Source: Aquipluma nitroreducens (lineage in GTDB: Bacteria; Bacteroidota; Bacteroidia; Bacteroidales; Prolixibacteraceae). Taken from it: a stretch of 64,000 nucleotides of DNA. Positions within the stretch are counted from its first letter, which is position 1; each line of letters begins with the position of its first letter. The DNA lies in contig NZ_AP018694.1 of the NCBI RefSeq assembly GCF_009689585.1, forward strand, positions 1,798,001-1,862,000, written 5' to 3'. Of the stretch, positions 1 through 64,000 are shown piece by piece. Below the pieces are notes generated by a model that saw only the letters and a program-made list of their open reading frames with translations, did not search any database and was not told where the DNA came from. The position numbers and the translations under genes are program-made.

Positions 1-53
1 CCCACCATATTGTTGTATTCGGTAACGGTATTTAATCGGGTAACCTCGCTCAT
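1..53 (-). CDS. N-terminus of an AraC-family regulator (truncated by window edge)
   Basis: Reading leftward from an ATG at 53, the frame is open to the window edge and gives MSEVTRLNTVTEYNNMVG. This resembles the short N-terminal stretch of Bacteroidota AraC-type regulators (a TIxEYN-like segment before the cupin-like sensor domain). It is divergent from the iron alcohol dehydrogenase at 232, the arrangement expected for a regulator and its target. Only 17 residues are visible, so the family call rests on this motif, on the divergent layout and on the 21-bp-spaced direct repeats between the genes. It could be another regulator. Confidence 0.45.
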   Translation of the reverse strand, partial: MSEVTRLNTVTEYNNMV

Positions 54-129
54 AACTTTTCATTTAACGTTTTATTCTCTGACAAAAGTAAAGAACTCAT
101 TTTTAAAAAAGTACAGCCAAATTAAGAAT

Positions 130-165
130 CCGTAATTTAGGTAAGCAATACCGTAATTTGGGTTA
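130..165. promoter_or_regulatory. Two direct repeats spaced 21 bp, candidate AraC-type operator
   Basis: CCGTAATTTAGGTAA (130-144) is repeated as CCGTAATTTGGGTTA (151-165), with start-to-start spacing of 21 bp, two helical turns. AraC-family proteins typically bind direct half-sites with this periodicity. The repeats lie 66-102 bp before the dehydrogenase ATG and upstream of a weak -7-like box (GAAATTTG, 187-194). Regulation by the divergent regulator is inferred. Confidence 0.5.
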
Positions 166-231
166 TTCATTCCTGTTTTTTCCTTCGAAATTTGCACAAT
201 ACAATTTTTATGAATTACAAAAACAGAAACA

Positions 232-1380
232 ATGAAAGCATTCACGTATTACAACCCAACCAGAATAGAGTTCGGAAAAGGAAAAGAAAAAAACATCGGA
301 CAATTTATCGCTGAATACGGCATAACAAAAGTTCTGATTGTTTACGGTTCGGAAAGAATCAGAAAAAGCGGTTTGTTTGATACCGTAGCTGATTCATTAA
401 CTGACAACAAAATCAGTTACGAAGCGCTAGGCGGAGTGCAAAGCAACCCGGTTTTAAGCAAAGTTTATGAAGGCGTTGCATTGGCTAAATCATCGGGTGC
501 TGAAGCTGTTTTGGCAGTTGGAGGCGGTTCGGTGCTCGACTCGTCGAAAGCCATTGCCGCTGGTGCAACTTACGATGGCGACGTTTGGGATTTTTTCACC
601 TACAAAGCTGTTCCCAACAAAGCATTGAAGATTTTTGATATTATAACGCTTGCTGCAACCGGTAGCGAAATGAACAATTTTGCTGTGGTGACCAAAGAAG
701 AAACCAAAGAGAAATTCAACCTGGCCGGGGCTGCAACTTTTCCAACTGTTTCAGTTATAAATCCTGAACTTCAGGCTACCGTAACAAACGAATATTTGGT
801 TTATTCGGCTGCCGATATTTTTGCGCATAGTTTGGATATGTACCTGTCGGCCACTTATTTGCCTGAACATATGGCCGGATACGTTGAGAATATCCTGAAA
901 ACTGTTATCCGTACCACCGAAATTCTGCTTAAAGATGCAAGTAACTACGAAGCCCGTGCCGAATTTGCCTGGGCTGCCACACAAGCATTGAACTTCACCA
1001 CTTTCTGCGGCGTTGAAAACAACCGCTACGACACTCACTTTATAGAACACACCTTATCGGCTGAGTACAATATTGCCCACGGAGCAGGCTTGTCGATTGT
1101 AATGCCAGCCTGGATGAAATGGCAAAAGAACAATCTGCCCGAACGCTTCGTACAATTCGCCAAAAACATGTTTAATGTTGATGGCGCTGATGCCGGAATT
1201 GAGGCTTTGAAACAATGGTATCAGAAAATTGGAGCCCCGGTAACTTTAAAAGAAGGCAACATTCCGGAAGAAGATATTCCCGTGTTGGTTGAAAAGTTAT
1301 CGGTAGTTGCTAAAATGTGGGGCGCTGAAGGCTTATATACGAAAGAGATGATAACCACCGTATTGGAAAATGCGAAATAA
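232..1380 (+). CDS. Iron-containing alcohol dehydrogenase, YqhD/butanol dehydrogenase type
   Basis: NAD(P)H-dependent group III alcohol dehydrogenase, probably reducing short-chain aldehydes in the cytoplasm. The 382-aa length is normal for the family. The N-terminal nucleotide-binding domain has the GGGSVLD motif at about 97-103, and the C-terminal all-helical domain has the metal ligand pattern D195, H199, H269 and H283, the spacing seen in YqhD. The start is supported by a purine-rich stretch and by family length. It is divergent from an AraC-like regulator and shares the neighbourhood with an aldo/keto reductase at 4760, recalling the E. coli yqhC-yqhD-dkgA locus. The exact substrate cannot be read from sequence. 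Confidence 0.9.
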   Translation: MKAFTYYNPTRIEFGKGKEKNIGQFIAEYGITKVLIVYGSERIRKSGLFDTVADSLTDNKISYEALGGVQSNPVLSKVYEGVALAKSSGAEAVLAVGGGSVLDSSKAIAAGATYDGDVWDFFTYKAVPNKALKIFDIITLAATGSEMNNFAVVTKEETKEKFNLAGAATFPTVSVINPELQATVTNEYLVYSAADIFAHSLDMYLSATYLPEHMAGYVENILKTVIRTTEILLKDASNYEARAEFAWAATQALNFTTFCGVENNRYDTHFIEHTLSAEYNIAHGAGLSIVMPAWMKWQKNNLPERFVQFAKNMFNVDGADAGIEALKQWYQKIGAPVTLKEGNIPEEDIPVLVEKLSVVAKMWGAEGLYTKEMITTVLENAK

Positions 1381-1393
1381 AATAATATTGGAA

Positions 1394-1789
1394 ATGAACG
1401 AATTCAAACAAATATTCCCATTGGGAGAGAAAAATGATGCCTATGCACCATACTTTTCAGGTCAAAGTTATTTAGCTGTGTTGACTCAGGAAGGTATACA
1501 ATCCTATAATGTGACTTTCGAGCCCGGTTGTCGCAATAACTGGCATATCCATCATAAAGGCGGTCAAATACTTTATTGCACTGCTGGAACCGGTTGGTAC
1601 CAGGAAGAAGGAAAACCCGCAAGACTATTGAATCCGGGGGATGTAGTAAACATTCCGGCAGGTGTCAATCACTGGCACGGGGCTGCAAAAGATAGCTGGT
1701 TTGCCCATATTGCCCTTATGGTACCGGCAGAAGGCGCGACAACAGAGTGGAGAGAACCTGTTGCCGATGAGGAGTATAACGAATTGTAA
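1394..1789 (+). CDS. Cupin-domain protein (cytoplasmic copy)
   Basis: Single-domain cupin of 131 aa from the ATG at 1394; an upstream in-frame ATG at 1370 would overlap the dehydrogenase and adds residues absent from the paralogue at 3366. Cupin motif 1 is seen as [14 protein letters not shown], with Gln where a metal-binding Glu usually sits, and motif 2 as [15 protein letters not shown]. It probably binds a divalent metal. Small cupins of this kind often accompany carboxymuconolactone decarboxylase-like and oxidoreductase genes, as here. It has no signal peptide, unlike its near-identical paralogue at 3366. The catalytic role is unknown. Confidence 0.8.
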
Positions 1790-1799
1790 CAAGAAAAAG

Positions 1800-2351
1800 A
1801 TGGCCATCTTCGAACGATTACAAGCTGGTGAATCCGTTTCATTCGATGATCCGCAGTATTCTGAAATCTTCGGGATCGTGGCGCGCACCATGAAGCTATT
1901 GGCAGAATTGAATGCTTCTGCCGATAGTTCCACGGTTCGGAAAATATTAAGTGAAATTACAGGCACAACCATTGATTCAAGTACCACGGTATTTCTTCCA
2001 TTCCAAACCAACCTGGGAATATTCACCCGTTTAGGCAAAAATGTGTTTATCAATCACGATTGTACATTTCTGGATATGGGCGGAATTACGATTGAAGAAG
2101 ATGTAATGATTGGCCCCAAAGTTTGCCTGACTACTGAAAGTCACCCGATCAATCCCCAGGATCGGAAAAAGTTGCTGGTGAAACCGATTGTGATTAAGCG
2201 AAACGCCTGGATTGGAGCTGGCGCCACCGTTTTACTCGGAGTTACGGTGGGCGAAAATTCGGTAGTTGCAGCCGGAGCTGTGGTTACCAAAGATGTTCCG
2301 GCGAATACAGTGGTTGGCGGAGTTCCGGCGAAAGTGATTAAAACCCTCTGA
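1800..2351 (+). CDS. Hexapeptide-repeat acyltransferase (maltose/galactoside O-acetyltransferase-like)
   Basis: Left-handed beta-helix acetyltransferase of the LacA/NodL/Maa type, 183 aa from the ATG at 1800; the longer frame from 1662 reads through the cupin gene and is not credible. The imperfect hexapeptide repeats run from about residue 75 to the end ([15 protein letters not shown], then [37 protein letters not shown]). The family uses acetyl-CoA to acetylate sugars or related hydroxyls, with a catalytic His usually near the TESHP segment seen here. It starts 10 nt after the cupin stop, so the two are likely cotranscribed. A truncated copy of this gene lies at 3860-3922. Confidence 0.85.
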
Positions 2352-2406
2352 ATCTAAGTACTGAAAATGAAATAATGTCGTATTTTGATTTATTCGTTTT
2401 ATTCGA

Positions 2407-2489
2407 ACTCACCCCCTCGCATCTTCGATGCTCTCCCCCTCTCTTCCAGAAGAGAGGGGGGAAGGCCGCCTGCGGACTTCGGGGTGAGT
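2407..2489. repeat. Nested palindromic intergenic element (cloverleaf-like)
   Basis: The 194-bp gap between the acetyltransferase and the CMD-like gene holds an outer stem ACTCACCCC/GGGGTGAGT (2407-2415 with 2481-2489). It encloses three smaller hairpins: GCAT-CTTCG-ATGC (2419-2431), a perfect 11-bp stem CCCCCTCTCTT/AAGAGAGGGGG (2435-2445 with 2450-2460), and a short CCGC/GCGG hairpin near 2467-2476. It resembles the C-run/G-run repeats at 14289 and 54600 and is probably a dispersed REP-like element, though a terminator role is possible. Confidence 0.6.
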
Positions 2490-2545
2490 TGCAATTAGAA
2501 TTTGACATTATATTGTTCCTATTACTTATAAAATAAACAAAAGCT

Positions 2546-3277
2546 ATGAGTATCAAAAGCAACTTTCTAAAGTGGACCCTTTTATTTATTCTAACAATAA
2601 ACATAAATACAATGAATGCACAAAATAACATAAACGCAAATCAGTCTTTGAATCCACAACAGAGAAGCATTGTAAGCATTGCCGCTTTGACGGCGGTTGG
2701 CGACATCGAGCACTTAAAAACACAATTAAATAACGGGCTTGATGCAGGGCTTACCATCAATGAAATAAAAGAAGTGCTGGTACAACTCTATGCCTATTGC
2801 GGTTTTCCACGAAGCCTTAACGGTATAAATACGTTTATGAGTGTAGTGGAAGAAAGAAAAGCCAAAGGTGTAACAGATGTTGTGGGCAAAGAGGCTTCCA
2901 CCATTTCCGACAATGCAAACAAATACGAGACCGGCAAGAAAACTCTGCAAACTCTTACAGGACGGGAAGAAAAGGGTCCCAAAACCGGAGCAAATGCCTT
3001 TGCGCCAGTCATTGATACTTTTTTAAAAGAACATCTCTTTGCCGATATATTCAGCCGTGATATACTTACCTACCAACAACGTGAATTAGCAACCATTTCA
3101 GTGCTTTCAGCGATGGAAGGTGTAGCGCCACAACTTCAGTTTCACCTGGGAGTAGGAATGAATATCGGACTTACAGAAAGCCAGTTGAACCAAGTCTTTT
3201 CGATTATTGAAACACATATTGGAAAGCAGCAGGCCGAAATAGCAAAAAATGTATTGTTGAAAATGACTGATAAATAG
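2546..3277 (+). CDS. Exported carboxymuconolactone decarboxylase-like protein (AhpD fold)
   Basis: 243-aa protein with an N-terminal signal peptide (hydrophobic residues about 8-20, ending TMNAQ) and two CMD/AhpD-like helical modules, at about 35-110 and 155-240. The first module has the usual LNNGLDAGLTINEIKEVL helix and a single Cys (YAYCGF); the CxxC of true AhpD peroxidases is missing. The second module has a similar helix but no Cys, so alkylhydroperoxidase activity is doubtful. Such proteins are common next to cupins, as here on both sides. It probably acts in the periplasm; the substrate is unknown. Confidence 0.8.
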   Translation: MSIKSNFLKWTLLFILTININTMNAQNNINANQSLNPQQRSIVSIAALTAVGDIEHLKTQLNNGLDAGLTINEIKEVLVQLYAYCGFPRSLNGINTFMSVVEERKAKGVTDVVGKEASTISDNANKYETGKKTLQTLTGREEKGPKTGANAFAPVIDTFLKEHLFADIFSRDILTYQQRELATISVLSAMEGVAPQLQFHLGVGMNIGLTESQLNQVFSIIETHIGKQQAEIAKNVLLKMTDK

Positions 3278-3365
3278 CCATAACAATACCTTGTGAATTT
3301 AACTTCAATAAAAAATAATTGACCTGAACCGAACAAGACGAAAAAATATTAAATATCAGATAATT

Positions 3366-3833
3366 ATGAGAAAGATAACAACTTTGGCAATATTGTCCCT
3401 TATCATTTTGGGGCAGGTTTTCGCACAGACGAAAAAGAGCGATTTAAAACAAATATTCCCATTGGGAGAGAAAAATGATGCTAACGCACAATATTTCATA
3501 GGTCAGAGTTATTTGGCAGTACTAACAACGGACAATGTAACATCCTATAATGTGACTTTCGAGCCCGGTTGTCGCAACAACTGGCACATTCATCATAAAG
3601 GTGGTCAAATACTTTATTGCACTGCAGGTAATGGTTGGTATCAGGAAGAAGGAAAACCCGCACGAGCACTACGTCCGGGCGATGTGGTAAACATTCCCGC
3701 TGGAGTAAAACATTGGCATGGAGCTGCAAAAGATAGCTGGTTTGCCCATATTGCCCTTATGGTACCGGCAGAAGGTGCAACTCACGAGTGGTTAAGTCCT
3801 GTTACCGATGAGGAATACAACAAATTGAAATAG
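3366..3833 (+). CDS. Cupin-domain protein with signal peptide (exported paralogue)
   Basis: 155-aa cupin with an N-terminal signal peptide (MRKITTLAILSLIILGQVFAQ) followed by a domain nearly identical to the cupin at 1394, including the motif WHIHHKGGQ and the [15 protein letters not shown] loop. Nucleotide identity begins abruptly at about 3447 (the segment shared with 1406 onward) and long stretches match exactly, which indicates recent duplication or gene conversion, with the copy fused to a different, exported N-terminus. It is followed by a remnant of the acetyltransferase that follows the first copy. Probably periplasmic; function unknown. Confidence 0.8.
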   Translation: MRKITTLAILSLIILGQVFAQTKKSDLKQIFPLGEKNDANAQYFIGQSYLAVLTTDNVTSYNVTFEPGCRNNWHIHHKGGQILYCTAGNGWYQEEGKPARALRPGDVVNIPAGVKHWHGAAKDSWFAHIALMVPAEGATHEWLSPVTDEEYNKLK

Positions 3834-3859
3834 TTGATAGAGAATTTACTTGAATCGAT

Positions 3860-3922
3860 AAAAATATGTTTATCAATCCCGGCTGTACTTTTCTTGATAT
3901 TGGCGGGATAACCATTGAATAA
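3860..3922 (+). pseudogene. Remnant of the hexapeptide acetyltransferase gene
   Basis: The stretch translates to KNMFINPGCTFLDIGGITIE followed by a stop, and matches [21 protein letters not shown] of the acetyltransferase at 1800-2351 (bases 2037-2099). Nothing else of the gene is recognisable on either side. With the duplicated cupin just upstream, this shows that the cupin-acetyltransferase unit was once duplicated as a block and the second acetyltransferase was deleted. Confidence 0.75.
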
Positions 3923-4049
3923 GTATGATATGAAACGAGCATGTTCGTTACAAACACAAACACGGATGAATTGGAACGAAGTGGAAATCCGCGAAGCGAA
4001 TATTCACATGCGAGTTCCATCCGGCAATTAAAAAACAAATTATTCACGG

Positions 4050-4700
4050 ATGAAACCTATTATTTTAACAATCATCGTTTATTTCATTTCAACGTTTAGC
4101 ATGAATGCACAGGAAACGCCAAAGATTAAAGTTACGGTAGGTTCAAATTCGTTTTCAGTAATAACTTACGATAATTCTACCGCACGTGCTTTTATAGCCC
4201 TTTTACCATTGACAATCACCATGAATGATGTGAACGTGAATGAGAAATATCGCCCTTTACAAGGCAATTTACCAACGTCTCCTGAAGTTCCGCCAAAGAT
4301 AAATGCGGGTGACCTCATGCTTTGGGGAGCAAACGGACTGGTTTTGTTTTATGAAACATTCAATACATCATACAGTTACTCGAAAATTGGCTACATGGAA
4401 AATGCGGCCGGACTTAAAGATGCACTTGGCCCCAATAATCCAACGATAACATTTGAGGTTTTGGGAATGCCAACCGGCGCTGGAACGCTGGAACAAAACA
4501 ACATTGATTTTAAAATTTCCGGTGATGGAATTTTGCATTTTTCAGGAACATCCGAAAAAATATCGCTGATAGATATGAGCGGAAAAATCCTGACTATTAC
4601 CAACTCCAATACGATGAATGTAAGCAACTTCCCAAAAGGAATTTATATTCTGAAAGCTGAAAACAACAACCAGCAGAAAACAATCAAAATAAAAATTTAA
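4050..4700 (+). CDS. Exported cyclophilin-like fold protein with T9SS sorting domain
   Basis: 216-aa protein. Residues 1-21 are a signal peptide ending MNAQ. Residues about 24-150 match the cyclophilin-like fold family (stretches such as GDLMLWGANGLVLFYETF and YSKIGYMENAAGLKDALG). The C-terminal part, about 165-216, is a type IX secretion sorting domain of the usual pattern (SLIDMSGKIL, then FPKGIYILKA and a basic terminal strand KTIKIKI). The protein is therefore predicted to cross the outer membrane and be surface attached or released. The cytoplasmic members of this fold family lack such a tail. Substrate unknown. Confidence 0.75.
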   Translation: MKPIILTIIVYFISTFSMNAQETPKIKVTVGSNSFSVITYDNSTARAFIALLPLTITMNDVNVNEKYRPLQGNLPTSPEVPPKINAGDLMLWGANGLVLFYETFNTSYSYSKIGYMENAAGLKDALGPNNPTITFEVLGMPTGAGTLEQNNIDFKISGDGILHFSGTSEKISLIDMSGKILTITNSNTMNVSNFPKGIYILKAENNNQQKTIKIKI

Positions 4701-4747
4701 AATTCGGTTAAATATGAAAACAATAGAAATATTTGTATCATCATTAA

Positions 4748-5758
<1,011 letters not shown>

Positions 5759-5903
5759 TTAACTTAAGCTCCACAGGAAAACGGTTGTATGACTTTTACT
5801 TTATTTTTGTGTTGTATTAGAAGTCGTTACATACCTATTTCATTTTGTAAGTACGAAAACGACTGCGTTACTTTTTAGCACTAAACCTTTGCTGCACAAC
5901 CTT

Positions 5904-6680
5904 ATGATTAAAGTGATTCAATGCCGGCTTTCATTTTTGTTTTATCTGCTTTTAGCTATTCCTGTTACCACTTTTTCACAAAAGACAGACAGTACAAAGA
6001 GTCCAATCAATTTTGGAGGTTTTGTCACGGTCACAAATAAGGGAATTTCATCCATTCCCAATTTAACTTTGGGTAAACCGGCAGCGATTGTCTTTATGTC
6101 GGTTGGCAACAGTTTCCGGTTTGAACCCGAATTTCGATTTGGCCTGGATGGAAAACCCTGGATGTTCATTTTTTGGTGGCGTTATGATATGCTAAGAACA
6201 GATAAGTTTCTTTTTAAAGTCAGAGCGAATCCAACGGTTGTTTTTAAAACCATACCGGTAACCAACAATAATGTTACTGACAACATTATAAGGACTAGCC
6301 GCACATTGACGGGAGATTTGACTGCAAGTTATTTCGCAACAAAAAACATTAGTATTATGCCATACTACATGTATGTATATGGTGTTGAAAAAGATGCCAT
6401 CAAAAACACACATTATCTCGCTTTAAAAACCGCATTTTCGAATATAAAACTGACCGAACAATTTTATATGGGTTTTAACCCATCGGTGTATTTCCTGAGA
6501 ATGGACAAAAATCATGGATTTTATGTAAACGCTGGCTTGAGTCTGGCAAAGCGAAATTTTCCACTATCAGTCTCAACACTTGTAAACAAGACCATACATA
6601 CAGGAATTCCTGTTGGTGAGGACTTTCTTTGGAATGTCAGTCTGGTTTATACTTTCAATAATAAATACATGAAACAATGA
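5904..6680 (+). CDS. Predicted outer-membrane beta-barrel protein, function unknown
   Basis: 258 aa from the ATG at 5904; the frame is open from a TTG at 5889 but the ATG gives a standard signal peptide (MIKVIQCRLSFLFYLLLAIP, cleavage near TFSQ). The mature protein alternates polar and aromatic residues in short strands (FRFEPEFRFG, WMFIFWWRY, FLFKVRANPTVVF, MPYYMYVYG) and ends in a strand rich in aromatics (VSLVYTFNN), as expected for a small outer-membrane barrel. No family is recognised with confidence, and neighbours give no clue. Intergenic DNA on both sides (5759-5903, 6681-6806) shows no other feature. Confidence 0.6.
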   Translation: MIKVIQCRLSFLFYLLLAIPVTTFSQKTDSTKSPINFGGFVTVTNKGISSIPNLTLGKPAAIVFMSVGNSFRFEPEFRFGLDGKPWMFIFWWRYDMLRTDKFLFKVRANPTVVFKTIPVTNNNVTDNIIRTSRTLTGDLTASYFATKNISIMPYYMYVYGVEKDAIKNTHYLALKTAFSNIKLTEQFYMGFNPSVYFLRMDKNHGFYVNAGLSLAKRNFPLSVSTLVNKTIHTGIPVGEDFLWNVSLVYTFNNKYMKQ

Positions 6681-6806
6681 GCACATTGACGCACACCAAA
6701 CCCACGAAGAACTTTGGCTAAATTACCAAACGAAAGCAGGAACAACCAAACCGGGCACATAGTTGTTTACAAGAAATTGCAATAAATCAGTATAACAATC
6801 AGAACA

Positions 6807-7370
6807 ATGGAAATTACGAAAGAATTATCGCCCGGACAACAAGAAGAACTAATCAGAACATTAAAAGCCCGTTTTGAGAAAAACATGAATCTGCATCAAG
6901 ATATTGAATGGGCTAATGTATATTCGAGATTGGAAGCAGACGGTGAAAAACTTTGGTCGTTGAATGAAATGGAAAAAACTGGCGGCGAACCGGATGTTGT
7001 TGGTTATGATGAAAAGACCAACGAATACATTTTTCTGGATTGCTCGGCAGAAAGTCCGAAAGGCCGCAGAAGCCTTTGTTACGATCGCGAAGCGCTGGAT
7101 TCGAGGAAAGAACATAAACCGGAAAATAGCGCGATTGAACTGGCTGCTTTCATGGGCATAGAGCTTTTAACAGAAGAACAATATCGGGAATTGCAAAAAC
7201 TTGAAAATTTCGATACAAAAACATCCAGCTGGGTGAAAACACCTGCTGAGATTCGAAAACTTGGTGGCGCACTTTTTTGTGATCGTCGTTACAATCAGGT
7301 ATTTTTGTATCACAACGGAGCAGATTCATACTATGCCGCCAGAGGGTTCCGTGGCTCACTAAAAGTCTAA
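6807..7370 (+). CDS. DUF4256 domain protein
   Basis: 187-aa soluble protein with the features of the DUF4256 family: an N-terminal helix (LIRTLKARFEKNMNLH), a central GGEPDVVGYDEKTNEYIFLDCS segment of which GEPDVVG and FLDCSAESPKGRRS are characteristic, and a C-terminal CDRRYNQVFLYHNGA stretch. The function of the family is not known to me. It stands alone, with no overlap with neighbours and about 130 bp of unremarkable DNA on each side. Confidence 0.75.
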   Translation: MEITKELSPGQQEELIRTLKARFEKNMNLHQDIEWANVYSRLEADGEKLWSLNEMEKTGGEPDVVGYDEKTNEYIFLDCSAESPKGRRSLCYDREALDSRKEHKPENSAIELAAFMGIELLTEEQYRELQKLENFDTKTSSWVKTPAEIRKLGGALFCDRRYNQVFLYHNGADSYYAARGFRGSLKV

Positions 7371-7516
7371 ATTTTGTCAGTCCGCTAAATCTGGATTTGA
7401 GATCGAATCACCTGAAAATGGATTTGCCGGAAGAAAATGGAGGTACAAATGAATAGACAAAGCTTGGCTACCTCAAGCGCAATCAGGAAATAAGACATTG
7501 ACAAAATATAAAATTT

Positions 7517-8188
7517 ATGAAGGCAAGTTATTTAATCAAACACGTCTTCGGCACATTTATAATTTTCTCAATCCTGTTTATCAGTGCTGGTAAAATCGCT
7601 TATTGGCAAGGGCTGATTTATGTGTCAATTGGGTTTCTGATGGTAGTTTTAAACTATACTGTTCTGCGGATAGATCCTGAATTGTCGAAAGAGCGCTCAA
7701 AGCCTGCCGAAGACACCAAGAAATGGGATAAGGTGCTACTGGGAATCTCTTTCATTGCCACCATTTCAATGTATGTTATTGCCGGACTTGATTCGGGCCG
7801 TTATCATTGGTCGCCCGATTTTCACTGGAGCATCTATCTGATTGGGGCAATTCTAACAGCTTTAGGGCAACTTTTATTTCTCATTGCTCAAAAACAGAAT
7901 CGATTTTTTTCAAGTACAGTCCGGATTCAAACAGATAGAGATCATACGGTTTGCGACACCGGATTATACAAAATAGTCAGGCATCCTGCTTATCTGGGTT
8001 CGATTATCCAGTCAGTAGGATTTCCATTCATCTTTGGATCGTTGTGGAGTACCATACCGGTATGTGCGATGATTATTCTACTGATCATACGGACTAGTCT
8101 TGAGGATGAAACTTTGAGAAATGAATTGAAAGGTTATATCGAATATTCCGGGAAAACCCGATACAAGATTATTCCATATATCTGGTAA
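7517..8188 (+). CDS. Isoprenylcysteine carboxyl methyltransferase-like membrane protein
   Basis: 223-aa integral membrane protein with about five hydrophobic segments (residues about 10-28, 35-52, 75-92, 108-128 and 175-195). The C-terminal half carries the ICMT/PEMT signature: GLYKIVRHPAYLGSI around 155-170, and a terminal acidic helix (TSLEDETLRNELKGYIEY). In this family the RHP motif and the distal E-E pair bind S-adenosylmethionine. Bacterial members methylate small hydrophobic molecules or lipids; the substrate is unknown. The gene is followed by the minus-strand dehydratase cluster, so transcription converges near 8200. Confidence 0.8.
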   Translation: MKASYLIKHVFGTFIIFSILFISAGKIAYWQGLIYVSIGFLMVVLNYTVLRIDPELSKERSKPAEDTKKWDKVLLGISFIATISMYVIAGLDSGRYHWSPDFHWSIYLIGAILTALGQLLFLIAQKQNRFFSSTVRIQTDRDHTVCDTGLYKIVRHPAYLGSIIQSVGFPFIFGSLWSTIPVCAMIILLIIRTSLEDETLRNELKGYIEYSGKTRYKIIPYIW

Positions 8189-8245
8189 TGATTGGAAAAT
8201 TGGAAAAATAAAGAGAAATAGACTCGTATCAGCAGAATAGACTTC

Positions 8246-9190
8246 CTAAAACGGTAATCGCCCTAAATCAACATTTCCTCCGCTCAGGATAATTCCAACC
8301 TTTTTACCTTTTGCTTTCACTTTATTTTCGAGGATGGCAGCCAATGGAACAGCCGACGAGGGTTCGATGATGATTTTCATCCGTTCCCAAATTATGCGCA
8401 TGGCCGCTACAATGCCTTCTTCTGAAACGGTTGCAATTTGATCCACTTCATTCAGTATAATCGGGAACGTGAGGCTTCCGAGCGAAGTTAACAACCCGTC
8501 GGCAATGGTTTTAGGTGACACCGAAGGTTGGAGTGTTTTCGAGTAAAACGACCGGAAAGCATCGTCAGCACCGGCAGGTTCAGCAGCAATAACTTTCGCT
8601 CCCGGAAGCAATGCTTTAGTTGAAAGCGCTGTTCCGCTTAATAATCCGCCACCACCAACAGGAGCCATCACCACATCCAGCAACCCAATTTCTTCGATCA
8701 GTTCTTTGGCAGCCGTTCCCTGTCCGCAAATCACGTTGAAATAATTGTACGGATGTATTTCGGTGGCACCGGTTTCAATTGCTACCTTTTTTAGCGTCGA
8801 TTCTCTAGCTTCCAGAGTTGGGGTACAAAAAGTGATTTGTGCGCCATATCCAGCCACTGCTATTTTTTTGATTTCCGGAGCATTTTCAGGCATTACAATG
8901 TATGCCGGAATACCACGCATTCGGGCAGCTAAAGCCAAAGCCGCTGCATGGTTTCCGGATGAATGGGTGCAAACCCCGTTTTTAGCTTCCTCATCGGAAA
9001 GCGAAAAAACTGAGTTGCAGGCTCCCCGAAACTTGAAAGCGCCAACTTTTTGAAGATTTTCGCATTTAAAAAACAGCTCAGCGCCAACAATTTCGTTGAT
9101 GCTTTTCGAACTTAAAACCGGTGTATGATGAATGTATGGACGAATGCGGTCGTGCGCCGCTTTAATGTCTTCAAATTTGGGTAAATTCAT
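8246..9190 (-). CDS. PLP-dependent threonine/serine dehydratase or serine racemase
   Basis: 314-aa fold-type II pyridoxal-phosphate enzyme. The PLP lysine is K53 in AFKFRGA, the phosphate/substrate loop is SSGNHAAA at about 77-84, and the glycine-rich phosphate cup is PVGGGGLLSGTA at about 177-188. Size and motifs fit the catabolic threonine dehydratase/serine racemase/hydroxyaspartate dehydratase group, without the C-terminal ACT domain of biosynthetic IlvA. The C-terminal SGGNVDLGRLPF is typical. It lies 2 bp after a GNAT acetyltransferase gene on the same strand, so cotranscription is likely. Which hydroxy-amino acid it uses cannot be decided. Confidence 0.85.
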   Translation of the reverse strand: MNLPKFEDIKAAHDRIRPYIHHTPVLSSKSINEIVGAELFFKCENLQKVGAFKFRGACNSVFSLSDEEAKNGVCTHSSGNHAAALALAARMRGIPAYIVMPENAPEIKKIAVAGYGAQITFCTPTLEARESTLKKVAIETGATEIHPYNYFNVICGQGTAAKELIEEIGLLDVVMAPVGGGGLLSGTALSTKALLPGAKVIAAEPAGADDAFRSFYSKTLQPSVSPKTIADGLLTSLGSLTFPIILNEVDQIATVSEEGIVAAMRIIWERMKIIIEPSSAVPLAAILENKVKAKGKKVGIILSGGNVDLGRLPF

Positions 9191-9192
9191 GG

Positions 9193-9714
9193 TTATTCAG
9201 GATAATATTCTAATGAAATAAGTTCCTTCTCAATCTTAAAACCAGCTTTTTGGTATGCCATTAATGCAGATTCGTGGTCTCGTTCACAAGTATGCAACCA
9301 CACCTTTGCTCCATTTTGTCCGGCTACATAAACCGATGCCTGAATTAATTTTTGTCCCAGCCCTTTCCCTATCCACTCGGGTTTCAGTCCAAGATAAACA
9401 AGTTCGGTCTCAGCTTCAGCGCGAACCAGTTCGAAGAAGCCTGCAGTTTCATTTTCAACTTGAAAAAGCCAGACTTCGTTGTTTTCAGCATTCAAAATTT
9501 GAGATAGTTTTTCATACGATTTCAGCAAACGACCCGTCCAGCCCCAGTTTTCGCCAACAGCCTTGTAAATTTTAAGATACTCGTCTGCCGGAGGATTTTT
9601 CCAAAGATTGATGCTGATCAATTCGTCAGCAGAAGGCACATCCGGAAGGTTTCCGTCAAAAGTCAAAAACCATGTTTTGACAGGAATTAGCTTATATCCG
9701 GGAATTTTGTCCAT
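9193..9714 (-). CDS. GNAT-family N-acetyltransferase
   Basis: 173-aa protein with one GNAT domain in the C-terminal half. The acetyl-CoA binding motif A is LGLKPEWIGKGLGQKLI (about 110-126), preceded by the strand ETELVYLG and followed by the motif B region HTCERDHESALMAYQKAGF, all typical of small-molecule or peptide N-acetyltransferases. It transfers an acetyl group from acetyl-CoA to an amine; the acceptor is not predictable. The stop is 2 bp before the dehydratase start and the gene follows punA by 38 bp on the same strand, so punA, this gene and the dehydratase may form one operon. Confidence 0.85.
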   Translation of the reverse strand: MDKIPGYKLIPVKTWFLTFDGNLPDVPSADELISINLWKNPPADEYLKIYKAVGENWGWTGRLLKSYEKLSQILNAENNEVWLFQVENETAGFFELVRAEAETELVYLGLKPEWIGKGLGQKLIQASVYVAGQNGAKVWLHTCERDHESALMAYQKAGFKIEKELISLEYYPE

Positions 9715-9752
9715 AATTCAAATCCATTAAGGAAGGCTTGAGGGGCTACAGG

Positions 9753-10565
9753 TCATAATCCGGCAACCAGTTCTCTCAAAATCAATGTCATGTTTGGTTC
9801 GGCTTTCATGGCCACTTCCTGAACTTCTTCGTGCGAAATTTCAACGATTTGTCCGGGAACGCCACTGTCGGTTACAATCGAAATCCCGAAAACTGTCATT
9901 TCCATATGTCGGGCCACAATCACTTCCGGAACGGTTGACATGCCAACAATATCGGCGCCTAAATGACGGAACATCAGATATTCGGCAGGAGTTTCGAAAG
10001 TTGGTCCGGAGACACCCACATAAACACCCTCGCGCACTGCGATACCATTTTTTAGAGCTATTGCTTTCGCCCTATTGCGCAAATGTGGATCGTACGATTT
10101 ACTCATATCCGGAAACCGGGTTCCGAGTTCATTGATATTCTTGCCACGCAGCGGATGTTCAGGGAAGAAATTAATGTGATCGGAAATAATAATCACGTCA
10201 CCCACTTTATAATCGGGATTCAATCCTCCGGAAGCATTCGATACGAACAAGGTATTAATGCCCAGCATTTTCATTACACGGACCGGGAAAGTAACTTCCT
10301 TCATCGAATAGCCTTCGTAATAATGAAAACGTCCTTGCATGGCAAGTACATTTTTACCGCCAAGCTGACCAAAAATCAACTGTCCGGAATGCCCGTCAAC
10401 AGTTGAAACCGGGAAATCTGGAATTTGACTGTAAGGAATAGTCAGCTCAACTGTTATTTCATTTACCAGTCCGCCCAAACCCGAACCCAGGATGATTCCG
10501 GCATCAATTGGCTTTTTTATTCTTTCGCTTATGAAGGTCGCGGTTGCTTTTATTTTCTCTAACAT
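9753..10565 (-). CDS. punA: Purine nucleoside phosphorylase, trimeric class
   Basis: 270-aa enzyme that splits purine (deoxy)nucleosides with phosphate to base and (deoxy)ribose-1-phosphate. Signature segments are the phosphate loop GIILGSGLGGLV (about 23-34), the FVSNASGGLNP loop (about 107-117) and the base-binding FETPAEYLMFRHLGADIVGMS region (about 189-209), all of the trimeric human/PunA type. The start at 10565 matches family N-termini and makes the gene overlap the 3' end of lpxK by 62 bp in another frame. The lpxK-punA adjacency recurs in Bacteroidota. Nucleotide salvage, cytoplasmic. Confidence 0.93.
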   Translation of the reverse strand: MLEKIKATATFISERIKKPIDAGIILGSGLGGLVNEITVELTIPYSQIPDFPVSTVDGHSGQLIFGQLGGKNVLAMQGRFHYYEGYSMKEVTFPVRVMKMLGINTLFVSNASGGLNPDYKVGDVIIISDHINFFPEHPLRGKNINELGTRFPDMSKSYDPHLRNRAKAIALKNGIAVREGVYVGVSGPTFETPAEYLMFRHLGADIVGMSTVPEVIVARHMEMTVFGISIVTDSGVPGQIVEISHEEVQEVAMKAEPNMTLILRELVAGL

Positions 10566-11607
10566 AGGTTACAATTTTTTCGTCGAAGTTTTTTCCTTCG
10601 CTGTCGAGGAACTTAATTTTCAACGGAATATAGAATAAATGTGATTTCACTAAAGGCGACAAATTCATGTCTTTCAATCGCATCGAATCCTTCTCGGTAG
10701 TAATAATGATTTTATTTTCAGCATCAATCCCAACAAATTTTTGTTCGATTTGCTGAATGTTTGAAGCATTAAAATTGTGATGATCAGGATATTTTAAATC
10801 GGTAATGCTTTCGGTGAATGTACTCAGGTATTTGCGCAAATGTTCCGGATTAGCAATTCCGGTAATCAATAAAACACTTACTTTATCAGATGCCAGTTTT
10901 GGCGTTCCGATAGCCTCTTCAGGAAAAACCGGAGCGAGCGGCTGATAAACCATTGTAGTAAAAAACAAGTTCTGGTAAGGGCGCAGGTTCACGTCTTTCA
11001 TGATAATCCGCCGGGTGATTGGCGAAATTTCCTGCGGACATTTGGTGTAAATAATCAGGTTGGCGCGACGCATCTGCCATTTCGACTCGCGTAATCGTCC
11101 AACCGGCATCAATTGGTCCTTATCAATCGGGCGGTTAAAATCGATCAGCAAGATGTTGATCCCCGCGCTCACACTCCGGTGTTGAAAAGCATCGTCGAGC
11201 AAAATAATATCCGGCAAGTGAGCGGGCTCTTGCATCTGTATTTTTTTGATTGCATGAACACGCTTTTCGTCGACCACAACCTGAATGTTGCTAAATTTTC
11301 GTTTGATCTGGAGTGGTTCGTCGCCTACAGCCGTTGCAAGTGAATCAAAAGCAACTTCCTGATAACCTTTTGTTCTGCGCTTGTATCCCCTGCTAATCGT
11401 TGTTACCGTAAATTGTTTACTCAATAAGTCAACCAAATATTCGGTATGAGGAGTCTTCCCGGTTCCACCAACGGTAATGTTTCCGATTGATATAACCGGA
11501 ATCTCGAACTCGGTTGATTTGAATACTTTATAATCGTACAGAAAATTCCGCAAGGAAATAATCAACCCATAAATAGCAGAAATAGGATAAAGAAGAAATT
11601 TGAACAT
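10504..11607 (-). CDS. lpxK: Tetraacyldisaccharide 4'-kinase
   Basis: 367-aa kinase that phosphorylates the 4' position of the lipid A disaccharide at the inner membrane. The N-terminal membrane-associated helix (LLYPISAIYGLIISLRNFLYD) is followed by the Walker A sequence GNITVGGTGKTPHTEYL at about residues 42-58 and the Walker B-like region LPDIILLDDAFQHR at about 133-146, both diagnostic for LpxK. The last 20 codons lie inside the start of punA. The overlapping tail (NRDLHKRKNKKAN) is lysine-rich and looks like sequence added by drift. It shows that the organism makes lipid A. Confidence 0.93.
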   Translation of the reverse strand: MFKFLLYPISAIYGLIISLRNFLYDYKVFKSTEFEIPVISIGNITVGGTGKTPHTEYLVDLLSKQFTVTTISRGYKRRTKGYQEVAFDSLATAVGDEPLQIKRKFSNIQVVVDEKRVHAIKKIQMQEPAHLPDIILLDDAFQHRSVSAGINILLIDFNRPIDKDQLMPVGRLRESKWQMRRANLIIYTKCPQEISPITRRIIMKDVNLRPYQNLFFTTMVYQPLAPVFPEEAIGTPKLASDKVSVLLITGIANPEHLRKYLSTFTESITDLKYPDHHNFNASNIQQIEQKFVGIDAENKIIITTEKDSMRLKDMNLSPLVKSHLFYIPLKIKFLDSEGKNFDEKIVTYVRENKSNRDLHKRKNKKAN

Positions 11608-11740
11608 GTTGACCCTTCAGAATAAATTGAATGGCGAAAATACGAAAAATTGAAGAGCGAACCGAATTATAATGTTTAATAAGCAGTTTGTTAAGGTTTC
11701 ATTTTCTTGCCAGAATCCTTAAAACGAAATTCGATATTTG

Positions 11741-12574
11741 TTAAAGCAAATTCAAGGCATTCTTGAGGTAAGCATTAACCAATAGATAACTTTTTTTTGT
11801 GCTGGAAATGCGGTAACGCTTTTTCAGAATCTCTTCCGGACGGGCTTTTTTGATCTCCTTCAACAAATGAATGTAATAGCTGAAAGCCAGATAAACACCC
11901 AGGCGGACCTGCTTTTTTAACTGACGGATGCCTTCCATCGACTCCTGAAAATCCCGGTCAATCTCGGCTTCGAGTTGTTTCTTCGTCGCTTCAGTAAAAT
12001 TCGCAAAGTCAATGTCTTTAAAATATATCCGTCCCTTTTCGCTAAAATCGTCGCGTGCATCGCGTAAAAAATTCACTTTCTGGAAAGCCTCGCCCAGCTT
12101 GCGTGCAGGAATTACCAGCTGATCGTACTTTTCGGGTTCGTCGAAATAGAAAACCCGAAGGCACATCAGGCCCACCACTTCGGCTGATCCGTATATGTAT
12201 TTTTTCAAAAGTTCTGATGAATAAACCTCCTGACTCAAATCCATTTCCATACTCAACAAAAAAGCTTCAATCAATTCGCGATCAATTTTATATTTCCTGA
12301 CAGCCATCTGGAAGCTGTCAATGATCGGATTTATGCTGAAACCACGATCAATCGCCTTGAAAGTTTCTTGCCTGAATTCCTCAAAGATCGTTCGCTGATC
12401 CTGATCGAAAAAGGTATCAACAATTTCGTCGGCAAAGCGCACAAACCCATAAATACTGTAAATTCCTTCACGGTATTTCCAATTCAGGACACGAACACCC
12501 AACGAAAATGAAGTGCTATAATTACGAGTCGTGATTCTACTGCAATCGAGGTTATTTTTTCGGTACAATTCCAT
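11741..12574 (-). CDS. crtB: Phytoene synthase
   Basis: 277-aa squalene/phytoene synthase that joins two geranylgeranyl diphosphates to phytoene. The two Asp-rich motifs are VRFADEIVDTFFD (about 46-58) and LRDARDDFSEKGRIYF (about 170-185), and the N-terminal TRNYSTSFSLGVRVL segment is typical of CrtB rather than squalene synthase. The gene follows crtI and overlaps it by 23 bp (crtI ends at 12552), so translation is probably coupled. No geranylgeranyl diphosphate synthase is in the window. Confidence 0.92.
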   Translation of the reverse strand: MELYRKNNLDCSRITTRNYSTSFSLGVRVLNWKYREGIYSIYGFVRFADEIVDTFFDQDQRTIFEEFRQETFKAIDRGFSINPIIDSFQMAVRKYKIDRELIEAFLLSMEMDLSQEVYSSELLKKYIYGSAEVVGLMCLRVFYFDEPEKYDQLVIPARKLGEAFQKVNFLRDARDDFSEKGRIYFKDIDFANFTEATKKQLEAEIDRDFQESMEGIRQLKKQVRLGVYLAFSYYIHLLKEIKKARPEEILKKRYRISSTKKSYLLVNAYLKNALNLL

Positions 12575-14042
12575 GATCGTTCTGTATTCTTTCGGTTACC
12601 AATCGCGAACTTATGACGGTCATCGGCAATCCGGTTCCCGGAATAGTCGATGCGCCCACGTAATAGAGATTATTGAATTTTTCATCTTTGTTTTTTGGCC
12701 TGAAACCGCCAACCTGGTTGAGATCATGAGCCAAACCGAGTCCACTGCCGCGGTACAAGCCAAACATTTCTTCCCAGTGTTCAGGATTTAAAACAACCTT
12801 CACTTCGGTGTGTGCATGAAAATCGAACCCAGTCCGGTCGCTCAAATCCTGAATAATACCATCTGCAATTTCATCATCGTCTCTCCAATCCTGTTTATAT
12901 CGCAAATCGGGCACTGGGCAAAGGATAAAGATACACTCCTTGCCTTCAGGTGCATAGTCTGGGTTGTGCATCGACTGAATATTGACGTAATAATAGGGTT
13001 TGTCGAGCTTTATTTTGTTCTTGAAAATTTTTCCGGCGTATTCTTCAAAATTCCGTCTCAAAAAGTAATTGTGGTGATACATGTTCGGAACTTTGGCGTC
13101 CAAACCCAGATAAATGGTCAGCGGAGCCAATGTCCATTTTTTGGCATCCAGTTTTTGTACTGAGAACTCAGGTCGTTTTAAAATAGCGCCGCGAAACCAG
13201 GCCGCATCGGCATTCACCACAAACAGATCGGCCTTCCATTCTTTTCCTGAAGTGTCAGTGAATGAACTAATCTCGCCATCTTTCTTCGAAAAACTTACAA
13301 TCTCAGTATTGTAATGGATCTGAACTCCCCGTTTTTGCAGCTCCTGAAGAATTCCTTCCACGATTTTGTACATTCCACCTTTCACATTGTAATAGCCGTC
13401 ATGAACTAATTCGGTGTAATTCAGCAAAGTATATACAGCCGGAGTATCGAAAGGAGTGGCTCCAAGAAAAAATCCTACGAGCGAGAAAATCACTTTCACC
13501 TCGAACGAATCAAAATTTCGTTCCATTTCACGCCACATCGAATAGAACATTTTTGGAGCGTGTTTAATTGGAACGGTTGTGAGTTTCAACAGATATTGAG
13601 TCAAAGAATCAAAATTGCGCTGAATCACAATGTTCTCGGTATCGTGAAAAATTTGCCCGGCAGCCTTCAAAAAACGGGTAATCTTCCGTTCAAAGTCAGG
13701 TTCAACATTCTGGAATTCAAGTGCCAGCTTTTTCAGGTCTTTATAAATCAGGTAGCTTCGCTGGTCGCCTTCAAAGTGAACCGAATAAAGTGGATCGAGC
13801 TCAACAAATTCAAAAGGCATTGGCATGTTGCAATCTTTCACCAATTCCTCAAACTCGTAACTCATGCTAAAAAAGGTTGGAGCCATGTCGAACTTAAACC
13901 CGCCTTTTTCAAGTAGGTTTAACCGGCCGCCAGCCCGATGGTACTTCTCGACCATCTCAACCTCGTACCCTCTGGTTGAAAGCCGAAGTGCTGTGCTTAG
14001 TCCTCCTAGACCTGTTCCGATTACTATTACCTTTTTTTGCAT
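12552..14042 (-). CDS. crtI: Phytoene desaturase
   Basis: 496-aa FAD-dependent desaturase. It starts with the dinucleotide-binding fold VIVIGTGLGGLSTALRLS and the GG-doublet region KYHRAGGRL, and ends in the C-terminal FAD motif VGASTIPGTGLPMTVIS that is characteristic of CrtI-type carotenoid desaturases. It probably introduces the four double bases of lycopene-type carotenoids from phytoene, acting at the membrane. It heads the minus-strand crtI-crtB operon, divergent from crtD across a 390-bp spacer. A second desaturase of the same superfamily is at 14433. Confidence 0.9.
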   Translation of the reverse strand: MQKKVIVIGTGLGGLSTALRLSTRGYEVEMVEKYHRAGGRLNLLEKGGFKFDMAPTFFSMSYEFEELVKDCNMPMPFEFVELDPLYSVHFEGDQRSYLIYKDLKKLALEFQNVEPDFERKITRFLKAAGQIFHDTENIVIQRNFDSLTQYLLKLTTVPIKHAPKMFYSMWREMERNFDSFEVKVIFSLVGFFLGATPFDTPAVYTLLNYTELVHDGYYNVKGGMYKIVEGILQELQKRGVQIHYNTEIVSFSKKDGEISSFTDTSGKEWKADLFVVNADAAWFRGAILKRPEFSVQKLDAKKWTLAPLTIYLGLDAKVPNMYHHNYFLRRNFEEYAGKIFKNKIKLDKPYYYVNIQSMHNPDYAPEGKECIFILCPVPDLRYKQDWRDDDEIADGIIQDLSDRTGFDFHAHTEVKVVLNPEHWEEMFGLYRGSGLGLAHDLNQVGGFRPKNKDEKFNNLYYVGASTIPGTGLPMTVISSRLVTERIQNDHGIVPKK

Positions 14043-14432
14043 CTGTTTAATTTATTTACAAAATACTTAAACAAACAACTCATGAAATGTTTTAGTAATT
14101 TACGAATTTATTTTTGGAGTACATCTTGTTTTTCATCTTGACAGAAAAATTATTATCTAAAAGTAACTTTTGGATTTACTTTTTTGCCCTTTTTACCGTA
14201 TCTTCCGGATGGAACTCGCATGTAATGTCATACTGCTAAAATTGAGTCCACTCCGAAAAGTCCGAGTTTATTGATTTTCAACTTTGCCACCCCTGACCCC
14301 TAAAGGGGAACTCGTTGAAAATAAATAAACTCTTCAAAGTCCCCTTCAGGGGATTTAGGGGTTTTTGACTTTTCGCAGCAGACTCAAAATTACATTTTAA
14401 CAAACATGCTCGTTTCATAAATTTAGTGAATT
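14043..14432. promoter_or_regulatory. Divergent spacer between the two carotenoid operons
   Basis: 390 bp between crtI (minus) and crtD (plus), which must hold the promoters of both operons. Near 14157-14180 there are two TAACTTTTGG/TTACTTTTTTG-like stretches close to the Bacteroidota -7 box, but neither has a clear -33 partner. A pair of C-run/G-run hairpins occupies 14289-14362 (separate entry). No MerR/CarH-type operator is obvious and no regulator gene is in the island. Confidence 0.4.
14289..14362. repeat. Paired palindromic repeat (REP/BIME-like)
   Basis: An outer ACCCCT/AGGGGT (14289-14294 with 14357-14362) encloses two hairpins, CCCCTAAAGGGG (14297-14308) and CCCCTTCAGGGG (14341-14352), separated by AT-rich DNA. 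The same design (C-run arm, palindrome, AT-rich spacer, palindrome, G-run arm) occurs at 54600-54794. A dispersed intergenic repeat is the best explanation. Confidence 0.6.
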
Positions 14433-15902
14433 ATGACAACGGCTATCATCATCGGATCAGGAATTGGCGGGCTTGCTACTGCCATTAGGCTTGCCCGTCA
14501 GGGAATTAGTGTAGCGGTGTACGAGTCGGCTGAAAAAGCCGGCGGCAAGGTGTCGCAACTTCATTTCGATGGGTTTCGGTTCGATGCAGGACCATCGCTG
14601 CTTACTTTACCTGAATTGGTACACGAACTTCTCGATGATGACCTCCGTTTCCCGATCCGCAAACTCGATGTAATTACCAAATACTTCTATCCCGATGGAA
14701 CTCAGCTTTCGGCCTTCAGCAATGTCGAAAAGTTTTCTGCTGAGGTCGGACAAAAGTTAGATATTCCATCATCAAAGGTGGTCAATTATCTCAAAAAGGC
14801 AGCTAAAGTTTATGAACTCACTTCCGACCTTTTCATTTTCGGCTCCTTCCATCGTATTAAAACCCTGATGAACTTAAAATCGCTCAGAACGCTGATTCAT
14901 TTTCGGCATCTTCAGGCCTTGAATACTTTACACGAATACAACCGGCAGGAATTGAGCGACGGTCGCCTGGTTCAATTATTCGATCGATATGCCACATACA
15001 ACGGCAGCAATCCCTATGAAACCCCGGCAACTCTGAGCGTAATTTCGCATCTGGAACACAACCTGGGCGCTTTTATTCCTGAAGATGGCATGTTTCAAAT
15101 TACCGATTCGCTTTATCAACAAGCCTTGCGACTTGGTGTCAAGTTTCATTTCAGCCAACCCGTCCGGAAAGTAGATGCAGCCAATGGCAAGGTTTCCGGA
15201 GTTATAATCGACACAGGATTTGTCGCGGCAGATATTGTGGTTAGCGACATTGATATTCATCGGTTTTACTCATCGCTGTTGCCTGATAAAAAACGACTTG
15301 CAAGAATTACAAAAGAAGAACGATCATCGTCAGCCCTTATTTTTTACTGGGGAATGAAAGGTGTCTTTCCTGAATTAGACATCCACAATATCTTTTTCAG
15401 TTCTGATTATCAGGACGAATTTGAACACCTGTTTGAGAAAAAAAAAATATACAACGATCCGACTGTATACGTTTACATTAGCAGCAAATACAACCGATCC
15501 GACGCGCCCGAAGGTTGCGAAAACTGGTTCGTAATGATTAATGCGCCAGCCGACACCGGACAAAACTGGGATGAACTGATTGCACAATCACGAAAAAATA
15601 TTCTGGAAAAGCTGGAGCGAATGTTGGGCAAAAAATTGTCGGAAAGTATCGTCAGCGAACAAATTTTGTCGCCTCCTGATATTTTTAAACAAACCGGTTC
15701 AGTCAACGGTTCATTGTATGGAAGCAGCTCCAATAGCCGTTATGCATCGTTTAACCGACATGCAAATTTCCGAAGAGACATCAACGGTTTGTATTTTGTG
15801 GGGGGCAGCGTGCATCCGGGCGGAGGAATTCCGTTATGTTTGTCGTCGGCAAACATTGTTGATGGATTGGTGAAAGAACAATTGCAAAAACGACCAAAAT
15901 GA
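14433..15902 (+). CDS. crtD: Carotenoid 3,4-desaturase (CrtD-like)
   Basis: 489-aa FAD-dependent oxidoreductase of the CrtI/CrtD superfamily, with the N-terminal IIIGSGIGGLATAIRLARQG motif, the AEKAGGKVSQ segment and the C-terminal FAD motif VGGSVHPGGGIPLCLSS. The VHPGGGIP variant and a neighbouring cruF distinguish CrtD-like 1-hydroxycarotenoid 3,4-desaturases from the crtI copy at 12552. It would desaturate the end of an acyclic or monocyclic carotenoid after CruF adds the hydroxyl. It heads the plus-strand operon and overlaps cruF by 4 bp (ATGA). It might instead be another desaturase/ketolase of the family. Confidence 0.8.
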   Translation: MTTAIIIGSGIGGLATAIRLARQGISVAVYESAEKAGGKVSQLHFDGFRFDAGPSLLTLPELVHELLDDDLRFPIRKLDVITKYFYPDGTQLSAFSNVEKFSAEVGQKLDIPSSKVVNYLKKAAKVYELTSDLFIFGSFHRIKTLMNLKSLRTLIHFRHLQALNTLHEYNRQELSDGRLVQLFDRYATYNGSNPYETPATLSVISHLEHNLGAFIPEDGMFQITDSLYQQALRLGVKFHFSQPVRKVDAANGKVSGVIIDTGFVAADIVVSDIDIHRFYSSLLPDKKRLARITKEERSSSALIFYWGMKGVFPELDIHNIFFSSDYQDEFEHLFEKKKIYNDPTVYVYISSKYNRSDAPEGCENWFVMINAPADTGQNWDELIAQSRKNILEKLERMLGKKLSESIVSEQILSPPDIFKQTGSVNGSLYGSSSNSRYASFNRHANFRRDINGLYFVGGSVHPGGGIPLCLSSANIVDGLVKEQLQKRPK

Positions 15903-16537
15903 AAACGTTTACAAAAGATCAGATTGCAAAAATCGCAATCGGTTTATGGTATCTGGTTGGGATAATCGGGTTTATGATTCGCCCGTTGCAGCCCATTTTT
16001 CAACAACTCACACCTTTCGGGATGGTGGTCGCTGCTGCTTTGCTTATGTTTTTTCACGAACCCAAAAACTTGAAAAGTGGACTTGTTTTTTCAGGTATTG
16101 CTTTGTTTGGCTTTATTGTTGAGTTGATCGGAGTAAATACGCAAGCCATTTTTGGATTCTACATTTACGGAAATTCACTGGGCCCAAAACTGTGGAATAC
16201 ACCATTTATCATCGGTCTCAACTGGTTGGTTCTGATTTATTGCATTGCGTCACTGGCCAAACCCATTCGCAACACCTGGTATTTCCCATTAATTGGTGCA
16301 GCAACAATGGTAGGCTTCGACTGGCTGATGGAACCCGTTGCCATTGCCAACGACATGTGGTATTGGGCATGCCCGGGTATTCCAAGTAAAAATTACATCG
16401 ACTGGTTTCTGGTTTCCGGATTCCTTTTTCTGATGATCCGCCTCCTGAAAGTTGAAATCAATAACCGGATTGCCGGTTTTCTATTCGCCATGCAAGTGGT
16501 GTTTTTCCTGGCTTTGAACATTTTGATTCGCACCTGA
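15899..16537 (+). CDS. cruF: Carotenoid 1,2-hydratase (CruF-type membrane protein)
   Basis: 212-aa polytopic membrane protein with about seven hydrophobic segments and the CruF family motifs: GVNTQAIFGFYIYGNSLGPKL-like stretch at about 80-100 (key part YGNSLGPKL), PFIIGLNWLVLIY, then the acidic segment GFDWLMEPVAIANDMW and the IPSKNYIDWF stretch. CruF adds water to the psi-end of lycopene or gamma-carotene to give a 1-hydroxy group, distinct from CrtC. The start overlaps the crtD stop (ATGA), so the two are translationally coupled, which fits sequential action on one carotenoid end. Confidence 0.82.
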   Translation: MKTFTKDQIAKIAIGLWYLVGIIGFMIRPLQPIFQQLTPFGMVVAAALLMFFHEPKNLKSGLVFSGIALFGFIVELIGVNTQAIFGFYIYGNSLGPKLWNTPFIIGLNWLVLIYCIASLAKPIRNTWYFPLIGAATMVGFDWLMEPVAIANDMWYWACPGIPSKNYIDWFLVSGFLFLMIRLLKVEINNRIAGFLFAMQVVFFLALNILIRT

Positions 16538-16539
16538 TT

Positions 16540-17217
16540 ATGGGAATACTGATCGCCTTTCTCATCCTTTCGCTTTGGGCTGCACACTTGGCTTATCTGC
16601 TGGTATTTGTCGAAGTATCTTTCGCGCCAATCATGCTGATTCACATCGCCATTCAAACCTATTTATATACCGGACTTTTCATCACGGCTCACGATGCGAT
16701 GCACGGTCTGGTTTCGTCAAACCGCACAGTGAACTCGATCATTGGACAATCTGCAACATGGTTGTTTGCGGCACTCTCCTACTCCCGGCTTTACGAGAAG
16801 CATCATTTGCATCATCGGTTTCCGGGCGAAGAAGCCGATCCGGACTATTCTACCGGATCGCAAAATTTCTGGCGCTGGTGGTTTTCGTTCCTGAAAAATT
16901 ATGTGAGCTGGTGGCAAATCATCATCCTGGCCATCATTTTTAATGTTTTGCAGATTTGGATTAATCAACTAAACCTCATCGTGTTCTGGGTTCTGCCTTC
17001 GATTCTGGCAACCTTTCAATTGTTTTACTTCGGTACTTACAGGCCACACAAGCTGCCACATACCGAATCGATGATGCCACACAATGCCCGAAGTCAAAAT
17101 GGATCGCACGGTTGGGCCATGCTTTCGTGCTATTTCTTTGGATATCATTATGAGCACCACGAATCGCCGCACACGCCCTGGTGGAAATTGTATCGGATTA
17201 AAAACCTGAACCGATGA
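16540..17217 (+). CDS. crtW: Carotenoid 4-ketolase, CrtW type (membrane di-iron)
   Basis: 225-aa membrane enzyme of the fatty acid desaturase/carotene ketolase superfamily. His boxes are TAHDAMHG (about 49-56), KHHLHHRFPG (about 86-95) and YEHHESPHTPWWKL (about 205-218), which fit CrtW and not the shorter CrtZ hydroxylase. CrtW oxidises the 4 position of a beta-ionone ring, so its presence implies that a lycopene cyclase exists outside the window. It starts 2 bp after cruF and overlaps the next gene by 4 bp (ATGA). A different oxygenation position cannot be ruled out. Confidence 0.75.
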   Translation: MGILIAFLILSLWAAHLAYLLVFVEVSFAPIMLIHIAIQTYLYTGLFITAHDAMHGLVSSNRTVNSIIGQSATWLFAALSYSRLYEKHHLHHRFPGEEADPDYSTGSQNFWRWWFSFLKNYVSWWQIIILAIIFNVLQIWINQLNLIVFWVLPSILATFQLFYFGTYRPHKLPHTESMMPHNARSQNGSHGWAMLSCYFFGYHYEHHESPHTPWWKLYRIKNLNR

Positions 17218-17825
17218 TTAAAGCACGACACAATAACTTATATATCTGGTTTTTCAGAAATTACTTTCGACTGTTAAGCTTCTTTCAGTTTCGGAAGATG
17301 AGCGTTGTTACCGATGTAAATCTTCCTGAAAATAGGTCGGTGCTTTTATTTCAAAACCATTTTAGCTGGTGGGACGGATACTGGTCATACGAACTGAGCC
17401 GGAAAATATTCAATCGAAAATTTCATGTCATGATGCTCGAGGAACAACTACGAAAACACATGTTTCTGAACCGATGCGGAGTATTCTCAATCAAAAAAAA
17501 CAATCGGGATTTTTTGGATTCGCTACAGTATGCTTCCGGGATTTTAAGCAACCCTACGAATTTAGTGGTCATCTATCCAACCGGTGAACTATTGACTCAA
17601 CATCAGCAAATCATGCAGTTTCAAAAAGGAATTAACCGCATTATTGCTGGAGAAACTGATCATTTTGAAATTGTATTGGCTGTCTTTTTGGTAGACTACT
17701 TTGGATTTGCGCGTCCTGAAATCCGGATTTACCTGGAAAACTATTCCGGGAATCGAACTGTTGAATCTATTGAAAAAGCTTATCATTCGTTTTATCAAAC
17801 TTGTGTAACCAAACAAACCGAATAA
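17214..17825 (+). CDS. PlsC-like acyltransferase of the carotenoid operon
   Basis: 203-aa protein with the lysophospholipid acyltransferase catalytic motif H-x4-D (QNHFSWWDGYW, about residues 46-56) and a second motif resembling the P-x-G acyl acceptor block (YPTGELL, about 121-127). It is shorter than a normal PlsC and lacks its N-terminal membrane helix. The gene overlaps both neighbours by 1-4 bp inside the carotenoid operon, so it probably acylates a carotenoid derivative, perhaps the sugar added by the next gene, as CruD does for chlorobactene glucoside in green sulfur bacteria. This role is inferred from position. Confidence 0.65.
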   Translation: MIKARHNNLYIWFFRNYFRLLSFFQFRKMSVVTDVNLPENRSVLLFQNHFSWWDGYWSYELSRKIFNRKFHVMMLEEQLRKHMFLNRCGVFSIKKNNRDFLDSLQYASGILSNPTNLVVIYPTGELLTQHQQIMQFQKGINRIIAGETDHFEIVLAVFLVDYFGFARPEIRIYLENYSGNRTVESIEKAYHSFYQTCVTKQTE

Positions 17826-18919
17826 TGGAAGTATTGGCCATTTTTACATTGGTTTTTCTTGCTCTCCGGACGCTTATTTCGCTGGCAAACCTGATGTCGC
17901 GATTGCATCTTCCAGATAAAAAGCCCATTAGCTTCCCAAAAGTATCGGTACTGATTCCGGCGCGAAATGAAGAAGCGGTACTCGGACGGTTGTTGGATAG
18001 CCTCGAAAAACAAGATTATCCCGATTTTGAAGTAATCATTTGCGATGATCATTCGTCAGACAATACCGAAGAAATCCTGAACTGGATTGCCGGCGAAGAT
18101 GAGCGCTTTCACTGGTTTTTGGGCGAAAAACTTCCGGAGGATTGGCTGGGTAAAAATTTTGCCTGCTACCAACTGGCAAAAAAAGCTTCAGGAAAATACC
18201 TGATTTTTTTGGATGCCGATGTAGAATTGAGCACGAATGCAATCACCAAAGCAGTTGCTCTTTTTCAGAAAAACGGATTGGCACTGTTATCGGTTTTCCC
18301 GCAACAAAAAATGGAATCGTTTGCCGAACGCATCATTGTTCCGGTGATGAACTGGATACTGCAAAGCTTATTACCAATGATTTTGGTTCAGAAAAGCAAG
18401 TTCCCGTCACTTTCGGCGGCCAACGGGCAACTGATGATGTTTGATGCTGAAAATTATCGCACTCACCAATGGCACTCCAAGGTCAGGAAACAGAATGTGG
18501 AAGATATCCGACTGGCACGAATGATCAAATCAGAAGGATTTAAAATAGCTGTATTACTTGGAGATAACGATGTGTTTTGCCGAATGTACCGAAGTTTTGA
18601 CGAGGCGGTTGTCGGTTTTTCCCGGAATATTCACGAGTATTTTGGTGGCCGAAGAATAGTCATGCTTGCCTTCTGGCTCATCGTTTGTTTTGGGCCATTC
18701 ATCGTATTTTTTTCGTTTGGATGGTGGTTTTTGGGTTTATTTGTGATACTTGTTTTGGCCAATCGGTTTTTTATATCCTTAGCCTGCCGTCAAAATGTTT
18801 TTTTGTCGGTTTTGCTGCATCCGTTGCAGATGATTAGTTTTACGTTCATCGTTTTTCACCATATTTTCAGGAGAATAAAAAAAGAGACTACATGGAAGGG
18901 ACGAAAAATAAAGCTTTAA
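17825..18919 (+). CDS. Glycosyltransferase family 2, membrane-anchored (CruC-like)
   Basis: 364 aa from the ATG at 17825, which overlaps the previous stop (TAATG). One N-terminal membrane helix precedes a GT2 domain with VSVLIPARNEEAVLG (about 42-56), the ICDDHSSDNTEE loop, the metal-binding FLDADVELS and the acceptor segment NVEDIRLARMI. At least two C-terminal membrane segments (about 285-335) follow. The last gene of the tight carotenoid overlap series, it could glycosylate the 1'-hydroxyl that CruF makes, as CruC does. Substrate assignment is inference from context; other processive GT2 roles are possible. Confidence 0.7.
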   Translation: MEVLAIFTLVFLALRTLISLANLMSRLHLPDKKPISFPKVSVLIPARNEEAVLGRLLDSLEKQDYPDFEVIICDDHSSDNTEEILNWIAGEDERFHWFLGEKLPEDWLGKNFACYQLAKKASGKYLIFLDADVELSTNAITKAVALFQKNGLALLSVFPQQKMESFAERIIVPVMNWILQSLLPMILVQKSKFPSLSAANGQLMMFDAENYRTHQWHSKVRKQNVEDIRLARMIKSEGFKIAVLLGDNDVFCRMYRSFDEAVVGFSRNIHEYFGGRRIVMLAFWLIVCFGPFIVFFSFGWWFLGLFVILVLANRFFISLACRQNVFLSVLLHPLQMISFTFIVFHHIFRRIKKETTWKGRKIKL

Positions 18920-19028
18920 CGCGAAATGCAAATGGTCAGTCTCAGTGAAAATGTTACGGGATGCGGGTTCCGAGTTGTCGAAACACGAAACTCGTAACGC
19001 GCAACATCGAATGTTAAAAAATAAATAC

Positions 19029-19769
19029 ATGAAATTTAATGCACTACTATTTGCCATACTGATAATTCCTGTATTGGCGGCTACCGCTCAAAAGAAAGAT
19101 CTGGCTTATTACCAGTGCGCTTTTTTTGAAAGTTACCGTGCCGGAAACATGACCCCATGGCCAGCTCTGATTGAAGAAATGGAAAAAGAAAAATCGACAG
19201 ATATCGTCTGGCAAACCGAGATTTTAAAAGCGATGTACGGACTAGTTGGCTATGAATTTGGCCTACACGACAAAGAAATGGCGCGAACATATGTAGATAA
19301 AGCGGACGTTTATTTGGACAACCTTTTGGAGAAATATCCCCGCAATGCACAACTCCATAGCCTGGCAGGCGCTTTTTACGGGTATAAGATTGCCCTCGCG
19401 TTTTATAAAGCTCCGTTCCTGGGGCCCAAAAGCATGTATCACATGGATAAAGCACTTGAACTTGATCCGACGGAGCCAATGGGCTACATCGAAAAAGGCA
19501 ACTCGTTGCAATATCGCCCTGCAGTTTTTGGTGGCGACAAACTTGAAGCATTGAAGTTCTACCGCAAAGCGCTTGCATTGATTGAAGCTAAACCTGTTTC
19601 GAAATGCGACTGGCAGCAAATGCTATTACGCGCTTTTATCCTAAAGAATCTATACGAAACCAATCAGACTGCCGAAGCTGAAGCTTTCCTTGCCGCCATG
19701 CAAAAAGATTACGGTTCGATGGTCTGGATTAAAAAGTTTGTGGGTACCGAGTTTATGAGTGGAAAATAG
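19029..19769 (+). CDS. Exported TPR-like protein downstream of the carotenoid operon
   Basis: 246 aa from the ATG at 19029; the frame extends upstream to 18945 but the later ATG gives a clean signal peptide (MKFNALLFAILIIPVLAATAQ). The mature protein is helical, with tetratricopeptide-like pairs near residues 75-110 (KEMARTYVDKADVYLDNLLE) and 135-185 (MYHMDKALELDPTEPMG, then KLEALKFYRKALALIE). It is probably a periplasmic scaffold or assembly protein. It lies 109 bp downstream of the glycosyltransferase on the same strand, so a link to carotenoid assembly is possible but unproven. Confidence 0.65.
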   Translation: MKFNALLFAILIIPVLAATAQKKDLAYYQCAFFESYRAGNMTPWPALIEEMEKEKSTDIVWQTEILKAMYGLVGYEFGLHDKEMARTYVDKADVYLDNLLEKYPRNAQLHSLAGAFYGYKIALAFYKAPFLGPKSMYHMDKALELDPTEPMGYIEKGNSLQYRPAVFGGDKLEALKFYRKALALIEAKPVSKCDWQQMLLRAFILKNLYETNQTAEAEAFLAAMQKDYGSMVWIKKFVGTEFMSGK

Positions 19770-19779
19770 AAAAAAGAAT

Positions 19780-20538
19780 TTATACCGATGCCGTTCTAAT
19801 TTCCTGTCCCAATTCCTTCCGGATCATATTTTCAATTTTTAGAGTCAGTTCGGTCATGTCCATACCCTTGGGTTCAATCGGATCGAAAACGGTTAGTTTC
19901 AGGTGAACACCAACGGTCATCGGGAAATAACCATGTTTCATCAACTCATAGTTTCCATCAATGGCAAACGGAACAATGAGTGCTGAAGGCGCTGTTTTGT
20001 ATAGCGACGCAATACCAGCAGGCATAAAGGATTTGAGCTTCCCATCTTTGGCACGAGTTCCTTCGGGGAAAATACAGGCGGCATAATTATTGGCTTCGAT
20101 GTGTTTGCCAAGCTCTAAAATATCCTTAACTGCTTGCCTCGGATTTTTACGGTCGATCAGCACCGAACCTCCATGGCGCAGATTATACGAAATACTGGGA
20201 ATCCATTTACCTAGTTCGATTTTCGAAATAAATTTCGGATGGTTTTTCCTGAACCCAACAATTACTGCCGGAATATCGAGGGTTGTTTGATGATTTGCCA
20301 CAATAATCAACGGGCGACCCTGCGGTATTTTTTCCAATCCGCTAAAGGTAATTTTGGTTCCCAAAATCCTTAGACTATAGAGCAATCCGTAATTCAGCAC
20401 ATCAACTGCCTTTTTACGAACCGGGTAACCCCAAATCCATCGGGTGATCATCTGGATCGGATGGAAAATAACAAGCAGAAGACCAAAACAGATCAAATAG
20501 ATGGGAGTCAGAAGATAGGAAAGCAATTTTTTGATCAT
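19780..20538 (-). CDS. plsC: 1-acyl-sn-glycerol-3-phosphate acyltransferase
   Basis: 252 aa from the ATG at 20538; a longer frame to 20583 adds 15 residues not typical of the family. It has an N-terminal membrane helix (LLSYLLTPIYLICFGLLLVI) and the acyltransferase motifs VANHQTTLDIPA (H-x4-D, about 80-91), a GGSVLIDRKNPRQA segment, and FPEGTRAKDGKLKSF (about 152-166). It acylates lysophosphatidic acid to phosphatidic acid at the inner membrane. It converges with the TPR gene with only 10 bp between stops. Confidence 0.88.
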   Translation of the reverse strand: MIKKLLSYLLTPIYLICFGLLLVIFHPIQMITRWIWGYPVRKKAVDVLNYGLLYSLRILGTKITFSGLEKIPQGRPLIIVANHQTTLDIPAVIVGFRKNHPKFISKIELGKWIPSISYNLRHGGSVLIDRKNPRQAVKDILELGKHIEANNYAACIFPEGTRAKDGKLKSFMPAGIASLYKTAPSALIVPFAIDGNYELMKHGYFPMTVGVHLKLTVFDPIEPKGMDMTELTLKIENMIRKELGQEIRTASV

Positions 20539-20725
20539 AGCAAAACCAGTTTTAAACGATTGCAAAATAACCAAAAAAATCAAGCTTCTGAAAAAAGTAT
20601 TTTGAAGTTTATGTACCTGGATTCATGAAACTAACGAAAGAATCAATTGCCCTTCTGAAAGAACAAATTCAAAAATAATTGGTACTTTTAAAAGCTGCTT
20701 ATCAAAACTTAAACACGTACCAACT

Positions 20726-21658
20726 ATGAAAATCATTATTGCTCTTGCCCTGCTCTTCGTCTTTTGTTTCCCGGCATTCTCGCAGAATAATCAAAATCTG
20801 GCTGAAAAACTGGGTTTCGACCGAAATGCAAAATTACTCATCATTCATGCCGACGACATGGGATTGTCGCAGGCAACGAACAATGCGGTTATTCAGGCAT
20901 TTCAGAAAGGTGGAATCACTTCCGGAAGCATTATGGTTCCTTGTCCGTGGTTCTCTGACATTGCAGAATTTGCAAAAAACAACACACAATTCGATATTGG
21001 CATTCATCTGACTTTAACTTCGGAGTGGGATAGCTATTTCTTTGGAGGAGTTTCTCCGGCATCAGCCATTCCAAATCTGTTGAATCAAAAAGGATATTTT
21101 TATCCGTCGGTTGAAGAATTTGCCAAACATGCCAATGGCGCTGAAGTGGAAAAAGAAATCAGGGCACAAATTGAACGGGCGCTGGCATTTGGAATCAAGC
21201 CAACACATTTGGACAACCACATGGGAACCATCCTTGCTTCTCCGGAATATTACCAGATTTTACTGAAAATGGGGCACGAATATCGGCTGCCGGTTTTGAT
21301 TCCTGCTGATATGATAGCTGGAGTATCAACCCAATTGCTCGAAATGCTGAGCCGCGACAATGTAGTAGTGGATCATTTATTCATGCTTAATCAGGCAAGT
21401 CCAGCGAAACAGTGGGGCGAACCTTACCTGAAATTCATTGAGAACATGAAACCCGGATTAAATGAAATCATTGTTCATCTGGCTATCGACAACGACGAAA
21501 CACGCGCCATCATGGTTAATCATCCCGATTTTGGAGCCGAATGGCGGCAACACGACCTGGATTTTGTACTGAGTCCCGAGTTCAAAAAAGCACTCAACGA
21601 GTACAACATCAAACTGGTTACGTGGCGGCAAATCGGTGAGGTGCAATATCCCAAGTAA
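20726..21658 (+). CDS. Exported YdjC/ChbG-family carbohydrate deacetylase
   Basis: 310-aa protein with a signal peptide (MKIIIALALLFVFCFPAFSQ) and a YdjC/ChbG deacetylase domain. Metal-binding and catalytic residues are visible in LLIIHADDMGLSQATN (the DD pair), GIHLTLTSEWDS and PTHLDNHMGTI. Characterised ChbG removes an N-acetyl group from chito-oligosaccharides in the cytoplasm; the signal peptide here suggests that the reaction happens in the periplasm. No transporter or glycosidase is adjacent, so the sugar is unknown. Confidence 0.8.
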   Translation: MKIIIALALLFVFCFPAFSQNNQNLAEKLGFDRNAKLLIIHADDMGLSQATNNAVIQAFQKGGITSGSIMVPCPWFSDIAEFAKNNTQFDIGIHLTLTSEWDSYFFGGVSPASAIPNLLNQKGYFYPSVEEFAKHANGAEVEKEIRAQIERALAFGIKPTHLDNHMGTILASPEYYQILLKMGHEYRLPVLIPADMIAGVSTQLLEMLSRDNVVVDHLFMLNQASPAKQWGEPYLKFIENMKPGLNEIIVHLAIDNDETRAIMVNHPDFGAEWRQHDLDFVLSPEFKKALNEYNIKLVTWRQIGEVQYPK

Positions 21659-21747
21659 TCACTGCCAGGGCTTCACAAAAAGCAAAACCCTTACATCAAA
21701 AGTTTTTTGTTTCTTTGACGTCATCTTTTTTTACAAACATTGCCGAT

Positions 21748-22059
21748 ATGACAAACAACGATATTCTCAAAAAACTAAGAGTTGCCCTTAAACTTCGTGA
21801 CGAAGATATTCTCGAAATTTTAAAATTGGTTGACTTTGAGGTTTCAAAGAGTGAACTTAGTGCACTTTTCCGTGCTGAAGATCACCCAAACTACAAGGAA
21901 TGCGGCGATCAATTGCTCCGGAATTTCCTGAACGGACTGATCATTTACGAGCGTGGACCGATTGCAGAGACCCAAAAACCACTTCCGGAGAAAAAAGTTG
22001 AGAGACGGGAAAAACCTGTAGTCATTATCAAGCGATCAAAAAGGCCAAGAATTGAATAG
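21748..22059 (+). CDS. DUF1456 family protein (YehS-like)
   Basis: 103 aa from the ATG at 21748; the frame opens upstream at a TTG (21715) but the ATG matches family N-termini. It contains two short repeats of the DUF1456 type, TNNDILKKLRVALKLRDEDILEILKL-like (key part ILKKLRVALKLRDEDI) and LRNFLNGLIIYERG, with a KSELSALFRAEDHPNYKECG linker. YehS-like proteins are small and of unknown function. The C-terminus is very basic (KKVERREKPVVIIKRSKRPR), which could allow nucleic acid binding. Confidence 0.75.
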   Translation: MTNNDILKKLRVALKLRDEDILEILKLVDFEVSKSELSALFRAEDHPNYKECGDQLLRNFLNGLIIYERGPIAETQKPLPEKKVERREKPVVIIKRSKRPRIE

Positions 22060-22069
22060 TTATTCCCTT

Positions 22070-22906
22070 TTAATTTCCAAGATCTGCAGGGATTTTCGGC
22101 TTCCCCGCTTCGAGCCAGGCGGTATAAATTAATCCTGCCATTGTTTTCGATGATTCCTCCAAAAGCCGGATTGTAAATAAACCTGATTCCATCCAAAGAC
22201 GCTCATAATAACGACTGTTGTATTGATTTCCAGCCTCTGTATAGGCATGACTATCTGCCTTTAACAATAAACTTACGGAGGAGTGATTGGCATATACATA
22301 ACTAAAAATGCACGACTTGACTCCATTTATTTTGGTACAGGTGAATGGCTTAAACTGAATCTCATTAATATTCCTATCGATCATCGTTTCTTCGTAACGG
22401 CGATGGATTCTGGTTTGTGCGCTCAATTGCCCATCATAGTTGGCAGTTATATGAAGCGGCATAAAACCATCGCCAACATAATGCCCCAAATCGGCTGCGG
22501 TTAAAACGGCCTGATCCCAATTCCCTGACTTAAAATCCTGAACCAATGCGTTGTAGGTTGAATCCGTGGCCCAAGGCAAAGTTCCCTCCTTTTTGATCTT
22601 CTCAATCCCATACTTTAGGTATGCCGTTTCAAAATCTTCTTCAATCCGATGTTTGCGGTTAAAATCGTCGTAATTGTCGATATCAATAAAATGCTTCGCA
22701 AATTCAGTTTTGTCATCTTTCTTCCTGAAGTCGGCATCAGAACCATGATCGCCTAGTATTGGAGCCCAAACTTTCAGTTGATTCAATTCCTTTGGAAAGA
22801 ATTCGACGCACGATGAATTGATTTTGCGATGAGCTTTTTCACCCCAACTGCAAAGACCGACAAAAAGGACAAAAAGAATTGAATATCGAACCAGAAATGA
22901 ATTCAT
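22070..22906 (-). CDS. Exported zinc-dependent phospholipase C-like protein
   Basis: 278 aa from the ATG at 22906, with a signal peptide (MNSFLVRYSILFVLFVGLCS). The mature start WGEKAHRKINSS and later DLGHYVGDGFMPLHITANYDG match the Zn-dependent phospholipase C/S1-P1 nuclease fold, in which the N-terminal Trp and a set of His/Asp residues bind three zinc ions. DHGSDADFRKK and AKHFIDIDNYDDF supply further acidic ligands. It may hydrolyse phospholipids or nucleic acids outside the inner membrane; the substrate is open. An upstream frame extension to 22942 is not needed. Confidence 0.72.
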   Translation of the reverse strand: MNSFLVRYSILFVLFVGLCSWGEKAHRKINSSCVEFFPKELNQLKVWAPILGDHGSDADFRKKDDKTEFAKHFIDIDNYDDFNRKHRIEEDFETAYLKYGIEKIKKEGTLPWATDSTYNALVQDFKSGNWDQAVLTAADLGHYVGDGFMPLHITANYDGQLSAQTRIHRRYEETMIDRNINEIQFKPFTCTKINGVKSCIFSYVYANHSSVSLLLKADSHAYTEAGNQYNSRYYERLWMESGLFTIRLLEESSKTMAGLIYTAWLEAGKPKIPADLGN

Positions 22907-22950
22907 AGATAGTATGTTGTGTGTTTTAGGCATTAAAATCAAACAAAAAA

Positions 22951-22972
22951 GGTATTCAATTTCTTGAATACC
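22951..22972. terminator. Stranded original terminator of tRNA-Cys
   Basis: GGTATTCAA-TTTC-TTGAATACC forms a perfect 9-bp stem, flanked on the minus strand by a T-run (A-run at 22944-22950 on the plus strand). It lies just beyond the left copy of the 17-bp tRNA repeat, where the tRNA transcript would have ended before the element inserted. Confidence 0.7.
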
Positions 22973-22984
22973 TTTTCATCTTTT

Positions 22985-23001
22985 GGTTGAGGTCAGTGGC
23001 G
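22985..23001. repeat. Left attachment site of the tRNA-Cys element (attL)
   Basis: GGTTGAGGTCAGTGGCG is identical to bases 32578-32594, where it forms the 3' end of tRNA-Cys (acceptor strand, discriminator and part of the T arm). A 17-bp perfect repeat 9.6 kb apart, with the integrase just inside, is the hallmark of tRNA-targeted site-specific integration. Confidence 0.88.
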
Positions 23002-23159
23002 TAAAGTAACTAAAACTATTTAATTTTAATTAAAATACGTTTTTACTAACTTATAACTTATCTATAAGGTGTTATGTGTAAAGATTAATGTAAATAATGT
23101 GTCATAAAGATGTAACTAAAAACTTATTATCTCGTATAATATCTTAGGAGTTATAATTT

Positions 23160-24398
23160 ATGGTAAATGTAAAATTTAAAATTAGAAAAAGAGAAGAAAA
23201 TGGTTTTGTGAAGTTTGAAATTACACACAACAATTTTAGAGGTCGAGTAAGAAAACATATCGGTAAAGGGTTATCATCAGAGTATGATATTTACCTGAAT
23301 GATTTTAGCAATGATATTGAGAGGTATTTCGAGGGTAAAGAAGTGACATTTGATGCTACACAGATTTACGCTAATGACTATGTTGAAAGAGCGAAACAAA
23401 AGGGTTCAATTTTTACCTATTCAGATGAGTTTATCACGCTGAAGCGTAATACATTCAACAAGAGAACGAGATGTTATTTATCAAGTTCTTCAATTAATAG
23501 TTATATTAAATCAATTAAAAACTTTAAACAATTTCTTACATCAAAGCAGTTAAGTGAATTACCTGAAGTCTTAAATGATAGTGTATTGAATGATTATTAT
23601 AATTATCTCCATCCATTATCACACAATTATCGTGTAAAAATGCACTTCCGCATCAAAGAGTTCATAACTTACTTAATGAGTGAAAAACGATTGGCAATTG
23701 ACATATCATATCTGAAATCTAATTTTTCTGAACAATACGATAATCAGGAAACAGATGATGATGATCGGGCATTAACCGTTGAGGATATGATTAAACTAAA
23801 TTCATTACGCAATGAATTTAATAAGGGTATCTTTCGATTAAAGGCTTATGAAAAATCCAAAACCATTCCTGCCAATTTACAAATAAAACAGAGATCGACT
23901 AAAGAATCTAACCTGAAGAGAACTCTGGATTGTTTCTTATTCATGTGTTCAACAGGTATGTATGTTTCTGATGTAAAAAAAATACAATTGGTATTAAAAA
24001 GTACAAGAAACGGTGAGTATATTCAGTACCGAAGGGCGAAGAATAATACTTACTGTAAAGGTATCCCAATAATAGATAATGATTGTTTTGTAGGTAAAAC
24101 ACTTCTAAAAGCCTATAATATTAAATCTGGTTCAAACTTTCCACTGAACTTATCGCTCAACCAGTTTGATAAAAACCTGAAAATAATTAGTGAATTAGCA
24201 GGTCTTAATATTAACCTAACCTCTAAGATGGGACGTAAAACGTTTGCAAGTATATACTACTTCACACACAGGATTAACATCAATGATATTCAGGTAATGT
24301 TAGGTCACAAAGAAATAAAGCACACAATGCACTACCTGCGCATTGAAGATGATGATTTTGCAACTCGAATACAGGAACAATTAGGTCTTACAGGGTAG
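23160..24398 (+). CDS. Tyrosine recombinase (integrase) of the tRNA-Cys element
   Basis: 412-aa integrase with an N-terminal arm-binding-like region (1-85), a SAM-like core-binding domain (about 90-190) and a C-terminal catalytic domain. Box II is KMGRKTFAS (Arg359, with Lys356 where a His is common), followed by MLGHKEIKHTMHY with His383 and the nucleophile Tyr392. In the box I segment CSTGMYVSDVKKI the position of the usual catalytic Arg is Tyr268. IntDOT of Bacteroides also lacks this Arg, so activity is not excluded. Its location 158 bp from attL and on the outward-facing end is standard. Confidence 0.9.
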   Translation: MVNVKFKIRKREENGFVKFEITHNNFRGRVRKHIGKGLSSEYDIYLNDFSNDIERYFEGKEVTFDATQIYANDYVERAKQKGSIFTYSDEFITLKRNTFNKRTRCYLSSSSINSYIKSIKNFKQFLTSKQLSELPEVLNDSVLNDYYNYLHPLSHNYRVKMHFRIKEFITYLMSEKRLAIDISYLKSNFSEQYDNQETDDDDRALTVEDMIKLNSLRNEFNKGIFRLKAYEKSKTIPANLQIKQRSTKESNLKRTLDCFLFMCSTGMYVSDVKKIQLVLKSTRNGEYIQYRRAKNNTYCKGIPIIDNDCFVGKTLLKAYNIKSGSNFPLNLSLNQFDKNLKIISELAGLNINLTSKMGRKTFASIYYFTHRININDIQVMLGHKEIKHTMHYLRIEDDDFATRIQEQLGLTG

Positions 24399-24779
24399 TT
24401 TTGGGGGAGCAGATTTTTTTTATATATTTTTTTTGACGACTCCAATTTTCACCAAAAGGTAAACTTTACCAGATTTTCTTTTTGTGTCGAAGATATGAAT
24501 GCCCCACCAGCGGCTCTATACATAGTTCGCTATGTAACAATCAGGATTAACAAGATACCCCTGTGGATACTGGTGGGGATAGTGGTCAGAGGTACTGGTA
24601 GGGGGTATAATATTCCGGCACTGCGTGCCGTAATATAATACCTGCTCTTTGTTGCTCTTGTCCTGATTTAATCGTTGTCCTATTTTAATCTTTATGAGGT
24701 TGTTATTAGGACGTTTTTAACAACTGTTTTCGTCCTGATTTAACTCAAAGAATTAAAAAGTTTATAAATGGAATAAAAT
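24399..24779. other. Non-coding region with several hairpins and short repeats
   Basis: No gene is seen in these 381 bp. The region contains CCCCACCAG (24502-24510), with its complement CTGGTGGGG about 60 bp on; a perfect 7-bp stem with a TTCG tetraloop, TACATAG/CTATGTA (24519-24536); a near-perfect 18-bp stem GGTATAATATTCCGGCAC/GTGCCGTAATATAATACC (24604-24642); and GTCCTnnTTTAA-like repeats at 24660, 24677 and 24732, with an inverted relative near 24702-24711. It could encode a structured RNA or be an origin (oriT/dso) or recombination accessory site. No function is assigned. Confidence 0.5.
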
Positions 24780-25141
24780 TTGATGCCTTTGAGATTGCAT
24801 TTAAGTAAATTGCCAATTAATTTACACCCATACTATTTAAACCTTCGAGAAAATCAATTGCCCAAACTTATGAAATCGAACATCATATTTTCTTTTGTCC
24901 TTATCCTTCTTATTACAATCAGTTGTAAGAAAGATTCGGAAACGATTAATAGTAGAAATTTTATAGAAATCAATGGCGATAAAAGGCTATTTGGATCAAA
25001 TTTAGATTTACATCTTTTTATCGATCACGGCACGTATGACCTTGGAATTTACGATGCCCAATATTCGAAGGAAATTGCAGGTTATCTTGTAGATCGACTT
25101 GAAATTCATTTAGTAATTACTGATAGTAATCTTTTAGATAA

Positions 25142-26450
25142 TACTACTGATGCGTTAAAATTGATCATTAAATAAATCATATTGTTCTTTGAAATTTTGA
25201 TTGACTTCTAATTCAGTAATTAGCTCCTTTACGGGTGCCTTGTCGAATACTGAAATGCCTAAGATTTGCATTATCTCATAAATAGACAGTGTACTTTTGA
25301 GTGAATATTTGACGTATGCGACAATCAGGTATGTACAGATAGCTACCCAGATATGGAGGGCAACCGCATTTTCTGAGTTACCCCAGAGTTTCTTTATCGT
25401 CAGATTTTGTTTTATCCATTTAAAGAACACTTCTATTTGCCAACGGTTACGGTACAGATAAGCAATTTCCATTGCCGATACTTCGAAGTTATTGCTTAGG
25501 AAAACGAGCAATATATTTTTCTCGTCATCGTAATATTCAACCAGTCGAAGCATTTCTGGATAAAGTTTTTTAGACTTATATCCATTTAGGTTTATAGTCT
25601 TATCGCTTCTTAATCCTGAGCGTTCGTCAATATTGTAATTGCATTCAATAACCGAGTAATCTAATGTCACTTTTGCTCTTGTAACAAAAAATGCACCTGC
25701 TCTATGAATATTGTATAAAGCGGCAAAATCAACATACGCTTTATCCATCAGATATATTGCTTCAGGGATGGGACCCATGATATCCAGTATGTTGCTATCA
25801 TGGTATTTGCCATCTGTGATAAATATAAATGCAGGAATGCTTCCTCTTAAATCGAGTAGTGTATGAATCTTTACTGCTCCCCGTGAGTACTTGCCTTTTG
25901 CCCAACTAAATAGCTTTATGCTCAAAGATATGGTTGTTGAATCAAGGGCAAATATGTCATTGTCAATATCAATATTTGGGATTGGACTGTTTGCATATAG
26001 TGGTCTGACCATTTTTATCAGGTACTCACCAAAATCAGCAAAGATCCTCCAGTCTCTTCGCTCGTTTGCACGTGAAAGGCTAGACTGATTGACATTTTGC
26101 TTTATGCCCAAATGATAAAGTTTATTTTTATGGGCTTTCAAACAAGTACAAATATCTCTTAATGAATTCCGGGAAGTGAGTTGACCAAAGAAAAGTTGAA
26201 CAAACTGGTTCCAACAGTTCAATTCCCTTACATGGTAATCTCCTTGGTAACGCTCGACGCACCTTTCAAACTCGTATTTACTGACAAACTGTAATAGCTG
26301 GGCAAAAACATATTTTCCTGAATTCATAATCTTGCACTTTTTAGGCGCAAAACTATAAGTCAATTCAAATCAAAAAATCAAAGAACGCTTGTAATGTTTT
26401 AATATATAGTTATTTATATAAGTATTTTAAAAATTAACGCATCACTAGTA
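25142..26450 (-). mobile_element. IS4-family insertion sequence (1309 bp)
   Basis: The ends are inverted repeats: TACTACTGATGCGTTAA on the left and, reverse complemented, TACTAGTGATGCGTTAA on the right (one mismatch in 17). The flanks carry a direct repeat TTTAGATAA at 25133-25141 and 26451-26459 (up to 11 bp if the shared TA is counted), within the 9-12 bp range of the IS4 family. It encodes one intact transposase. Confidence 0.85.
25155..26327 (-). CDS. IS4-family transposase
   Basis: 390 aa from the ATG at 26327 (a longer frame to 26363 exists). An N-terminal DNA-binding region (FVSKYEFERCVERYQGDYHVR, about 10-30, of which the middle part resembles DUF4372) is followed by a DDE domain: the first Asp in IFALDSTTISLS, the second in AIYLMDKAYVDFA, and the YREK-like signature YRNRWQIEVFFKWIKQN with the catalytic Glu. 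All three acidic residues are present and the frame is intact, so the element may still move. It lies inside the split lipoprotein gene, on the opposite strand. Confidence 0.9.
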   Translation of the reverse strand: MNSGKYVFAQLLQFVSKYEFERCVERYQGDYHVRELNCWNQFVQLFFGQLTSRNSLRDICTCLKAHKNKLYHLGIKQNVNQSSLSRANERRDWRIFADFGEYLIKMVRPLYANSPIPNIDIDNDIFALDSTTISLSIKLFSWAKGKYSRGAVKIHTLLDLRGSIPAFIFITDGKYHDSNILDIMGPIPEAIYLMDKAYVDFAALYNIHRAGAFFVTRAKVTLDYSVIECNYNIDERSGLRSDKTINLNGYKSKKLYPEMLRLVEYYDDEKNILLVFLSNNFEVSAMEIAYLYRNRWQIEVFFKWIKQNLTIKKLWGNSENAVALHIWVAICTYLIVAYVKYSLKSTLSIYEIMQILGISVFDKAPVKELITELEVNQNFKEQYDLFNDQF

Positions 26451-26767
26451 TTTAGATAATAATAATAATCCTTCAAATAATGACTATCCTCTTGTGGACA
26501 TAAATAATCGTCAGTTAATTGATTATGCAAGAATCAATATAATTCTGTCAAAAAATGGACATGATCAGTATTACTTTAATTCTTATTATCCTACTGGAAA
26601 TTTAAAAGTTAGTGAAGCTAAGGGACAAACCGTATTTGAGTTCAGTAATATAAAATTACGGTCAGGAGATGGTTCAGTTATTCCTGTTAGTGGGCGGTTT
26701 GAACTATGAAGAAATTACCACAAACAATTTTTACAGCAATTATTGAAGAATTATACATGTAAAACAA

Positions 26768-26793
26768 AAGCTGTTCAATCGATGAACAGCTTT
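26768..26793. terminator. Bidirectional hairpin terminator
   Basis: AAGCTGTTCA-ATCGA-TGAACAGCTT forms a 10-bp stem with A-runs before and T-runs after, so it can end both the lipoprotein transcript from the left and the resolvase transcript from the right. The resolvase stop codon lies inside the stem. Confidence 0.75.
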
Positions 26794-27407
26794 TTTAGTT
26801 TGGTTAACGTGTTTTTGTTGGTTTGGGTTATCTGGTTGATATGAGTGAAACTGTAACCCTTTTTCAACATCTTGATTTCTTCCGTGTATTGATCTTTCAT
26901 CGCCTCATTACTTTTACGGAAACCAGCTTTGCGACCAACCCCACCACCAGCATTACGGAAATTCATATAACCACTAGCTAAACGGTTTTCGATGGTCTTA
27001 CGTTCCATCCGTGCCACCTCTGCCAGTATGGTAATAAGGAACTGGCTCATTGGGTTGATTTGTTTCTCTGGTGTTAACGTTTCGATGTTGTAATTTTGGA
27101 TATACAACGAAATTTTGTTCTGGTTAAGGATTTCGATGGTTTGTAATACCTGCAACGTGTCACGGCCTAGCCGTGACAATTCTGTTACCAGTACTTTATC
27201 AATCTGGTTACTGTTTACAAACTCAATCATGTTTAGTAATTCTTTCCGTGCAGCGTTTTTTGTTGCACCTGATATTTTTTCAGCAAAAACACTAACAACC
27301 CTATAATTCAGTTTTGTTGCCAGTTGGGTTAAATCGTTAATCTGTCGCTCAAAACTTTGGCGTTCGTTCGTACTGGAAACCCTGCCGAATAATACTACTT
27401 GTTGCAT
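26775..27407 (-). CDS. Serine recombinase (resolvase/invertase type)
   Basis: 210-aa small serine recombinase. The catalytic Ser is S11 in LFGRVSSTNERQS; the downstream VLVTELSRLGRDT and the ARMERKTIENRLASGYMNF E-helix are typical, and a C-terminal HTH follows (GYSFTHINQITQTNKNTLTKL). Such enzymes resolve cointegrates or multimers or invert DNA. Together with a tyrosine integrase on the same element it may resolve circular dimers made during replication. It follows the DUF6908-like gene with 2 bp between them, as a probable operon. Confidence 0.88.
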   Translation of the reverse strand: MQQVVLFGRVSSTNERQSFERQINDLTQLATKLNYRVVSVFAEKISGATKNAARKELLNMIEFVNSNQIDKVLVTELSRLGRDTLQVLQTIEILNQNKISLYIQNYNIETLTPEKQINPMSQFLITILAEVARMERKTIENRLASGYMNFRNAGGGVGRKAGFRKSNEAMKDQYTEEIKMLKKGYSFTHINQITQTNKNTLTKLKKLFID

Positions 27408-27409
27408 GA

Positions 27410-27808
27410 TTAAAGGTTTTGTTGGTTTTTAATATTCCTAAGCCACATATTAGCGAATGATGTATGGTCTGCTTGCATTTTTGTTCTGATACCTTTAATG
27501 ATACCATCTTCAAACAATACCGATTCTTGTTCACGACCTAAAAAACCATCTTGTTTGAAGTAGCTAGGCATGAATAAACCCATTCCTTTCAATTGAATGA
27601 AACACATTTCAGGGTCAGCCATTAAATCACCGTTCTGGTCGTAATAATGAGCAACCGATATGACCATGTATTTATCGTTTTCGAAAACTACCTCAACGGA
27701 CACAGGCATAAATGAACTATCGGTGTTGTCAATTTTGATGTAACCATCTTCCATCTTGGAAACTATTTTATTCAGTGTAGCTGTTGAGGTTGCGTTCAGT
27801 GTTTTCAT
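27410..27808 (-). CDS. DUF6908-like protein of mobile elements
   Basis: 132-aa soluble protein. The segment MVISVAHYYDQNGDLMADPEMCF resembles DUF6908 proteins, which are frequent in Bacteroidota conjugative and mobilizable elements and have no known function (key part ISVAHYYDQNGDLMADPE). The first gene of a two-gene operon with the resolvase, it is read from the divergent spacer with the 15-bp inverted repeat. The family call is from memory of the motif and should be tested with a profile search. Confidence 0.55.
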   Translation of the reverse strand: MKTLNATSTATLNKIVSKMEDGYIKIDNTDSSFMPVSVEVVFENDKYMVISVAHYYDQNGDLMADPEMCFIQLKGMGLFMPSYFKQDGFLGREQESVLFEDGIIKGIRTKMQADHTSFANMWLRNIKNQQNL

Positions 27809-27838
27809 TGGTGTGTTTGTTTCAAATCGTTAAGTAAA

Positions 27839-27897
27839 GGTAAGTATATTCAATATAGCTACCAAATATTTTAGTAATTATTTTGAATATACTTACC
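27839..27897. promoter_or_regulatory. Perfect 15-bp inverted repeat in a divergent spacer
   Basis: GGTAAGTATATTCAA (27839-27853) and its exact complement TTGAATATACTTACC (27883-27897) are separated by 29 bp of AT-rich DNA, between the minus-strand DUF6908-resolvase operon and the plus-strand gene at 27953. It may be a regulator operator for both promoters or a res-like site of the resolvase. Confidence 0.7.
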
Positions 27898-27952
27898 ATT
27901 TTATTGTGGGTTTGTGAATATTGTTTAATTTTAGGTTTTCAAATCAACCACT

Positions 27953-28195
27953 ATGGAGAAGTCCGATAATTTTAGGCAGGTAATACACCTGCATGTACTT
28001 GCAACCGATGAACATTTCTACTATGGTAGCTTATCTGCCATGTATGATCAGTTTACACGTGATGAATTGGGTGTTGCCATGCAGACGCTCTACAATCAAT
28101 TTAAAGGCGATTATTATGATAATACTATGGTTGTGATTAGAAAAGGGCGTCTAGTCCAGAAAAAGCACCAAAAAACGGATGATTCAGTTAATTGA
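27953..28195 (+). CDS. Small protein of unknown function in the mobile element
   Basis: 80-aa soluble protein beginning MEKSDNFRQVIHLHVLATDE. It has no signal peptide or membrane segment; the middle (MYDQFTRDELGVAMQTLYNQFK) is predicted helical and the C-terminus is basic (KGRLVQKKHQKTDD). No family is recognised. It is divergent from the DUF6908-resolvase operon across the 15-bp inverted repeat and is 57 bp upstream of the membrane protein gene. Confidence 0.6.
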   Translation: MEKSDNFRQVIHLHVLATDEHFYYGSLSAMYDQFTRDELGVAMQTLYNQFKGDYYDNTMVVIRKGRLVQKKHQKTDDSVN

Positions 28196-28252
28196 ATTAT
28201 GTATATTTGAATAGAAATAAGCTAATCAATCAGAATAATAAATATAAATTCC

Positions 28253-28669
28253 ATGAAACAATCCGTACAAAACATTTGGCGATGGATATTATTTATTCCA
28301 TTAAGCATAATTGCTTCTGAGATCATAAAGTACTTATTGAATAAATTTGATGGGGGAATTTTTAAATTCTTTTCTCCTGCTTTTGGAGAGGCTATTTCAG
28401 GTGTTATTTCATGGACATGTACTGCTATTGTATTAATGCTTGTGGCTTACCAGATAATACCTGCCTACAAAAAGACAACAATGAAAATTTATGCTACAAT
28501 ATGGACGATATTAACCATTGGCTGGACAACATATACCTATATCTTATCAAACGAGGGAGTTGTAGGGTCATTTTGGTTTCCTTTATTATTAAGTCTCGGT
28601 TTCTTTGCGGGTTTATGGGGAACTTTTCTAAAATTATTTTACCTACGTGAAAATGTAGAAGCTCATTGA
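28253..28669 (+). CDS. Predicted membrane protein with four helices, probable cargo
   Basis: 138 aa with hydrophobic segments at about residues 10-26, 48-65, 80-97 and 103-123, preceded by a short N-terminal segment. No catalytic motif is visible and no family is recognised. It is followed 122 bp later by the RES-like gene on the same strand. In integrative elements a small membrane protein next to a nucleotide-modifying enzyme can be a toxin partner or anti-phage effector, but nothing in this sequence proves that. Confidence 0.55.
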   Translation: MKQSVQNIWRWILFIPLSIIASEIIKYLLNKFDGGIFKFFSPAFGEAISGVISWTCTAIVLMLVAYQIIPAYKKTTMKIYATIWTILTIGWTTYTYILSNEGVVGSFWFPLLLSLGFFAGLWGTFLKLFYLRENVEAH

Positions 28670-28791
28670 AAAATGCTAAAGACGTACCTTTTTTATACGG
28701 AGGTGGTCGCATAGGTTTTTTGATTAAAAGAGAATTACTATAATACAATGAAAGCCCAATTGTTTACAAACGTTCAAAACAATTTTCCCTG

Positions 28792-29697
28792 ATGAATCAA
28801 AGTACGATCAGAACATTAAATTATTTAAAAGGCATAAAAAAATCAGCATACCCAATTGTAGAGATTTTAGACCAAATTAAGACATTAAATGATAATGGGT
28901 ATATAAGTGGAACGCTTCCTGTTGAAACAGAGATTGTAAGAGCCAGATTGCACGATGACAATGAAAGTTTTTATTCAAAGTCTCAACTGACCTATGTTCC
29001 CAACCAATTAAATACCAAATATAAAAGAGCAAGCACACCAAACAACACCATGTTTTATGGTACTCTAAGTAACCCTCAACCAGCAAGATATTCAGATTTA
29101 AGAGATATTCCACTTATTGAATGTCATCCGTGGCTTAGAGATAAAACAACAAAAGGGTATAGAAAGGTAACATTTGGAAGATGGAAACTTTTAAAGGAAA
29201 TACGGTTTGTTGCAATAGTTCAACATGATAATTTTAAATCTGTTAATCCAACAATAAAATATTTGTCAGATGTTTTTAATAAAATGCTAACCGAAAATAG
29301 AGAAGATACAATTGAAATAACCAATTTTTTTGCTAGCGAATTTGCAAAAGAAGAAACAACCAATGATTACGATTATTTAATTTCAGCGATTTTGAGTGAA
29401 GAATATTTAAAAGCAGGAATCGATGGCATTATTTATCCAAGCGTTAGATCAAATGGTGAAGTTTTTAATGTCGCTATAACAGCTGAAGTTGCTGACAAGT
29501 ATATGACATTGGTACAAGTAACTGAGTGTTCTGTTTACAAATACTTTGAAAATTGTTGGATGGATAATGATTTCAATACTTTACTATATGCAAATCAAAC
29601 AAATTTCACTTTAGAACCATTGGAATATCCTGAGCATATTGGTACTGAATATTGTTTAAAACAATTAGGGTTAAGTTCTTTAGATGAGTTAAAATAA
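28792..29697 (+). CDS. RES-like domain protein, candidate NAD-consuming toxin/effector
   Basis: 301-aa soluble protein. A helical N-terminus (1-45) precedes stretches that fit a RES domain: TEIVRARLHDD (Arg near 48-50), YKRASTPNNTMFYGTLSN (about 82-99) and GIDGIIYPSVRSNGEVFNVAI (about 211-231, with the Ser of the YPSV motif). RES proteins such as MbcT degrade NAD+. The usual glutamate is less clear (perhaps in PLIECHPW). No Xre-type antitoxin partner is adjacent; the XRE-like gene at 31971 is 2 kb away. It looks like element cargo, toxin or defence. Family assignment is tentative. Confidence 0.5.
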   Translation: MNQSTIRTLNYLKGIKKSAYPIVEILDQIKTLNDNGYISGTLPVETEIVRARLHDDNESFYSKSQLTYVPNQLNTKYKRASTPNNTMFYGTLSNPQPARYSDLRDIPLIECHPWLRDKTTKGYRKVTFGRWKLLKEIRFVAIVQHDNFKSVNPTIKYLSDVFNKMLTENREDTIEITNFFASEFAKEETTNDYDYLISAILSEEYLKAGIDGIIYPSVRSNGEVFNVAITAEVADKYMTLVQVTECSVYKYFENCWMDNDFNTLLYANQTNFTLEPLEYPEHIGTEYCLKQLGLSSLDELK

Positions 29698-29757
29698 AAT
29701 AGCTGACTAAATTATTTTTTTACGTTTTTCAATGGAATGAGTGGCATTTAGTGCAGT

Positions 29758-29786
29758 ATTAATATCCGGCCCAGCCGGATATTAAT
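29758..29786. other. Perfect 13-bp hairpin in non-coding DNA
   Basis: ATTAATATCCGGC-CCA-GCCGGATATTAAT, a perfect 13-bp stem with a 3-nt loop, in the 340-bp gap after the RES-like gene. It lacks a T-run, so it is not an ordinary terminator. Its ATATCCGGC/GCCGGATAT core resembles the hairpin at 24604-24642. Origin or recombination-site function is possible. The rest of 29698-30036 holds only this hairpin and the terminator at 29967. Confidence 0.6.
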
Positions 29787-29966
29787 GTAGGCACTATTAT
29801 TTACTACATTCCAACCATTAAAATATCATACAACTGGCGTTTTTACTGACATTTGACTAAAATCAGGTATAAATTAATATCTGGTTTTAGTAGCCTCAAC
29901 GGTGCAGGTAGTACAATAAAACAGGGGTTATAGTACACTTAAAACCTCAACATTTAAACACAAAAA

Positions 29967-29990
29967 AACCTGTTAAAGGGTTAACAGGTT
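29967..29990 (-). terminator. Hairpin terminator of the Rep-like gene
   Basis: AACCTGTTAA-AGGG-TTAACAGGTT forms a 10-bp stem, with an A-run before it (T-run on the minus strand), 47 bp after the stop of the minus-strand gene at 30037. Confidence 0.75.
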
Positions 29991-30036
29991 TTTAAAATTG
30001 TAAGTAAAATAAAATCAGAATTTGCCTTTATAAATA

Positions 30037-31479
30037 TTAGTTTGGCTTTACAATGTGTCTGTTCATATAATTTATTCTACCTTCAAAGTCAACTTTTTGG
30101 GTTATCGGCTTAGAGATTTTCTCAACCAGTTTCGATCCTCTAGCTAAATCTTTAACCTGTATTTTCTTTATTGATCTATACAGATCGTGTTCCTGACGAT
30201 TAAATTTTCTTGCATATTTCTGTTCTTCTGGATCGGTGATTTCTTCAGAAACTGTATCATCCACATTATTTGTCATTAATTCCCATGTTAAATCAATTGC
30301 GTTGATATAGTTTTTAATTGTTAGTGTACCTGTTGCCAATTCATCAGTTCTATTATATTCCTTATCCCAACTATTTTTTTTGTTGTTATAATATAAACTT
30401 AGTGATGGATATTTATGCAGCATCAAATCAATAGTACCTTTGATTTCAGCGTAGTTTTTTAGTTTTTCTGGAACTAAAGTATTACCTGAAACAACATCTG
30501 GGTGTGTGGCGATATGTTTTGATTGTAGGTACTGAAAATATAGGTTTTTTAAGGTTCTTTTTTCCGTTTCGAGTGTGTTTTGTGGTACATATTTAAACTT
30601 TGGTAAGAGAACAGTATTAAAACCAGTGAAATTAATTGGAGTCACATTTCGTTTATGTTTCTTCTTGTGATTAGTATAGGTTTGTTCAAAATCAAAGAAA
30701 CTTTCACATTTGCTTTCCATGATTGAAGCTAAGTAATTTGAATCATCCAGTTGTGTATAATCATACAAACTGGCATGTTTTTGCCTCAACGTTAATTCAA
30801 ATCGTTCCACTTGTTCATTCTCAGTATTCATTCCGTTTTGTTTCCAGCATACAGGAATATAACTTTTAGCGTTTTGGTTTTGGTCAATTTCAATCGTTTT
30901 ATTATAAATTTTTATGTACTTGACCGAATTTATATTACCCCAATATATTTCATTATCTCCTTTCGAAGTTATATTTCTACGGTTGACCTTACCTTTATGC
31001 CTAATCGAATACTTCAAGTTTAATCGGGTTCTTTCTAGGTACTTATGAATGAATTTTATCATCTCATGATTAATACAATCAACAGCAATATCCAAATGAC
31101 TGATATGTTTAAATCTTAAACCCATATTTTCAACTATTGAATCAACGTATTTAAAGAAATTCTGCTGGTACAACTGAACATTATCGAATTTGAAACTAAT
31201 TATTTCATCATCTATAAAACCTTTCCTAGGTGAGAATCTTAATTCACCAATCTTACGGTCAGCAATCCATAGGTCAGCAATATTTTGAAACTGTTTGTTT
31301 CCAAATGATTGATATTCTATGTAACATTGCGGATTATAGTAATGCTTCCTTTTGTTACCAAACTGGTCAGGTGTTGTGGATGTTGACCATAGTGGTATAT
31401 TTCCCTTAAACGAAACCTCTAAATTGTCTACGAAAATTAATTTGTTTACATTTTTTACTTTAACTGATTTACTGCTCAT
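30037..31479 (-). CDS. Rep_trans-like rolling-circle replication initiator
   Basis: 480-aa protein. Residues about 120-235 show the features of the Rep_trans (replication initiation factor) family: ISHLDIAVDC (about 126-135), EIYWGN...SVKYIKIYNKTIEI (about 177-198) and QVERFELTLRQK (about 223-234). Members nick DNA to start rolling-circle replication of plasmids or the transfer-linked replication of integrative elements (MobT type). The long C-terminal part (about 260-480) has no recognised domain. The stretch before the start is AT-rich with two strong hairpins, a plausible origin. Alternative identity: a phage or plasmid Rep of another class. Confidence 0.6.
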   Translation of the reverse strand: MSSKSVKVKNVNKLIFVDNLEVSFKGNIPLWSTSTTPDQFGNKRKHYYNPQCYIEYQSFGNKQFQNIADLWIADRKIGELRFSPRKGFIDDEIISFKFDNVQLYQQNFFKYVDSIVENMGLRFKHISHLDIAVDCINHEMIKFIHKYLERTRLNLKYSIRHKGKVNRRNITSKGDNEIYWGNINSVKYIKIYNKTIEIDQNQNAKSYIPVCWKQNGMNTENEQVERFELTLRQKHASLYDYTQLDDSNYLASIMESKCESFFDFEQTYTNHKKKHKRNVTPINFTGFNTVLLPKFKYVPQNTLETEKRTLKNLYFQYLQSKHIATHPDVVSGNTLVPEKLKNYAEIKGTIDLMLHKYPSLSLYYNNKKNSWDKEYNRTDELATGTLTIKNYINAIDLTWELMTNNVDDTVSEEITDPEEQKYARKFNRQEHDLYRSIKKIQVKDLARGSKLVEKISKPITQKVDFEGRINYMNRHIVKPN

Positions 31480-31970
31480 ATTTTAATTTTTTTACCTCTT
31501 TATTTTATTTTTATGGGTGCAACACCTTGCACCCTCAAAAACACCCTGAATCACTTACTATTAGTAGCCTTCAGGCTGTTTGTTAAATTATAGTTAATAC
31601 TGGATTTACTCATCTAGCACTAACTGTTACACATCGTTAAATAAATTTGGGTGTGAATTTTAATTACTATTCACCACCAAATCATTTTTAATTAAAACTT
31701 GTTTCCCCTCCTAATAAGACCAATGGCAGGGTTTAGCCTGCCATTGATTAATTTATTCGAATGAGAAAAATCTAAATTTATCTGTCAATATCAATCAACC
31801 AAAAATTTATTTGTCATACGAAATTATACGTTTCCCTTTCATTTTTGTTACACAAAATTAGTTATAATTAAGTTTATAAAAATTGAATATAGGTCTCAAG
31901 ATATAATTTAAAGTAATTATTTACACTTTTATTGAAGTTTTTTATATATTTGATGAAAATTACTACCTAT
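31480..31970. other. AT-rich region with two hairpins upstream of rep, candidate origin
   Basis: About 490 bp between rep (minus) and the XRE gene (plus), without a convincing gene. Two strong hairpins are present: GGGTGCA-ACACCT-TGCACCC at 31515-31534, 36 bp from the rep start, and CAATGGCAGG-GTTTAG-CCTGCCATTG at 31721-31746. The latter follows CCTCCTAATAAGACC, which could be a nicking region. A TATATTTG box at 31945-31952 is a likely -7 element for the XRE gene. An origin of rolling-circle replication is inferred. Confidence 0.5.
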
Positions 31971-32426
31971 ATGATAACAGTTGATTTAACTCAGAATTTT
32001 AATCAGATATACAACGCATTAGTAAAAAAGGGTGAAAAACCAACCAATATTGCAAAGACCATTGGGTACACAACCACGACCCAATTAAAAACTACTCTTG
32101 ATGGGATAAGTCAACTTTCGTCAAAAGCCATTGTGAATTTGATTGAAAAACTGAATATAAATCCACTATACCTATTTCTAGGAAAAGGTGAAATATTTTT
32201 ATCTGAATCCACTGAAGATGAATTATTTAAATTGAATGAAGAAGTAGTAAAGTTAAAAAAGGATTTAGACCAAACTATCAGTGCGGGGGTAAATTTAGTT
32301 AGACGAAATACTGAGTTAGAGAAGATGGTTGCTAACTTATCAGAGATGCACGCTAAAACATTAAGATTCTACCAATCTAAACCAGAAGAAGAAGAATCAA
32401 TAAATGACGAAACAGAACAAAATTAA
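31971..32426 (+). CDS. XRE/Cro-CI-like regulator with C-terminal coiled coil
   Basis: 151 aa from the ATG at 31971. Earlier in-frame starts (31932, 31953) precede or abut the TATATTTG -7 box at 31945-31952, so the ATG at 31971 is preferred. Residues about 10-60 form a helix-turn-helix (KPTNIAKTIGYTTTTQLKTTL), followed by the family-typical INPLYLFLGKGEIFLSE and a leucine-rich coiled coil (LFKLNEEVVKLKKDLDQ) for dimerisation. A phage-like repressor fold; it probably controls rep and integrase genes of the element from the right end. Confidence 0.75.
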   Translation: MITVDLTQNFNQIYNALVKKGEKPTNIAKTIGYTTTTQLKTTLDGISQLSSKAIVNLIEKLNINPLYLFLGKGEIFLSESTEDELFKLNEEVVKLKKDLDQTISAGVNLVRRNTELEKMVANLSEMHAKTLRFYQSKPEEEESINDETEQN

Positions 32427-32441
32427 ACCAATCGAGATAAT

Positions 32442-32497
32442 ACGTTTATAGTTACTCTTTTATGCTATTAATTAATTTTATACACGTTTATAGTTAC
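32442..32497. repeat. Two 14-bp direct repeats 42 bp apart near attR
   Basis: ACGTTTATAGTTAC occurs at 32442-32455 and again at 32484-32497, a start-to-start distance of 42 bp (four helical turns). A related ACGTTTTTACTAAC lies about 35 bp inside attL (near 23036). These are candidate integrase arm-type sites. Confidence 0.55.
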
Positions 32498-32547
32498 ATT
32501 ACTGAATTTGCCATAACTGACATAAAACCTGTCATAAACGCAAAAAA

Positions 32548-32570
32548 GACCCCTTGATAATCAAGGAGTC
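32548..32570 (-). terminator. Element-borne terminator for tRNA-Cys
   Basis: GACCCCTTGA-TAA-TCAAGGAGTC forms a 10-bp stem with one mismatch. On the minus strand it is followed by a T-run (A-run 32542-32547). It sits 12 bp downstream of the tRNA 3' end and inside the element, so the element supplies a replacement terminator. Confidence 0.78.
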
Positions 32571-32577
32571 TCTAATG

Positions 32578-32594
32578 GGTTGAGGTCAGTGGCG
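32578..32594. repeat. Right attachment site of the element (attR, inside tRNA-Cys)
   Basis: GGTTGAGGTCAGTGGCG, identical to 22985-23001. It overlaps the acceptor strand, discriminator base and part of the T stem of tRNA-Cys, so the tRNA stays intact after integration. Confidence 0.88.
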
Positions 32595-32653
32595 GATTCG
32601 AACCGCCGTACACGGTTTTGCAGACCGCTGCCTAACCACTCGGCCAACCGACC
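32583..32653 (-). tRNA. tRNA-Cys (GCA)
   Basis: On the minus strand the gene folds into a standard cloverleaf of 71 nt: acceptor GGTCGGT/ACTGACC (one G-T pair), D arm with AGTGGTTA loop, anticodon arm CGGT-CTGCAAA-ACCG with anticodon GCA, and T arm GGCGG-TTCGAAT-CCGCC. The discriminator is T and CCA is not encoded. Cysteine identity follows from the anticodon. Its 3' end is the integration target of the element at 23002-32594. Confidence 0.95.
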
Positions 32654-32744
32654 AATGCATGGTTTTTCCCATTTTGGGTGCGCAAAGATAACAAAAAAAG
32701 TTTCCAACCTACAAGGAAAATTAAGCTTGAGGTAAAAAATATAC

Positions 32745-33170
32745 CTACTGAAGTTTGCTGTCGTAATCCATTCTTGCTTTCATAATTTCGTCCATACTGT
32801 TGGAAGCCCATTGTGCAAGTTCCATAATTTGCTGAAGCAACCCTTTCCCAAGTTGGGTCAATTCATATTCAACGCGTGGAGGAACTTCTGCATAAATCGT
32901 CCTGGTTATCAAACCATCACGCTCAAGCGACCGAAGGGTTACGGTAAGCATCCGTTGAGAAATTCCTTCAATTTTACCCTTTAATTCGTTAAACCTGATT
33001 TTACCCGAATTGCCCAAATTAAGGATGGCCAGTAACGACCATTTATCGCCAAACCGATCCATAATATCGCGAACCGGACAAAATTCGTGGTGCTTTTCGT
33101 TTCCATCAAAAAATATTTCCAATTTTTTACGAAGGTCAATCAACTGATCTTCTGCAACAGTTACTTCCAT
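32745..33170 (-). CDS. HxlR-family winged-helix regulator
   Basis: 141-aa MarR-like regulator of the HxlR family. The signature CPVRDIMDRFGDKWSLLAIL begins with Cys31, the position used for thiol or quinone/aldehyde sensing in YodB and HypR. The winged helix follows: FNELKGKIEGISQRMLTVTLRSLERDGLI (recognition part GISQRMLTVTL), and a wing PPRVEYELT. It is divergent from the nitroreductase at 33301, with a perfect 9-bp inverted repeat between them, the classic regulator-target arrangement. It probably responds to electrophiles. Confidence 0.88.
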   Translation of the reverse strand: MEVTVAEDQLIDLRKKLEIFFDGNEKHHEFCPVRDIMDRFGDKWSLLAILNLGNSGKIRFNELKGKIEGISQRMLTVTLRSLERDGLITRTIYAEVPPRVEYELTQLGKGLLQQIMELAQWASNSMDEIMKARMDYDSKLQ

Positions 33171-33210
33171 GTTCCCTGGTTATGAAATAATGCGTTCTTG
33201 TTTTATCAAA

Positions 33211-33245
33211 AGTTACTTTGTACTATTGAGGCACTAAAAGTAACT
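33211..33245. promoter_or_regulatory. Palindromic operator between hxlR-type gene and nitroreductase
   Basis: AGTTACTTT (33211-33219) and AAAGTAACT (33237-33245) form a perfect 9-bp inverted repeat with centres 26 bp apart, in the 130-bp divergent spacer. HxlR proteins bind as dimers to such palindromes, so this is the expected operator. It lies 56-90 bp before the nitroreductase ATG. Confidence 0.6.
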
Positions 33246-33300
33246 ATTGTATTTCAAAATACCAAATTACAAATCGGAAATTCATTAAAACAATAAGAAA

Positions 33301-33930
33301 ATGAGCGCATTAAACAATTTAGAGTGGCGTTATGCCGCTAAAAGAATGAACGGACAAAAAGTTCCGGCAGAAAAATTGGAGAAAATCCTGAAAGCAATTC
33401 AGCTGGCACCTACCTCTATCGGGTTACAGCCGTTCACCGTGTTGGTGGTCGAAAATGAAGAGTTGAAAGCAAAAATGGCTCCGGCAATTTACAATCAGCC
33501 GCAAATAACCGAAGGTTCGCATGTGTTGGTATTTGCTGCATGGAAAGAATATAGCGACGAAAATGTGGAGAAATACCTGAATAATATTGCAACAGTTCGC
33601 GGCATTCCAGTTGAATCGCTGGATGGAATGCGTAACATGATTAACGGTGCAATTTCAGGAAAAACTCCTGAACAGTTGTTGAATTGGAATTCTCGTCAGG
33701 CTTATATTGCGCTTGGAACCGGCTTGGCTGTGGCCGCCGAAGAACAAGTTGATTCGACACCAATGGAAGGATTTGACCCGGATGCATTGGATGCAGTTCT
33801 TGGCCTTCAGGAAAAAGGATTGCGCAGTACAGTTATACTTGCTCTGGGATACCGCGATGCCGAAAAAGATTACCTCAGTTCGTCGGCAAAAGTGAGAAGA
33901 AATAAAGAAGAATTGTTCGTCCGACTTTAA
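33301..33930 (+). CDS. Nitroreductase-family NAD(P)H-dependent oxidoreductase
   Basis: 209-aa FMN enzyme of the NfsB/nitroreductase family. Typical segments are WRYAAKRMNGQKVPAEKLEKI at the N-terminus, LAPTSIGLQPFTVLVVEN (FMN/dimer contact, about 36-53), SRQAYIALGTGLAVAAEEQVDSTPMEGFDP (about 130-159) and VILALGYRDAEKDY near the end. It reduces quinones, nitro-compounds or similar electrophiles in the cytoplasm. Regulation by the divergent HxlR protein is likely. Confidence 0.9.
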   Translation: MSALNNLEWRYAAKRMNGQKVPAEKLEKILKAIQLAPTSIGLQPFTVLVVENEELKAKMAPAIYNQPQITEGSHVLVFAAWKEYSDENVEKYLNNIATVRGIPVESLDGMRNMINGAISGKTPEQLLNWNSRQAYIALGTGLAVAAEEQVDSTPMEGFDPDALDAVLGLQEKGLRSTVILALGYRDAEKDYLSSSAKVRRNKEELFVRL

Positions 33931-33970
33931 TTAAAAAGTCTTCGGACGGTTCAATTGGCTTTGAGAAAAT

Positions 33971-33996
33971 AAAGGCTACCATTTCAGGTAGCCTTT
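33971..33996. terminator. Bidirectional terminator between convergent genes
   Basis: AAAGGCTACC-ATTTCA-GGTAGCCTTT forms a 10-bp stem, with an A-run before and a T-run after, between the nitroreductase (plus) and the Ycf48-like gene (minus). Confidence 0.75.
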
Positions 33997-34007
33997 ATTC
34001 GTAGTTT

Positions 34008-34985
34008 CTAGTTGAGCGTTATTTTAGCCAGGAACCCGTTGTTGCCTATTACAAATCCTGAGCGAGAATCAATAAATTTCATGTTAGTCAATTGGCCTGT
34101 GGTATCTGTCAAAGTATAGTCTTTCACCCAGGTAATTCCTCCATCTACTGAATGATAAATCGCGTTAGAGGTACGAAGTATTATTTTCGACTCATTCACA
34201 AAATAACAATCCGGATATTTTTCAGGTATTGAAGAACTGACTTTCATCCAGGAAGTTCCGCCATCCGTCGTTTTCCACAATTCCTGATTAAAATTAAAAA
34301 CAAAGCCATTATTGGCGTCCAAAAAGTGGAAAGCTGTAATCTGGCTCATCTTCATTTTTAGACTTGTCCAGGTTTCGCCACCATTCGTAGTTTTTACCAT
34401 GTTGCCAACCGTACTTCCATCGTAGGTTTTCCCTCCGGCACAAAACCCTATATTCCCGTCAAGAAACTGCAACCGATTGTAATTTAAGGCATAATACTCT
34501 TCATCGGCACCGGCATCAAATTTCAGAGTCCATGTTTTTCCTGAATCGGTTGATTTCATCACGCCATTTTTCGCTATAAACCCGACAGACGGACTCGTAA
34601 AATGCAAATCGAAAATACCAGAGCCCACATTCTCCAATCCGGCAGTTTCCCAGGTAGTACCACCATCTTTCGTATGATAAAGCTCATTTCTTGCAGTAAA
34701 AACATTCTTGTCATCAAGCGCCTGAATGCAATTCAAACTTGGTTTTATATCCGATTGAACTTTAGTCCAGCTCTTTCCGCCATCGGTTGTCTTTATTAAG
34801 GTTCCCATCGAACCACAGATATAGCCCACTTTATTGGTACCAAAAGAAATATCAGTAAATATTTCAGAACTCCCTGATGCAACAGGAGTAACGGTAATTG
34901 TTTGTAAAGTTGGCTCCTTCACCTCGTCTTCGTTCTCACAAGCCATAAGGCTGACCATTAAAAGCAGATAAAATAATCGTTTCAT
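34008..34985 (-). CDS. Ycf48-like/BNR-repeat lipoprotein
   Basis: 325-aa lipoprotein: signal peptide MKRLFYLLLMVSLMAC with lipobox Cys, then a beta-propeller made of repeated Asp-box motifs (IKTTDGGKSWTKV, HTKDGGTTWETA, KSTDSGKTWTL, KTTNGGETWTSL, KTTDGGTSWMKV, HSVDGGITWV). This is the Ycf48/BNR architecture, often annotated as a photosystem II assembly factor homologue in Bacteroidota, where it is a generic exported repeat protein. No catalytic residues are evident. Probably anchored in the outer or inner membrane facing the periplasm. Confidence 0.8.
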   Translation of the reverse strand: MKRLFYLLLMVSLMACENEDEVKEPTLQTITVTPVASGSSEIFTDISFGTNKVGYICGSMGTLIKTTDGGKSWTKVQSDIKPSLNCIQALDDKNVFTARNELYHTKDGGTTWETAGLENVGSGIFDLHFTSPSVGFIAKNGVMKSTDSGKTWTLKFDAGADEEYYALNYNRLQFLDGNIGFCAGGKTYDGSTVGNMVKTTNGGETWTSLKMKMSQITAFHFLDANNGFVFNFNQELWKTTDGGTSWMKVSSSIPEKYPDCYFVNESKIILRTSNAIYHSVDGGITWVKDYTLTDTTGQLTNMKFIDSRSGFVIGNNGFLAKITLN

Positions 34986-35184
34986 TTTCGTTTTCGTTTA
35001 AGATTTATTTTCATGGATAAAAATCTAAGATTTATTCTCTCCTGAAAAGGTTGCGTGGCTAATCTCAGAGAACCATCCTGTTGTAAAATATTCTTTAACC
35101 TTGAGTTTTCCCGATCTTTTTATAAATGTTATATTTACACTTTAAACGATAAACCTGAATTACACAACTTATTTATTTCCATAC

Positions 35185-36564
35185 ATGAAAAACAGAACCA
35201 ATCTATTTCTATTCGTCGTTGCAGCGTTTTTGATTGCATCTTGTGCCGGCAAACAAGCAAAACCAGTTACCGAAAATCAGGACAAACAGTTCTGGCAATA
35301 CGCCAAAACCCCACCAATGGGTTGGAATAGCTGGGATTGCTACGGGCCAACCGTTACCGAGTCTGAAGTAAAAGCAAATGCCGACTATATGGCTGCAAAC
35401 CTGAAACAACATGGTTGGGAATACATTGTGGTTGACATTCGCTGGTTTGTAGCAAACGACAAAGCGGGCGGCTACAATGAAAAGGATCCGGTTTACACTC
35501 TGGATGAATACGGTCGTCTATTGCCAGCCGTGGAAAAATTCCCTTCAGCAGCCGATGGCAAAGGATTTAAACCTTTAGCTGACTATGTTCATTCAAAAGG
35601 ACTGAAATTTGGGATTCACCTGATGCGCGGAATTCCGGTTGAAGCGGTAAAGAAGAACCTACCAGTGATGGGAACGAATGTAAAAGCTGCCGATATTTAT
35701 TCCGATTCGCTTCAGTGTGGATGGCTTCACGATATGCACACTGTTGATACGTTGAAAACGGGTGCTCAGGAATACTACAATTCTATTTTCAACCTGTATG
35801 CCTCGTGGGGTGTCGACTATGTAAAAGTTGACGATTTGTCGAGGCCATATCACCATGGCGAAATCTCGATGATTCGGAAAGCCATTGACCAGAGTGGCCG
35901 CCCGATGGTCTTCTCAACTTCGCCTGGCGCTACTCCGCTAAAATGGGCCAATCATGTGGTGAATCACTCCAACATGTGGCGCATTTGCGACGACTTCTGG
36001 GACAACTGGAAAATGCTTGAACCTCAGTTTAAACGCTGTGCCGACTGGGCTCCTTACATTGGCGAAGGTCACTGGCCTGATGCCGACATGCTTCCTCTCG
36101 GGCATATTGCTTTGCGCGCTGAACGTGGTACCGATCGCATGACAGGCTTTACCAAAACAGAGCAATATACTCTGATGAATCTTTGGGCAATGTTCCGCTC
36201 GCCGCTGATGTTTGGCGGCGATTTGCCTACGAACGACGAGTTTACGCTTTCACTTTTGACGAACGACGAAGTGTTGGCGGTAAATCAGAACAGTTCTAAA
36301 AACAAGCAGTTAAAAGCTGAAAATGGATTGATTGTCTGGACTGCAGACGTTCCCGGAACTGAGAATAAATACGTGGCCTTTTTTAACATCAACGACTCTG
36401 GGACTTCAGAAATTTCAGTAAATCTCGCTGAACTTGGCGTTGCCGGAAATTATACTGTAAAAGACTTGTGGAGCAAGGAAGATAAAGGTTCGGTTACTGA
36501 TAAATTCACTGTTTCAGTTGAACCACATGCCTCGGTTTTGGTAAGGTTTTCGAAAATGAAATAG
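35185..36564 (+). CDS. Alpha-galactosidase, glycoside hydrolase family 27, lipoprotein
   Basis: 459 aa. The signal peptide ends in a lipobox (FLIASC, Cys20). The catalytic (beta/alpha)8 barrel starts at TPPMGWNSWDCYG (about 42-54), the GH27 family signature. The nucleophile is D216 in YVKVDDLS, and the acid/base is in MWRICDDFWDNW (about 264-275), followed by the C-terminal beta domain from about 370. It would release terminal alpha-D-galactose from galactosides, or perhaps a related sugar, at the cell surface or periplasm. It is alone, without SusCD genes, so it may belong to no PUL. Confidence 0.88.
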   Translation: MKNRTNLFLFVVAAFLIASCAGKQAKPVTENQDKQFWQYAKTPPMGWNSWDCYGPTVTESEVKANADYMAANLKQHGWEYIVVDIRWFVANDKAGGYNEKDPVYTLDEYGRLLPAVEKFPSAADGKGFKPLADYVHSKGLKFGIHLMRGIPVEAVKKNLPVMGTNVKAADIYSDSLQCGWLHDMHTVDTLKTGAQEYYNSIFNLYASWGVDYVKVDDLSRPYHHGEISMIRKAIDQSGRPMVFSTSPGATPLKWANHVVNHSNMWRICDDFWDNWKMLEPQFKRCADWAPYIGEGHWPDADMLPLGHIALRAERGTDRMTGFTKTEQYTLMNLWAMFRSPLMFGGDLPTNDEFTLSLLTNDEVLAVNQNSSKNKQLKAENGLIVWTADVPGTENKYVAFFNINDSGTSEISVNLAELGVAGNYTVKDLWSKEDKGSVTDKFTVSVEPHASVLVRFSKMK

Positions 36565-36570
36565 ATTATT

Positions 36571-36604
36571 TTAGTCAGGGCTTCACTTAAGAAGCCCTGA
36601 CTAA
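36571..36604. terminator. Strong bidirectional terminator
   Basis: TTAGTCAGGGCTTC-ACTTAA-GAAGCCCTGACTAA forms a perfect 14-bp stem between the convergent alpha-galactosidase and folB genes, with flanking A- and T-rich tails. Confidence 0.8.
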
Positions 36605-36608
36605 AAAC

Positions 36609-36959
36609 TTATCCTTCCATCGTCAGACTTACTTTTTCGATCTGGCCACCCATCGGCGGGTTCATTTTCGAAACTTTTACCGATACTTTTTGAGCCTCCG
36701 GAAATTCAGATTTAATCCTAGTAATGATTCGCTGACATACATGTTCAAGCAAATCAGAAGAAATAGCCATTTCTTCTTTCACTGCCAGATAAGCTTTCTG
36801 GTAATCGAGCGTGTCCTCTAATCGATCCGACTGTCCGGCTTTGCCTAAGTCCGCTTGAATGTTAAGGTTCACCAGAAATCGATTTCCTGCAACTTTCTCC
36901 ACCTCAAAATGCCCGTGAAAAGCATAAAACTCCATTCCTTCAATTTCAATCAAAGCCAT
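36609..36959 (-). CDS. folB: Dihydroneopterin aldolase
   Basis: 116-aa enzyme that cleaves dihydroneopterin to 6-hydroxymethyldihydropterin in folate synthesis. The N-terminal MALIEIEGMEFYAFHGHFEVEK stretch (key part FYAFHGHFE) and the substrate-binding SDRLEDTLDYQKAYLAVK and LEHVCQRII segments fit FolB, and VKVSKMNPP is the usual catalytic-face strand. Length is typical. It stands alone, convergent with the alpha-galactosidase, with 320 bp of mostly repeat-bearing DNA before glnS. Confidence 0.88.
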   Translation of the reverse strand: MALIEIEGMEFYAFHGHFEVEKVAGNRFLVNLNIQADLGKAGQSDRLEDTLDYQKAYLAVKEEMAISSDLLEHVCQRIITRIKSEFPEAQKVSVKVSKMNPPMGGQIEKVSLTMEG

Positions 36960-37230
36960 AAGAATTTACAATTTAGCTATTTACAATTTACCATTAAAAA
37001 GTTCGGAGTGCCTAAAGTGAACTAAAGTTCGGAGATTGAAGATACTGCTAAATTGCTAACAAACCATTCAGCCATAAAACCATTTAACCCACAAGCCTCA
37101 TCTTCAAATCCCCAAATTTCTACATTCGGTCTTCCGTCTCCGGTCTCCGGTCTTCGCCCACAAAATTAATTTTATTGTTCCGTAATTCAATTTTCAAACA
37201 CCTAAATATCTGATAGCTGAAATCATTTTA

Positions 37231-37238
37231 TACTTTTG
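37231..37238 (+). promoter_or_regulatory. -7 promoter element of glnS
   Basis: TACTTTTG matches the Bacteroidota -7 consensus TAnnTTTG exactly, 42 bp before the glnS ATG (37281). A start site around 37243-37246 would give a leader of roughly 35 nt. No clear -33 element was identified. The box also argues against a translation start at the upstream TTG. Confidence 0.6.
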
Positions 37239-37280
37239 CAGTTAATGCCTTTTAGAAAAGTGATTTTAAAATTGAATAAA

Positions 37281-38978
37281 ATGAGCGAAAATGTGATTGA
37301 AAATGACAATGCGGTGAAATCGAATAATTTCATTCACCAAATTGTTGAAGAAGAGATTAGTGCCGGGAAAAATAATGGTCGTGTCCATACCCGGTTCCCT
37401 CCGGAACCCAATGGATATCTGCACATTGGCCACGCTAAATCCATTTGCCTGAATTTTGGAACCGCTCAGAAATACAACGGGTTAACCAACCTGCGTTTCG
37501 ATGATACCAACCCTTCGAGAGAAGAAACCGAATATGTTGATTCCATTATGGAAGATGTCCGTTGGTTAGGTTTCAACTGGGGTGACCGACTATATTATGC
37601 CTCCGATTATTTCGACAGGCTTTTTGATTTTGCTGTCAAACTGATCAAGGAAGGTAAAGCATACATCGATGACCAAGATGCTGAAACCATCAGCGCGCAA
37701 AAAGGGACACCAACCCGTCCGGGAACTGAAAGTCCGTTTAAAAGTCGCACCATAGAAGAAAATCTCGATTTGTTTATGCGCATGAAAGCCGGTGAATTCA
37801 ACGAAGGCGACTGTGTTTTGCGTGCGAACATCGACATGGCTTCGCCAAACATGCACATGCGCGACCCGATTCTTTACCGGATTATGAAAGCGCCACATCA
37901 CCGTACTGGCGACAAATGGTGCATTTACCCGATGTACGATTTCGCCCACGGGCAATGCGACTACTGGGAAGGAATTACTCATTCGATTTGCACTCTTGAA
38001 TTTGAAGTTCACCGTCCATTGTACGATTGGTTCGTCGATCAACTGAAAGATTCGGATTACCGTCCGCGACAGATCGAGTTTTCGCGATTGAACCTCAACT
38101 ATACCGTAATGAGTAAACGTAAATTACTCGAATTGGTAAAAGACAATCACGTGACTGGCTGGGATGATCCCCGTATGCCTACCATTTGTGGCTTGCGCCG
38201 CCGTGGTTATACTCCGGAATCGATCCGGAATTTTGCAGAACGTATTGGCGTAACCAAAACTGATGGAGTTACTGATGTAGCCCTTCTGGAATACAGTATC
38301 CGCGAAGACCTGAATAAACGTGCACAACGTGTGATGGGCGTTCTGAATCCATTGAAAGTGGTGATTACCAATTGTCCGGAAGGGGTTGTGGATCAAATGG
38401 AAGCTGTGAATAATCCGGAAGACGCATCGATGGGAACCCGGCTTGTACCATTCACCCGCGAATTATACATCGAACGCGATGACTTTATGGAAGAACCACC
38501 AAAGAAATTTTTCCGCCTTTCGCCTGGAACTGAAGTACGACTTCGTTATGCGTATTTTATTACCTGTACCGATGTAATTAAAGATGCCAATGGTGAAATT
38601 ACCGAAATACATTGCACTTACGATCCGGCTTCACGCGGTGGAAATTCGCCCGACGGACGTAAAGTAAAATCAACGATTCACTGGGTTTCGGCTTCCGAAA
38701 ATATAGAAGCCGAAGTTCGCCTGTACGATCGTTTATTCTCTGACGAAGAACCCGATGGACATAAAGATGTTGACTTCAAGGAATTCATGAACCACGATTC
38801 ATTGCAGGTACTTCCCAAATGCTATATCGAACCTTTCGTGAAAGATGCCAAAGTATTGGATCATTTTCAGTTTGAACGTTTGGGTTATTTCAATGTCGAT
38901 CAGGATTCAACTGCTGGAAAGTTGGTTTTCAACCGCACCGTACAGTTGAAGGATACCTGGGCAAAACAATGTAAATAA
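37281..38978 (+). CDS. glnS: Glutaminyl-tRNA synthetase
   Basis: 565 aa from the ATG at 37281; the open frame starts 45 bp earlier at a TTG inside the promoter region. Class Ib synthetase with the HIGH-type motif [13 protein letters not shown] (about 40-52) and the KMSKS-type [11 protein letters not shown] loop (about 275-285), plus the C-terminal anticodon-binding beta-barrels. [17 protein letters not shown] and the [13 protein letters not shown] segment are typical of GlnS as opposed to GltX. It charges tRNA-Gln directly, implying that the transamidation route is not the sole one. Confidence 0.95.
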
Positions 38979-39028
38979 AAAGTTAGAAGACCGGAGACGG
39001 AAGTCAGAGTACCGGAAATGAAAGATAC

Positions 39029-39058
39029 AAAAGGGTGGAATGAAAATTCTGCCCTTTT
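39029..39058 (+). terminator. Hairpin terminator of glnS
   Basis: AAAGGG...CCCTTT encloses an inner GAAT-GAAA-ATTC hairpin with two wobble pairs and is followed by a six-T run at about 39055-39060. Confidence 0.65.
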
Positions 39059-39092
39059 TTATAGCTTTCAATTTCATAGACTTTTGATTCTG

Positions 39093-39416
39093 TTACAGCT
39101 TATCAATTTTAGCAGCCAAAATGAAATCATTTTCTGAAAGTCCGTTAACCGAGTGTGTCCACAATTCAATAACTACCTTCCCGTAATAGACGTGCATAAC
39201 CGGGTGATGATTCTCTTTTTCTGACAATATTGCTACCTTATTTACAAAGTCGATTGTCTGTTTGTAGTTTTTGAAGTGATATTCTTTGACGATCTTTTTG
39301 TATTCGATTACATTCCAGCTTTCGTCAATCTTTTCCCGATATTCTGCAATCTGTTTCGGATCAAATGCAGGTGTACCACCTTCGCAGGGAACACATTTTT
39401 TTGTACTTAAATCCAT
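39093..39416 (-). CDS. 4a-hydroxytetrahydrobiopterin dehydratase (PCD)
   Basis: 107-aa pterin-4a-carbinolamine dehydratase. The family signature is ENHHPVMHVYYGKVVIELWTH at about 66-86 (key residues HHP and the distal H), and WNVIEYKKIVKEYHFKNY is the usual N-terminal helix region. In bacteria it recycles the cofactor of phenylalanine hydroxylase, or acts as a pterin or Moco-linked accessory protein. No aromatic amino acid hydroxylase is adjacent. An N-terminal CVPCEGG stretch, as seen in many homologues, is present. Confidence 0.9.
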   Translation of the reverse strand: MDLSTKKCVPCEGGTPAFDPKQIAEYREKIDESWNVIEYKKIVKEYHFKNYKQTIDFVNKVAILSEKENHHPVMHVYYGKVVIELWTHSVNGLSENDFILAAKIDKL

Positions 39417-39580
39417 GACGTCATAATTTTTATCGGATGTATTTCATATCCGGGTTAATAACATTCTGAATCTTCTCTCAAATAATTAACAATCAGCGGA
39501 GATACTTGTTTTCCTTTCCCATCAACCATTCTGGTTCTCATCTGTTGTTAACGGATGATTGAATCAAAATACGAATTGAC

Positions 39581-40600
39581 ATGGTACAAAAATCTATTCT
39601 CAATATAAAACCCCTGGGATTTCAATGGGAAACCTTTGATCCATTTATCTTCTGTGTTCATCATCGCGACGAATACCCCAAAGGGAATGCAGAAATGGGT
39701 CCGGCGGCATCGCTTGAAGGCCGAAACATCGGTCAGGACTTTACCAAAAAAGAGGGTTGGCGAATGTATCACGGTCAGAAAATTCCCGGGTTTCCGTATC
39801 ATCCTCATCGTGGTTTTGAAACGGTTACAGTGGTAAAAGAAGGTCTGGTTGATCATACCGACTCGTTGGGTGCAGCTGGCCGTTTTGGCAAAGGAGATGT
39901 GCAGTGGATGACTGCTGGCAAAGGGGTTCAACATTCCGAGATGTTTCCGCTCATCCATCAGGATAGAGAAAATCCGATGGAACTTTTCCAGATTTGGTTA
40001 AACTTACCCAAGGCCAGCAAATTTGTTGAACCGTATTTTAAAATGTTATGGGAAGACAACATTCCGGTTTTAAAACGAACTGGCAGTAATGGGAAATCAG
40101 TTGAAATAAACGTGATTGCCGGTACAATTTATGACACAAAGGCTCCCGATCCAACACCTGATTCCTGGGCAGCCAACCCAGATCACGAAGTAGCTATTTT
40201 AACGATTAAACTCGAAGCTGGTGCTGATTGGACCTTACCCGAAACTAGTTCCGAAGCAAACCGGACACTCTATTTTTACAAGGGAAAAGGATTGCAAATT
40301 GAAGGCGAAATTATTCCAGAGTATCATTCAGTTCAGGTAAAAGCTGCCAGCGAAATTAAACTTCAGTCCGGAAATGAGGATTGTTTTTTGCTGATGTTGC
40401 AGGGAAAACCAATTAATGAGCCCGTTGTTCAATACGGACCTTTTGTTATGAATTCAAAAGCAGAAATCCAGGAAGCATATCTGGATTACCAGCAAACCCA
40501 ATTCGGTGGTTGGCCGTGGCCGAAACACGAACAGGCACACGACCGCAATAAAGGAAGATTTGCCTTATATGCCGATGGTACAGAAGAATTAAAATCATAA
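39581..40600 (+). CDS. Pirin family protein
   Basis: 339-aa bicupin. The N-terminal cupin has PYHPHRGFETVTVVKEG and the metal-binding His pair, with the family signature GKGDVQWMTAGKGVQHSEM (about 106-124), and ELFQIWLNLP follows. The C-terminal cupin (about 190-300) is degenerate. Pirins bind iron; some have quercetinase activity and others regulate transcription or metabolism. Longer than the common 230-290 aa pirins because of C-terminal residues. Stand-alone, divergent from the PCD gene by 160 bp. Confidence 0.85.
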   Translation: MVQKSILNIKPLGFQWETFDPFIFCVHHRDEYPKGNAEMGPAASLEGRNIGQDFTKKEGWRMYHGQKIPGFPYHPHRGFETVTVVKEGLVDHTDSLGAAGRFGKGDVQWMTAGKGVQHSEMFPLIHQDRENPMELFQIWLNLPKASKFVEPYFKMLWEDNIPVLKRTGSNGKSVEINVIAGTIYDTKAPDPTPDSWAANPDHEVAILTIKLEAGADWTLPETSSEANRTLYFYKGKGLQIEGEIIPEYHSVQVKAASEIKLQSGNEDCFLLMLQGKPINEPVVQYGPFVMNSKAEIQEAYLDYQQTQFGGWPWPKHEQAHDRNKGRFALYADGTEELKS

Positions 40601-40739
40601 ATCAGAACTGGCTTTCTATGCCGATTTTGAACAGGTCCCCGTTAATAAGTCAAGTATTTCTTTGGTAAAAAAGCTGTAATAAATAGTTTTGCCTTGAAAT
40701 TAGGGAATTGAAATCTGACGAATATATATTCAAGTTAGT

Positions 40740-41360
40740 TTAAGCGCTGCCGACCAAGTCGGAATGTTTACGGCTGAGGTATTCAACCCTCAACATCAGC
40801 ATCAACAAAACCAGAATACAAACAATAGCCCTTACCGAATAAATGGTTGCCAATGTTCCCTTACTCGATAAAAGGGAAATTGCTGGGGTAACAGCCATGG
40901 CGATCCAAATCAGAAACGACTCGGAATTTTCGCGGGTTTTCCAGAGTCGGCTGACGACCGGGAAATAGGCAATCACCAGGATTCCCTGAGTTAAGGTATG
41001 AGTTACCACATGATTCCGGGTAACGAACCAAAACAGCAAAATAACAACTACGGCAACAAGACAACCCTTATCGAAACGACTAAAACGTGAAGTATGGTCG
41101 CCCCAAAGATAGATAGCGATGGTGACACTTAACGCAAGTACAAGGTCGGTCGTATTCAGGATATTGTCGAGCAAACTAAAATTGTCGGATTTTAAATAGG
41201 TTGCCAAACTAATTGCAACTGCAATGGTGAAAAAAATCCACATAGCCAAAGCCGGTTTAATCTTCTGCTTATAAGTGAGCCAGCAATACCAGACCGTAAT
41301 AAACAAATTAAGAAGAGACACGCTTACAATGGATATCTCTCGAACCAGATTTTCAGGCAT
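40740..41360 (-). CDS. Seven-helix membrane protein of unknown function
   Basis: 206 aa from the ATG at 41360 (MPENLVREISIV); the frame extends to 41426 but that adds an odd hydrophobic start. About seven hydrophobic segments can be seen (near residues 10-28, 38-55, 65-84, 95-112, 118-132, 143-162 and 170-190). There are few charged residues and no recognised enzyme motif. The topology resembles PQ-loop/SemiSWEET-like or other small carriers, but the evidence is weak. It is divergent from hydG. Confidence 0.5.
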   Translation of the reverse strand: MPENLVREISIVSVSLLNLFITVWYCWLTYKQKIKPALAMWIFFTIAVAISLATYLKSDNFSLLDNILNTTDLVLALSVTIAIYLWGDHTSRFSRFDKGCLVAVVVILLFWFVTRNHVVTHTLTQGILVIAYFPVVSRLWKTRENSESFLIWIAMAVTPAISLLSSKGTLATIYSVRAIVCILVLLMLMLRVEYLSRKHSDLVGSA

Positions 41361-41447
41361 AAAAACAGTTTTAAATAAGTTGAAAACAAGTTGCAAGTAT
41401 ATCACATTATTCGAAATTTTAATCATTCATTTTTGAGGATTGAATAG

Positions 41448-41455
41448 TACCTTTG
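41448..41455 (+). promoter_or_regulatory. -7 promoter element of hydG
   Basis: TACCTTTG matches TAnnTTTG, 25 bp before the hydG ATG at 41481. A start near 41460 would give a short leader. No confident -33 element was found. Confidence 0.5.
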
Positions 41456-41480
41456 AAGTACAATTTAGAATTCCACCATC

Positions 41481-42863
41481 ATGTCAGCTTTTATTAACGA
41501 AATAGAGATTGCCCAAATTCTGGAACGGAATCAAAATCCTGATCCTGCAAAAGTTAGTGCCGTACTGAACAAGGCCAAAGAGATGAAAGGCCTTGATTTG
41601 GAAGATGTAGCCGTACTCTCCAAAATCACCGATCCGATGCAGTTGTTCGAGCTTTTCGAAGAAGCCAATCACATTAAGGAAAAGATTTATGGCAAGCGGC
41701 TGGTCATTTTTGCCCCTTTATACATTTCCAATTTATGCGCGAACGAATGCAGCTATTGCGCCTTCAGGGCTAAAAACAAATCCATTCTTCGTCGTTCGCT
41801 TAATCAGGACGAAATCAAACGCGAAACCGAAATACTCGTCAGTCAGGGACACAAGCGCATTTTGATGGTTGCCGGCGAATCCTATCCCAAACAAGGATTT
41901 CAGTATATCATTGATTCTATTGCATCAATTTATGAGGCAAAAGTCGGGAACGGCGAAATCCGGAGGGTAAATGTCAACATCGCACCTCTCGATCTTCCTG
42001 ATTTTAAACTACTGAAAGAGGCCAAAATCGGAACCTTCCAGCTTTTTCAGGAAACCTACAATCGTCAAATATACAGCGAAGTGCATACCGGTGGCAAAAA
42101 GAAAGATTACGACTACCGGGTTACTGCATTGCATCGCGCCATGGAAGCCGGTATCGACGATGTTGGAATCGGGGTGCTTTTTGGGTTGGCTGATTTCCAT
42201 TTTGAATTGCTGGCCTTAATGCAACACATTCAGGAGCTTGAAAAGGTTTTTGGAGTTGGACCGCACACCATTAGCGTTCCTCGCATCGAACCAGCAACCG
42301 GATCTGACCTTTCAGCTCATCCGCCACATGCTGTTTCCGATCTCGACTTCCGGAAAATCATCGCTATTCTTCGTCTGGCTGTTCCTTATACCGGCATTAT
42401 CATGTCGACCCGCGAAACTGCCCACATGCGACGCGACACTTTTGCTTTGGGTGTTTCACAGATTTCGGCCGGAAGCCGCACCAATCCAGGTGGTTACAGC
42501 GATTCTTTACACGACGACAGCGGCCAGTTCTGTCTGGGCGACCATCGTCCGCTGGACGAAGTGATTCGCGATGTGGCCGAAATGGATTACATTCCTTCGT
42601 TCTGCACAGGTTGTTACCGCCTTGGGCGCACAGGACAGGATTTTATGGACCGAGCAAAACCTGGCGACATCAAGAACCATTGTAACCCAAATGCTGTTTC
42701 TACTTTCATGGAATACCTGATGGACTATGCTTCGTACGAAACCCGCCTGATTGGTGAAAACCTGATTGAAGATGTAATCAGTTCGATGCACGGACTTGCC
42801 CGCGAAAGAGCAATCACCTTGCTCGAAAAGGTAAAAAATGGTAACCACGATATGTATTGCTAA
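41481..42863 (+). CDS. hydG: [FeFe]-hydrogenase maturase HydG (radical SAM tyrosine lyase)
   Basis: 460 aa. The radical-SAM cluster motif is NLCANECSYCAF with Cys86, Cys90 and Cys93; the C-terminal cluster motif CX2CX22C is formed by Cys375, Cys378 and Cys401. This motif distinguishes HydG from ThiH. HydG cleaves tyrosine to produce the CO and CN- ligands of the H-cluster. It is the only H-cluster gene in the window, so hydE, hydF and the hydrogenase must be elsewhere. A MOSC-MogA fusion follows it by 17 bp and is probably cotranscribed. Confidence 0.93.
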   Translation: MSAFINEIEIAQILERNQNPDPAKVSAVLNKAKEMKGLDLEDVAVLSKITDPMQLFELFEEANHIKEKIYGKRLVIFAPLYISNLCANECSYCAFRAKNKSILRRSLNQDEIKRETEILVSQGHKRILMVAGESYPKQGFQYIIDSIASIYEAKVGNGEIRRVNVNIAPLDLPDFKLLKEAKIGTFQLFQETYNRQIYSEVHTGGKKKDYDYRVTALHRAMEAGIDDVGIGVLFGLADFHFELLALMQHIQELEKVFGVGPHTISVPRIEPATGSDLSAHPPHAVSDLDFRKIIAILRLAVPYTGIIMSTRETAHMRRDTFALGVSQISAGSRTNPGGYSDSLHDDSGQFCLGDHRPLDEVIRDVAEMDYIPSFCTGCYRLGRTGQDFMDRAKPGDIKNHCNPNAVSTFMEYLMDYASYETRLIGENLIEDVISSMHGLARERAITLLEKVKNGNHDMYC

Positions 42864-42880
42864 TATTGAAAATCAGAGAA

Positions 42881-43810
42881 ATGAAGATAAAAGTCCTTTC
42901 AGTAAATACCTCAGAAAAAAAAGGAACTGTAAAAAAGCCAGTGGATACCATTCGGTTAACTGATATTGGAGTCGTTGGCGATGCTCACTCGGGCAAATGG
43001 CACCGTCAGGTTAGCCTACTGGCAAACGAAAGTATTGCTAAATTCTCGGAAGAAGCAGGCCGTAACATTAAATTCGGCGAATTTGCTGAAAACATTACTA
43101 CGGAAGGCTTACTACTGCACGAATGCCGTCCGCTCGACCGTTTCCGGAATGAAAATCTGGAACTGGAAGTCACCCAGATTGGGAAAAAATGCCACGGCGA
43201 TAACTGCTCCATTTTTCGCGAAGTGGGCAATTGCGTGATGCCCAAAGAAGGCATTTTTGCACGTGTTATCCACAGCGGAAACCTGAAGGCTGGCGACCAG
43301 TTGGAATACCTGCCCAAAGTGATCAACATTCAGATCATCACTTTGAGCGACAGGGCCAGCGCCGGCGAATATGCCGATAAAAGCGGTCCCCAAATCAAAA
43401 ATCTGGCTGAAACTTTTTTTTCAGGAATTAAAAGACAAACTGCAGTTACAAATCATTTAATTTCTGATGATCAGGAACAACTTGCACAACTGATTGAGTT
43501 CGCCATTTCGCAGCAAGTTGATGTGGTTTTTACAACCGGTGGCACTGGAATTGGACCGCGAGACATTACACCGGAAACGGTTCGCCCGTTGCTCGATAAG
43601 GAAATTCCGGGAATCATGGAACTGATTCGGGTAAAATATGGGATGGAAAAACCTGCGGCCTTGCTGAGTCGCAGTATTGCTGGTGTTTCGGGCAAAACAC
43701 TCATTTACACTTTGCCCGGAAGTGTAAAAGCTGTAACCGAATACTGCAACGAAATTCTCCCAACTATCGAACATTCATTGTATATGATTGAAGGGATTGA
43801 CAGCCATTAA
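42881..43810 (+). CDS. MOSC domain fused to a MogA/MoaB-like molybdopterin domain
   Basis: 309 aa from the ATG at 42881 (an earlier frame start overlaps the end of hydG). The N-terminal MOSC domain (about 1-145) has GVVGDAHSGKWHRQVSLLA and a conserved Cys in GKKCHGDNC, as in sulfur-carrier/Moco-sulfurase-like domains. The C-terminal domain (about 148-305) has the molybdopterin-binding IITLSDRASAGEYADKSGP, FTTGGTGIGPRDITPE and LPGSVKAV motifs of MogA/MoaB. It follows hydG by 17 bp. No other Moco synthesis gene is in the window. A role in Moco or in H-cluster-associated sulfur or metal handling is possible. Confidence 0.85.
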   Translation: MKIKVLSVNTSEKKGTVKKPVDTIRLTDIGVVGDAHSGKWHRQVSLLANESIAKFSEEAGRNIKFGEFAENITTEGLLLHECRPLDRFRNENLELEVTQIGKKCHGDNCSIFREVGNCVMPKEGIFARVIHSGNLKAGDQLEYLPKVINIQIITLSDRASAGEYADKSGPQIKNLAETFFSGIKRQTAVTNHLISDDQEQLAQLIEFAISQQVDVVFTTGGTGIGPRDITPETVRPLLDKEIPGIMELIRVKYGMEKPAALLSRSIAGVSGKTLIYTLPGSVKAVTEYCNEILPTIEHSLYMIEGIDSH

Positions 43811-43860
43811 GAGTGTAAGAGACAAACCTAAGAACCCGAATTTACCAAAGTCTTAAACTC
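43811..43860 (+). terminator. Probable long-loop terminator after the MOSC-MogA gene
   Basis: GAGTGTAAGA (43811-43820) pairs with TCTTAAACTC (43851-43860; one mismatch), followed by a run of seven T. The loop is about 30 nt, so it is weaker than the other terminators. Confidence 0.45.
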
Positions 43861-43904
43861 TTTTTTTGATTGACTTTTTTAACTTTGTAAAAAAACGAAT
43901 ATAA

Positions 43905-44132
43905 ATGGGACACAATGCAATGAAATTAGAGTTGATAGAGTGGCTCACCAAACTTGAAGATAGTGAGACATTGAATTATTTGAAAATAGTAAAAGACTCA
44001 AATGAAAATGCTCAGGACTGGTGGCATGAGTTACCAGAGTCAGTCAAGAATGGTATTCACCAAGGACTTGATGATGTTACAGAAGGACGAATCGTTTCGC
44101 ATAACGATGTGAAAAAGAAATATGGTCTCTAA
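43905..44132 (+). CDS. Antitoxin of a RelE/ParE-type module
   Basis: 75-aa small acidic protein with a helical N-terminus (MKLELIEWLTKLEDSETLNYLKIV) and a central segment SVKNGIHQGLDDVTEGRIVSHNDVKKKYGL typical of Bacteroidota RelB-like antitoxins: GIxQGLDDVxxGRxVSHxxVKKKY. The stop overlaps the toxin start by 11 bp (44122-44132), the usual coupled arrangement. It should bind and neutralise the toxin and may repress the operon. Translation may start at the ATG at 43905 or at 43920. Confidence 0.75.
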   Translation: MGHNAMKLELIEWLTKLEDSETLNYLKIVKDSNENAQDWWHELPESVKNGIHQGLDDVTEGRIVSHNDVKKKYGL

Positions 44133-44421
44133 GTTCAACCTATTTTGGACAGAGGAAGCCATTCGGGATCTGGAAAGTATATTGGATTATCTCTCACAAA
44201 AATGGAGTATAAAAGAAGTCCTCAATTTCAAAAAATCACTTTCCTCGCAGATCAAGTTGATCGAACAATTCCCGACGATTTTTCCTCTTTCAAAATATAA
44301 TCCACGATTAAGAAAGGCTGTTTTGAGTAAGCAAACAATTATTTTCTATGAAATAAAAGATCATTTCATTTACATTGTTTACCTATTTAGCACCGCGCAA
44401 AATTCTGAAAATATTAAATAA
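44122..44421 (+). CDS. RelE/ParE-family toxin
   Basis: 99-aa protein with the RelE/ParE fold: FWTEEAIRDLESILDYLSQKW at the N-terminus, a central basic segment (YNPRLRKAVLSKQTIIFYEI) and a terminal strand IYIVYLFSTAQN. Some members cleave mRNA at the ribosome and others (ParE) inhibit gyrase; the subtype cannot be told. It overlaps the antitoxin gene by 11 bp, and 10 bp separate it from the Lrp-like domain gene. Confidence 0.78.
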   Translation: MVSKFNLFWTEEAIRDLESILDYLSQKWSIKEVLNFKKSLSSQIKLIEQFPTIFPLSKYNPRLRKAVLSKQTIIFYEIKDHFIYIVYLFSTAQNSENIK

Positions 44422-44431
44422 TGCCAATAAC

Positions 44432-44707
44432 ATGATAAACGCCATTATACTCATCAATGCCGAGCGCACCAAAATCAATTCAGTAGCAGAACAATTGGTC
44501 AGTTTGACCGGAATTACAGATGTTTACTCCGTCAGTGGACGATTCGATTTGGTTGCAGTTATCCGACTGCCTCACGCTGAAGATCTGGCTGAACTGATCA
44601 CCGAGAAAGTAACCAAAGTTGAAGGGATAACCCAAACCGAGTCGATGGTAGCTTTCAAAACGCTTTCGAAAAGCGATATGGCCAGCATGTTTGAGCTAGG
44701 CAATTAG
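44432..44707 (+). CDS. Stand-alone Lrp/AsnC ligand-binding domain protein
   Basis: 91 aa from the ATG at 44432. The sequence (INAERTKINSVAEQLVSLTG, then ITDVYSVSGRFDLVAVIRLP and VEGITQTESMVAFKTLS) matches the RAM/AsnC effector domain of Lrp regulators. There is no helix-turn-helix domain, so it is the stand-alone type (SraA-like) that assembles into oligomers and binds amino acids. It begins 10 bp after the toxin gene, but a functional link is unlikely. Confidence 0.82.
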   Translation: MINAIILINAERTKINSVAEQLVSLTGITDVYSVSGRFDLVAVIRLPHAEDLAELITEKVTKVEGITQTESMVAFKTLSKSDMASMFELGN

Positions 44708-44858
44708 CATGAATTGGTATGAAATTGTGTAATATCCATTCATTTTCAATGGGATATTAACAAATCTATTTTTATGTAATTATTCTTTCGGGCTTATTCC
44801 ACATATCAAAAATTGGTTGTATTTTGTCTTCACCTAAAACCACAATTCCGAATAAGCA

Positions 44859-45251
44859 ATGCCTGAAGAAAAAGACATTTCATTTAAGAACCTTTATTTT
44901 AAAATCAGTTCGAAATTTGATTACCTCGAAGTTTTAATTGATGACATCAATTTTTCTGATCAAAAAACCTACATCGCTTCGGTTTCGGTCATTCTTGAAT
45001 ATGCATTAGCCGTTTATCCAAGATACGTTATCATCAATAAACTAAATTCAAAATTCAGGATTATTCCAGAATTATATCCGTTTACTCAAAGAAACATAAT
45101 TGCTCCGCTAAAATCAAACGGGGTCAGAAAAATTATAGTCCTGACAAATGAAGGCGGACAGCGGTACGAGGAGATCGGGAAAGCAGAACCTTTCATTAAA
45201 GCATTTCAGTCAAAAGCTGAGATAATAAAATGGATTTCTGAAAATCCTTAG
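44859..45251 (+). CDS. Conserved-looking small protein, STAS/SpoIIAA-like
   Basis: 130 aa, soluble. The alternating strands and helices and the patch RYVIINKLNSKFRIIPELYPF followed by KSNGVRKIIVLTNEGGQRYE resemble the SpoIIAA/STAS-like fold frequent in Bacteroidota. No catalytic motif. The gene stands alone, with spacers of about 150 bp on each side that show no other gene. Low confidence in the fold. Confidence 0.5.
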   Translation: MPEEKDISFKNLYFKISSKFDYLEVLIDDINFSDQKTYIASVSVILEYALAVYPRYVIINKLNSKFRIIPELYPFTQRNIIAPLKSNGVRKIIVLTNEGGQRYEEIGKAEPFIKAFQSKAEIIKWISENP

Positions 45252-45401
45252 CATATCTGTAAACTCCGAAAGCTCAATCGGAAAACCAGAAACTGTTTCA
45301 TATTTGATTCGAAGGGTATAAACAAAACTACCGATACAACTGTTTCTAATTCTTACAATTAGTCATTTAAGAAAACAGTCCAACTTCAAAATTTAAAAAT
45401 T

Positions 45402-46103
45402 ATGAAACGTAGAAATTTTATTGCCCTTGTCGGGACTTCTTTAGTCGCCGCCCCAGTTTGGTCAAACGTTTACAACTCCAAAATACCAGCACAAAAGGCT
45501 ATTGATGCTACTTTTCCAGAGTTACCATATGCTTACAACGCGCTAGAGCCAGTCATTGATGCAAAAACAATGGAGATTCATTACACGAAACACCACAAAG
45601 CATATTTCAACAATTTTCTGGCAGCCATCAAAGATTCGCCCGCTGCCGAGATGAATTTAACAGACTTATTTGCTGGCATCAGCAAACAGAGCGCTGCCAT
45701 CCGAAATAATGGCGGGGGATATTACAACCATAAGCTTTTCTGGGAAAATATGTCGCCAACAAAGTCGAGTCCTTCAGTTGTTTTGAAAGGCGCCATTGAC
45801 AAAAGTTTTGGAACAATGGATAAATTCAAAGAAGAATTCGCCAATGCCGCAAAGAAGCACTTCGGAAGTGGATGGGCCTGGCTGGTTGCCGGAAAAGATG
45901 GCAATCTCTTCGTAAGCGACACCCTCAATCAGGATAATCCGTTGATGGATGTGGTTGATAAAAAAGGAACTCCGCTCCTTTGTCTCGACGTGTGGGAACA
46001 CGCCTATTACCTTCAATATCAAAACAAAAGAGCCGAATACGTCGACAATTTCTGGGACATTGTGAACTGGGATGTCGTTAGCAAACGATACGAAAACAGA
46101 TAG
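45402..46103 (+). CDS. sodB: Fe/Mn superoxide dismutase with Tat-like signal peptide
   Basis: 233 aa. The N-terminus MKRRNFIALVGTSLVAAPVWS carries a twin-arginine motif before a hydrophobic segment, so the enzyme is probably exported folded through Tat to the periplasm. The catalytic domain has metal ligands His in MEIHYTKHHKAYFNNF, His in YYNHKLFWENMSP, and the pair in CLDVWEHAYYLQYQNKRAEY (Asp and His). Spacing and GGGYYNHKLFW fit Fe/Mn SOD. Exported SOD in this phylum is known in some species and protects against external superoxide. Confidence 0.88.
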   Translation: MKRRNFIALVGTSLVAAPVWSNVYNSKIPAQKAIDATFPELPYAYNALEPVIDAKTMEIHYTKHHKAYFNNFLAAIKDSPAAEMNLTDLFAGISKQSAAIRNNGGGYYNHKLFWENMSPTKSSPSVVLKGAIDKSFGTMDKFKEEFANAAKKHFGSGWAWLVAGKDGNLFVSDTLNQDNPLMDVVDKKGTPLLCLDVWEHAYYLQYQNKRAEYVDNFWDIVNWDVVSKRYENR

Positions 46104-46123
46104 ATTTGATTTAGCTATATTTT

Positions 46124-46156
46124 AGTGAGCGGGTGACTTCGAGTCACCCGCTCACT
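46124..46156. terminator. Strong palindromic terminator
   Basis: AGTGAGCGGGTGACT-TCG-AGTCACCCGCTCACT, a perfect 15-bp stem with a 3-nt loop, just after the sod gene and before the DUF2520 gene. The T-run is short, but the stem is strong. Confidence 0.7.
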
Positions 46157-46216
46157 CGCTTTTATGCCAGTTCTTCACCGTTTTTTTTTTACCTTTCCAA
46201 CATTAAAACAGAAGCC

Positions 46217-47011
46217 ATGATTAAAAATGTTGTAATTATTGGGGCTGGAAATCTGGCCACTCAATTGGCTCTTTCCCTTCACGAAAAGGGAATTCTGGTG
46301 AAACAGGTTTACAGCCGAAAAACAGAAGCCGCATCGGAACTAGCTCGAAAAGTGAATGCCAGTTTTACCAATGATCTGTCTCAACTTCTTCCTGAAACTG
46401 ATTTGTATATTATTGCGGTGAAAGACTCAGCCATTCAGGAAGTACTGGAAAACATTTGGTTAAGAGATGATCAACTGATTGTGCATACCGCTGGCAGCGT
46501 TCCAATGAACATTTTAGAAGGATTCAGTGCAAATTATGGCGTATTTTACCCACTCCAAACCTTTTCAAAATCCAGAAAAATCGATTTCTCAGATATTCCG
46601 ATTTGCATCGAAGCCAATCATCCGTTCAACCTGTTGAAGCTGGAAAAATTGGGAAAAATGCTATCCACGTCTGTTAACCAAATTAATTCTGAGGAACGGA
46701 AAACACTTCACCTGGCTGCAGTTTTTGTCAATAACTTTGTAAATCACCTGTATGCAATTGGTGCGGATATTCTTCACGATAAAAAGCTCGATTTTGATCT
46801 TCTAAAACCTCTCATTCGGGAAACCGCTGAGAAAATTGTTTCGCTGCATCCCATTGATGCCCAAACCGGACCTGCCAAACGAAATGACCAAGACACAATC
46901 AAGACCCAATTAAAAATGCTTCAGGACAGACCGGAGTTTCAGAAAATCTATAGCTTTGCCACCGAAAGTATTTTTCGGCTTCAACAAAAACATGACCATG
47001 ACCTTCTTTAA
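46217..47011 (+). CDS. Rossmann-fold DUF2520 protein (ProC/3-hydroxyisobutyrate dehydrogenase-like)
   Basis: 264 aa from the ATG at 46217; an upstream frame start at 46133 lies in the terminator. The N-terminal NAD(P)-binding fold begins VVIIGAGNLATQLALSLHEKG. The C-terminal domain is DUF2520 (RKTLHLAAVFVNNFVNHLYAI, about 180-205), which recalls short proline/6-phosphogluconate dehydrogenase folds. Its function is unknown, but it is conserved upstream of kdsC-like and maf genes in Bacteroidota, as here. The 3' end overlaps the next gene by about 14-20 bp. Confidence 0.8.
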   Translation: MIKNVVIIGAGNLATQLALSLHEKGILVKQVYSRKTEAASELARKVNASFTNDLSQLLPETDLYIIAVKDSAIQEVLENIWLRDDQLIVHTAGSVPMNILEGFSANYGVFYPLQTFSKSRKIDFSDIPICIEANHPFNLLKLEKLGKMLSTSVNQINSEERKTLHLAAVFVNNFVNHLYAIGADILHDKKLDFDLLKPLIRETAEKIVSLHPIDAQTGPAKRNDQDTIKTQLKMLQDRPEFQKIYSFATESIFRLQQKHDHDLL

Positions 47012-47528
47012 AGAAAGATTAAAAAATATTAAAGCATTCATTTTCGATGTCGATGGAGTATTATCATACGACACTTCACCTCTCGACGAAAGTGGTGACC
47101 CTGTTAGAACTGCAAATGTGAAAGATGGGTTTGCAATCCGTTATGCACTCCAAAATGGATTTCAGATGGCAATCATTACTGGCGCAAATACACAGCGGGT
47201 AAAACTTCGGTATAAAAAACTCGGAGTTGAACACATCTACCTTAACTCGTTTCAAAAAATGGAGTGCCTCGATGACTTTATCGTCAAAACAGGTGTCGCC
47301 AAAAATGAGATTTTGTATATGGGCGACGATCTGGTTGATTTCCCAATTATGAAAGAAGTTGGTATTCCGACTTGCCCGGTCGATGCGGTTCCTGAAGTCA
47401 AAGCCATTTCGATGTACATTTCGGATAAAAAGGGTGGCGAAGGCTGTGTTCGCGATGTGATTGAACAAGTGATGCGGTCGCAGCAAAAATGGTTTGGGCA
47501 GGAAATTAAAGGCATTAAAGCGGATTAA
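46998..47528 (+). CDS. kdsC: KdsC-type HAD phosphatase
   Basis: 176 aa from the ATG at 46998 (or 178 aa from 46992; longer starts are not needed). HAD superfamily: motif I FIFDVDGVLS with Asp nucleophile and DxD, motif II MAIITGANTQRVKLR, motif III Lys in the segment VAKNEILYMGDDLVDFPIM, where GDDLVDFP is motif IV of the KDO-8-phosphate phosphatase subfamily. It hydrolyses KDO-8-phosphate for lipopolysaccharide synthesis. Some Bacteroidota members of this type have other sugar acid phosphate substrates. Cotranscribed with the DUF2520 gene and maf. Confidence 0.82.
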   Translation: MTFFKERLKNIKAFIFDVDGVLSYDTSPLDESGDPVRTANVKDGFAIRYALQNGFQMAIITGANTQRVKLRYKKLGVEHIYLNSFQKMECLDDFIVKTGVAKNEILYMGDDLVDFPIMKEVGIPTCPVDAVPEVKAISMYISDKKGGEGCVRDVIEQVMRSQQKWFGQEIKGIKAD

Positions 47529-47599
47529 AAACAATAAGTTCGAAGTGCCTGGAATTTAACTCCGAATTTTAACCACTCCGAACTCCGAACTTTCATCAT

Positions 47600-48181
47600 A
47601 TGTTTCTTCAGAATCTTGAACAATACGAAATTATACTGGCATCAAAATCTCCGCGTCGTCAGCAGTTGCTGAGCGATTTGGGTCTGAGGTTCAGCGTTCA
47701 GTCCATGGACATTCCGGAGGTTTTTCCTGACAATTTGGGAATGACCGAGGTTTCGGTTTATCTGGCTGAGCTGAAAGCCGAGGCATTTCGTCCACAGCTA
47801 AAAAACAATCAATTGGTGATAACCGCCGACACCATTGTCTGGCTAGATGATCAGGTTCTGAACAAACCAACTGATTATGCCGATGGATTCCGGATGCTGA
47901 AGAAATTATCGGGCAAAAAGCACCAGGTCATAACCGGAGTGTGCTTATTATCCGCGGAGAAAAAAGTGTCGTTTTATGCTTTAACCGATGTCTGGTTCAA
48001 GGAATTAAGCGATGAAGAAATTTGCTATTATCTGGAGTGCTACCAACCGTACGACAAAGCCGGCGCATATGGCATTCAGGAGTGGATTGGCTATATTGGG
48101 ATTTACCGACTTGAGGGTTCATTTTTCAATGTTATGGGGTTGCCGGTTCAGAGTGTTTATGAGCATTTAAAGACCTTCTGA
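47600..48181 (+). CDS. maf: Maf-family nucleoside triphosphate pyrophosphatase
   Basis: 193 aa. Signature LASKSPRRQQLLSDLGL (about 15-31) with the SxRR phosphate-binding motif, then ITADTIVWLDDQVLNKP (about 77-93, metal-binding Asp), then the HQVITGVCLL segment and the PYDKAGAYGIQEWIG motif (about 154-168) typical of Maf/YhdE-type enzymes. It hydrolyses (modified) nucleoside triphosphates to monophosphates to clean the pool and affects septation. Follows kdsC by 71 bp. Confidence 0.92.
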   Translation: MFLQNLEQYEIILASKSPRRQQLLSDLGLRFSVQSMDIPEVFPDNLGMTEVSVYLAELKAEAFRPQLKNNQLVITADTIVWLDDQVLNKPTDYADGFRMLKKLSGKKHQVITGVCLLSAEKKVSFYALTDVWFKELSDEEICYYLECYQPYDKAGAYGIQEWIGYIGIYRLEGSFFNVMGLPVQSVYEHLKTF

Positions 48182-48294
48182 AAACTCAAAGGGAAAATCT
48201 GATCGCCCCGGTGCTTTAAAAAAGGCAATTGCATTTGTAATAATCCAACGGATAAATAGTAACTTGCCACAAAGTCTATCAAAAAATCATTCTC

Positions 48295-49299
48295 ATGAAA
48301 TTACATCGATTGTTGATCATTCTGATCTTCATTGGATCCTTTATTCAGCTATCAGGATGCAAGCACCCCAAGCCTAAAATTGGGATTTTAATGCATGGCT
48401 ATGAAAATGCGCGATGGACGAAAGACAAGGATTATTTGGTTGACAACCTGACTAAAGAAGGTGCTGATATTATGCTTGAAGTTGCTAACGGTGATCAGCA
48501 AAAACAAATTGCACAAGCCCAAACAATGATCAGCAATGGAGTTCAGGTGTTGATAGTAGTTGCAATCAGCCAGGACGAAGCAGCTAAGATCGTTGAATTG
48601 GCCCATAAAGCCAACGTAAAAGTTATAGCTTACGACCGTCTGATCAATGGATGTAAACTGGATTATTACGTTACCACAAATAGTACACATATCGGTGAAC
48701 TTCAGGCCTCGTACCTTACTTCGCTAAAACCCAAAGGCAAATATGCCTTGATTTGCGGATCGAAATACGATGGCAATTCGATGAGACTTTTCCTGGGGCA
48801 AATGAATATCCTGCACCCTCTCATGGAAACCGGAGACATTCAGCTGGTTTACAGCGAATTCACCGAAGATTGGTCTTCGGCTGAGGGAGCCTTACATACC
48901 AAACATATTTTTGAACAAAATACAGATTCGATTACCGCCATTCTTGCCGGAAGCGATGCCATTGCCGATGGTGTACTGGAAGTATTGGAAGAACGCGGTT
49001 TGGAAGGGAAAATAATGGTTTCAGGACAAGATTGTGAGTTAGACAATGTGAAAGCAATCATGAATGGAACTCAAACTTGTGATATCCTAAAACCGTTGAA
49101 AGAAATGGCTTCAATTACTGCAGAACTAGCCGTCTCGCTTGCGCTTAAAAAACCTTTAAAAATGAAGTTTACCTACGAAAGTAATGGGAAGGCACTGGTG
49201 AAATCGATTTTACTTGATGCTTCAATTGTAAACCGAAATAACATTGAGAATACAGTGATTGCCTCCGGATTTCACACTTCGGCTGAGTTAAACCAATAA
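48295..49299 (+). CDS. Periplasmic sugar-binding lipoprotein (XylF/RbsB-like), orphan
   Basis: 334 aa. The signal peptide ends in lipobox LSGC (Cys22). The mature protein is a type I periplasmic-binding fold (KIGILMHGYENARWTKDKDY, then TMISNGVQVLIVVAISQDEAAKI, VKVIAYDRLIN, ITAILAGSDAIADGVLEVL and MVSGQDCELDNVKAI). Tyr-Asp-Arg in VIAYDRLI and Asp in AGSDAIADG resemble sugar-contacting residues of XylF. No ABC permease or ATPase gene is adjacent, so it may feed a distant transporter or serve as a sensor. Confidence 0.8.
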   Translation: MKLHRLLIILIFIGSFIQLSGCKHPKPKIGILMHGYENARWTKDKDYLVDNLTKEGADIMLEVANGDQQKQIAQAQTMISNGVQVLIVVAISQDEAAKIVELAHKANVKVIAYDRLINGCKLDYYVTTNSTHIGELQASYLTSLKPKGKYALICGSKYDGNSMRLFLGQMNILHPLMETGDIQLVYSEFTEDWSSAEGALHTKHIFEQNTDSITAILAGSDAIADGVLEVLEERGLEGKIMVSGQDCELDNVKAIMNGTQTCDILKPLKEMASITAELAVSLALKKPLKMKFTYESNGKALVKSILLDASIVNRNNIENTVIASGFHTSAELNQ

Positions 49300-49405
49300 A
49301 ACCGCAATATAATTCGCTTAAGTTTTCCACTGGTTTATGATTAAAGCACTGACCTGTATTTTCAATTGTTAATTATATTCGCGACTTAAAATAAATTCAG
49401 AAAAA

Positions 49406-51556
49406 ATGTTCAGGAAAAACCTACTCGTTATCGGACTTGTTATGCTTTCCCTTATGCCCGCTGTGGCCAAAGAAGGCATGTGGATTCCAACCCTGCTCAA
49501 TAAATACAACATCGAAGAAATGAAGCAAATGGGCTTCAAACTTACTGCCGAAGATGTCTATAGCGTCAACAAAGCAAGCATGAAAGATGCCGTTGTTCTG
49601 TTTGGAACAGGTTGTACCGGCGAATTGATTTCGGGAGATGGACTTCTGATTACCAATCATCATTGTGGGTTCGACGCGATTCAGAACCACAGTTCGCTCG
49701 AACACGATTATCTGACCAATGGATTTTGGGCAAAAAATCGCGAAGAAGAACTTCCAAATCCTGAATTAAGTGTTCGCTTTTTAAACCGTATGGAAGATGT
49801 CTCAGATCAGATTTTAGCCGGAACTGAAGGCCAGCCAAGCGATTCAGTTTCAGTAGTTATCAACCGAAACACCAAACAAGTTATAGCACAAGCTACCGAA
49901 AAAGGGAAATTTGAGGCTACGGTTCAGCCACTCTTCTACGGAAACCAATATTTCCTATACGTTTACGAAGTTTATACTGATGTGAGATTGGTCGGAGCGC
50001 CTCCATCAGCTGTCGGGAAATTCGGTGGCGATACCGACAACTGGATGTGGCCACGTCATACTGGCGATTTCTCTTACTTCCGTATTTATGCCAACAAAGA
50101 AAATCAGCCGGCCAAATATTCACCTGATAACGTTCCTTACAAGCCGAAGAAATTTTTCAAAATTTCAATCAAAGGCATTCAGCCAAACGATTTTACCCTT
50201 GTGTTTGGCTACCCGGGGAAAACCCAGGAATACTTGCCATCGCAGTCGATCCGGCAAATTATGGAGCAGGGCGATCCCGATAAAATTAAAATCCGCGATC
50301 TGAAACTTCGCCTGTTGGCAGCTGATATGAATAAAGATCCTGAAGTTCGGATTCAATATGCATCGAAATATGCCAACACCAGCAATGCCTGGAAAAAATG
50401 GCAGGGTGAAGTAAAAGGTTTGAAACGGCTGAATGCCATCGAAGCCAAGCTAAATTTCGAAAGCGAATTCAAAAATTGGGTCGAAGCCAATCCGGAACGA
50501 AAAAGTAGATACGGCCAGGTATTGCCGAGCTTCGAAAAGCTTTATGGTGAAATTGCAGGCTACACCAAAGCCAATGATTATTATTCGGAAATCGTTCTCC
50601 GCGGAACCGACATTTTTAACATTGTTTCTTTCTTTGAAGCCATTGACAAGCGCTGGCCTTCCCTGTCACCAGCCGATAAGCAAAAAATACAAAAAGCAAT
50701 TCAACCTAAGCTAAACGAGTATTTCAACGAATACAACCGAGCTACCGACGAAAAAGTCTTTGCAGCTTTGTTGAGCCTTTATGCCAAAGATATGGATCAG
50801 ACCCTTCTTCCTGAAGATTTTAAATCACTGATGAATAAAACAACTCAGCAAGATTTGATCAGCAAAATCTATCAGGAATCCATATTTTCAGATCAGGAAA
50901 AACTAACTAAAGTTACTTCGGCACTGAATGCCAAAAGTTTCAAAACGATCGACCAAGATCCAGTATTTAAAATTTTTAGGAGCCTGAAAAAGCAATTTGA
51001 TTCGAAAGTTGAACCTTATTACACTTCGCTCCAGAAACAAATTGATGGCACAATGAAAACCTACATGGCAGGGATCATGGAAATGAATCAGGGCAAATCC
51101 TTGTGGGCCGATGCCAACAAAACGCTTCGGGTATCTTATGGAAAAGTAGAAGGCTATGAACCAATGGACGGTGTAACCTACTTCTATTACACAACTCTGG
51201 AAGGCATTATGCAAAAAGATAATCCGGCCATTTACGATTACAATGTTCCGCAGGGACTGCGCAATTTGTTCCAATATAAAGACTACGGAAGGTATGGAAA
51301 AAATGGTCAGATGAACGTTTGTTTCACGGCCTCGAACCATACCACAGGAGGAAATTCAGGCAGCCCGGTTATTGATGCCAATGGAAACCTGATTGGGGTA
51401 AATTTCGACCGTTGCTGGGAAGGAACAATGAGCGACCTGATGTTTGATCCGGAACGTTGCCGTAACATTATTCTCGACATCCGGTATGCGCTTTTCATTA
51501 CGGATAAGCTGTCTGGAGCCGGTTATTTACTAAACGAAATGGTGATTGAGGAATAA
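49406..51556 (+). CDS. S46 dipeptidyl peptidase, DPP11-type
   Basis: 716-aa serine peptidase with signal peptide (residues 1-21). Catalytic His is H85 (in NHHCGFDA) and Ser is S651 in TTGGNSGSPV. The residue 18 positions after the Ser is Arg669, in NFDRCWEGTMSD. Porphyromonas gingivalis DPP11 has Ser655 and Arg673, the same spacing, and that Arg confers Asp/Glu preference, whereas DPP7 has Gly there. It removes dipeptides from peptides with acidic penultimate residues in the periplasm. Typical of peptide-fermenting Bacteroidota. Confidence 0.88.
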   Translation: MFRKNLLVIGLVMLSLMPAVAKEGMWIPTLLNKYNIEEMKQMGFKLTAEDVYSVNKASMKDAVVLFGTGCTGELISGDGLLITNHHCGFDAIQNHSSLEHDYLTNGFWAKNREEELPNPELSVRFLNRMEDVSDQILAGTEGQPSDSVSVVINRNTKQVIAQATEKGKFEATVQPLFYGNQYFLYVYEVYTDVRLVGAPPSAVGKFGGDTDNWMWPRHTGDFSYFRIYANKENQPAKYSPDNVPYKPKKFFKISIKGIQPNDFTLVFGYPGKTQEYLPSQSIRQIMEQGDPDKIKIRDLKLRLLAADMNKDPEVRIQYASKYANTSNAWKKWQGEVKGLKRLNAIEAKLNFESEFKNWVEANPERKSRYGQVLPSFEKLYGEIAGYTKANDYYSEIVLRGTDIFNIVSFFEAIDKRWPSLSPADKQKIQKAIQPKLNEYFNEYNRATDEKVFAALLSLYAKDMDQTLLPEDFKSLMNKTTQQDLISKIYQESIFSDQEKLTKVTSALNAKSFKTIDQDPVFKIFRSLKKQFDSKVEPYYTSLQKQIDGTMKTYMAGIMEMNQGKSLWADANKTLRVSYGKVEGYEPMDGVTYFYYTTLEGIMQKDNPAIYDYNVPQGLRNLFQYKDYGRYGKNGQMNVCFTASNHTTGGNSGSPVIDANGNLIGVNFDRCWEGTMSDLMFDPERCRNIILDIRYALFITDKLSGAGYLLNEMVIEE

Positions 51557-51561
51557 AGGCC

Positions 51562-52371
51562 TCAATCGCACAAAACACAAATGTCTTTTCGCGGATTGAT
51601 CATCAAAACGGGCAAGTTGCCAGCTTTTTTGATGATCTTTTTCTCTGGAAGTCCAATTACCAAGTCTATCAGTGAGATGGCGCTGCTTCCTGAAAAAATC
51701 AGTACATCGCCATTCAAGTCGTCTGCCTTGGCAATCGCTTCATTACAAATTCCCCAGCTTGATGTCTTTCCGGCAACCTCCTGGTGGCGGACATTCATAC
51801 TGGAAAGAAATTTCTTAAAGAAATTCAGGTTTCGTACTAATTTATCAGCCTGATCCGATTCAGTTTCATGAGCATAAATCAGCTGAACCTGCGACTTGTT
51901 GAACCGACCAAAATAAGAAGCCCAGAGCGAAGTTTCCTTTGAGGCTTTGCGAAAATCAATCGGAACCAACACGTTTTTATAGCTTAAAAACCGCGGGATT
52001 TCGCCGTTTATAAAAAGAAAGGCGATACTGCTTTCCCGAAAGGCTTTTAGCGCCCAATTGATGTCCAACTGATGAAGTACAACCAAAACAGCTTCATAAT
52101 CATCAACCAACTTTTGCATATTATCCAGCAACGATTTCTGGAGCAATAACCATGAAATTTCCATGTCGGGCAGGTTTCCTTTCAGGCTATTCGATGTCTG
52201 GATCAATTTCTCCTGAAGCTGACTTTTTTGAACTTTATCTTTCCAAATAGCCGTCAAACAAAGCTCCTTTCTTAAAACACCAGCCATGCGAACTCCATGA
52301 ACAATGACCTCTTTCATCCGTTCCGAGAAATCGCAAATAACCACAATTTTTTGTCCTGAAGAATTTGACAT
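51562..52371 (-). CDS. Universal stress protein (two-domain)
   Basis: 269 aa from the ATG at 52371 (a longer frame to 52461 runs into upstream sequence). Two Usp-like alpha/beta domains are apparent: KIVVICDFSERMKEVIVHGVRM at the N-terminus and YKNVLVPIDFRKASKETSLWA at about 130-150, where VPIDF marks the second nucleotide-binding fold. The C-terminus has GDVLIFSGSSAISLIDLVIG. Usp proteins bind ATP or modulate stress survival. It converges with the DPP11 gene, with 5 bp between stops. Confidence 0.82.
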   Translation of the reverse strand: MSNSSGQKIVVICDFSERMKEVIVHGVRMAGVLRKELCLTAIWKDKVQKSQLQEKLIQTSNSLKGNLPDMEISWLLLQKSLLDNMQKLVDDYEAVLVVLHQLDINWALKAFRESSIAFLFINGEIPRFLSYKNVLVPIDFRKASKETSLWASYFGRFNKSQVQLIYAHETESDQADKLVRNLNFFKKFLSSMNVRHQEVAGKTSSWGICNEAIAKADDLNGDVLIFSGSSAISLIDLVIGLPEKKIIKKAGNLPVLMINPRKDICVLCD

Positions 52372-52537
52372 GAGCTTCAACGATAGATTAAGGAAGCAAA
52401 AAATAAATCGCAACCTGAAATGCTTCAGCAAACATAACTGATTTTTGCGAACGATGAACATCCTGCAAATGCAGGCAAAAGTCAGTTCCTTCCCAGATTG
52501 CTTTTGCTAACTTTGTTTCAAAACTAAAAGCTTGTCA

Positions 52538-54610
52538 ATGATAACAAAAGAATTGATTGCCCCGAAAAGCATTGCGGTTGTAGGCGCTTCGAATAATACG
52601 ACGAAGCCGGGTGGAAAACTTTTGAAGAACTTGCTTGATAATAATTTCAAGGGCGACCTGTACGTTGTCAATCCAGGTTCGAATGATGTTCAGGGAGTAA
52701 AATCCTATCCATCAATCAACGATTTACCACTGGTTGAAATGGCAGTTTTGGCTATTCCTGCTGCTGCTTGTGTGGAAGCCGTTGAGATTTTGGCCACCCA
52801 AAAAGGCACGAAAGGATTTATCATTATTTCAGCCGGGTTTAGCGAAGAAAGCGAAGAAGGACGGATACTTGAGCAGAAAATCGTAAAAATAATTCAGGAA
52901 AATAATGCTTGTCTCATTGGTCCGAACTGCATTGGAGTCATCACATACGCACACACCAGCGTGTTCACAACTCCTATTCCCAAGCTCGAACAGATGAGTT
53001 GCGACCTCATTTCCAGTTCAGGAGCAACTGCTGTTTTCATCATGGAATCAGGAATCCCCAAAGGACTCCATTTTGCCAGCGTATTTTCAGTCGGAAATTC
53101 AGCTCAGAACGGGGTTGAAGAAATTCTCGAATTCATGGACGAAGTTTTCAACCCGGAAACCAGTACACGTGTCAAACTGCTTTATGTCGAAAGCATTAAA
53201 AATCCGGATAAATTATTGAAACACGCCTCTTCGTTAATCCGGAAAGGATGCAAAATAGCAGCCATTAAAGCCGGAAGCAGCGAGGCCGGAAGCCGGGCTG
53301 CAGCATCGCATACCGGAGCTATGGCCAATTCGGATCTGGCAGTTGAAGCTCTATTCCGTAAAGCAGGTATCGTTCGTTGTTACGGCCGCGAAGAATTGAC
53401 AACGGTCGCCAACATTTTCCACTGCAAACCCATGAAAGGGAAACGGCTGGCCATCATTACCCACGCCGGAGGACCGGCAGTTATGCTTACCGACGCACTT
53501 GAAGATGGAGGACTAAAAATTCCGCACATCGAAGATTGCGAAGCAAAAACAAGGCTCAAAAATCAGCTTTTCGCAGGTTCTTCGGTCGAAAATCCAATTG
53601 ATTTTCTGGCCACCGGAAATGCAGAACAATTGGCAGCCATTATTGATGCCTGCGAAAACGATTTTGATAAGATTGATGGGATGGCAGTTATTTTTGGCAG
53701 TCCGGGACTATCTCCGGTTCGTGACGTCTACCAGGTTCTCAACGAAAAAATGCGCACCTGCAAAAAGCCTATATTTCCAATTCTTCCTTCCCTGATCAAT
53801 GTGAAAGACGATATGGCTTATTTTATTTCTGAAGGGAATGTAATCTTTCCCGATGAAGTTTTGCTGGGGAAAGCGTTGACAAGTATTTTGAAGACCGCCA
53901 AACCTTCCGAAGAAAAAATATTCCTTGATGATATTGATATTCCTGAAATCCGACGGATTGTTGATCGGGCTGAAGATGGATTTCAATCGCCTGAAATAAT
54001 CCATCGGTTGTTTGCCGCCGCAGGAATTCCGATGGTTCGCGAAATCACTGTTGCAACGGAAGATGCAGCTATCGAAGCAGCAAAAAAAATAAGATTTCCA
54101 CTCGTAATGAAAGTAGTTGGCCCCATACATAAAACTGATGTTGGCGGAGTTGTACTAAATGTTCAGGATATGGAAACTGTTCAGCGCGAATTCAAGCGGT
54201 TGATTCAGATTAACGATACAACCGCCGTTTTGATGGCTGAAATGGCTTCAGGAATTGAACTTTTTCTGGGGGCTAAATATGAGGACAAGTTTGGACACAT
54301 TATTTTGTGCGGCATCGGTGGCATTTTTGTCGAGGTATTCAAGGATGTTACTTCAGGCCTTGCTCCGCTTACCATGTGCGAAGCTGCTGCAATGATCAAA
54401 AACCTCAGGGCATACCGCATCATCAAAGGCTACCGTGGAAAGAATGGTGTGAAGGAACGTAAGTTTGCCGAAATTATGGTACGCTTATCAACGTTGCTGC
54501 GCTTTGCGGTCGAAATTAAAGAACTGGACATCAATCCACTGCTTGGCGACGGAGACAAAATAATTGCAGTAGATGCGCGCATCAGGATAGAAAAAAAAAG
54601 CCTCCCCTAA
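52538..54610 (+). CDS. ADP-forming acyl-CoA synthetase (acetate-CoA ligase family, fused subunits)
   Basis: 690 aa from the ATG at 52538; a TTG two codons earlier is less likely. CoA-binding domain SIAVVGASNNTTKPGGKLLKNL at the N-terminus, succinyl-CoA ligase-like domain with the phospho-His motif AASHTGAMA at about 252-260, and a C-terminal ATP-grasp domain from about 470 (LVMKVVGPIHKTDVGGVVLN). Fused alpha-beta NDP-forming enzymes interconvert acyl-CoA plus ADP and Pi with acid plus ATP. It may conserve energy from acetyl-CoA or aryl-acetyl-CoA (Ferroglobus/Pyrococcus-type). The TAACTTTG box at 52508-52515 is a probable -7 element. Confidence 0.9.
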   Translation: MITKELIAPKSIAVVGASNNTTKPGGKLLKNLLDNNFKGDLYVVNPGSNDVQGVKSYPSINDLPLVEMAVLAIPAAACVEAVEILATQKGTKGFIIISAGFSEESEEGRILEQKIVKIIQENNACLIGPNCIGVITYAHTSVFTTPIPKLEQMSCDLISSSGATAVFIMESGIPKGLHFASVFSVGNSAQNGVEEILEFMDEVFNPETSTRVKLLYVESIKNPDKLLKHASSLIRKGCKIAAIKAGSSEAGSRAAASHTGAMANSDLAVEALFRKAGIVRCYGREELTTVANIFHCKPMKGKRLAIITHAGGPAVMLTDALEDGGLKIPHIEDCEAKTRLKNQLFAGSSVENPIDFLATGNAEQLAAIIDACENDFDKIDGMAVIFGSPGLSPVRDVYQVLNEKMRTCKKPIFPILPSLINVKDDMAYFISEGNVIFPDEVLLGKALTSILKTAKPSEEKIFLDDIDIPEIRRIVDRAEDGFQSPEIIHRLFAAAGIPMVREITVATEDAAIEAAKKIRFPLVMKVVGPIHKTDVGGVVLNVQDMETVQREFKRLIQINDTTAVLMAEMASGIELFLGAKYEDKFGHIILCGIGGIFVEVFKDVTSGLAPLTMCEAAAMIKNLRAYRIIKGYRGKNGVKERKFAEIMVRLSTLLRFAVEIKELDINPLLGDGDKIIAVDARIRIEKKSLP

Positions 54611-54794
54611 CCCCTCCGAAGGAGGGGAACTTTGGTTCGTGATTAATCTCATCATATTGGCTTCGATTAACTTTCAATTTTATCATTTTTAAATACTAAG
54701 AACTCTGGGATAAAAAATCTGGGATCACAGTTTTCAATCCAACCTCTCATTCGAAGCGTTTTCCTCCCCTCCTTCGGAGGGGTCCGGGGGAGGC
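54600..54794. repeat. Long inverted repeat with paired palindromes
   Basis: Left arm GCCTCCCC (54600-54607) and right arm GGGGAGGC (54787-54794) flank two hairpins, CCCCTCCGAAGGAGGGG (54611-54627) and CCCCTCCTTCGGAGGGG (54766-54782), the second a reverse complement of the first type, with 138 bp of AT-rich DNA between. The left arm includes the last codons and stop of the acyl-CoA synthetase. Similar units lie at 14289 and 2407. A dispersed REP/BIME or MITE-like element. Confidence 0.65.
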
Positions 54795-54807
54795 TTCAAA
54801 AAAAAAG

Positions 54808-54850
54808 AAGGCTAATAAACTTCGGTGAAACACCTTTGTTTATTAGCCTT
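54808..54850 (-). terminator. Y-shaped terminator of the RRM gene
   Basis: AAGGCTAATAAAC (54808-54820) pairs perfectly with GTTTATTAGCCTT (54838-54850), with an inner GGTG-AAA-CACC hairpin. On the minus strand it is followed by a T-run (A-run 54798-54806), 67 bp after the RRM gene stop. Confidence 0.72.
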
Positions 54851-54916
54851 TATGTAGTTGTAAAAATTAAATGAATTAATTTTTACATAAATAGTACATT
54901 AAAAACAGGAAATAGA

Positions 54917-55396
54917 CTAGTATTCAGATCTTCTGTTGCCACCAGCGCTTGAGCCACCACCACGGTTGAAGCCACCGCCTGAGTTGCCTCCACGATCGCC
55001 ACCACGGAAACCACCGCCACCGCCAGCATTACCGCCACGGAAACCGCCAGCACCGCCGCTACCGCCACGGAAACCACCGCCACCTGAATTGCCTCCGCGG
55101 AAACCACCGCCTGAGTTGCCACCACGGAAACCACCACTAGGACGGCTACCTTCTTTTTTTTCTTCAGCTTTATTTACAACAATTGTCCGGCCTTCAATCT
55201 CAGCGTTGTTCAATTCTTCAATTGCTTTTTTAGCTTCTTCTTCATTCGTCATTTCTACAAAACCAAATCCCTTTGATCTTCCAGTAGCTCTGTCAGTAAT
55301 AATTTTTACGGATGTAACTTCTCCGTATTCTTCAAAAATTTCCTGTAATTCGCTTTCCTCAATTTTAAAGGGAAGGCTGCCAACAAAAATGTTCAT
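54917..55396 (-). CDS. Glycine-rich RRM RNA-binding protein
   Basis: 159 aa from the ATG at 55396. Residues 2-78 form an RRM with RNP2 NIFVGSLP and RNP1 KGFGFVEM, as in Bacteroidota and cyanobacterial cold-induced Rbp proteins. The C-terminal tail (about 84-159) is Gly-rich, built from repeats of FRGGN, GGGF and GGG, ending GNRRSEY. It binds RNA, often as a chaperone under cold or translational stress. A likely -7 box TACTTTTG lies on the minus strand at 55432-55439. The Pro-rich frame on the opposite strand is a shadow of the tail. Confidence 0.9.
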   Translation of the reverse strand: MNIFVGSLPFKIEESELQEIFEEYGEVTSVKIITDRATGRSKGFGFVEMTNEEEAKKAIEELNNAEIEGRTIVVNKAEEKKEGSRPSGGFRGGNSGGGFRGGNSGGGGFRGGSGGAGGFRGGNAGGGGGFRGGDRGGNSGGGFNRGGGSSAGGNRRSEY

Positions 55397-55439
55397 AAAT
55401 AACTGTTTAAATAATGGATAAATATATTTTCCAAAAGTA

Positions 55440-56084
55440 GTTATATTTTGATTCAAAATACGTTTGGGAAAAGATTTTATTCGGCAACGCATTTTTTTTT
55501 GCCTTTTTTATCAACCTAAGCTTTAATTGGTTACAGCGAATCAGGTTTGACTTTCCATTCACAACCAGCGCCTGATTATAATTCAGTATAGCCAAAAAGC
55601 CTCTCGTGAGAATCCATATTCGACATTTGCAACCTTAAATACACCTTAACTTTAGATAAAGTATATCGCTGTAATACCATTTTTTTACCATGAAGTTGAT
55701 CAGAATTTATAATTTTCCAGCCTGCCAATCCACTCTCAAATGCTTTCATTATTCAAACTGAGTCTAAATTACCTCATTTTTACTTTTTTATATAAATCAA
55801 ACGATATCTTATAATTGCTTTATTTTAATACATTTCAACTTCGATAATGAAAGTACAAGACTCCAATTACTTACAATTGCGCTATTGCCACTTTTGTAGT
55901 ATTCGATAAAACTTATACTTTTGGATTCAATTCAGGATGCTGTGGCTTAGTCTATTGTATTTCACATCATTCGGAGTTAAAAAATATAAAAACCAAAAAT
56001 TAATTAATTAAGTTCCTCACCGGAGCCTGAGTTTGCTGTATTATGATTTTAATTCAGCTAATGATCAGAAGAACCAAACATCAC
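55440..56084. other. Long divergent spacer, nothing else identified
   Basis: About 640 bp between the RRM gene (minus) and the porin (plus). The side near 55432-55439 holds the RRM promoter. Short open frames on both strands lack start context and family resemblance. No hairpin, repeat or regulatory motif of note was found, and the porin promoter was not identified. Confidence 0.4.
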
Positions 56085-57371
56085 ATGAAAAAACTATTTT
56101 TCTTACTCCTATTAATTAGTACCCAAATCTCTTACAGTCAGGAAACCAAACCCAAAGAAACATCACTCGAATTTTATGGTTTTGTTCGATTTGAATCCTT
56201 TTTCGATTCATACAAAGGATTAAATGCCGGCAACGATCTTTTTTTCATTGCGCCATCATATGCCGGAGTCGATACTAACGGAAAGCACATTAACCAGACC
56301 CCAACCTATAATTTTGCAACGATGGCAACCCGATTGGGCGTTCGCATTGCTGGTCCGGAAATTTTTAAAGCGAAAACGTCGGTCAATATTGAAGCGGACT
56401 TTGCAGGTGACCTTGGAAATAATCCGGCTCTATTTCGGGTAAGACAGGCAAATGCTGTTTTCGCCTGGAAGAAATCATCGTTGCTGGTTGGCCAAACCTG
56501 GCATCCATTCTGGGGTGGAAAAGTCTTCCCAACGGTTGCGGGTTTGAATACCGGCTCTCCATTTCAGCCGTTTAACCGAAGCCCACAGGTCAGGTTCGAC
56601 TATAGGCCCAGTACAAAACTGATTCTTTCGGCCGCCATGGTTGGCGAATTTCAATATAAATCGTATGGGTTCTCGAAGATTGAGACCATGACCATTGAGA
56701 AATTAGATATTTTTAACCGTAATGCGGGAATTCCTGAAATGGTTGGCAATATAGAAATGAACAATGGCGGATGCACTTTAGGCGCTGGGGTTAGCCTGAA
56801 ATACATTTTACCAACGCTCTATACCGTTGGCAGTGCAGGCAAATATGTGTCAAACGAAATGGTTCAGTCGACATCGTTTGTCGGATATGGACAGTATGTA
56901 AAGAAAATGTTCTCCATCAGGGCTAAAGCTGTGCTAGGTCAGAATATGACACACTTATGTATTCCTGGTGGATATGGCGTAAAAACACTAGACAAAGCGA
57001 CAGGAGCATTGACTTACACGCCTTACAATTCGTTCACCAGTTTTATAAATGCGGTATACGGTAAAAAATACCAGGTTGGCCTTTTCGGTGGTTATTTGAA
57101 AAACCTGGGAACTGCTGATGCACTATATAACTTTGGAAGTTCAACAGCTCCAACCGTTGTTACTCCTGGATTACTCCCCAATGTAGCTTCAATTTACCGT
57201 GTTGCCCCTCACTTTGCGATGAATATCTCAAAAATCCGCTTCGTTGCTGAATATGAATTAACTTCAGCAGAATATGGAACCGGCAACATCGATTTGAACG
57301 ATGGATTATATGCAACAGGTGTTAATGCAACAAATCACCGGATTTTGCTCATGTTAATGTATTCTTTCTAA
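56085..57371 (+). CDS. DcaP-like outer-membrane porin
   Basis: 428 aa from the ATG at 56085 (an earlier ATG at 56043 adds a polar, atypical stretch). Signal peptide MKKLFFLLLLISTQISYSQ. The body has periodic amphipathic strands and aromatic girdle residues (EFYGFVRFESFFDSY, SLLVGQTWHPFWG, PQVRFDYRP), with a C-terminal strand HRILLMLMYSF ending in Phe, the signal for outer-membrane insertion. DcaP-like porins import dicarboxylates and other organic acids. The gene lies 11 bp upstream of a phenylacetate-CoA ligase, suggesting import of its aromatic acid substrate. Confidence 0.7.
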   Translation: MKKLFFLLLLISTQISYSQETKPKETSLEFYGFVRFESFFDSYKGLNAGNDLFFIAPSYAGVDTNGKHINQTPTYNFATMATRLGVRIAGPEIFKAKTSVNIEADFAGDLGNNPALFRVRQANAVFAWKKSSLLVGQTWHPFWGGKVFPTVAGLNTGSPFQPFNRSPQVRFDYRPSTKLILSAAMVGEFQYKSYGFSKIETMTIEKLDIFNRNAGIPEMVGNIEMNNGGCTLGAGVSLKYILPTLYTVGSAGKYVSNEMVQSTSFVGYGQYVKKMFSIRAKAVLGQNMTHLCIPGGYGVKTLDKATGALTYTPYNSFTSFINAVYGKKYQVGLFGGYLKNLGTADALYNFGSSTAPTVVTPGLLPNVASIYRVAPHFAMNISKIRFVAEYELTSAEYGTGNIDLNDGLYATGVNATNHRILLMLMYSF

Positions 57372-57382
57372 ACCGAACTATC

Positions 57383-58690
57383 ATGTATTGGGAAAATGAA
57401 CTTGAAACGCTGAAGCGGAACGATCTCGAAAAACTTCAGTTCAAAAGGCTGAAAAGCACCATTCAGTCGGCCATGAATTCACCATATTACGGAAACCTGT
57501 ATAAACAAATGGGATTGTCTGCCGATTCGGTGAGGTCGGTTTCCGACATTCAAAAACTACCCTTTACCACCAAACAAAATCTGCGAGAGAATTTCCCATA
57601 CGGATTTTTAGGTTTACCAACGAAAGAATTGATTCGACTGCACAGTACCAGCGGAACCACCGGAAACCCGACTGTAATTTTTCATAACCGCCACGACATT
57701 GATTCATGGGCAAACTTAATGGCGCGTTCGCTATTTTGTGCCGGAGTGCGCGATACCGATGTTTTCCAAAACATCTGCGGCTATGGGTTATTCACCGGAG
57801 GACTTGGGTTTCAATACGGAGTTGAACGACTTGGTTGCCTGAGTATCCCGGCTGGAGCAGGTAACAGTCCACGCCAGATTAAATTGATGCAGGACTACGG
57901 AACCACTGCAATACATGCCATTCCAAGTTACCTGAACCGCTTGTATGAAGTTTTTCTGGAAGAGGGACTCGACCCACGAAAAGATACCAAACTGCATACA
58001 TTTGTGATTGGCGCCGAACCACATACAGAAGGACAACGCCGGCGCATCGAAGAAATGTATGGAGTGAAAGCGTACAATTCTTTTGGTCTTACGGAAATGA
58101 ATGGCCCGGGTGTTGCTTTCGAATGCACCTGCCAAAATGGGTTGCACATTTGGGAAGACGCATATTTGGTTGAAATTATTAATCCCGAAACGCTGGAACC
58201 TATTACTGACGGCGAAGTTGGCGAATTGGTTCTAACTACGCTGGATCGCCAGGCCATGCCATTAATCCGCTACCGCACCCGCGATTTAACGCGAATTTTG
58301 CCCGGAACATGTGCTTGTGGCCGAACACATGTTCGTCTTGACCGAATTACCGGACGAAGCGACGATATGTTTATTGTAAAAGGATGCAACATTTTTCCCA
58401 TGCAAATTGAAGGCGTCCTGATGAAAGTTCCTGAAGTAGGTGCCGATTATCTGATAACTTTAAAAACGATTGACGGGAACGATGAAATGATCATCGAAGT
58501 TGAAGTGAAAAAAGATTGGTTCAATGGCGACATCTCGCGGCTGGACAAATTGACAAAACAGCTAACCGCTTTAATTCGCGACGAAGTTTTAGTTAAGCCA
58601 ATCATCAGGCTCGTTGAGCCCAATTCGCTACCGAAGCCAGAAGGGAAGGCAGTTCGGGTAAAAGAACTTCGAATCGCTTTGAATTCGTAG
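57383..58690 (+). CDS. paaK: Phenylacetate-CoA ligase (copy 1)
   Basis: 435-aa adenylate-forming enzyme that makes an aryl-acetyl-CoA from phenylacetate, ATP and CoA. Signature LHSTSGTTGNPTVIFHNRHD (about 91-110) is the P-loop of the AMP-binding superfamily. Core segments NSFGLTEMNGPGVAFECTCQNG and the C-terminal GRSDDMFIVKGCNIFPMQIEG, with a C-terminal Lys region, are PaaK-specific. Follows the porin by 11 bp and is paired with the ACT gene at 58810. A second copy is at 59283. Phenylacetate or indoleacetate could be the substrate. Confidence 0.9.
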   Translation: MYWENELETLKRNDLEKLQFKRLKSTIQSAMNSPYYGNLYKQMGLSADSVRSVSDIQKLPFTTKQNLRENFPYGFLGLPTKELIRLHSTSGTTGNPTVIFHNRHDIDSWANLMARSLFCAGVRDTDVFQNICGYGLFTGGLGFQYGVERLGCLSIPAGAGNSPRQIKLMQDYGTTAIHAIPSYLNRLYEVFLEEGLDPRKDTKLHTFVIGAEPHTEGQRRRIEEMYGVKAYNSFGLTEMNGPGVAFECTCQNGLHIWEDAYLVEIINPETLEPITDGEVGELVLTTLDRQAMPLIRYRTRDLTRILPGTCACGRTHVRLDRITGRSDDMFIVKGCNIFPMQIEGVLMKVPEVGADYLITLKTIDGNDEMIIEVEVKKDWFNGDISRLDKLTKQLTALIRDEVLVKPIIRLVEPNSLPKPEGKAVRVKELRIALNS

Positions 58691-58809
58691 AGAAGTAGCA
58701 AGATGCAAGTATCAAAACAAGAAAATGCCTTACTATAAGTTTTCTTGATGCTTGAATCCAGATACTTGATATAAAAATAATAATTCATCATATCTAATTC
58801 ATAAATCCA

Positions 58810-59244
58810 ATGGCATATCAGGTCTCCATATTTCTGGAAAATAAAATCGGCCACCTTGAACGGGTTACTGCCGTATTAAAAGCTGCCAAAATCGACATCC
58901 GCACCATGAACCTGAACCATACCGCCAATGGTTGGGGAATCTTGAACCTTGTTGTTTCAAATCCTGAACTTGCGCATAGCCTGTTGCTTGAAAAAGGCCT
59001 GTCGGCAGCCCTGCGCGAAATTGTGGTTATTGAAATGATTGACCAACCCGGAGGATTGGATGACCTGCTCAAAGAAATTGTCAATGCAGGTGTCAATTTC
59101 ACCAATGCATACGGGCGATCGGGCTATGAAAATAAAAATGCCTACTTTGTTATCGATCCTGAAGATGTTACTCAGGCGAAAAAAAAGCTGCTGGATGCCG
59201 GACTAAATATCATGCCCGATGAATCCATTTATGGAACCAACTGA
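58810..59244 (+). CDS. Double-ACT protein (copy 1)
   Basis: 144 aa made of two tandem ACT modules: SIFLENKIGHLERVTAVLKAAKIDI (about 6-30) and MIDQPGGLDDLLKEIVNAGVNFTNAY (about 77-102, key part QPGGLDDLL). ACT domains bind amino acids. Such two-ACT proteins accompany PaaK-type ligases and indolepyruvate oxidoreductases in Bacteroidota, presumably sensing aromatic amino acids. It lies 119 bp after copy 1 and 38 bp before copy 2 of the ligase. Confidence 0.8.
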   Translation: MAYQVSIFLENKIGHLERVTAVLKAAKIDIRTMNLNHTANGWGILNLVVSNPELAHSLLLEKGLSAALREIVVIEMIDQPGGLDDLLKEIVNAGVNFTNAYGRSGYENKNAYFVIDPEDVTQAKKKLLDAGLNIMPDESIYGTN

Positions 59245-59282
59245 TACATTATAATGTATCACAATAATAAAAACTCAATACA

Positions 59283-60581
59283 ATGATCTGGAACGAAAAA
59301 ATAGAATGTGCGAGCCGCGACGAAATGCGCGACATTCAATCGGAACGACTGAAAGAAACAGTCACAAGAATTTACCACAATGTGCCCAGCTACAGGCAAA
59401 AAATGCAAGCAGTGGGCCTTGTTCCCGATGATATAAAATCGGTCGACGATCTGAGTAAACTGCCATTCACCCTCAAAACCGACTTACGCGATAACTATCC
59501 GTTTGGGTTATTTACCGTACCCATGAGCGAGATTGTGCGTATCCATGCTTCTTCAGGAACAACCGGGAAGCCAACTGTTGTTGGATACACCCGAAAAGAT
59601 CTGAACAATTGGGCTGAAATGATAACCCGTGGACTTTGCATGGCAGGTGTCCATCGTGATGATATTGTTCAGGTGGCTTATGGCTACGGACTATTTACCG
59701 GCGGTCTTGGAATGCACTACGGTTGCGAAAATCTGGGCGCATCGGTTATCCCGATTTCAGGAGGAAATACTGACAAGCAGCTTCAACTGATGCAAGATTT
59801 TGGGACCACGGTATTAGCCTGCACTCCATCGTATTCGCTCCATTTAGGCGAAGAGTTGGCGGCAAAAGGAATTAAAAAGGAAGACCTGAAATTGCGTATC
59901 GGCATTTTTGGAGCCGAACCATGGACCGAAAATATGCGCAAGGAAATTGAAGCCAGTCTGGGAATCAAGGCCATCGACATATACGGGTTAAGTGAAATCA
60001 TGGGACCTGGAGTTTCGTGCGAGTGCGAACATCAGGCCGGAATGCACATCATGGAAGACCATTTCATTCCTGAAATTATTGATCCGATTACCTTACAGCC
60101 ATTACCCGCCGGCGAAGTTGGCGAGCTGGTTTTTACCACCATCACCAAAGAAGGAATTCCGCTAATCCGCTACCGCACGCGTGATCTTACCCGCCTAAAC
60201 TACGAAAAATGTGCATGCGGACGTACCTTGGTGCGCATGGAAAAATGCAAAGGCCGCAGCGACGACATGCTGATTATCCGCGGTGTAAATGTATTCCCAT
60301 CGCAAATTGAAAGCGTGTTACTCGAAATGAGCGAAACGGCTCCTCATTATTTGCTTATTGTTGAACGGGAAGGTAACTTAGACACGCTGAAACTGATGGT
60401 TGAAGTTCAGGAACAGTTCTTCTCCGACGAAATCAGGCAGTTGGAAGCTTTGCGCAAAAAAATTAAGAACAAACTCCAGAGTACACTTGGAATTTCGGTA
60501 GATGTAAAACTGGTTGAGCCGAAAACCATCGAACGCACCGCTGGAAAAGCAAAACGTGTAATTGACAACCGTAATTTGTAG
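59283..60581 (+). CDS. paaK: Phenylacetate-CoA ligase (copy 2)
   Basis: 432 aa, with the same core motifs as copy 1: [19 protein letters not shown] (about 95-113), [21 protein letters not shown] and [21 protein letters not shown]. The N-terminus ([21 protein letters not shown]) starts at a normal PaaK position. The copies are alike but clearly diverged, including the acceptor-site segments, so they may differ in acid preference (phenylacetate, hydroxyphenylacetate or indoleacetate). Its stop is 12 bp before the start of the second double-ACT protein, which has a perfect Shine-Dalgarno (AGGAGG). Confidence 0.9.
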
Positions 60582-60593
60582 GAGGAAACCATA

Positions 60594-61022
60594 ATGATTA
60601 TCAAACAACTATCTGTATTTCTCGAAAATAAAACAGGACGGCTGAATGAAGTAACTCAACTTCTGGGCAATGCCGGAATTAACATGTCGGCAATGAGCCT
60701 GGCCGACACTTCCGAATTCGGAATTTTGCGCATGATCGCATCTGAGCCTGAAAAAGCACTTTCAATCCTGAAAGAGGCCGAATTTTCAGTCAGGCTAACT
60801 GATGTGGTTTGCCTGAACAGCCCGAATGAGCCAGGTGCACTGGCCAGAGCATTGGACATCCTTTCCGGAGAAGGTGTGTTCATTGAATATTTGTATGCGT
60901 ATTCAATGGATAACAAAACGGCTAATATTGTATTAAAGCCCGACAACATTCAGAAATGTATTGAAGTCCTTCAGGCTCACCAGCTGGAATTGGTGAGTGC
61001 AAGTGAAATGTATAAAATATAA
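60594..61022 (+). CDS. Double-ACT protein (copy 2)
   Basis: 142 aa, two tandem ACT modules: LSVFLENKTGRLNEVTQLLGNAGINMSA (key part ENKTGRLNEVTQL) and NSPNEPGALARALDILSGEGV (about 78-98). A strong Shine-Dalgarno, AGGAGG, precedes the ATG by 7 bp, unusual in this phylum, where many genes lack one. Same role as copy 1, presumably paired with PaaK copy 2. Confidence 0.8.
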   Translation: MIIKQLSVFLENKTGRLNEVTQLLGNAGINMSAMSLADTSEFGILRMIASEPEKALSILKEAEFSVRLTDVVCLNSPNEPGALARALDILSGEGVFIEYLYAYSMDNKTANIVLKPDNIQKCIEVLQAHQLELVSASEMYKI

Positions 61023-61063
61023 ATTCATTCGCGGTTGCGAAACAGTCCTGTCGGTTCGTTTGT

Positions 61064-61132
61064 TATCTTTGCAAATGGGTTTTCTGAAGGATTTAAGGAT
61101 ATTTACCTAAATTGTCCCGGCCTTACCGGGAC
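61064..61132 (+). promoter_or_regulatory. Promoter and candidate attenuator of pheA
   Basis: TATCTTTG (61064-61071) fits the -7 consensus. Just downstream, ATG at 61075 opens an 11-codon frame reading MGFLKDLRIFT with two Phe codons and a stop at 61108-61110. It is followed by GTCCCGG-CCTTA-CCGGGAC (61114-61132) and TTTT, a Rho-independent terminator, 20 bp before the pheA ATG at 61152. A leader-peptide attenuator is a reasonable hypothesis, but two Phe codons are few and the start site could lie very near the ATG. It may be a plain terminator of the ACT gene. Confidence 0.4.
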
Positions 61133-61151
61133 TTTTAATAACATAAGGAAG

Positions 61152-61988
61152 ATGAAGAAAATAGCTATCCAGGGAATTGCAGGTTCTTTCCACGAAGATG
61201 CAGCACGAAGATATTTTGAGGATGAAATTGAAGTGGTCGAATGCAAATCCTTTACAAGCGTTTGCAATTTAATTGATACGGACCAGGTTAATATTGCTGT
61301 AATGGCCATCGAAAACTCGATCGCCGGCAGCTTATTGCAAAATTACGCCCTGATTCGCGACTATCATCTGAAAATTATCGGTGAGATTTATATCCACATC
61401 CAGATGCACCTGATGGCCAATCCGGGTGTGGCGAAAGAAGACATCAAAACCATTTATTCGCACCCAATAGCTATTAAACAGTGTGCCGAATACCTCGAAA
61501 GTCAATTTCCAAATGTTCACATCATTGAAAATCAGGATACTGCCGCTTCAGGCAAATTAGTTCATGACCAAAAATTAACGGATGCCGCTGCCATTGGAAA
61601 TCAACGCACTGCGGAACTTTACGAACTGGATATACTCGATTCGGGGCTCGAAACAAACAGGCAGAATTACACACGCTTCCTGATTTTATCGAAACATGCC
61701 CGGCACAACGACTTGGCCAATAAGGCTTCTGTTTGCTTTGAAGTAGGTCATTATTACGGCGCATTAGCCAATGTACTGAATACTTTTGCTGAGAATAAAA
61801 TCAACCTGACCAAAATACAATCGGTGCCAATCATTGGGAAACCAAACGAGTACACCTTCCATATTGACGTGGAATGGGATTCATTAGAAAATTACGAAAA
61901 AGCTCTCCATGCCATCTTAAAAAATGTATCGAGCTTATCAGTTTTAGGAGAATATGAGCGAGGAGAATTAGCTATTCACAATCAGTAA
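61152..61988 (+). CDS. pheA: Prephenate dehydratase with ACT domain
   Basis: 278 aa from the ATG at 61152 (the frame opens earlier, at 61035, inside the leader). Prephenate dehydratase domain: IAIQGIAGSFHEDAARRYF start, catalytic Thr in YTRFLILSK (about 180-188; N-Y-T-R-F motif). C-terminal ACT domain GALANVLNTFAENKINLTKI with QSVPI where the Phe-binding ESRP of many PheA proteins is expected, so feedback may be altered. It converts prephenate to phenylpyruvate. No chorismate mutase domain is fused. Followed by a flavodoxin-like gene at 12 bp. Confidence 0.9.
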   Translation: MKKIAIQGIAGSFHEDAARRYFEDEIEVVECKSFTSVCNLIDTDQVNIAVMAIENSIAGSLLQNYALIRDYHLKIIGEIYIHIQMHLMANPGVAKEDIKTIYSHPIAIKQCAEYLESQFPNVHIIENQDTAASGKLVHDQKLTDAAAIGNQRTAELYELDILDSGLETNRQNYTRFLILSKHARHNDLANKASVCFEVGHYYGALANVLNTFAENKINLTKIQSVPIIGKPNEYTFHIDVEWDSLENYEKALHAILKNVSSLSVLGEYERGELAIHNQ

Positions 61989-61999
61989 AATAAAATATT

Positions 62000-62524
62000 A
62001 TGAGCAAAATTGGATTATTTTTTGGTCCTGAAAAAGGTTCAGTTCACCGTGTTGCCGAAAAAGTGAAAGCAGCTTTGGGCGAACAGAATGTAGAAATGAT
62101 ATCGGTAAATGATGCTGTACTTGCTGATCTTGAAAAGTACGACCGGATCATCTTTGGAATTTCGACCGTTGGAAAAGAAACCTGGGATTCAAACTATTCA
62201 AATACTGACTGGAGCAAATTTTTCCCCAATATCAGCAAAGTAGATTTTTCGGGCAAAACAGTTGGAATCTTCGGATTGGGCGACCACATTACTTATGCTA
62301 GCTATTTCGTGAATGCGATGGGCATGTTGGCCAAAGATCTTCAGAAAAACGGCGCAACCATTGTTGGCAAGGTCAATCCTTCTGGCTATGAATTTGATGA
62401 GTCGGAAGCTATTTTCGATGGAATGTTTATCGGGCTCCCGATTGATGAAGATTTTGAACCGGAACTAACCGATGAACGTGTTGCAAACTGGATTATCAGC
62501 ATAAAACCAGCGTTCGGGCTTTAA
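62000..62524 (+). CDS. Flavodoxin-like protein with atypical phosphate loop
   Basis: 174 aa. The fold and landmarks are those of long-chain flavodoxins (IIFGISTVGKETWDSNYSNTDW, about 51-72, the first FMN loop; KTVGIFGLGDHITYASYFVNAMG, about 89-111, the second loop with GDHITYA). But the first phosphate-binding loop, usually GSTTGNT, is GPEKGSV, lacking the Thr/Ser pattern. It probably still binds FMN, since the other loops are intact. It lies 12 bp after pheA, so it may be the electron carrier for a neighbouring oxidoreductase, or have another role. Confidence 0.75.
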   Translation: MSKIGLFFGPEKGSVHRVAEKVKAALGEQNVEMISVNDAVLADLEKYDRIIFGISTVGKETWDSNYSNTDWSKFFPNISKVDFSGKTVGIFGLGDHITYASYFVNAMGMLAKDLQKNGATIVGKVNPSGYEFDESEAIFDGMFIGLPIDEDFEPELTDERVANWIISIKPAFGL

Positions 62525-62729
62525 AAATCCGAAACATGATAAAATACAGGTTCAGCTTTTAACCTGATTTTCTGTCAAATCAAAACCTGAAGCTATTAAC
62601 AGCTTTCAATTTAAAATCCGGAGGCTCGTGGTTTTTCCGAATTGAGAAAGCTGTTTTGCAATACCTTGGGCACATTTGATTTATAGCAAATACTTTGCTT
62701 ATTTTTACCCAACATTTTCAGCATTTTAG

Positions 62730-64000
62730 ATGAATAATACACCTGTACAACAAGAGATCGTAAAAAAATACATCGATCAGCTTCAGATCAAAGATCTTGG
62801 TAAAGCTTCGATTCGCGAAATTGTAGCGCTAATCAATTTCATTGAAGAAGAAAGCAAAACCAAATTTATCCGCATGGAAATGGGTGTTCCCGGACTGCCA
62901 CCTGCAAAGGTTGGTGTTGCCGCCGAAATTAATGCACTCGAATCGGGAGTTGCTTCCATTTATCCGATGATGGATGGAATCAAACCGCTCAAATACGAAG
63001 CTTCCCGTTTCATCAAACTATTTATGGATGTTGATGTTGAGCCTGCAAGTTGTATTCCAACCTGCGGATCGATGCAGGGAACTTTTGCGGCTCTTTTGGT
63101 AGCCGGAAATGTTGATTCGCAAAAAAATACCACCTTATTTATCGACCCGGGATTCCCTGTGCAAAAACAGCAAATGACCGTGATGGGTCATAAATATGAG
63201 TCGTTCGATGTGTTTGACTTCAGGGGAGAAAAACTTCGCGCAAAACTCGAATCGTATTTGTCGCAAGGAAACATCAATTCGATGGTTTATTCCAATCCAA
63301 ACAATCCAAGCTGGATTTGTATGACGGAGGAAGAACTTCAGATTATTGGCGAACTGGCTACCAAATACGATGTGATTGTGATGGAAGATCTGGCCTACTT
63401 CGGAATGGATTTCAGGAAAGATTTATATACTCCCGGAAAACCACCTTATCAGCCAAGTGTCGCCAAATACACCGATCATTATGTGCTGTTTATTTCAGCT
63501 TCCAAAATATTTTCATATGCCGGCCAGCGTGGAGCCATCATGGCTATTTCGGATGCGCTGTGGAATCGTCAGTATGAAAACCTGCAAGTCCGATTTGGGA
63601 GCAAACCTTTTGGGTTCACCATTGTGATGCAGGTTTTGTATGCTCTTTCTTCCGGAATTACACATTCAACCCAACATGCTTTGGCGGCTATGTTTAAAGC
63701 AGCCAGCGACGGTGAATTCAATTTCATTGAAGACGTAAAAGAATATGGCAGGAAAGCTAAAATCATGAAAGATTTATTTGTGAGCAACGGGTTTCAGGTT
63801 GTTTACGAAAAAGATGGGGACGAACCTATTGCTGATGGATTCTATTTCACCATTGGGTATCCGGGTATGACCGGAGGTGAGCTTCTGGAAAATCTGCTGT
63901 ATTATGGAATCAGTGCGATTACGCTAAAAAATACAGGGAGCGAAAAAGAAGGTTTGCGTGCATGTGTATCGCATGTCAAACGCGATCAATTTGACGATTT
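62730..64000 (+). CDS. PLP-dependent class I/II aminotransferase (truncated by window end)
   Basis: 423 codons are visible from the ATG at 62730; the frame is open to the window end, so the protein continues. PLP fold type I: SMVYSNPNNPSWICMTEEEL (about 190-209), DVIVMEDLAYFGMDF (about 219-233, PLP-Asp) and the PLP Lys in SASKIFSYAGQRGAI (about 258-272). It is probably an aspartate/aromatic aminotransferase. Next to pheA it would transaminate phenylpyruvate to phenylalanine. It is 205 bp after the flavodoxin gene. A weak CAGGTT/AACCTG hairpin at 62547-62566 lies between. Confidence 0.88.
   Translation, partial: MNNTPVQQEIVKKYIDQLQIKDLGKASIREIVALINFIEEESKTKFIRMEMGVPGLPPAKVGVAAEINALESGVASIYPMMDGIKPLKYEASRFIKLFMDVDVEPASCIPTCGSMQGTFAALLVAGNVDSQKNTTLFIDPGFPVQKQQMTVMGHKYESFDVFDFRGEKLRAKLESYLSQGNINSMVYSNPNNPSWICMTEEELQIIGELATKYDVIVMEDLAYFGMDFRKDLYTPGKPPYQPSVAKYTDHYVLFISASKIFSYAGQRGAIMAISDALWNRQYENLQVRFGSKPFGFTIVMQVLYALSSGITHSTQHALAAMFKAASDGEFNFIEDVKEYGRKAKIMKDLFVSNGFQVVYEKDGDEPIADGFYFTIGYPGMTGGELLENLLYYGISAITLKNTGSEKEGLRACVSHVKRDQFDD

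Follow-up and report, generated by a model that had tools for sequence, protein, structure and literature searches.

A GC-rich hairpin cluster beside the integrase gene of a small mobile element in Aquipluma nitroreducens, tentatively read as an accessory single-strand origin

Background

What is the role of a gene-free, hairpin-rich DNA segment that follows the integrase gene of a mobile element? The question is raised by positions 24502–24642 of the 64,000-nucleotide stretch of the Aquipluma nitroreducens chromosome analysed here (hereafter, the window; all coordinates refer to it). A preliminary description took the hairpins for a structured RNA, an origin of transfer (oriT) or a double-strand origin. 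The hairpin cluster is real and unusually GC-rich. It belongs to a small mobile element integrated in the chromosome, where it neighbours the integrase gene, and probably serves as a signal for replication or regulation.

Results and discussion

The mobile element and its genes

The cluster is part of a 9.6-kb element that is inserted in a tRNA-Cys gene and bounded by 17-bp direct repeats. Its main landmarks are:

22985..23001, no strand: left att repeat GGTTGAGGTCAGTGGCG, identical at 17/17 positions to 32578–32594
23160..24398, plus strand: tyrosine recombinase (integrase), 412 aa; Pfam PF00589 at 4.5e-9, PHROG integrase at 8.4e-13
25143..26450, minus strand: insertion sequence with a DDE_Tnp_1/DUF4372 transposase (25155–26363); ends approximate, placed by eye
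30037..31479, minus strand: Rep, 480 aa; weak Rep_trans match, PHROG replication initiation protein at 5.2e-14
32578..32594, no strand: right att repeat, at the 3' end of the tRNA-Cys gene (32582–32653, minus strand)

In addition to the integrase and Rep, the element carries genes for a serine recombinase, a DUF6908 protein, a RES-domain protein and a putative regulator. The RES-domain assignment (28792–29697) is weak, at 23.8 bits against a cut-off of 23.2. When nine element proteins were scanned against PHROG, none matched a structural family and three matched no family at all. Searches with tblastn detected no relatives of the integrase in viral_contigs or genome_contigs and none of Rep in viral_contigs. 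The insertion sequence, with inverted ends at 25140–25158 and 26434–26452 and a flanking repeat of about 10 bp (TTTAGATAAT, read by eye), splits a small lipoprotein-like gene into two parts (24870 onwards and up to 26709). Read in the direction of rep, the element presents the candidate double-strand origin first, followed by rep, a second hairpin module, the 24502–24642 module, integrase gene and att site. Elsewhere in the window, open reading frames (ORFs) at 12552–18919 for two FAD-dependent desaturase-like proteins, an acyltransferase-like and a glycosyltransferase-like protein resemble, by eye, a carotenoid cluster.

Structure and position of the hairpin cluster

Repeat searches delineated the following components of the cluster and its 3' neighbour:

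24502..24510, plus strand: 5' arm of the outer stem, CCCCACCAG
24519..24536, plus strand: inner hairpin TACATAG-TTCG-CTATGTA
24570..24578, plus strand: 3' arm of the outer stem, CTGGTGGGG
24604..24642, no strand: palindrome with 18-nt arms (16/18 paired) and a 3-nt apex
24658..24756, plus strand: tail with three related 17-nt repeats (GTCCT..TTTAA core)

The arms of the outer stem (CCCCACCAG/CTGGTGGGG) form 9/9 pairs with 59 nt between them and enclose the inner hairpin, whose own arms (24519–24525 and 24530–24536) form 7/7 pairs round a TTCG loop. The palindrome, with arms at 24604–24621 and 24625–24642 that are 89% complementary, forms in the predicted folds of both DNA and RNA on both strands. 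All three structures in the preliminary description, namely the stem, the TTCG hairpin and the near-perfect 18-nt palindrome, are present where it had placed them. The TTCG hairpin is nested within the outer stem; the palindrome lies beside that stem. The module starts 104 nt past the stop codon of the integrase ORF, which ends at 24398. As described previously, the stretch after the integrase is gene-free: no ORF of at least 60 aa is wholly contained between 24398 and the start of the next listed ORF at 24780. The neighbour on the 3' side is the lipoprotein-like gene, with an ATG placed by eye at 24870.

The GC content is 0.48 in 24502–24642, compared with 0.30 on either side of it and 0.32 over the whole element. 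Among 947 stretches of 140 nt in the element, four match or exceed the GC content of the one starting at 24505: that stretch itself, two that overlap it, and a fourth, at 26915, that falls within the resolvase gene.

Folding strength

The segment 24490–24660 (171 nt) was folded as DNA and as RNA together with 200 dinucleotide shuffles per strand. As DNA, it gave z-scores of −3.6 on the plus strand and −4.4 on the minus strand, with no shuffled sequence folding as well on either. As RNA, the scores were −2.5 (plus; 1/200 shuffles as good) and −4.2 (minus; 0/200), and for the longer segment 24480–24680 they were −1.9 (8/200) and −3.1 (2/200), respectively. Because the RNA fold stands out from its shuffles about as much as the DNA fold does, folding gives no preference for single-stranded DNA. 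Still, like a single-strand origin (sso), 24502–24642 is a non-coding stem-loop region that folds as single-stranded DNA. When the 64 kb were scanned in 802 segments of 145 nt, the module ranked 13th for folding excess, which makes its structure strong but not unique. The earlier view of this region as a structured nucleic acid is thus supported by both folding and GC content; its suggestion of a double-strand origin has become less likely, as discussed below.

For comparison, we fetched 29 loci encoding integrases with 26–37% identity to that of the element and obtained scores for 27 of them, all but L011 and L012. Within 420 nt of the integrase stop codon, excess folding was above that of the window's own integrase locus in 14 of the 27 loci and equal or less in 13, so the structure that follows the integrase is not special in amount. 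The strongest structure in this control set, a very long near-perfect hairpin, lies directly 3' of the integrase relative in L017 (2065–2194).

Search for relatives of the module

Among 140 genomes of the family, the A. nitroreducens genome included, module DNA was found only in A. nitroreducens itself. Four of the 140 genomes gave matches at E 0.001, and these comprised the genome itself, two that matched the tail only, and one with a T-rich match of 27 bases (24408–24434). A search of 72,556 plasmid records and 50,697 phage records at E 1e-5 found no match for the region 24400–24800, which is why we compare the module with known sso classes by its possible way of working and do not place it in any of them. 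Within the A. nitroreducens genome, the module matches only itself. A covariance model built from the single module sequence was used to scan the 140 family genomes and 37 other loci. It recovered the module, its own palindrome in reverse, and one weak match (E 0.23) inside an ORF of another family genome (G031); the module was absent from the 37 loci. Nor did we detect a counterpart in the 15 kb around the closest Rep relative (L039). At the gathering threshold, Rfam recognized nothing in the 64-kb window except the tRNA; the six matches that it gave on 24380–24800 with E values of up to 5 (best 0.18) stayed far short of the cut-offs of their families. A pattern of the outer stem occurred at eight loci in viral_contigs; the sequences compared lacked the inner hairpin, and the pattern was set aside. 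We found no publication joining rolling-circle, Bacteroides, single-strand origin and hairpin in one open library.

According to the preliminary description, its reading would fall if the sequence were not conserved in related elements and, in addition, neither a transcript nor a nick were found. On the first of these points, no relative of the module was found, which does count against it, albeit weakly, because the nearest Rep relative is only 43% identical and the integrase relatives only 26–37%.

Rep and the candidate double-strand origin

Rep matches the Pfam family PF02486 (Rep_trans) at 20.4 bits, below the cut-off of 29.6. Its relative in L188 passes this cut-off at 34.6, and the relatives in L039 and L186 match Phage_CRI below the cut-off for that family. 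The closest relative, with 43% identity, is encoded in G038; distant ones are found in G086, G363 and G797, and a broken fragment in G718. The Reps of Cellulophaga ssDNA phages share 22.5–23.2% identity with the element protein over 60% of its length. Residues invariant across five Reps include Y192, K194, E197, R226 and E228, and Y192 is a candidate for the nicking tyrosine. A PDB profile search returned 17 matches up to E 1, the best of them (0.72) to the androgen receptor, and we consider these to be chance matches; a structure predicted from the single sequence had a mean pLDDT of 37.8 and was unusable.

Two further features flank rep:

29733..29813, plus strand: second multi-hairpin module, nested hairpins between the RES-domain gene and rep
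31721..31746, no strand: candidate double-strand-origin hairpin CAATGGCAGG-GTTTAG-CCTGCCATTG, upstream of rep

A stretch of about 65 nt upstream of rep, including the 10-bp hairpin at 31721–31746, is kept in the G038 locus that encodes the 43%-identical Rep (L039). This conservation makes the hairpin a better candidate for the double-strand origin than the module, whose counterpart is absent from that locus. A pattern scan for the hairpin gave zero matches. The hairpin also scores as terminator-like on the plus strand, and another strong fold, immediately upstream of rep at 31491–31580, counts against it as the origin; relative to mononucleotide shuffles, that fold has a z-score of −7.9. In the pT181-family (Rep_trans) plasmids, as described in PMC5703833, the double-strand origin lies within rep, which counts both against 31721–31746 as the origin and against the sso account given below. 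In the locus of another Rep relative, L186, an 18-bp perfect palindrome (3861–3898) is located after the integrase gene and 3' of rep; further copies of its core, TTGTCA..TGACAA, are at 5775 and 7045.

A second multi-hairpin module 3' of rep

As DNA, the second module (29733–29813) folds with a z-score of −6.8 (0/200 shuffles), which is stronger than the module at 24502–24642. Some 220 nt separate it from the 3' end of rep, and its position corresponds to that of sso1 in ICEBs1. We examined the 450 nt 3' of rep in five loci against control segments that include some overlapping the same feature. Controls at least as structured as the rep 3' region numbered 9/194 in the window, 14/195 in G038 and 15/170 in G086. 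The other two loci had no excess structure, with 42/118 controls as structured in G797 and 36/49 in G363; the G363 locus has a strong fold at 31–120, mostly just beyond the 450 nt. The likeness between the two modules of the element (p = 0.015) was one of 42 comparisons, three of which fell below 0.05, and is not significant. Matches to the second module in 42 of the 140 family genomes (E 0.1) were taken as chance, the listed ones apart from the module itself being only 18–49 bases long.

An accessory single-strand origin as a tentative explanation

That 24502–24642 is a structured cis-acting segment is well supported. Our best single guess, which we offer tentatively, is that it is an accessory sso; a structured RNA is just as likely, with plain 3' hairpins close behind. 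Behind this guess are the apparent rolling-circle nature of the element, the good chance that its double-strand origin lies elsewhere, and the gene order. Several observations point in the same direction: the DNA fold surpasses 200/200 shuffles on both strands; the element has its att repeats in tRNA-Cys and a Rep with Rep_trans and PHROG matches and relatives in Cellulophaga phages; the second module occupies the place of ICEBs1 sso1, and structure 3' of rep is high in three of five loci; and no site resembling an intrinsic terminator is listed at the module. On the other side, hairpins after integrases are ordinary, two of the five Rep loci lack excess 3' structure (a test that concerns the second module), and Rep falls below the Pfam cut-off for Rep_trans, with chance-like PDB profile matches. 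Moreover, no relative in sequence or structure ties the module to a known sso.

In this explanation, the small integrative element, once excised, would probably replicate by the rolling-circle mechanism using its own Rep. Rep would nick the DNA, perhaps at 31721–31746, and the leading strand would then be displaced, although the place of the nick and the identity of the displaced strand are assumed here. The displaced single strand would fold at 24502–24642 and at the stronger 29733–29813, and the folded hairpins might recruit the host priming machinery for synthesis of the second strand.

The nearest known counterparts are sso1 of ICEBs1 from Bacillus subtilis and the sso's of pTA1060 and pBAA1, which likewise consist of several stem-loops in non-coding DNA. 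Like the element, ICEBs1 is integrative and has a nicking enzyme of the Rep_trans kind. In the account of PMC4595007, sso1 is located immediately downstream of nicK, is predicted to form three stem-loops, and was recognized by its 76% identity to a plasmid sso. The module at 24502–24642, in contrast, follows the integrase and has no such match, and it is the second module that occupies the corresponding place. Two sso sites in one element would not be odd, because ICEBs1 has a second region that is partly redundant with sso1 (PMC4595007). The same source places the ICEBs1 sso downstream of oriT, an arrangement that keeps att single-stranded until recircularization, and notes that the sso is upstream of the double-strand origin in most rolling-circle plasmids; in staphylococcal plasmids, its position relative to rep is described as flexible (PMC5703833). 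With MobT-encoding integrative mobilizable and conjugative elements (IMEs and ICEs), the element has in common a tyrosine integrase, a Rep_trans-like protein and insertion into the 3' end of a gene, but those elements, as described in PMC5704250, belong to Firmicutes, and the element's Rep is below the Pfam cut-off. Cellulophaga phages phi12:2 and phi18:4 encode the replication initiation factors to which Rep is related at the identity given above; unlike these phages, the element is integrated, and none of its nine scanned proteins matched a structural PHROG family.

Alternative explanations

GC-rich islands in AT-rich DNA are typical of structured RNAs, and the module is such a non-coding island. 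It could equally possibly be a small RNA, or an untranslated leader or intercistronic segment between the integrase and lipoprotein-like genes, and as RNA 24490–24660 folds better than 199/200 (plus) and 200/200 (minus) shuffles. At 24396 (plus strand), there is also TAGTTTTG, which we take to be a Bacteroidetes-type −7 box. However, it lacks a TTTG at −33, and the window has 34 boxes of this kind on the plus and 31 on the minus strand; no Rfam family reaches its cut-off, and no homologue was found for covariation analysis. A further point against an RNA gene bears equally on a somewhat less probable explanation, in which the hairpins simply end or stabilize the integrase mRNA and have no wider role: the ten listed terminator-like sites, in which a T-run follows a GC-rich stem, are all outside 24345–26766. 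Such ordinary hairpins would be in keeping with the 14 of 27 integrase loci that fold more and with the 13th rank among 802 segments, but the module starts 104 nt past the stop codon, has several stems, and is well above its flanks in GC content.

It seems improbable that the module is an oriT or double-strand origin, at which either the element's own Rep or, in trans, a resident conjugative element would nick the DNA. Inverted repeats within a non-coding region would suit such a site, as would the relationship between Rep_trans proteins and the MobT relaxases of ICEs and IMEs (PMC5704250) and the nicking by pT181 Rep of a palindrome extruded as a cruciform (PMC5703833). Since the module matches only itself in the genome, however, mimicry of a resident oriT is not seen at this sensitivity, and 31721–31746 is the better candidate for a nick site, though itself unproven and terminator-like on the plus strand. 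The module has no counterpart in the 15 kb around the 43%-identical Rep; Reps this far apart need not share an origin. On the minus strand, TAGCGA (24527), which we regard as a CS-6-like motif, is found at the loop of the inner hairpin; it was set aside, as TAGCG[AT] occurs seven times in the element.

Finally, the module and the tail (24658–24756) might together be the remnant or end of a transposable element, which we also consider quite unlikely. The ends of complex transposons carry related repeats, and the tail, with its three related 17-nt repeats, recurs over about 99 nt in two other genomes of the family (L002 and L003), each time in another context: the L002 copy lies right beside the end of an IS4-type transposase gene, and the other copy is near tRNA-Leu and tRNA-Gly genes. 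The tail is nevertheless not part of the IS4-type insertion sequence, because the sequence past the stop codon differs in the other copies compared. Its best alignment to 30 IS21 loci scored 29, as opposed to 55–58 for the two true matches; these matches end short of the hairpins; and in comparisons with six Y1 transposase loci, shuffled copies of the module did at least as well as the module itself. A 15-base pattern from the tail was found in viral_contigs, where 50 loci were scored, and the six alignments examined share little beyond the 15-mer; we take these loci as chance matches.

Conclusion

The accessory sso remains our tentative best guess for 24502–24642, with a structured RNA just as likely. 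A bolder proposal, which we put forward as a rather long shot, is that the element represents an undescribed family of small rolling-circle elements that are integrated at tRNA genes of Bacteroidota, with two hairpin modules acting as lagging-strand origins unrelated to the Gram-positive classes, the integrase-side one perhaps with an adjoining array of protein-binding repeats. If it is not an sso, the segment is an unremarkable hairpin region of a mobile element. If it is, it would represent a start site for lagging-strand synthesis in an integrative element of Bacteroidota and would be useful for the construction of vectors and for understanding host range.
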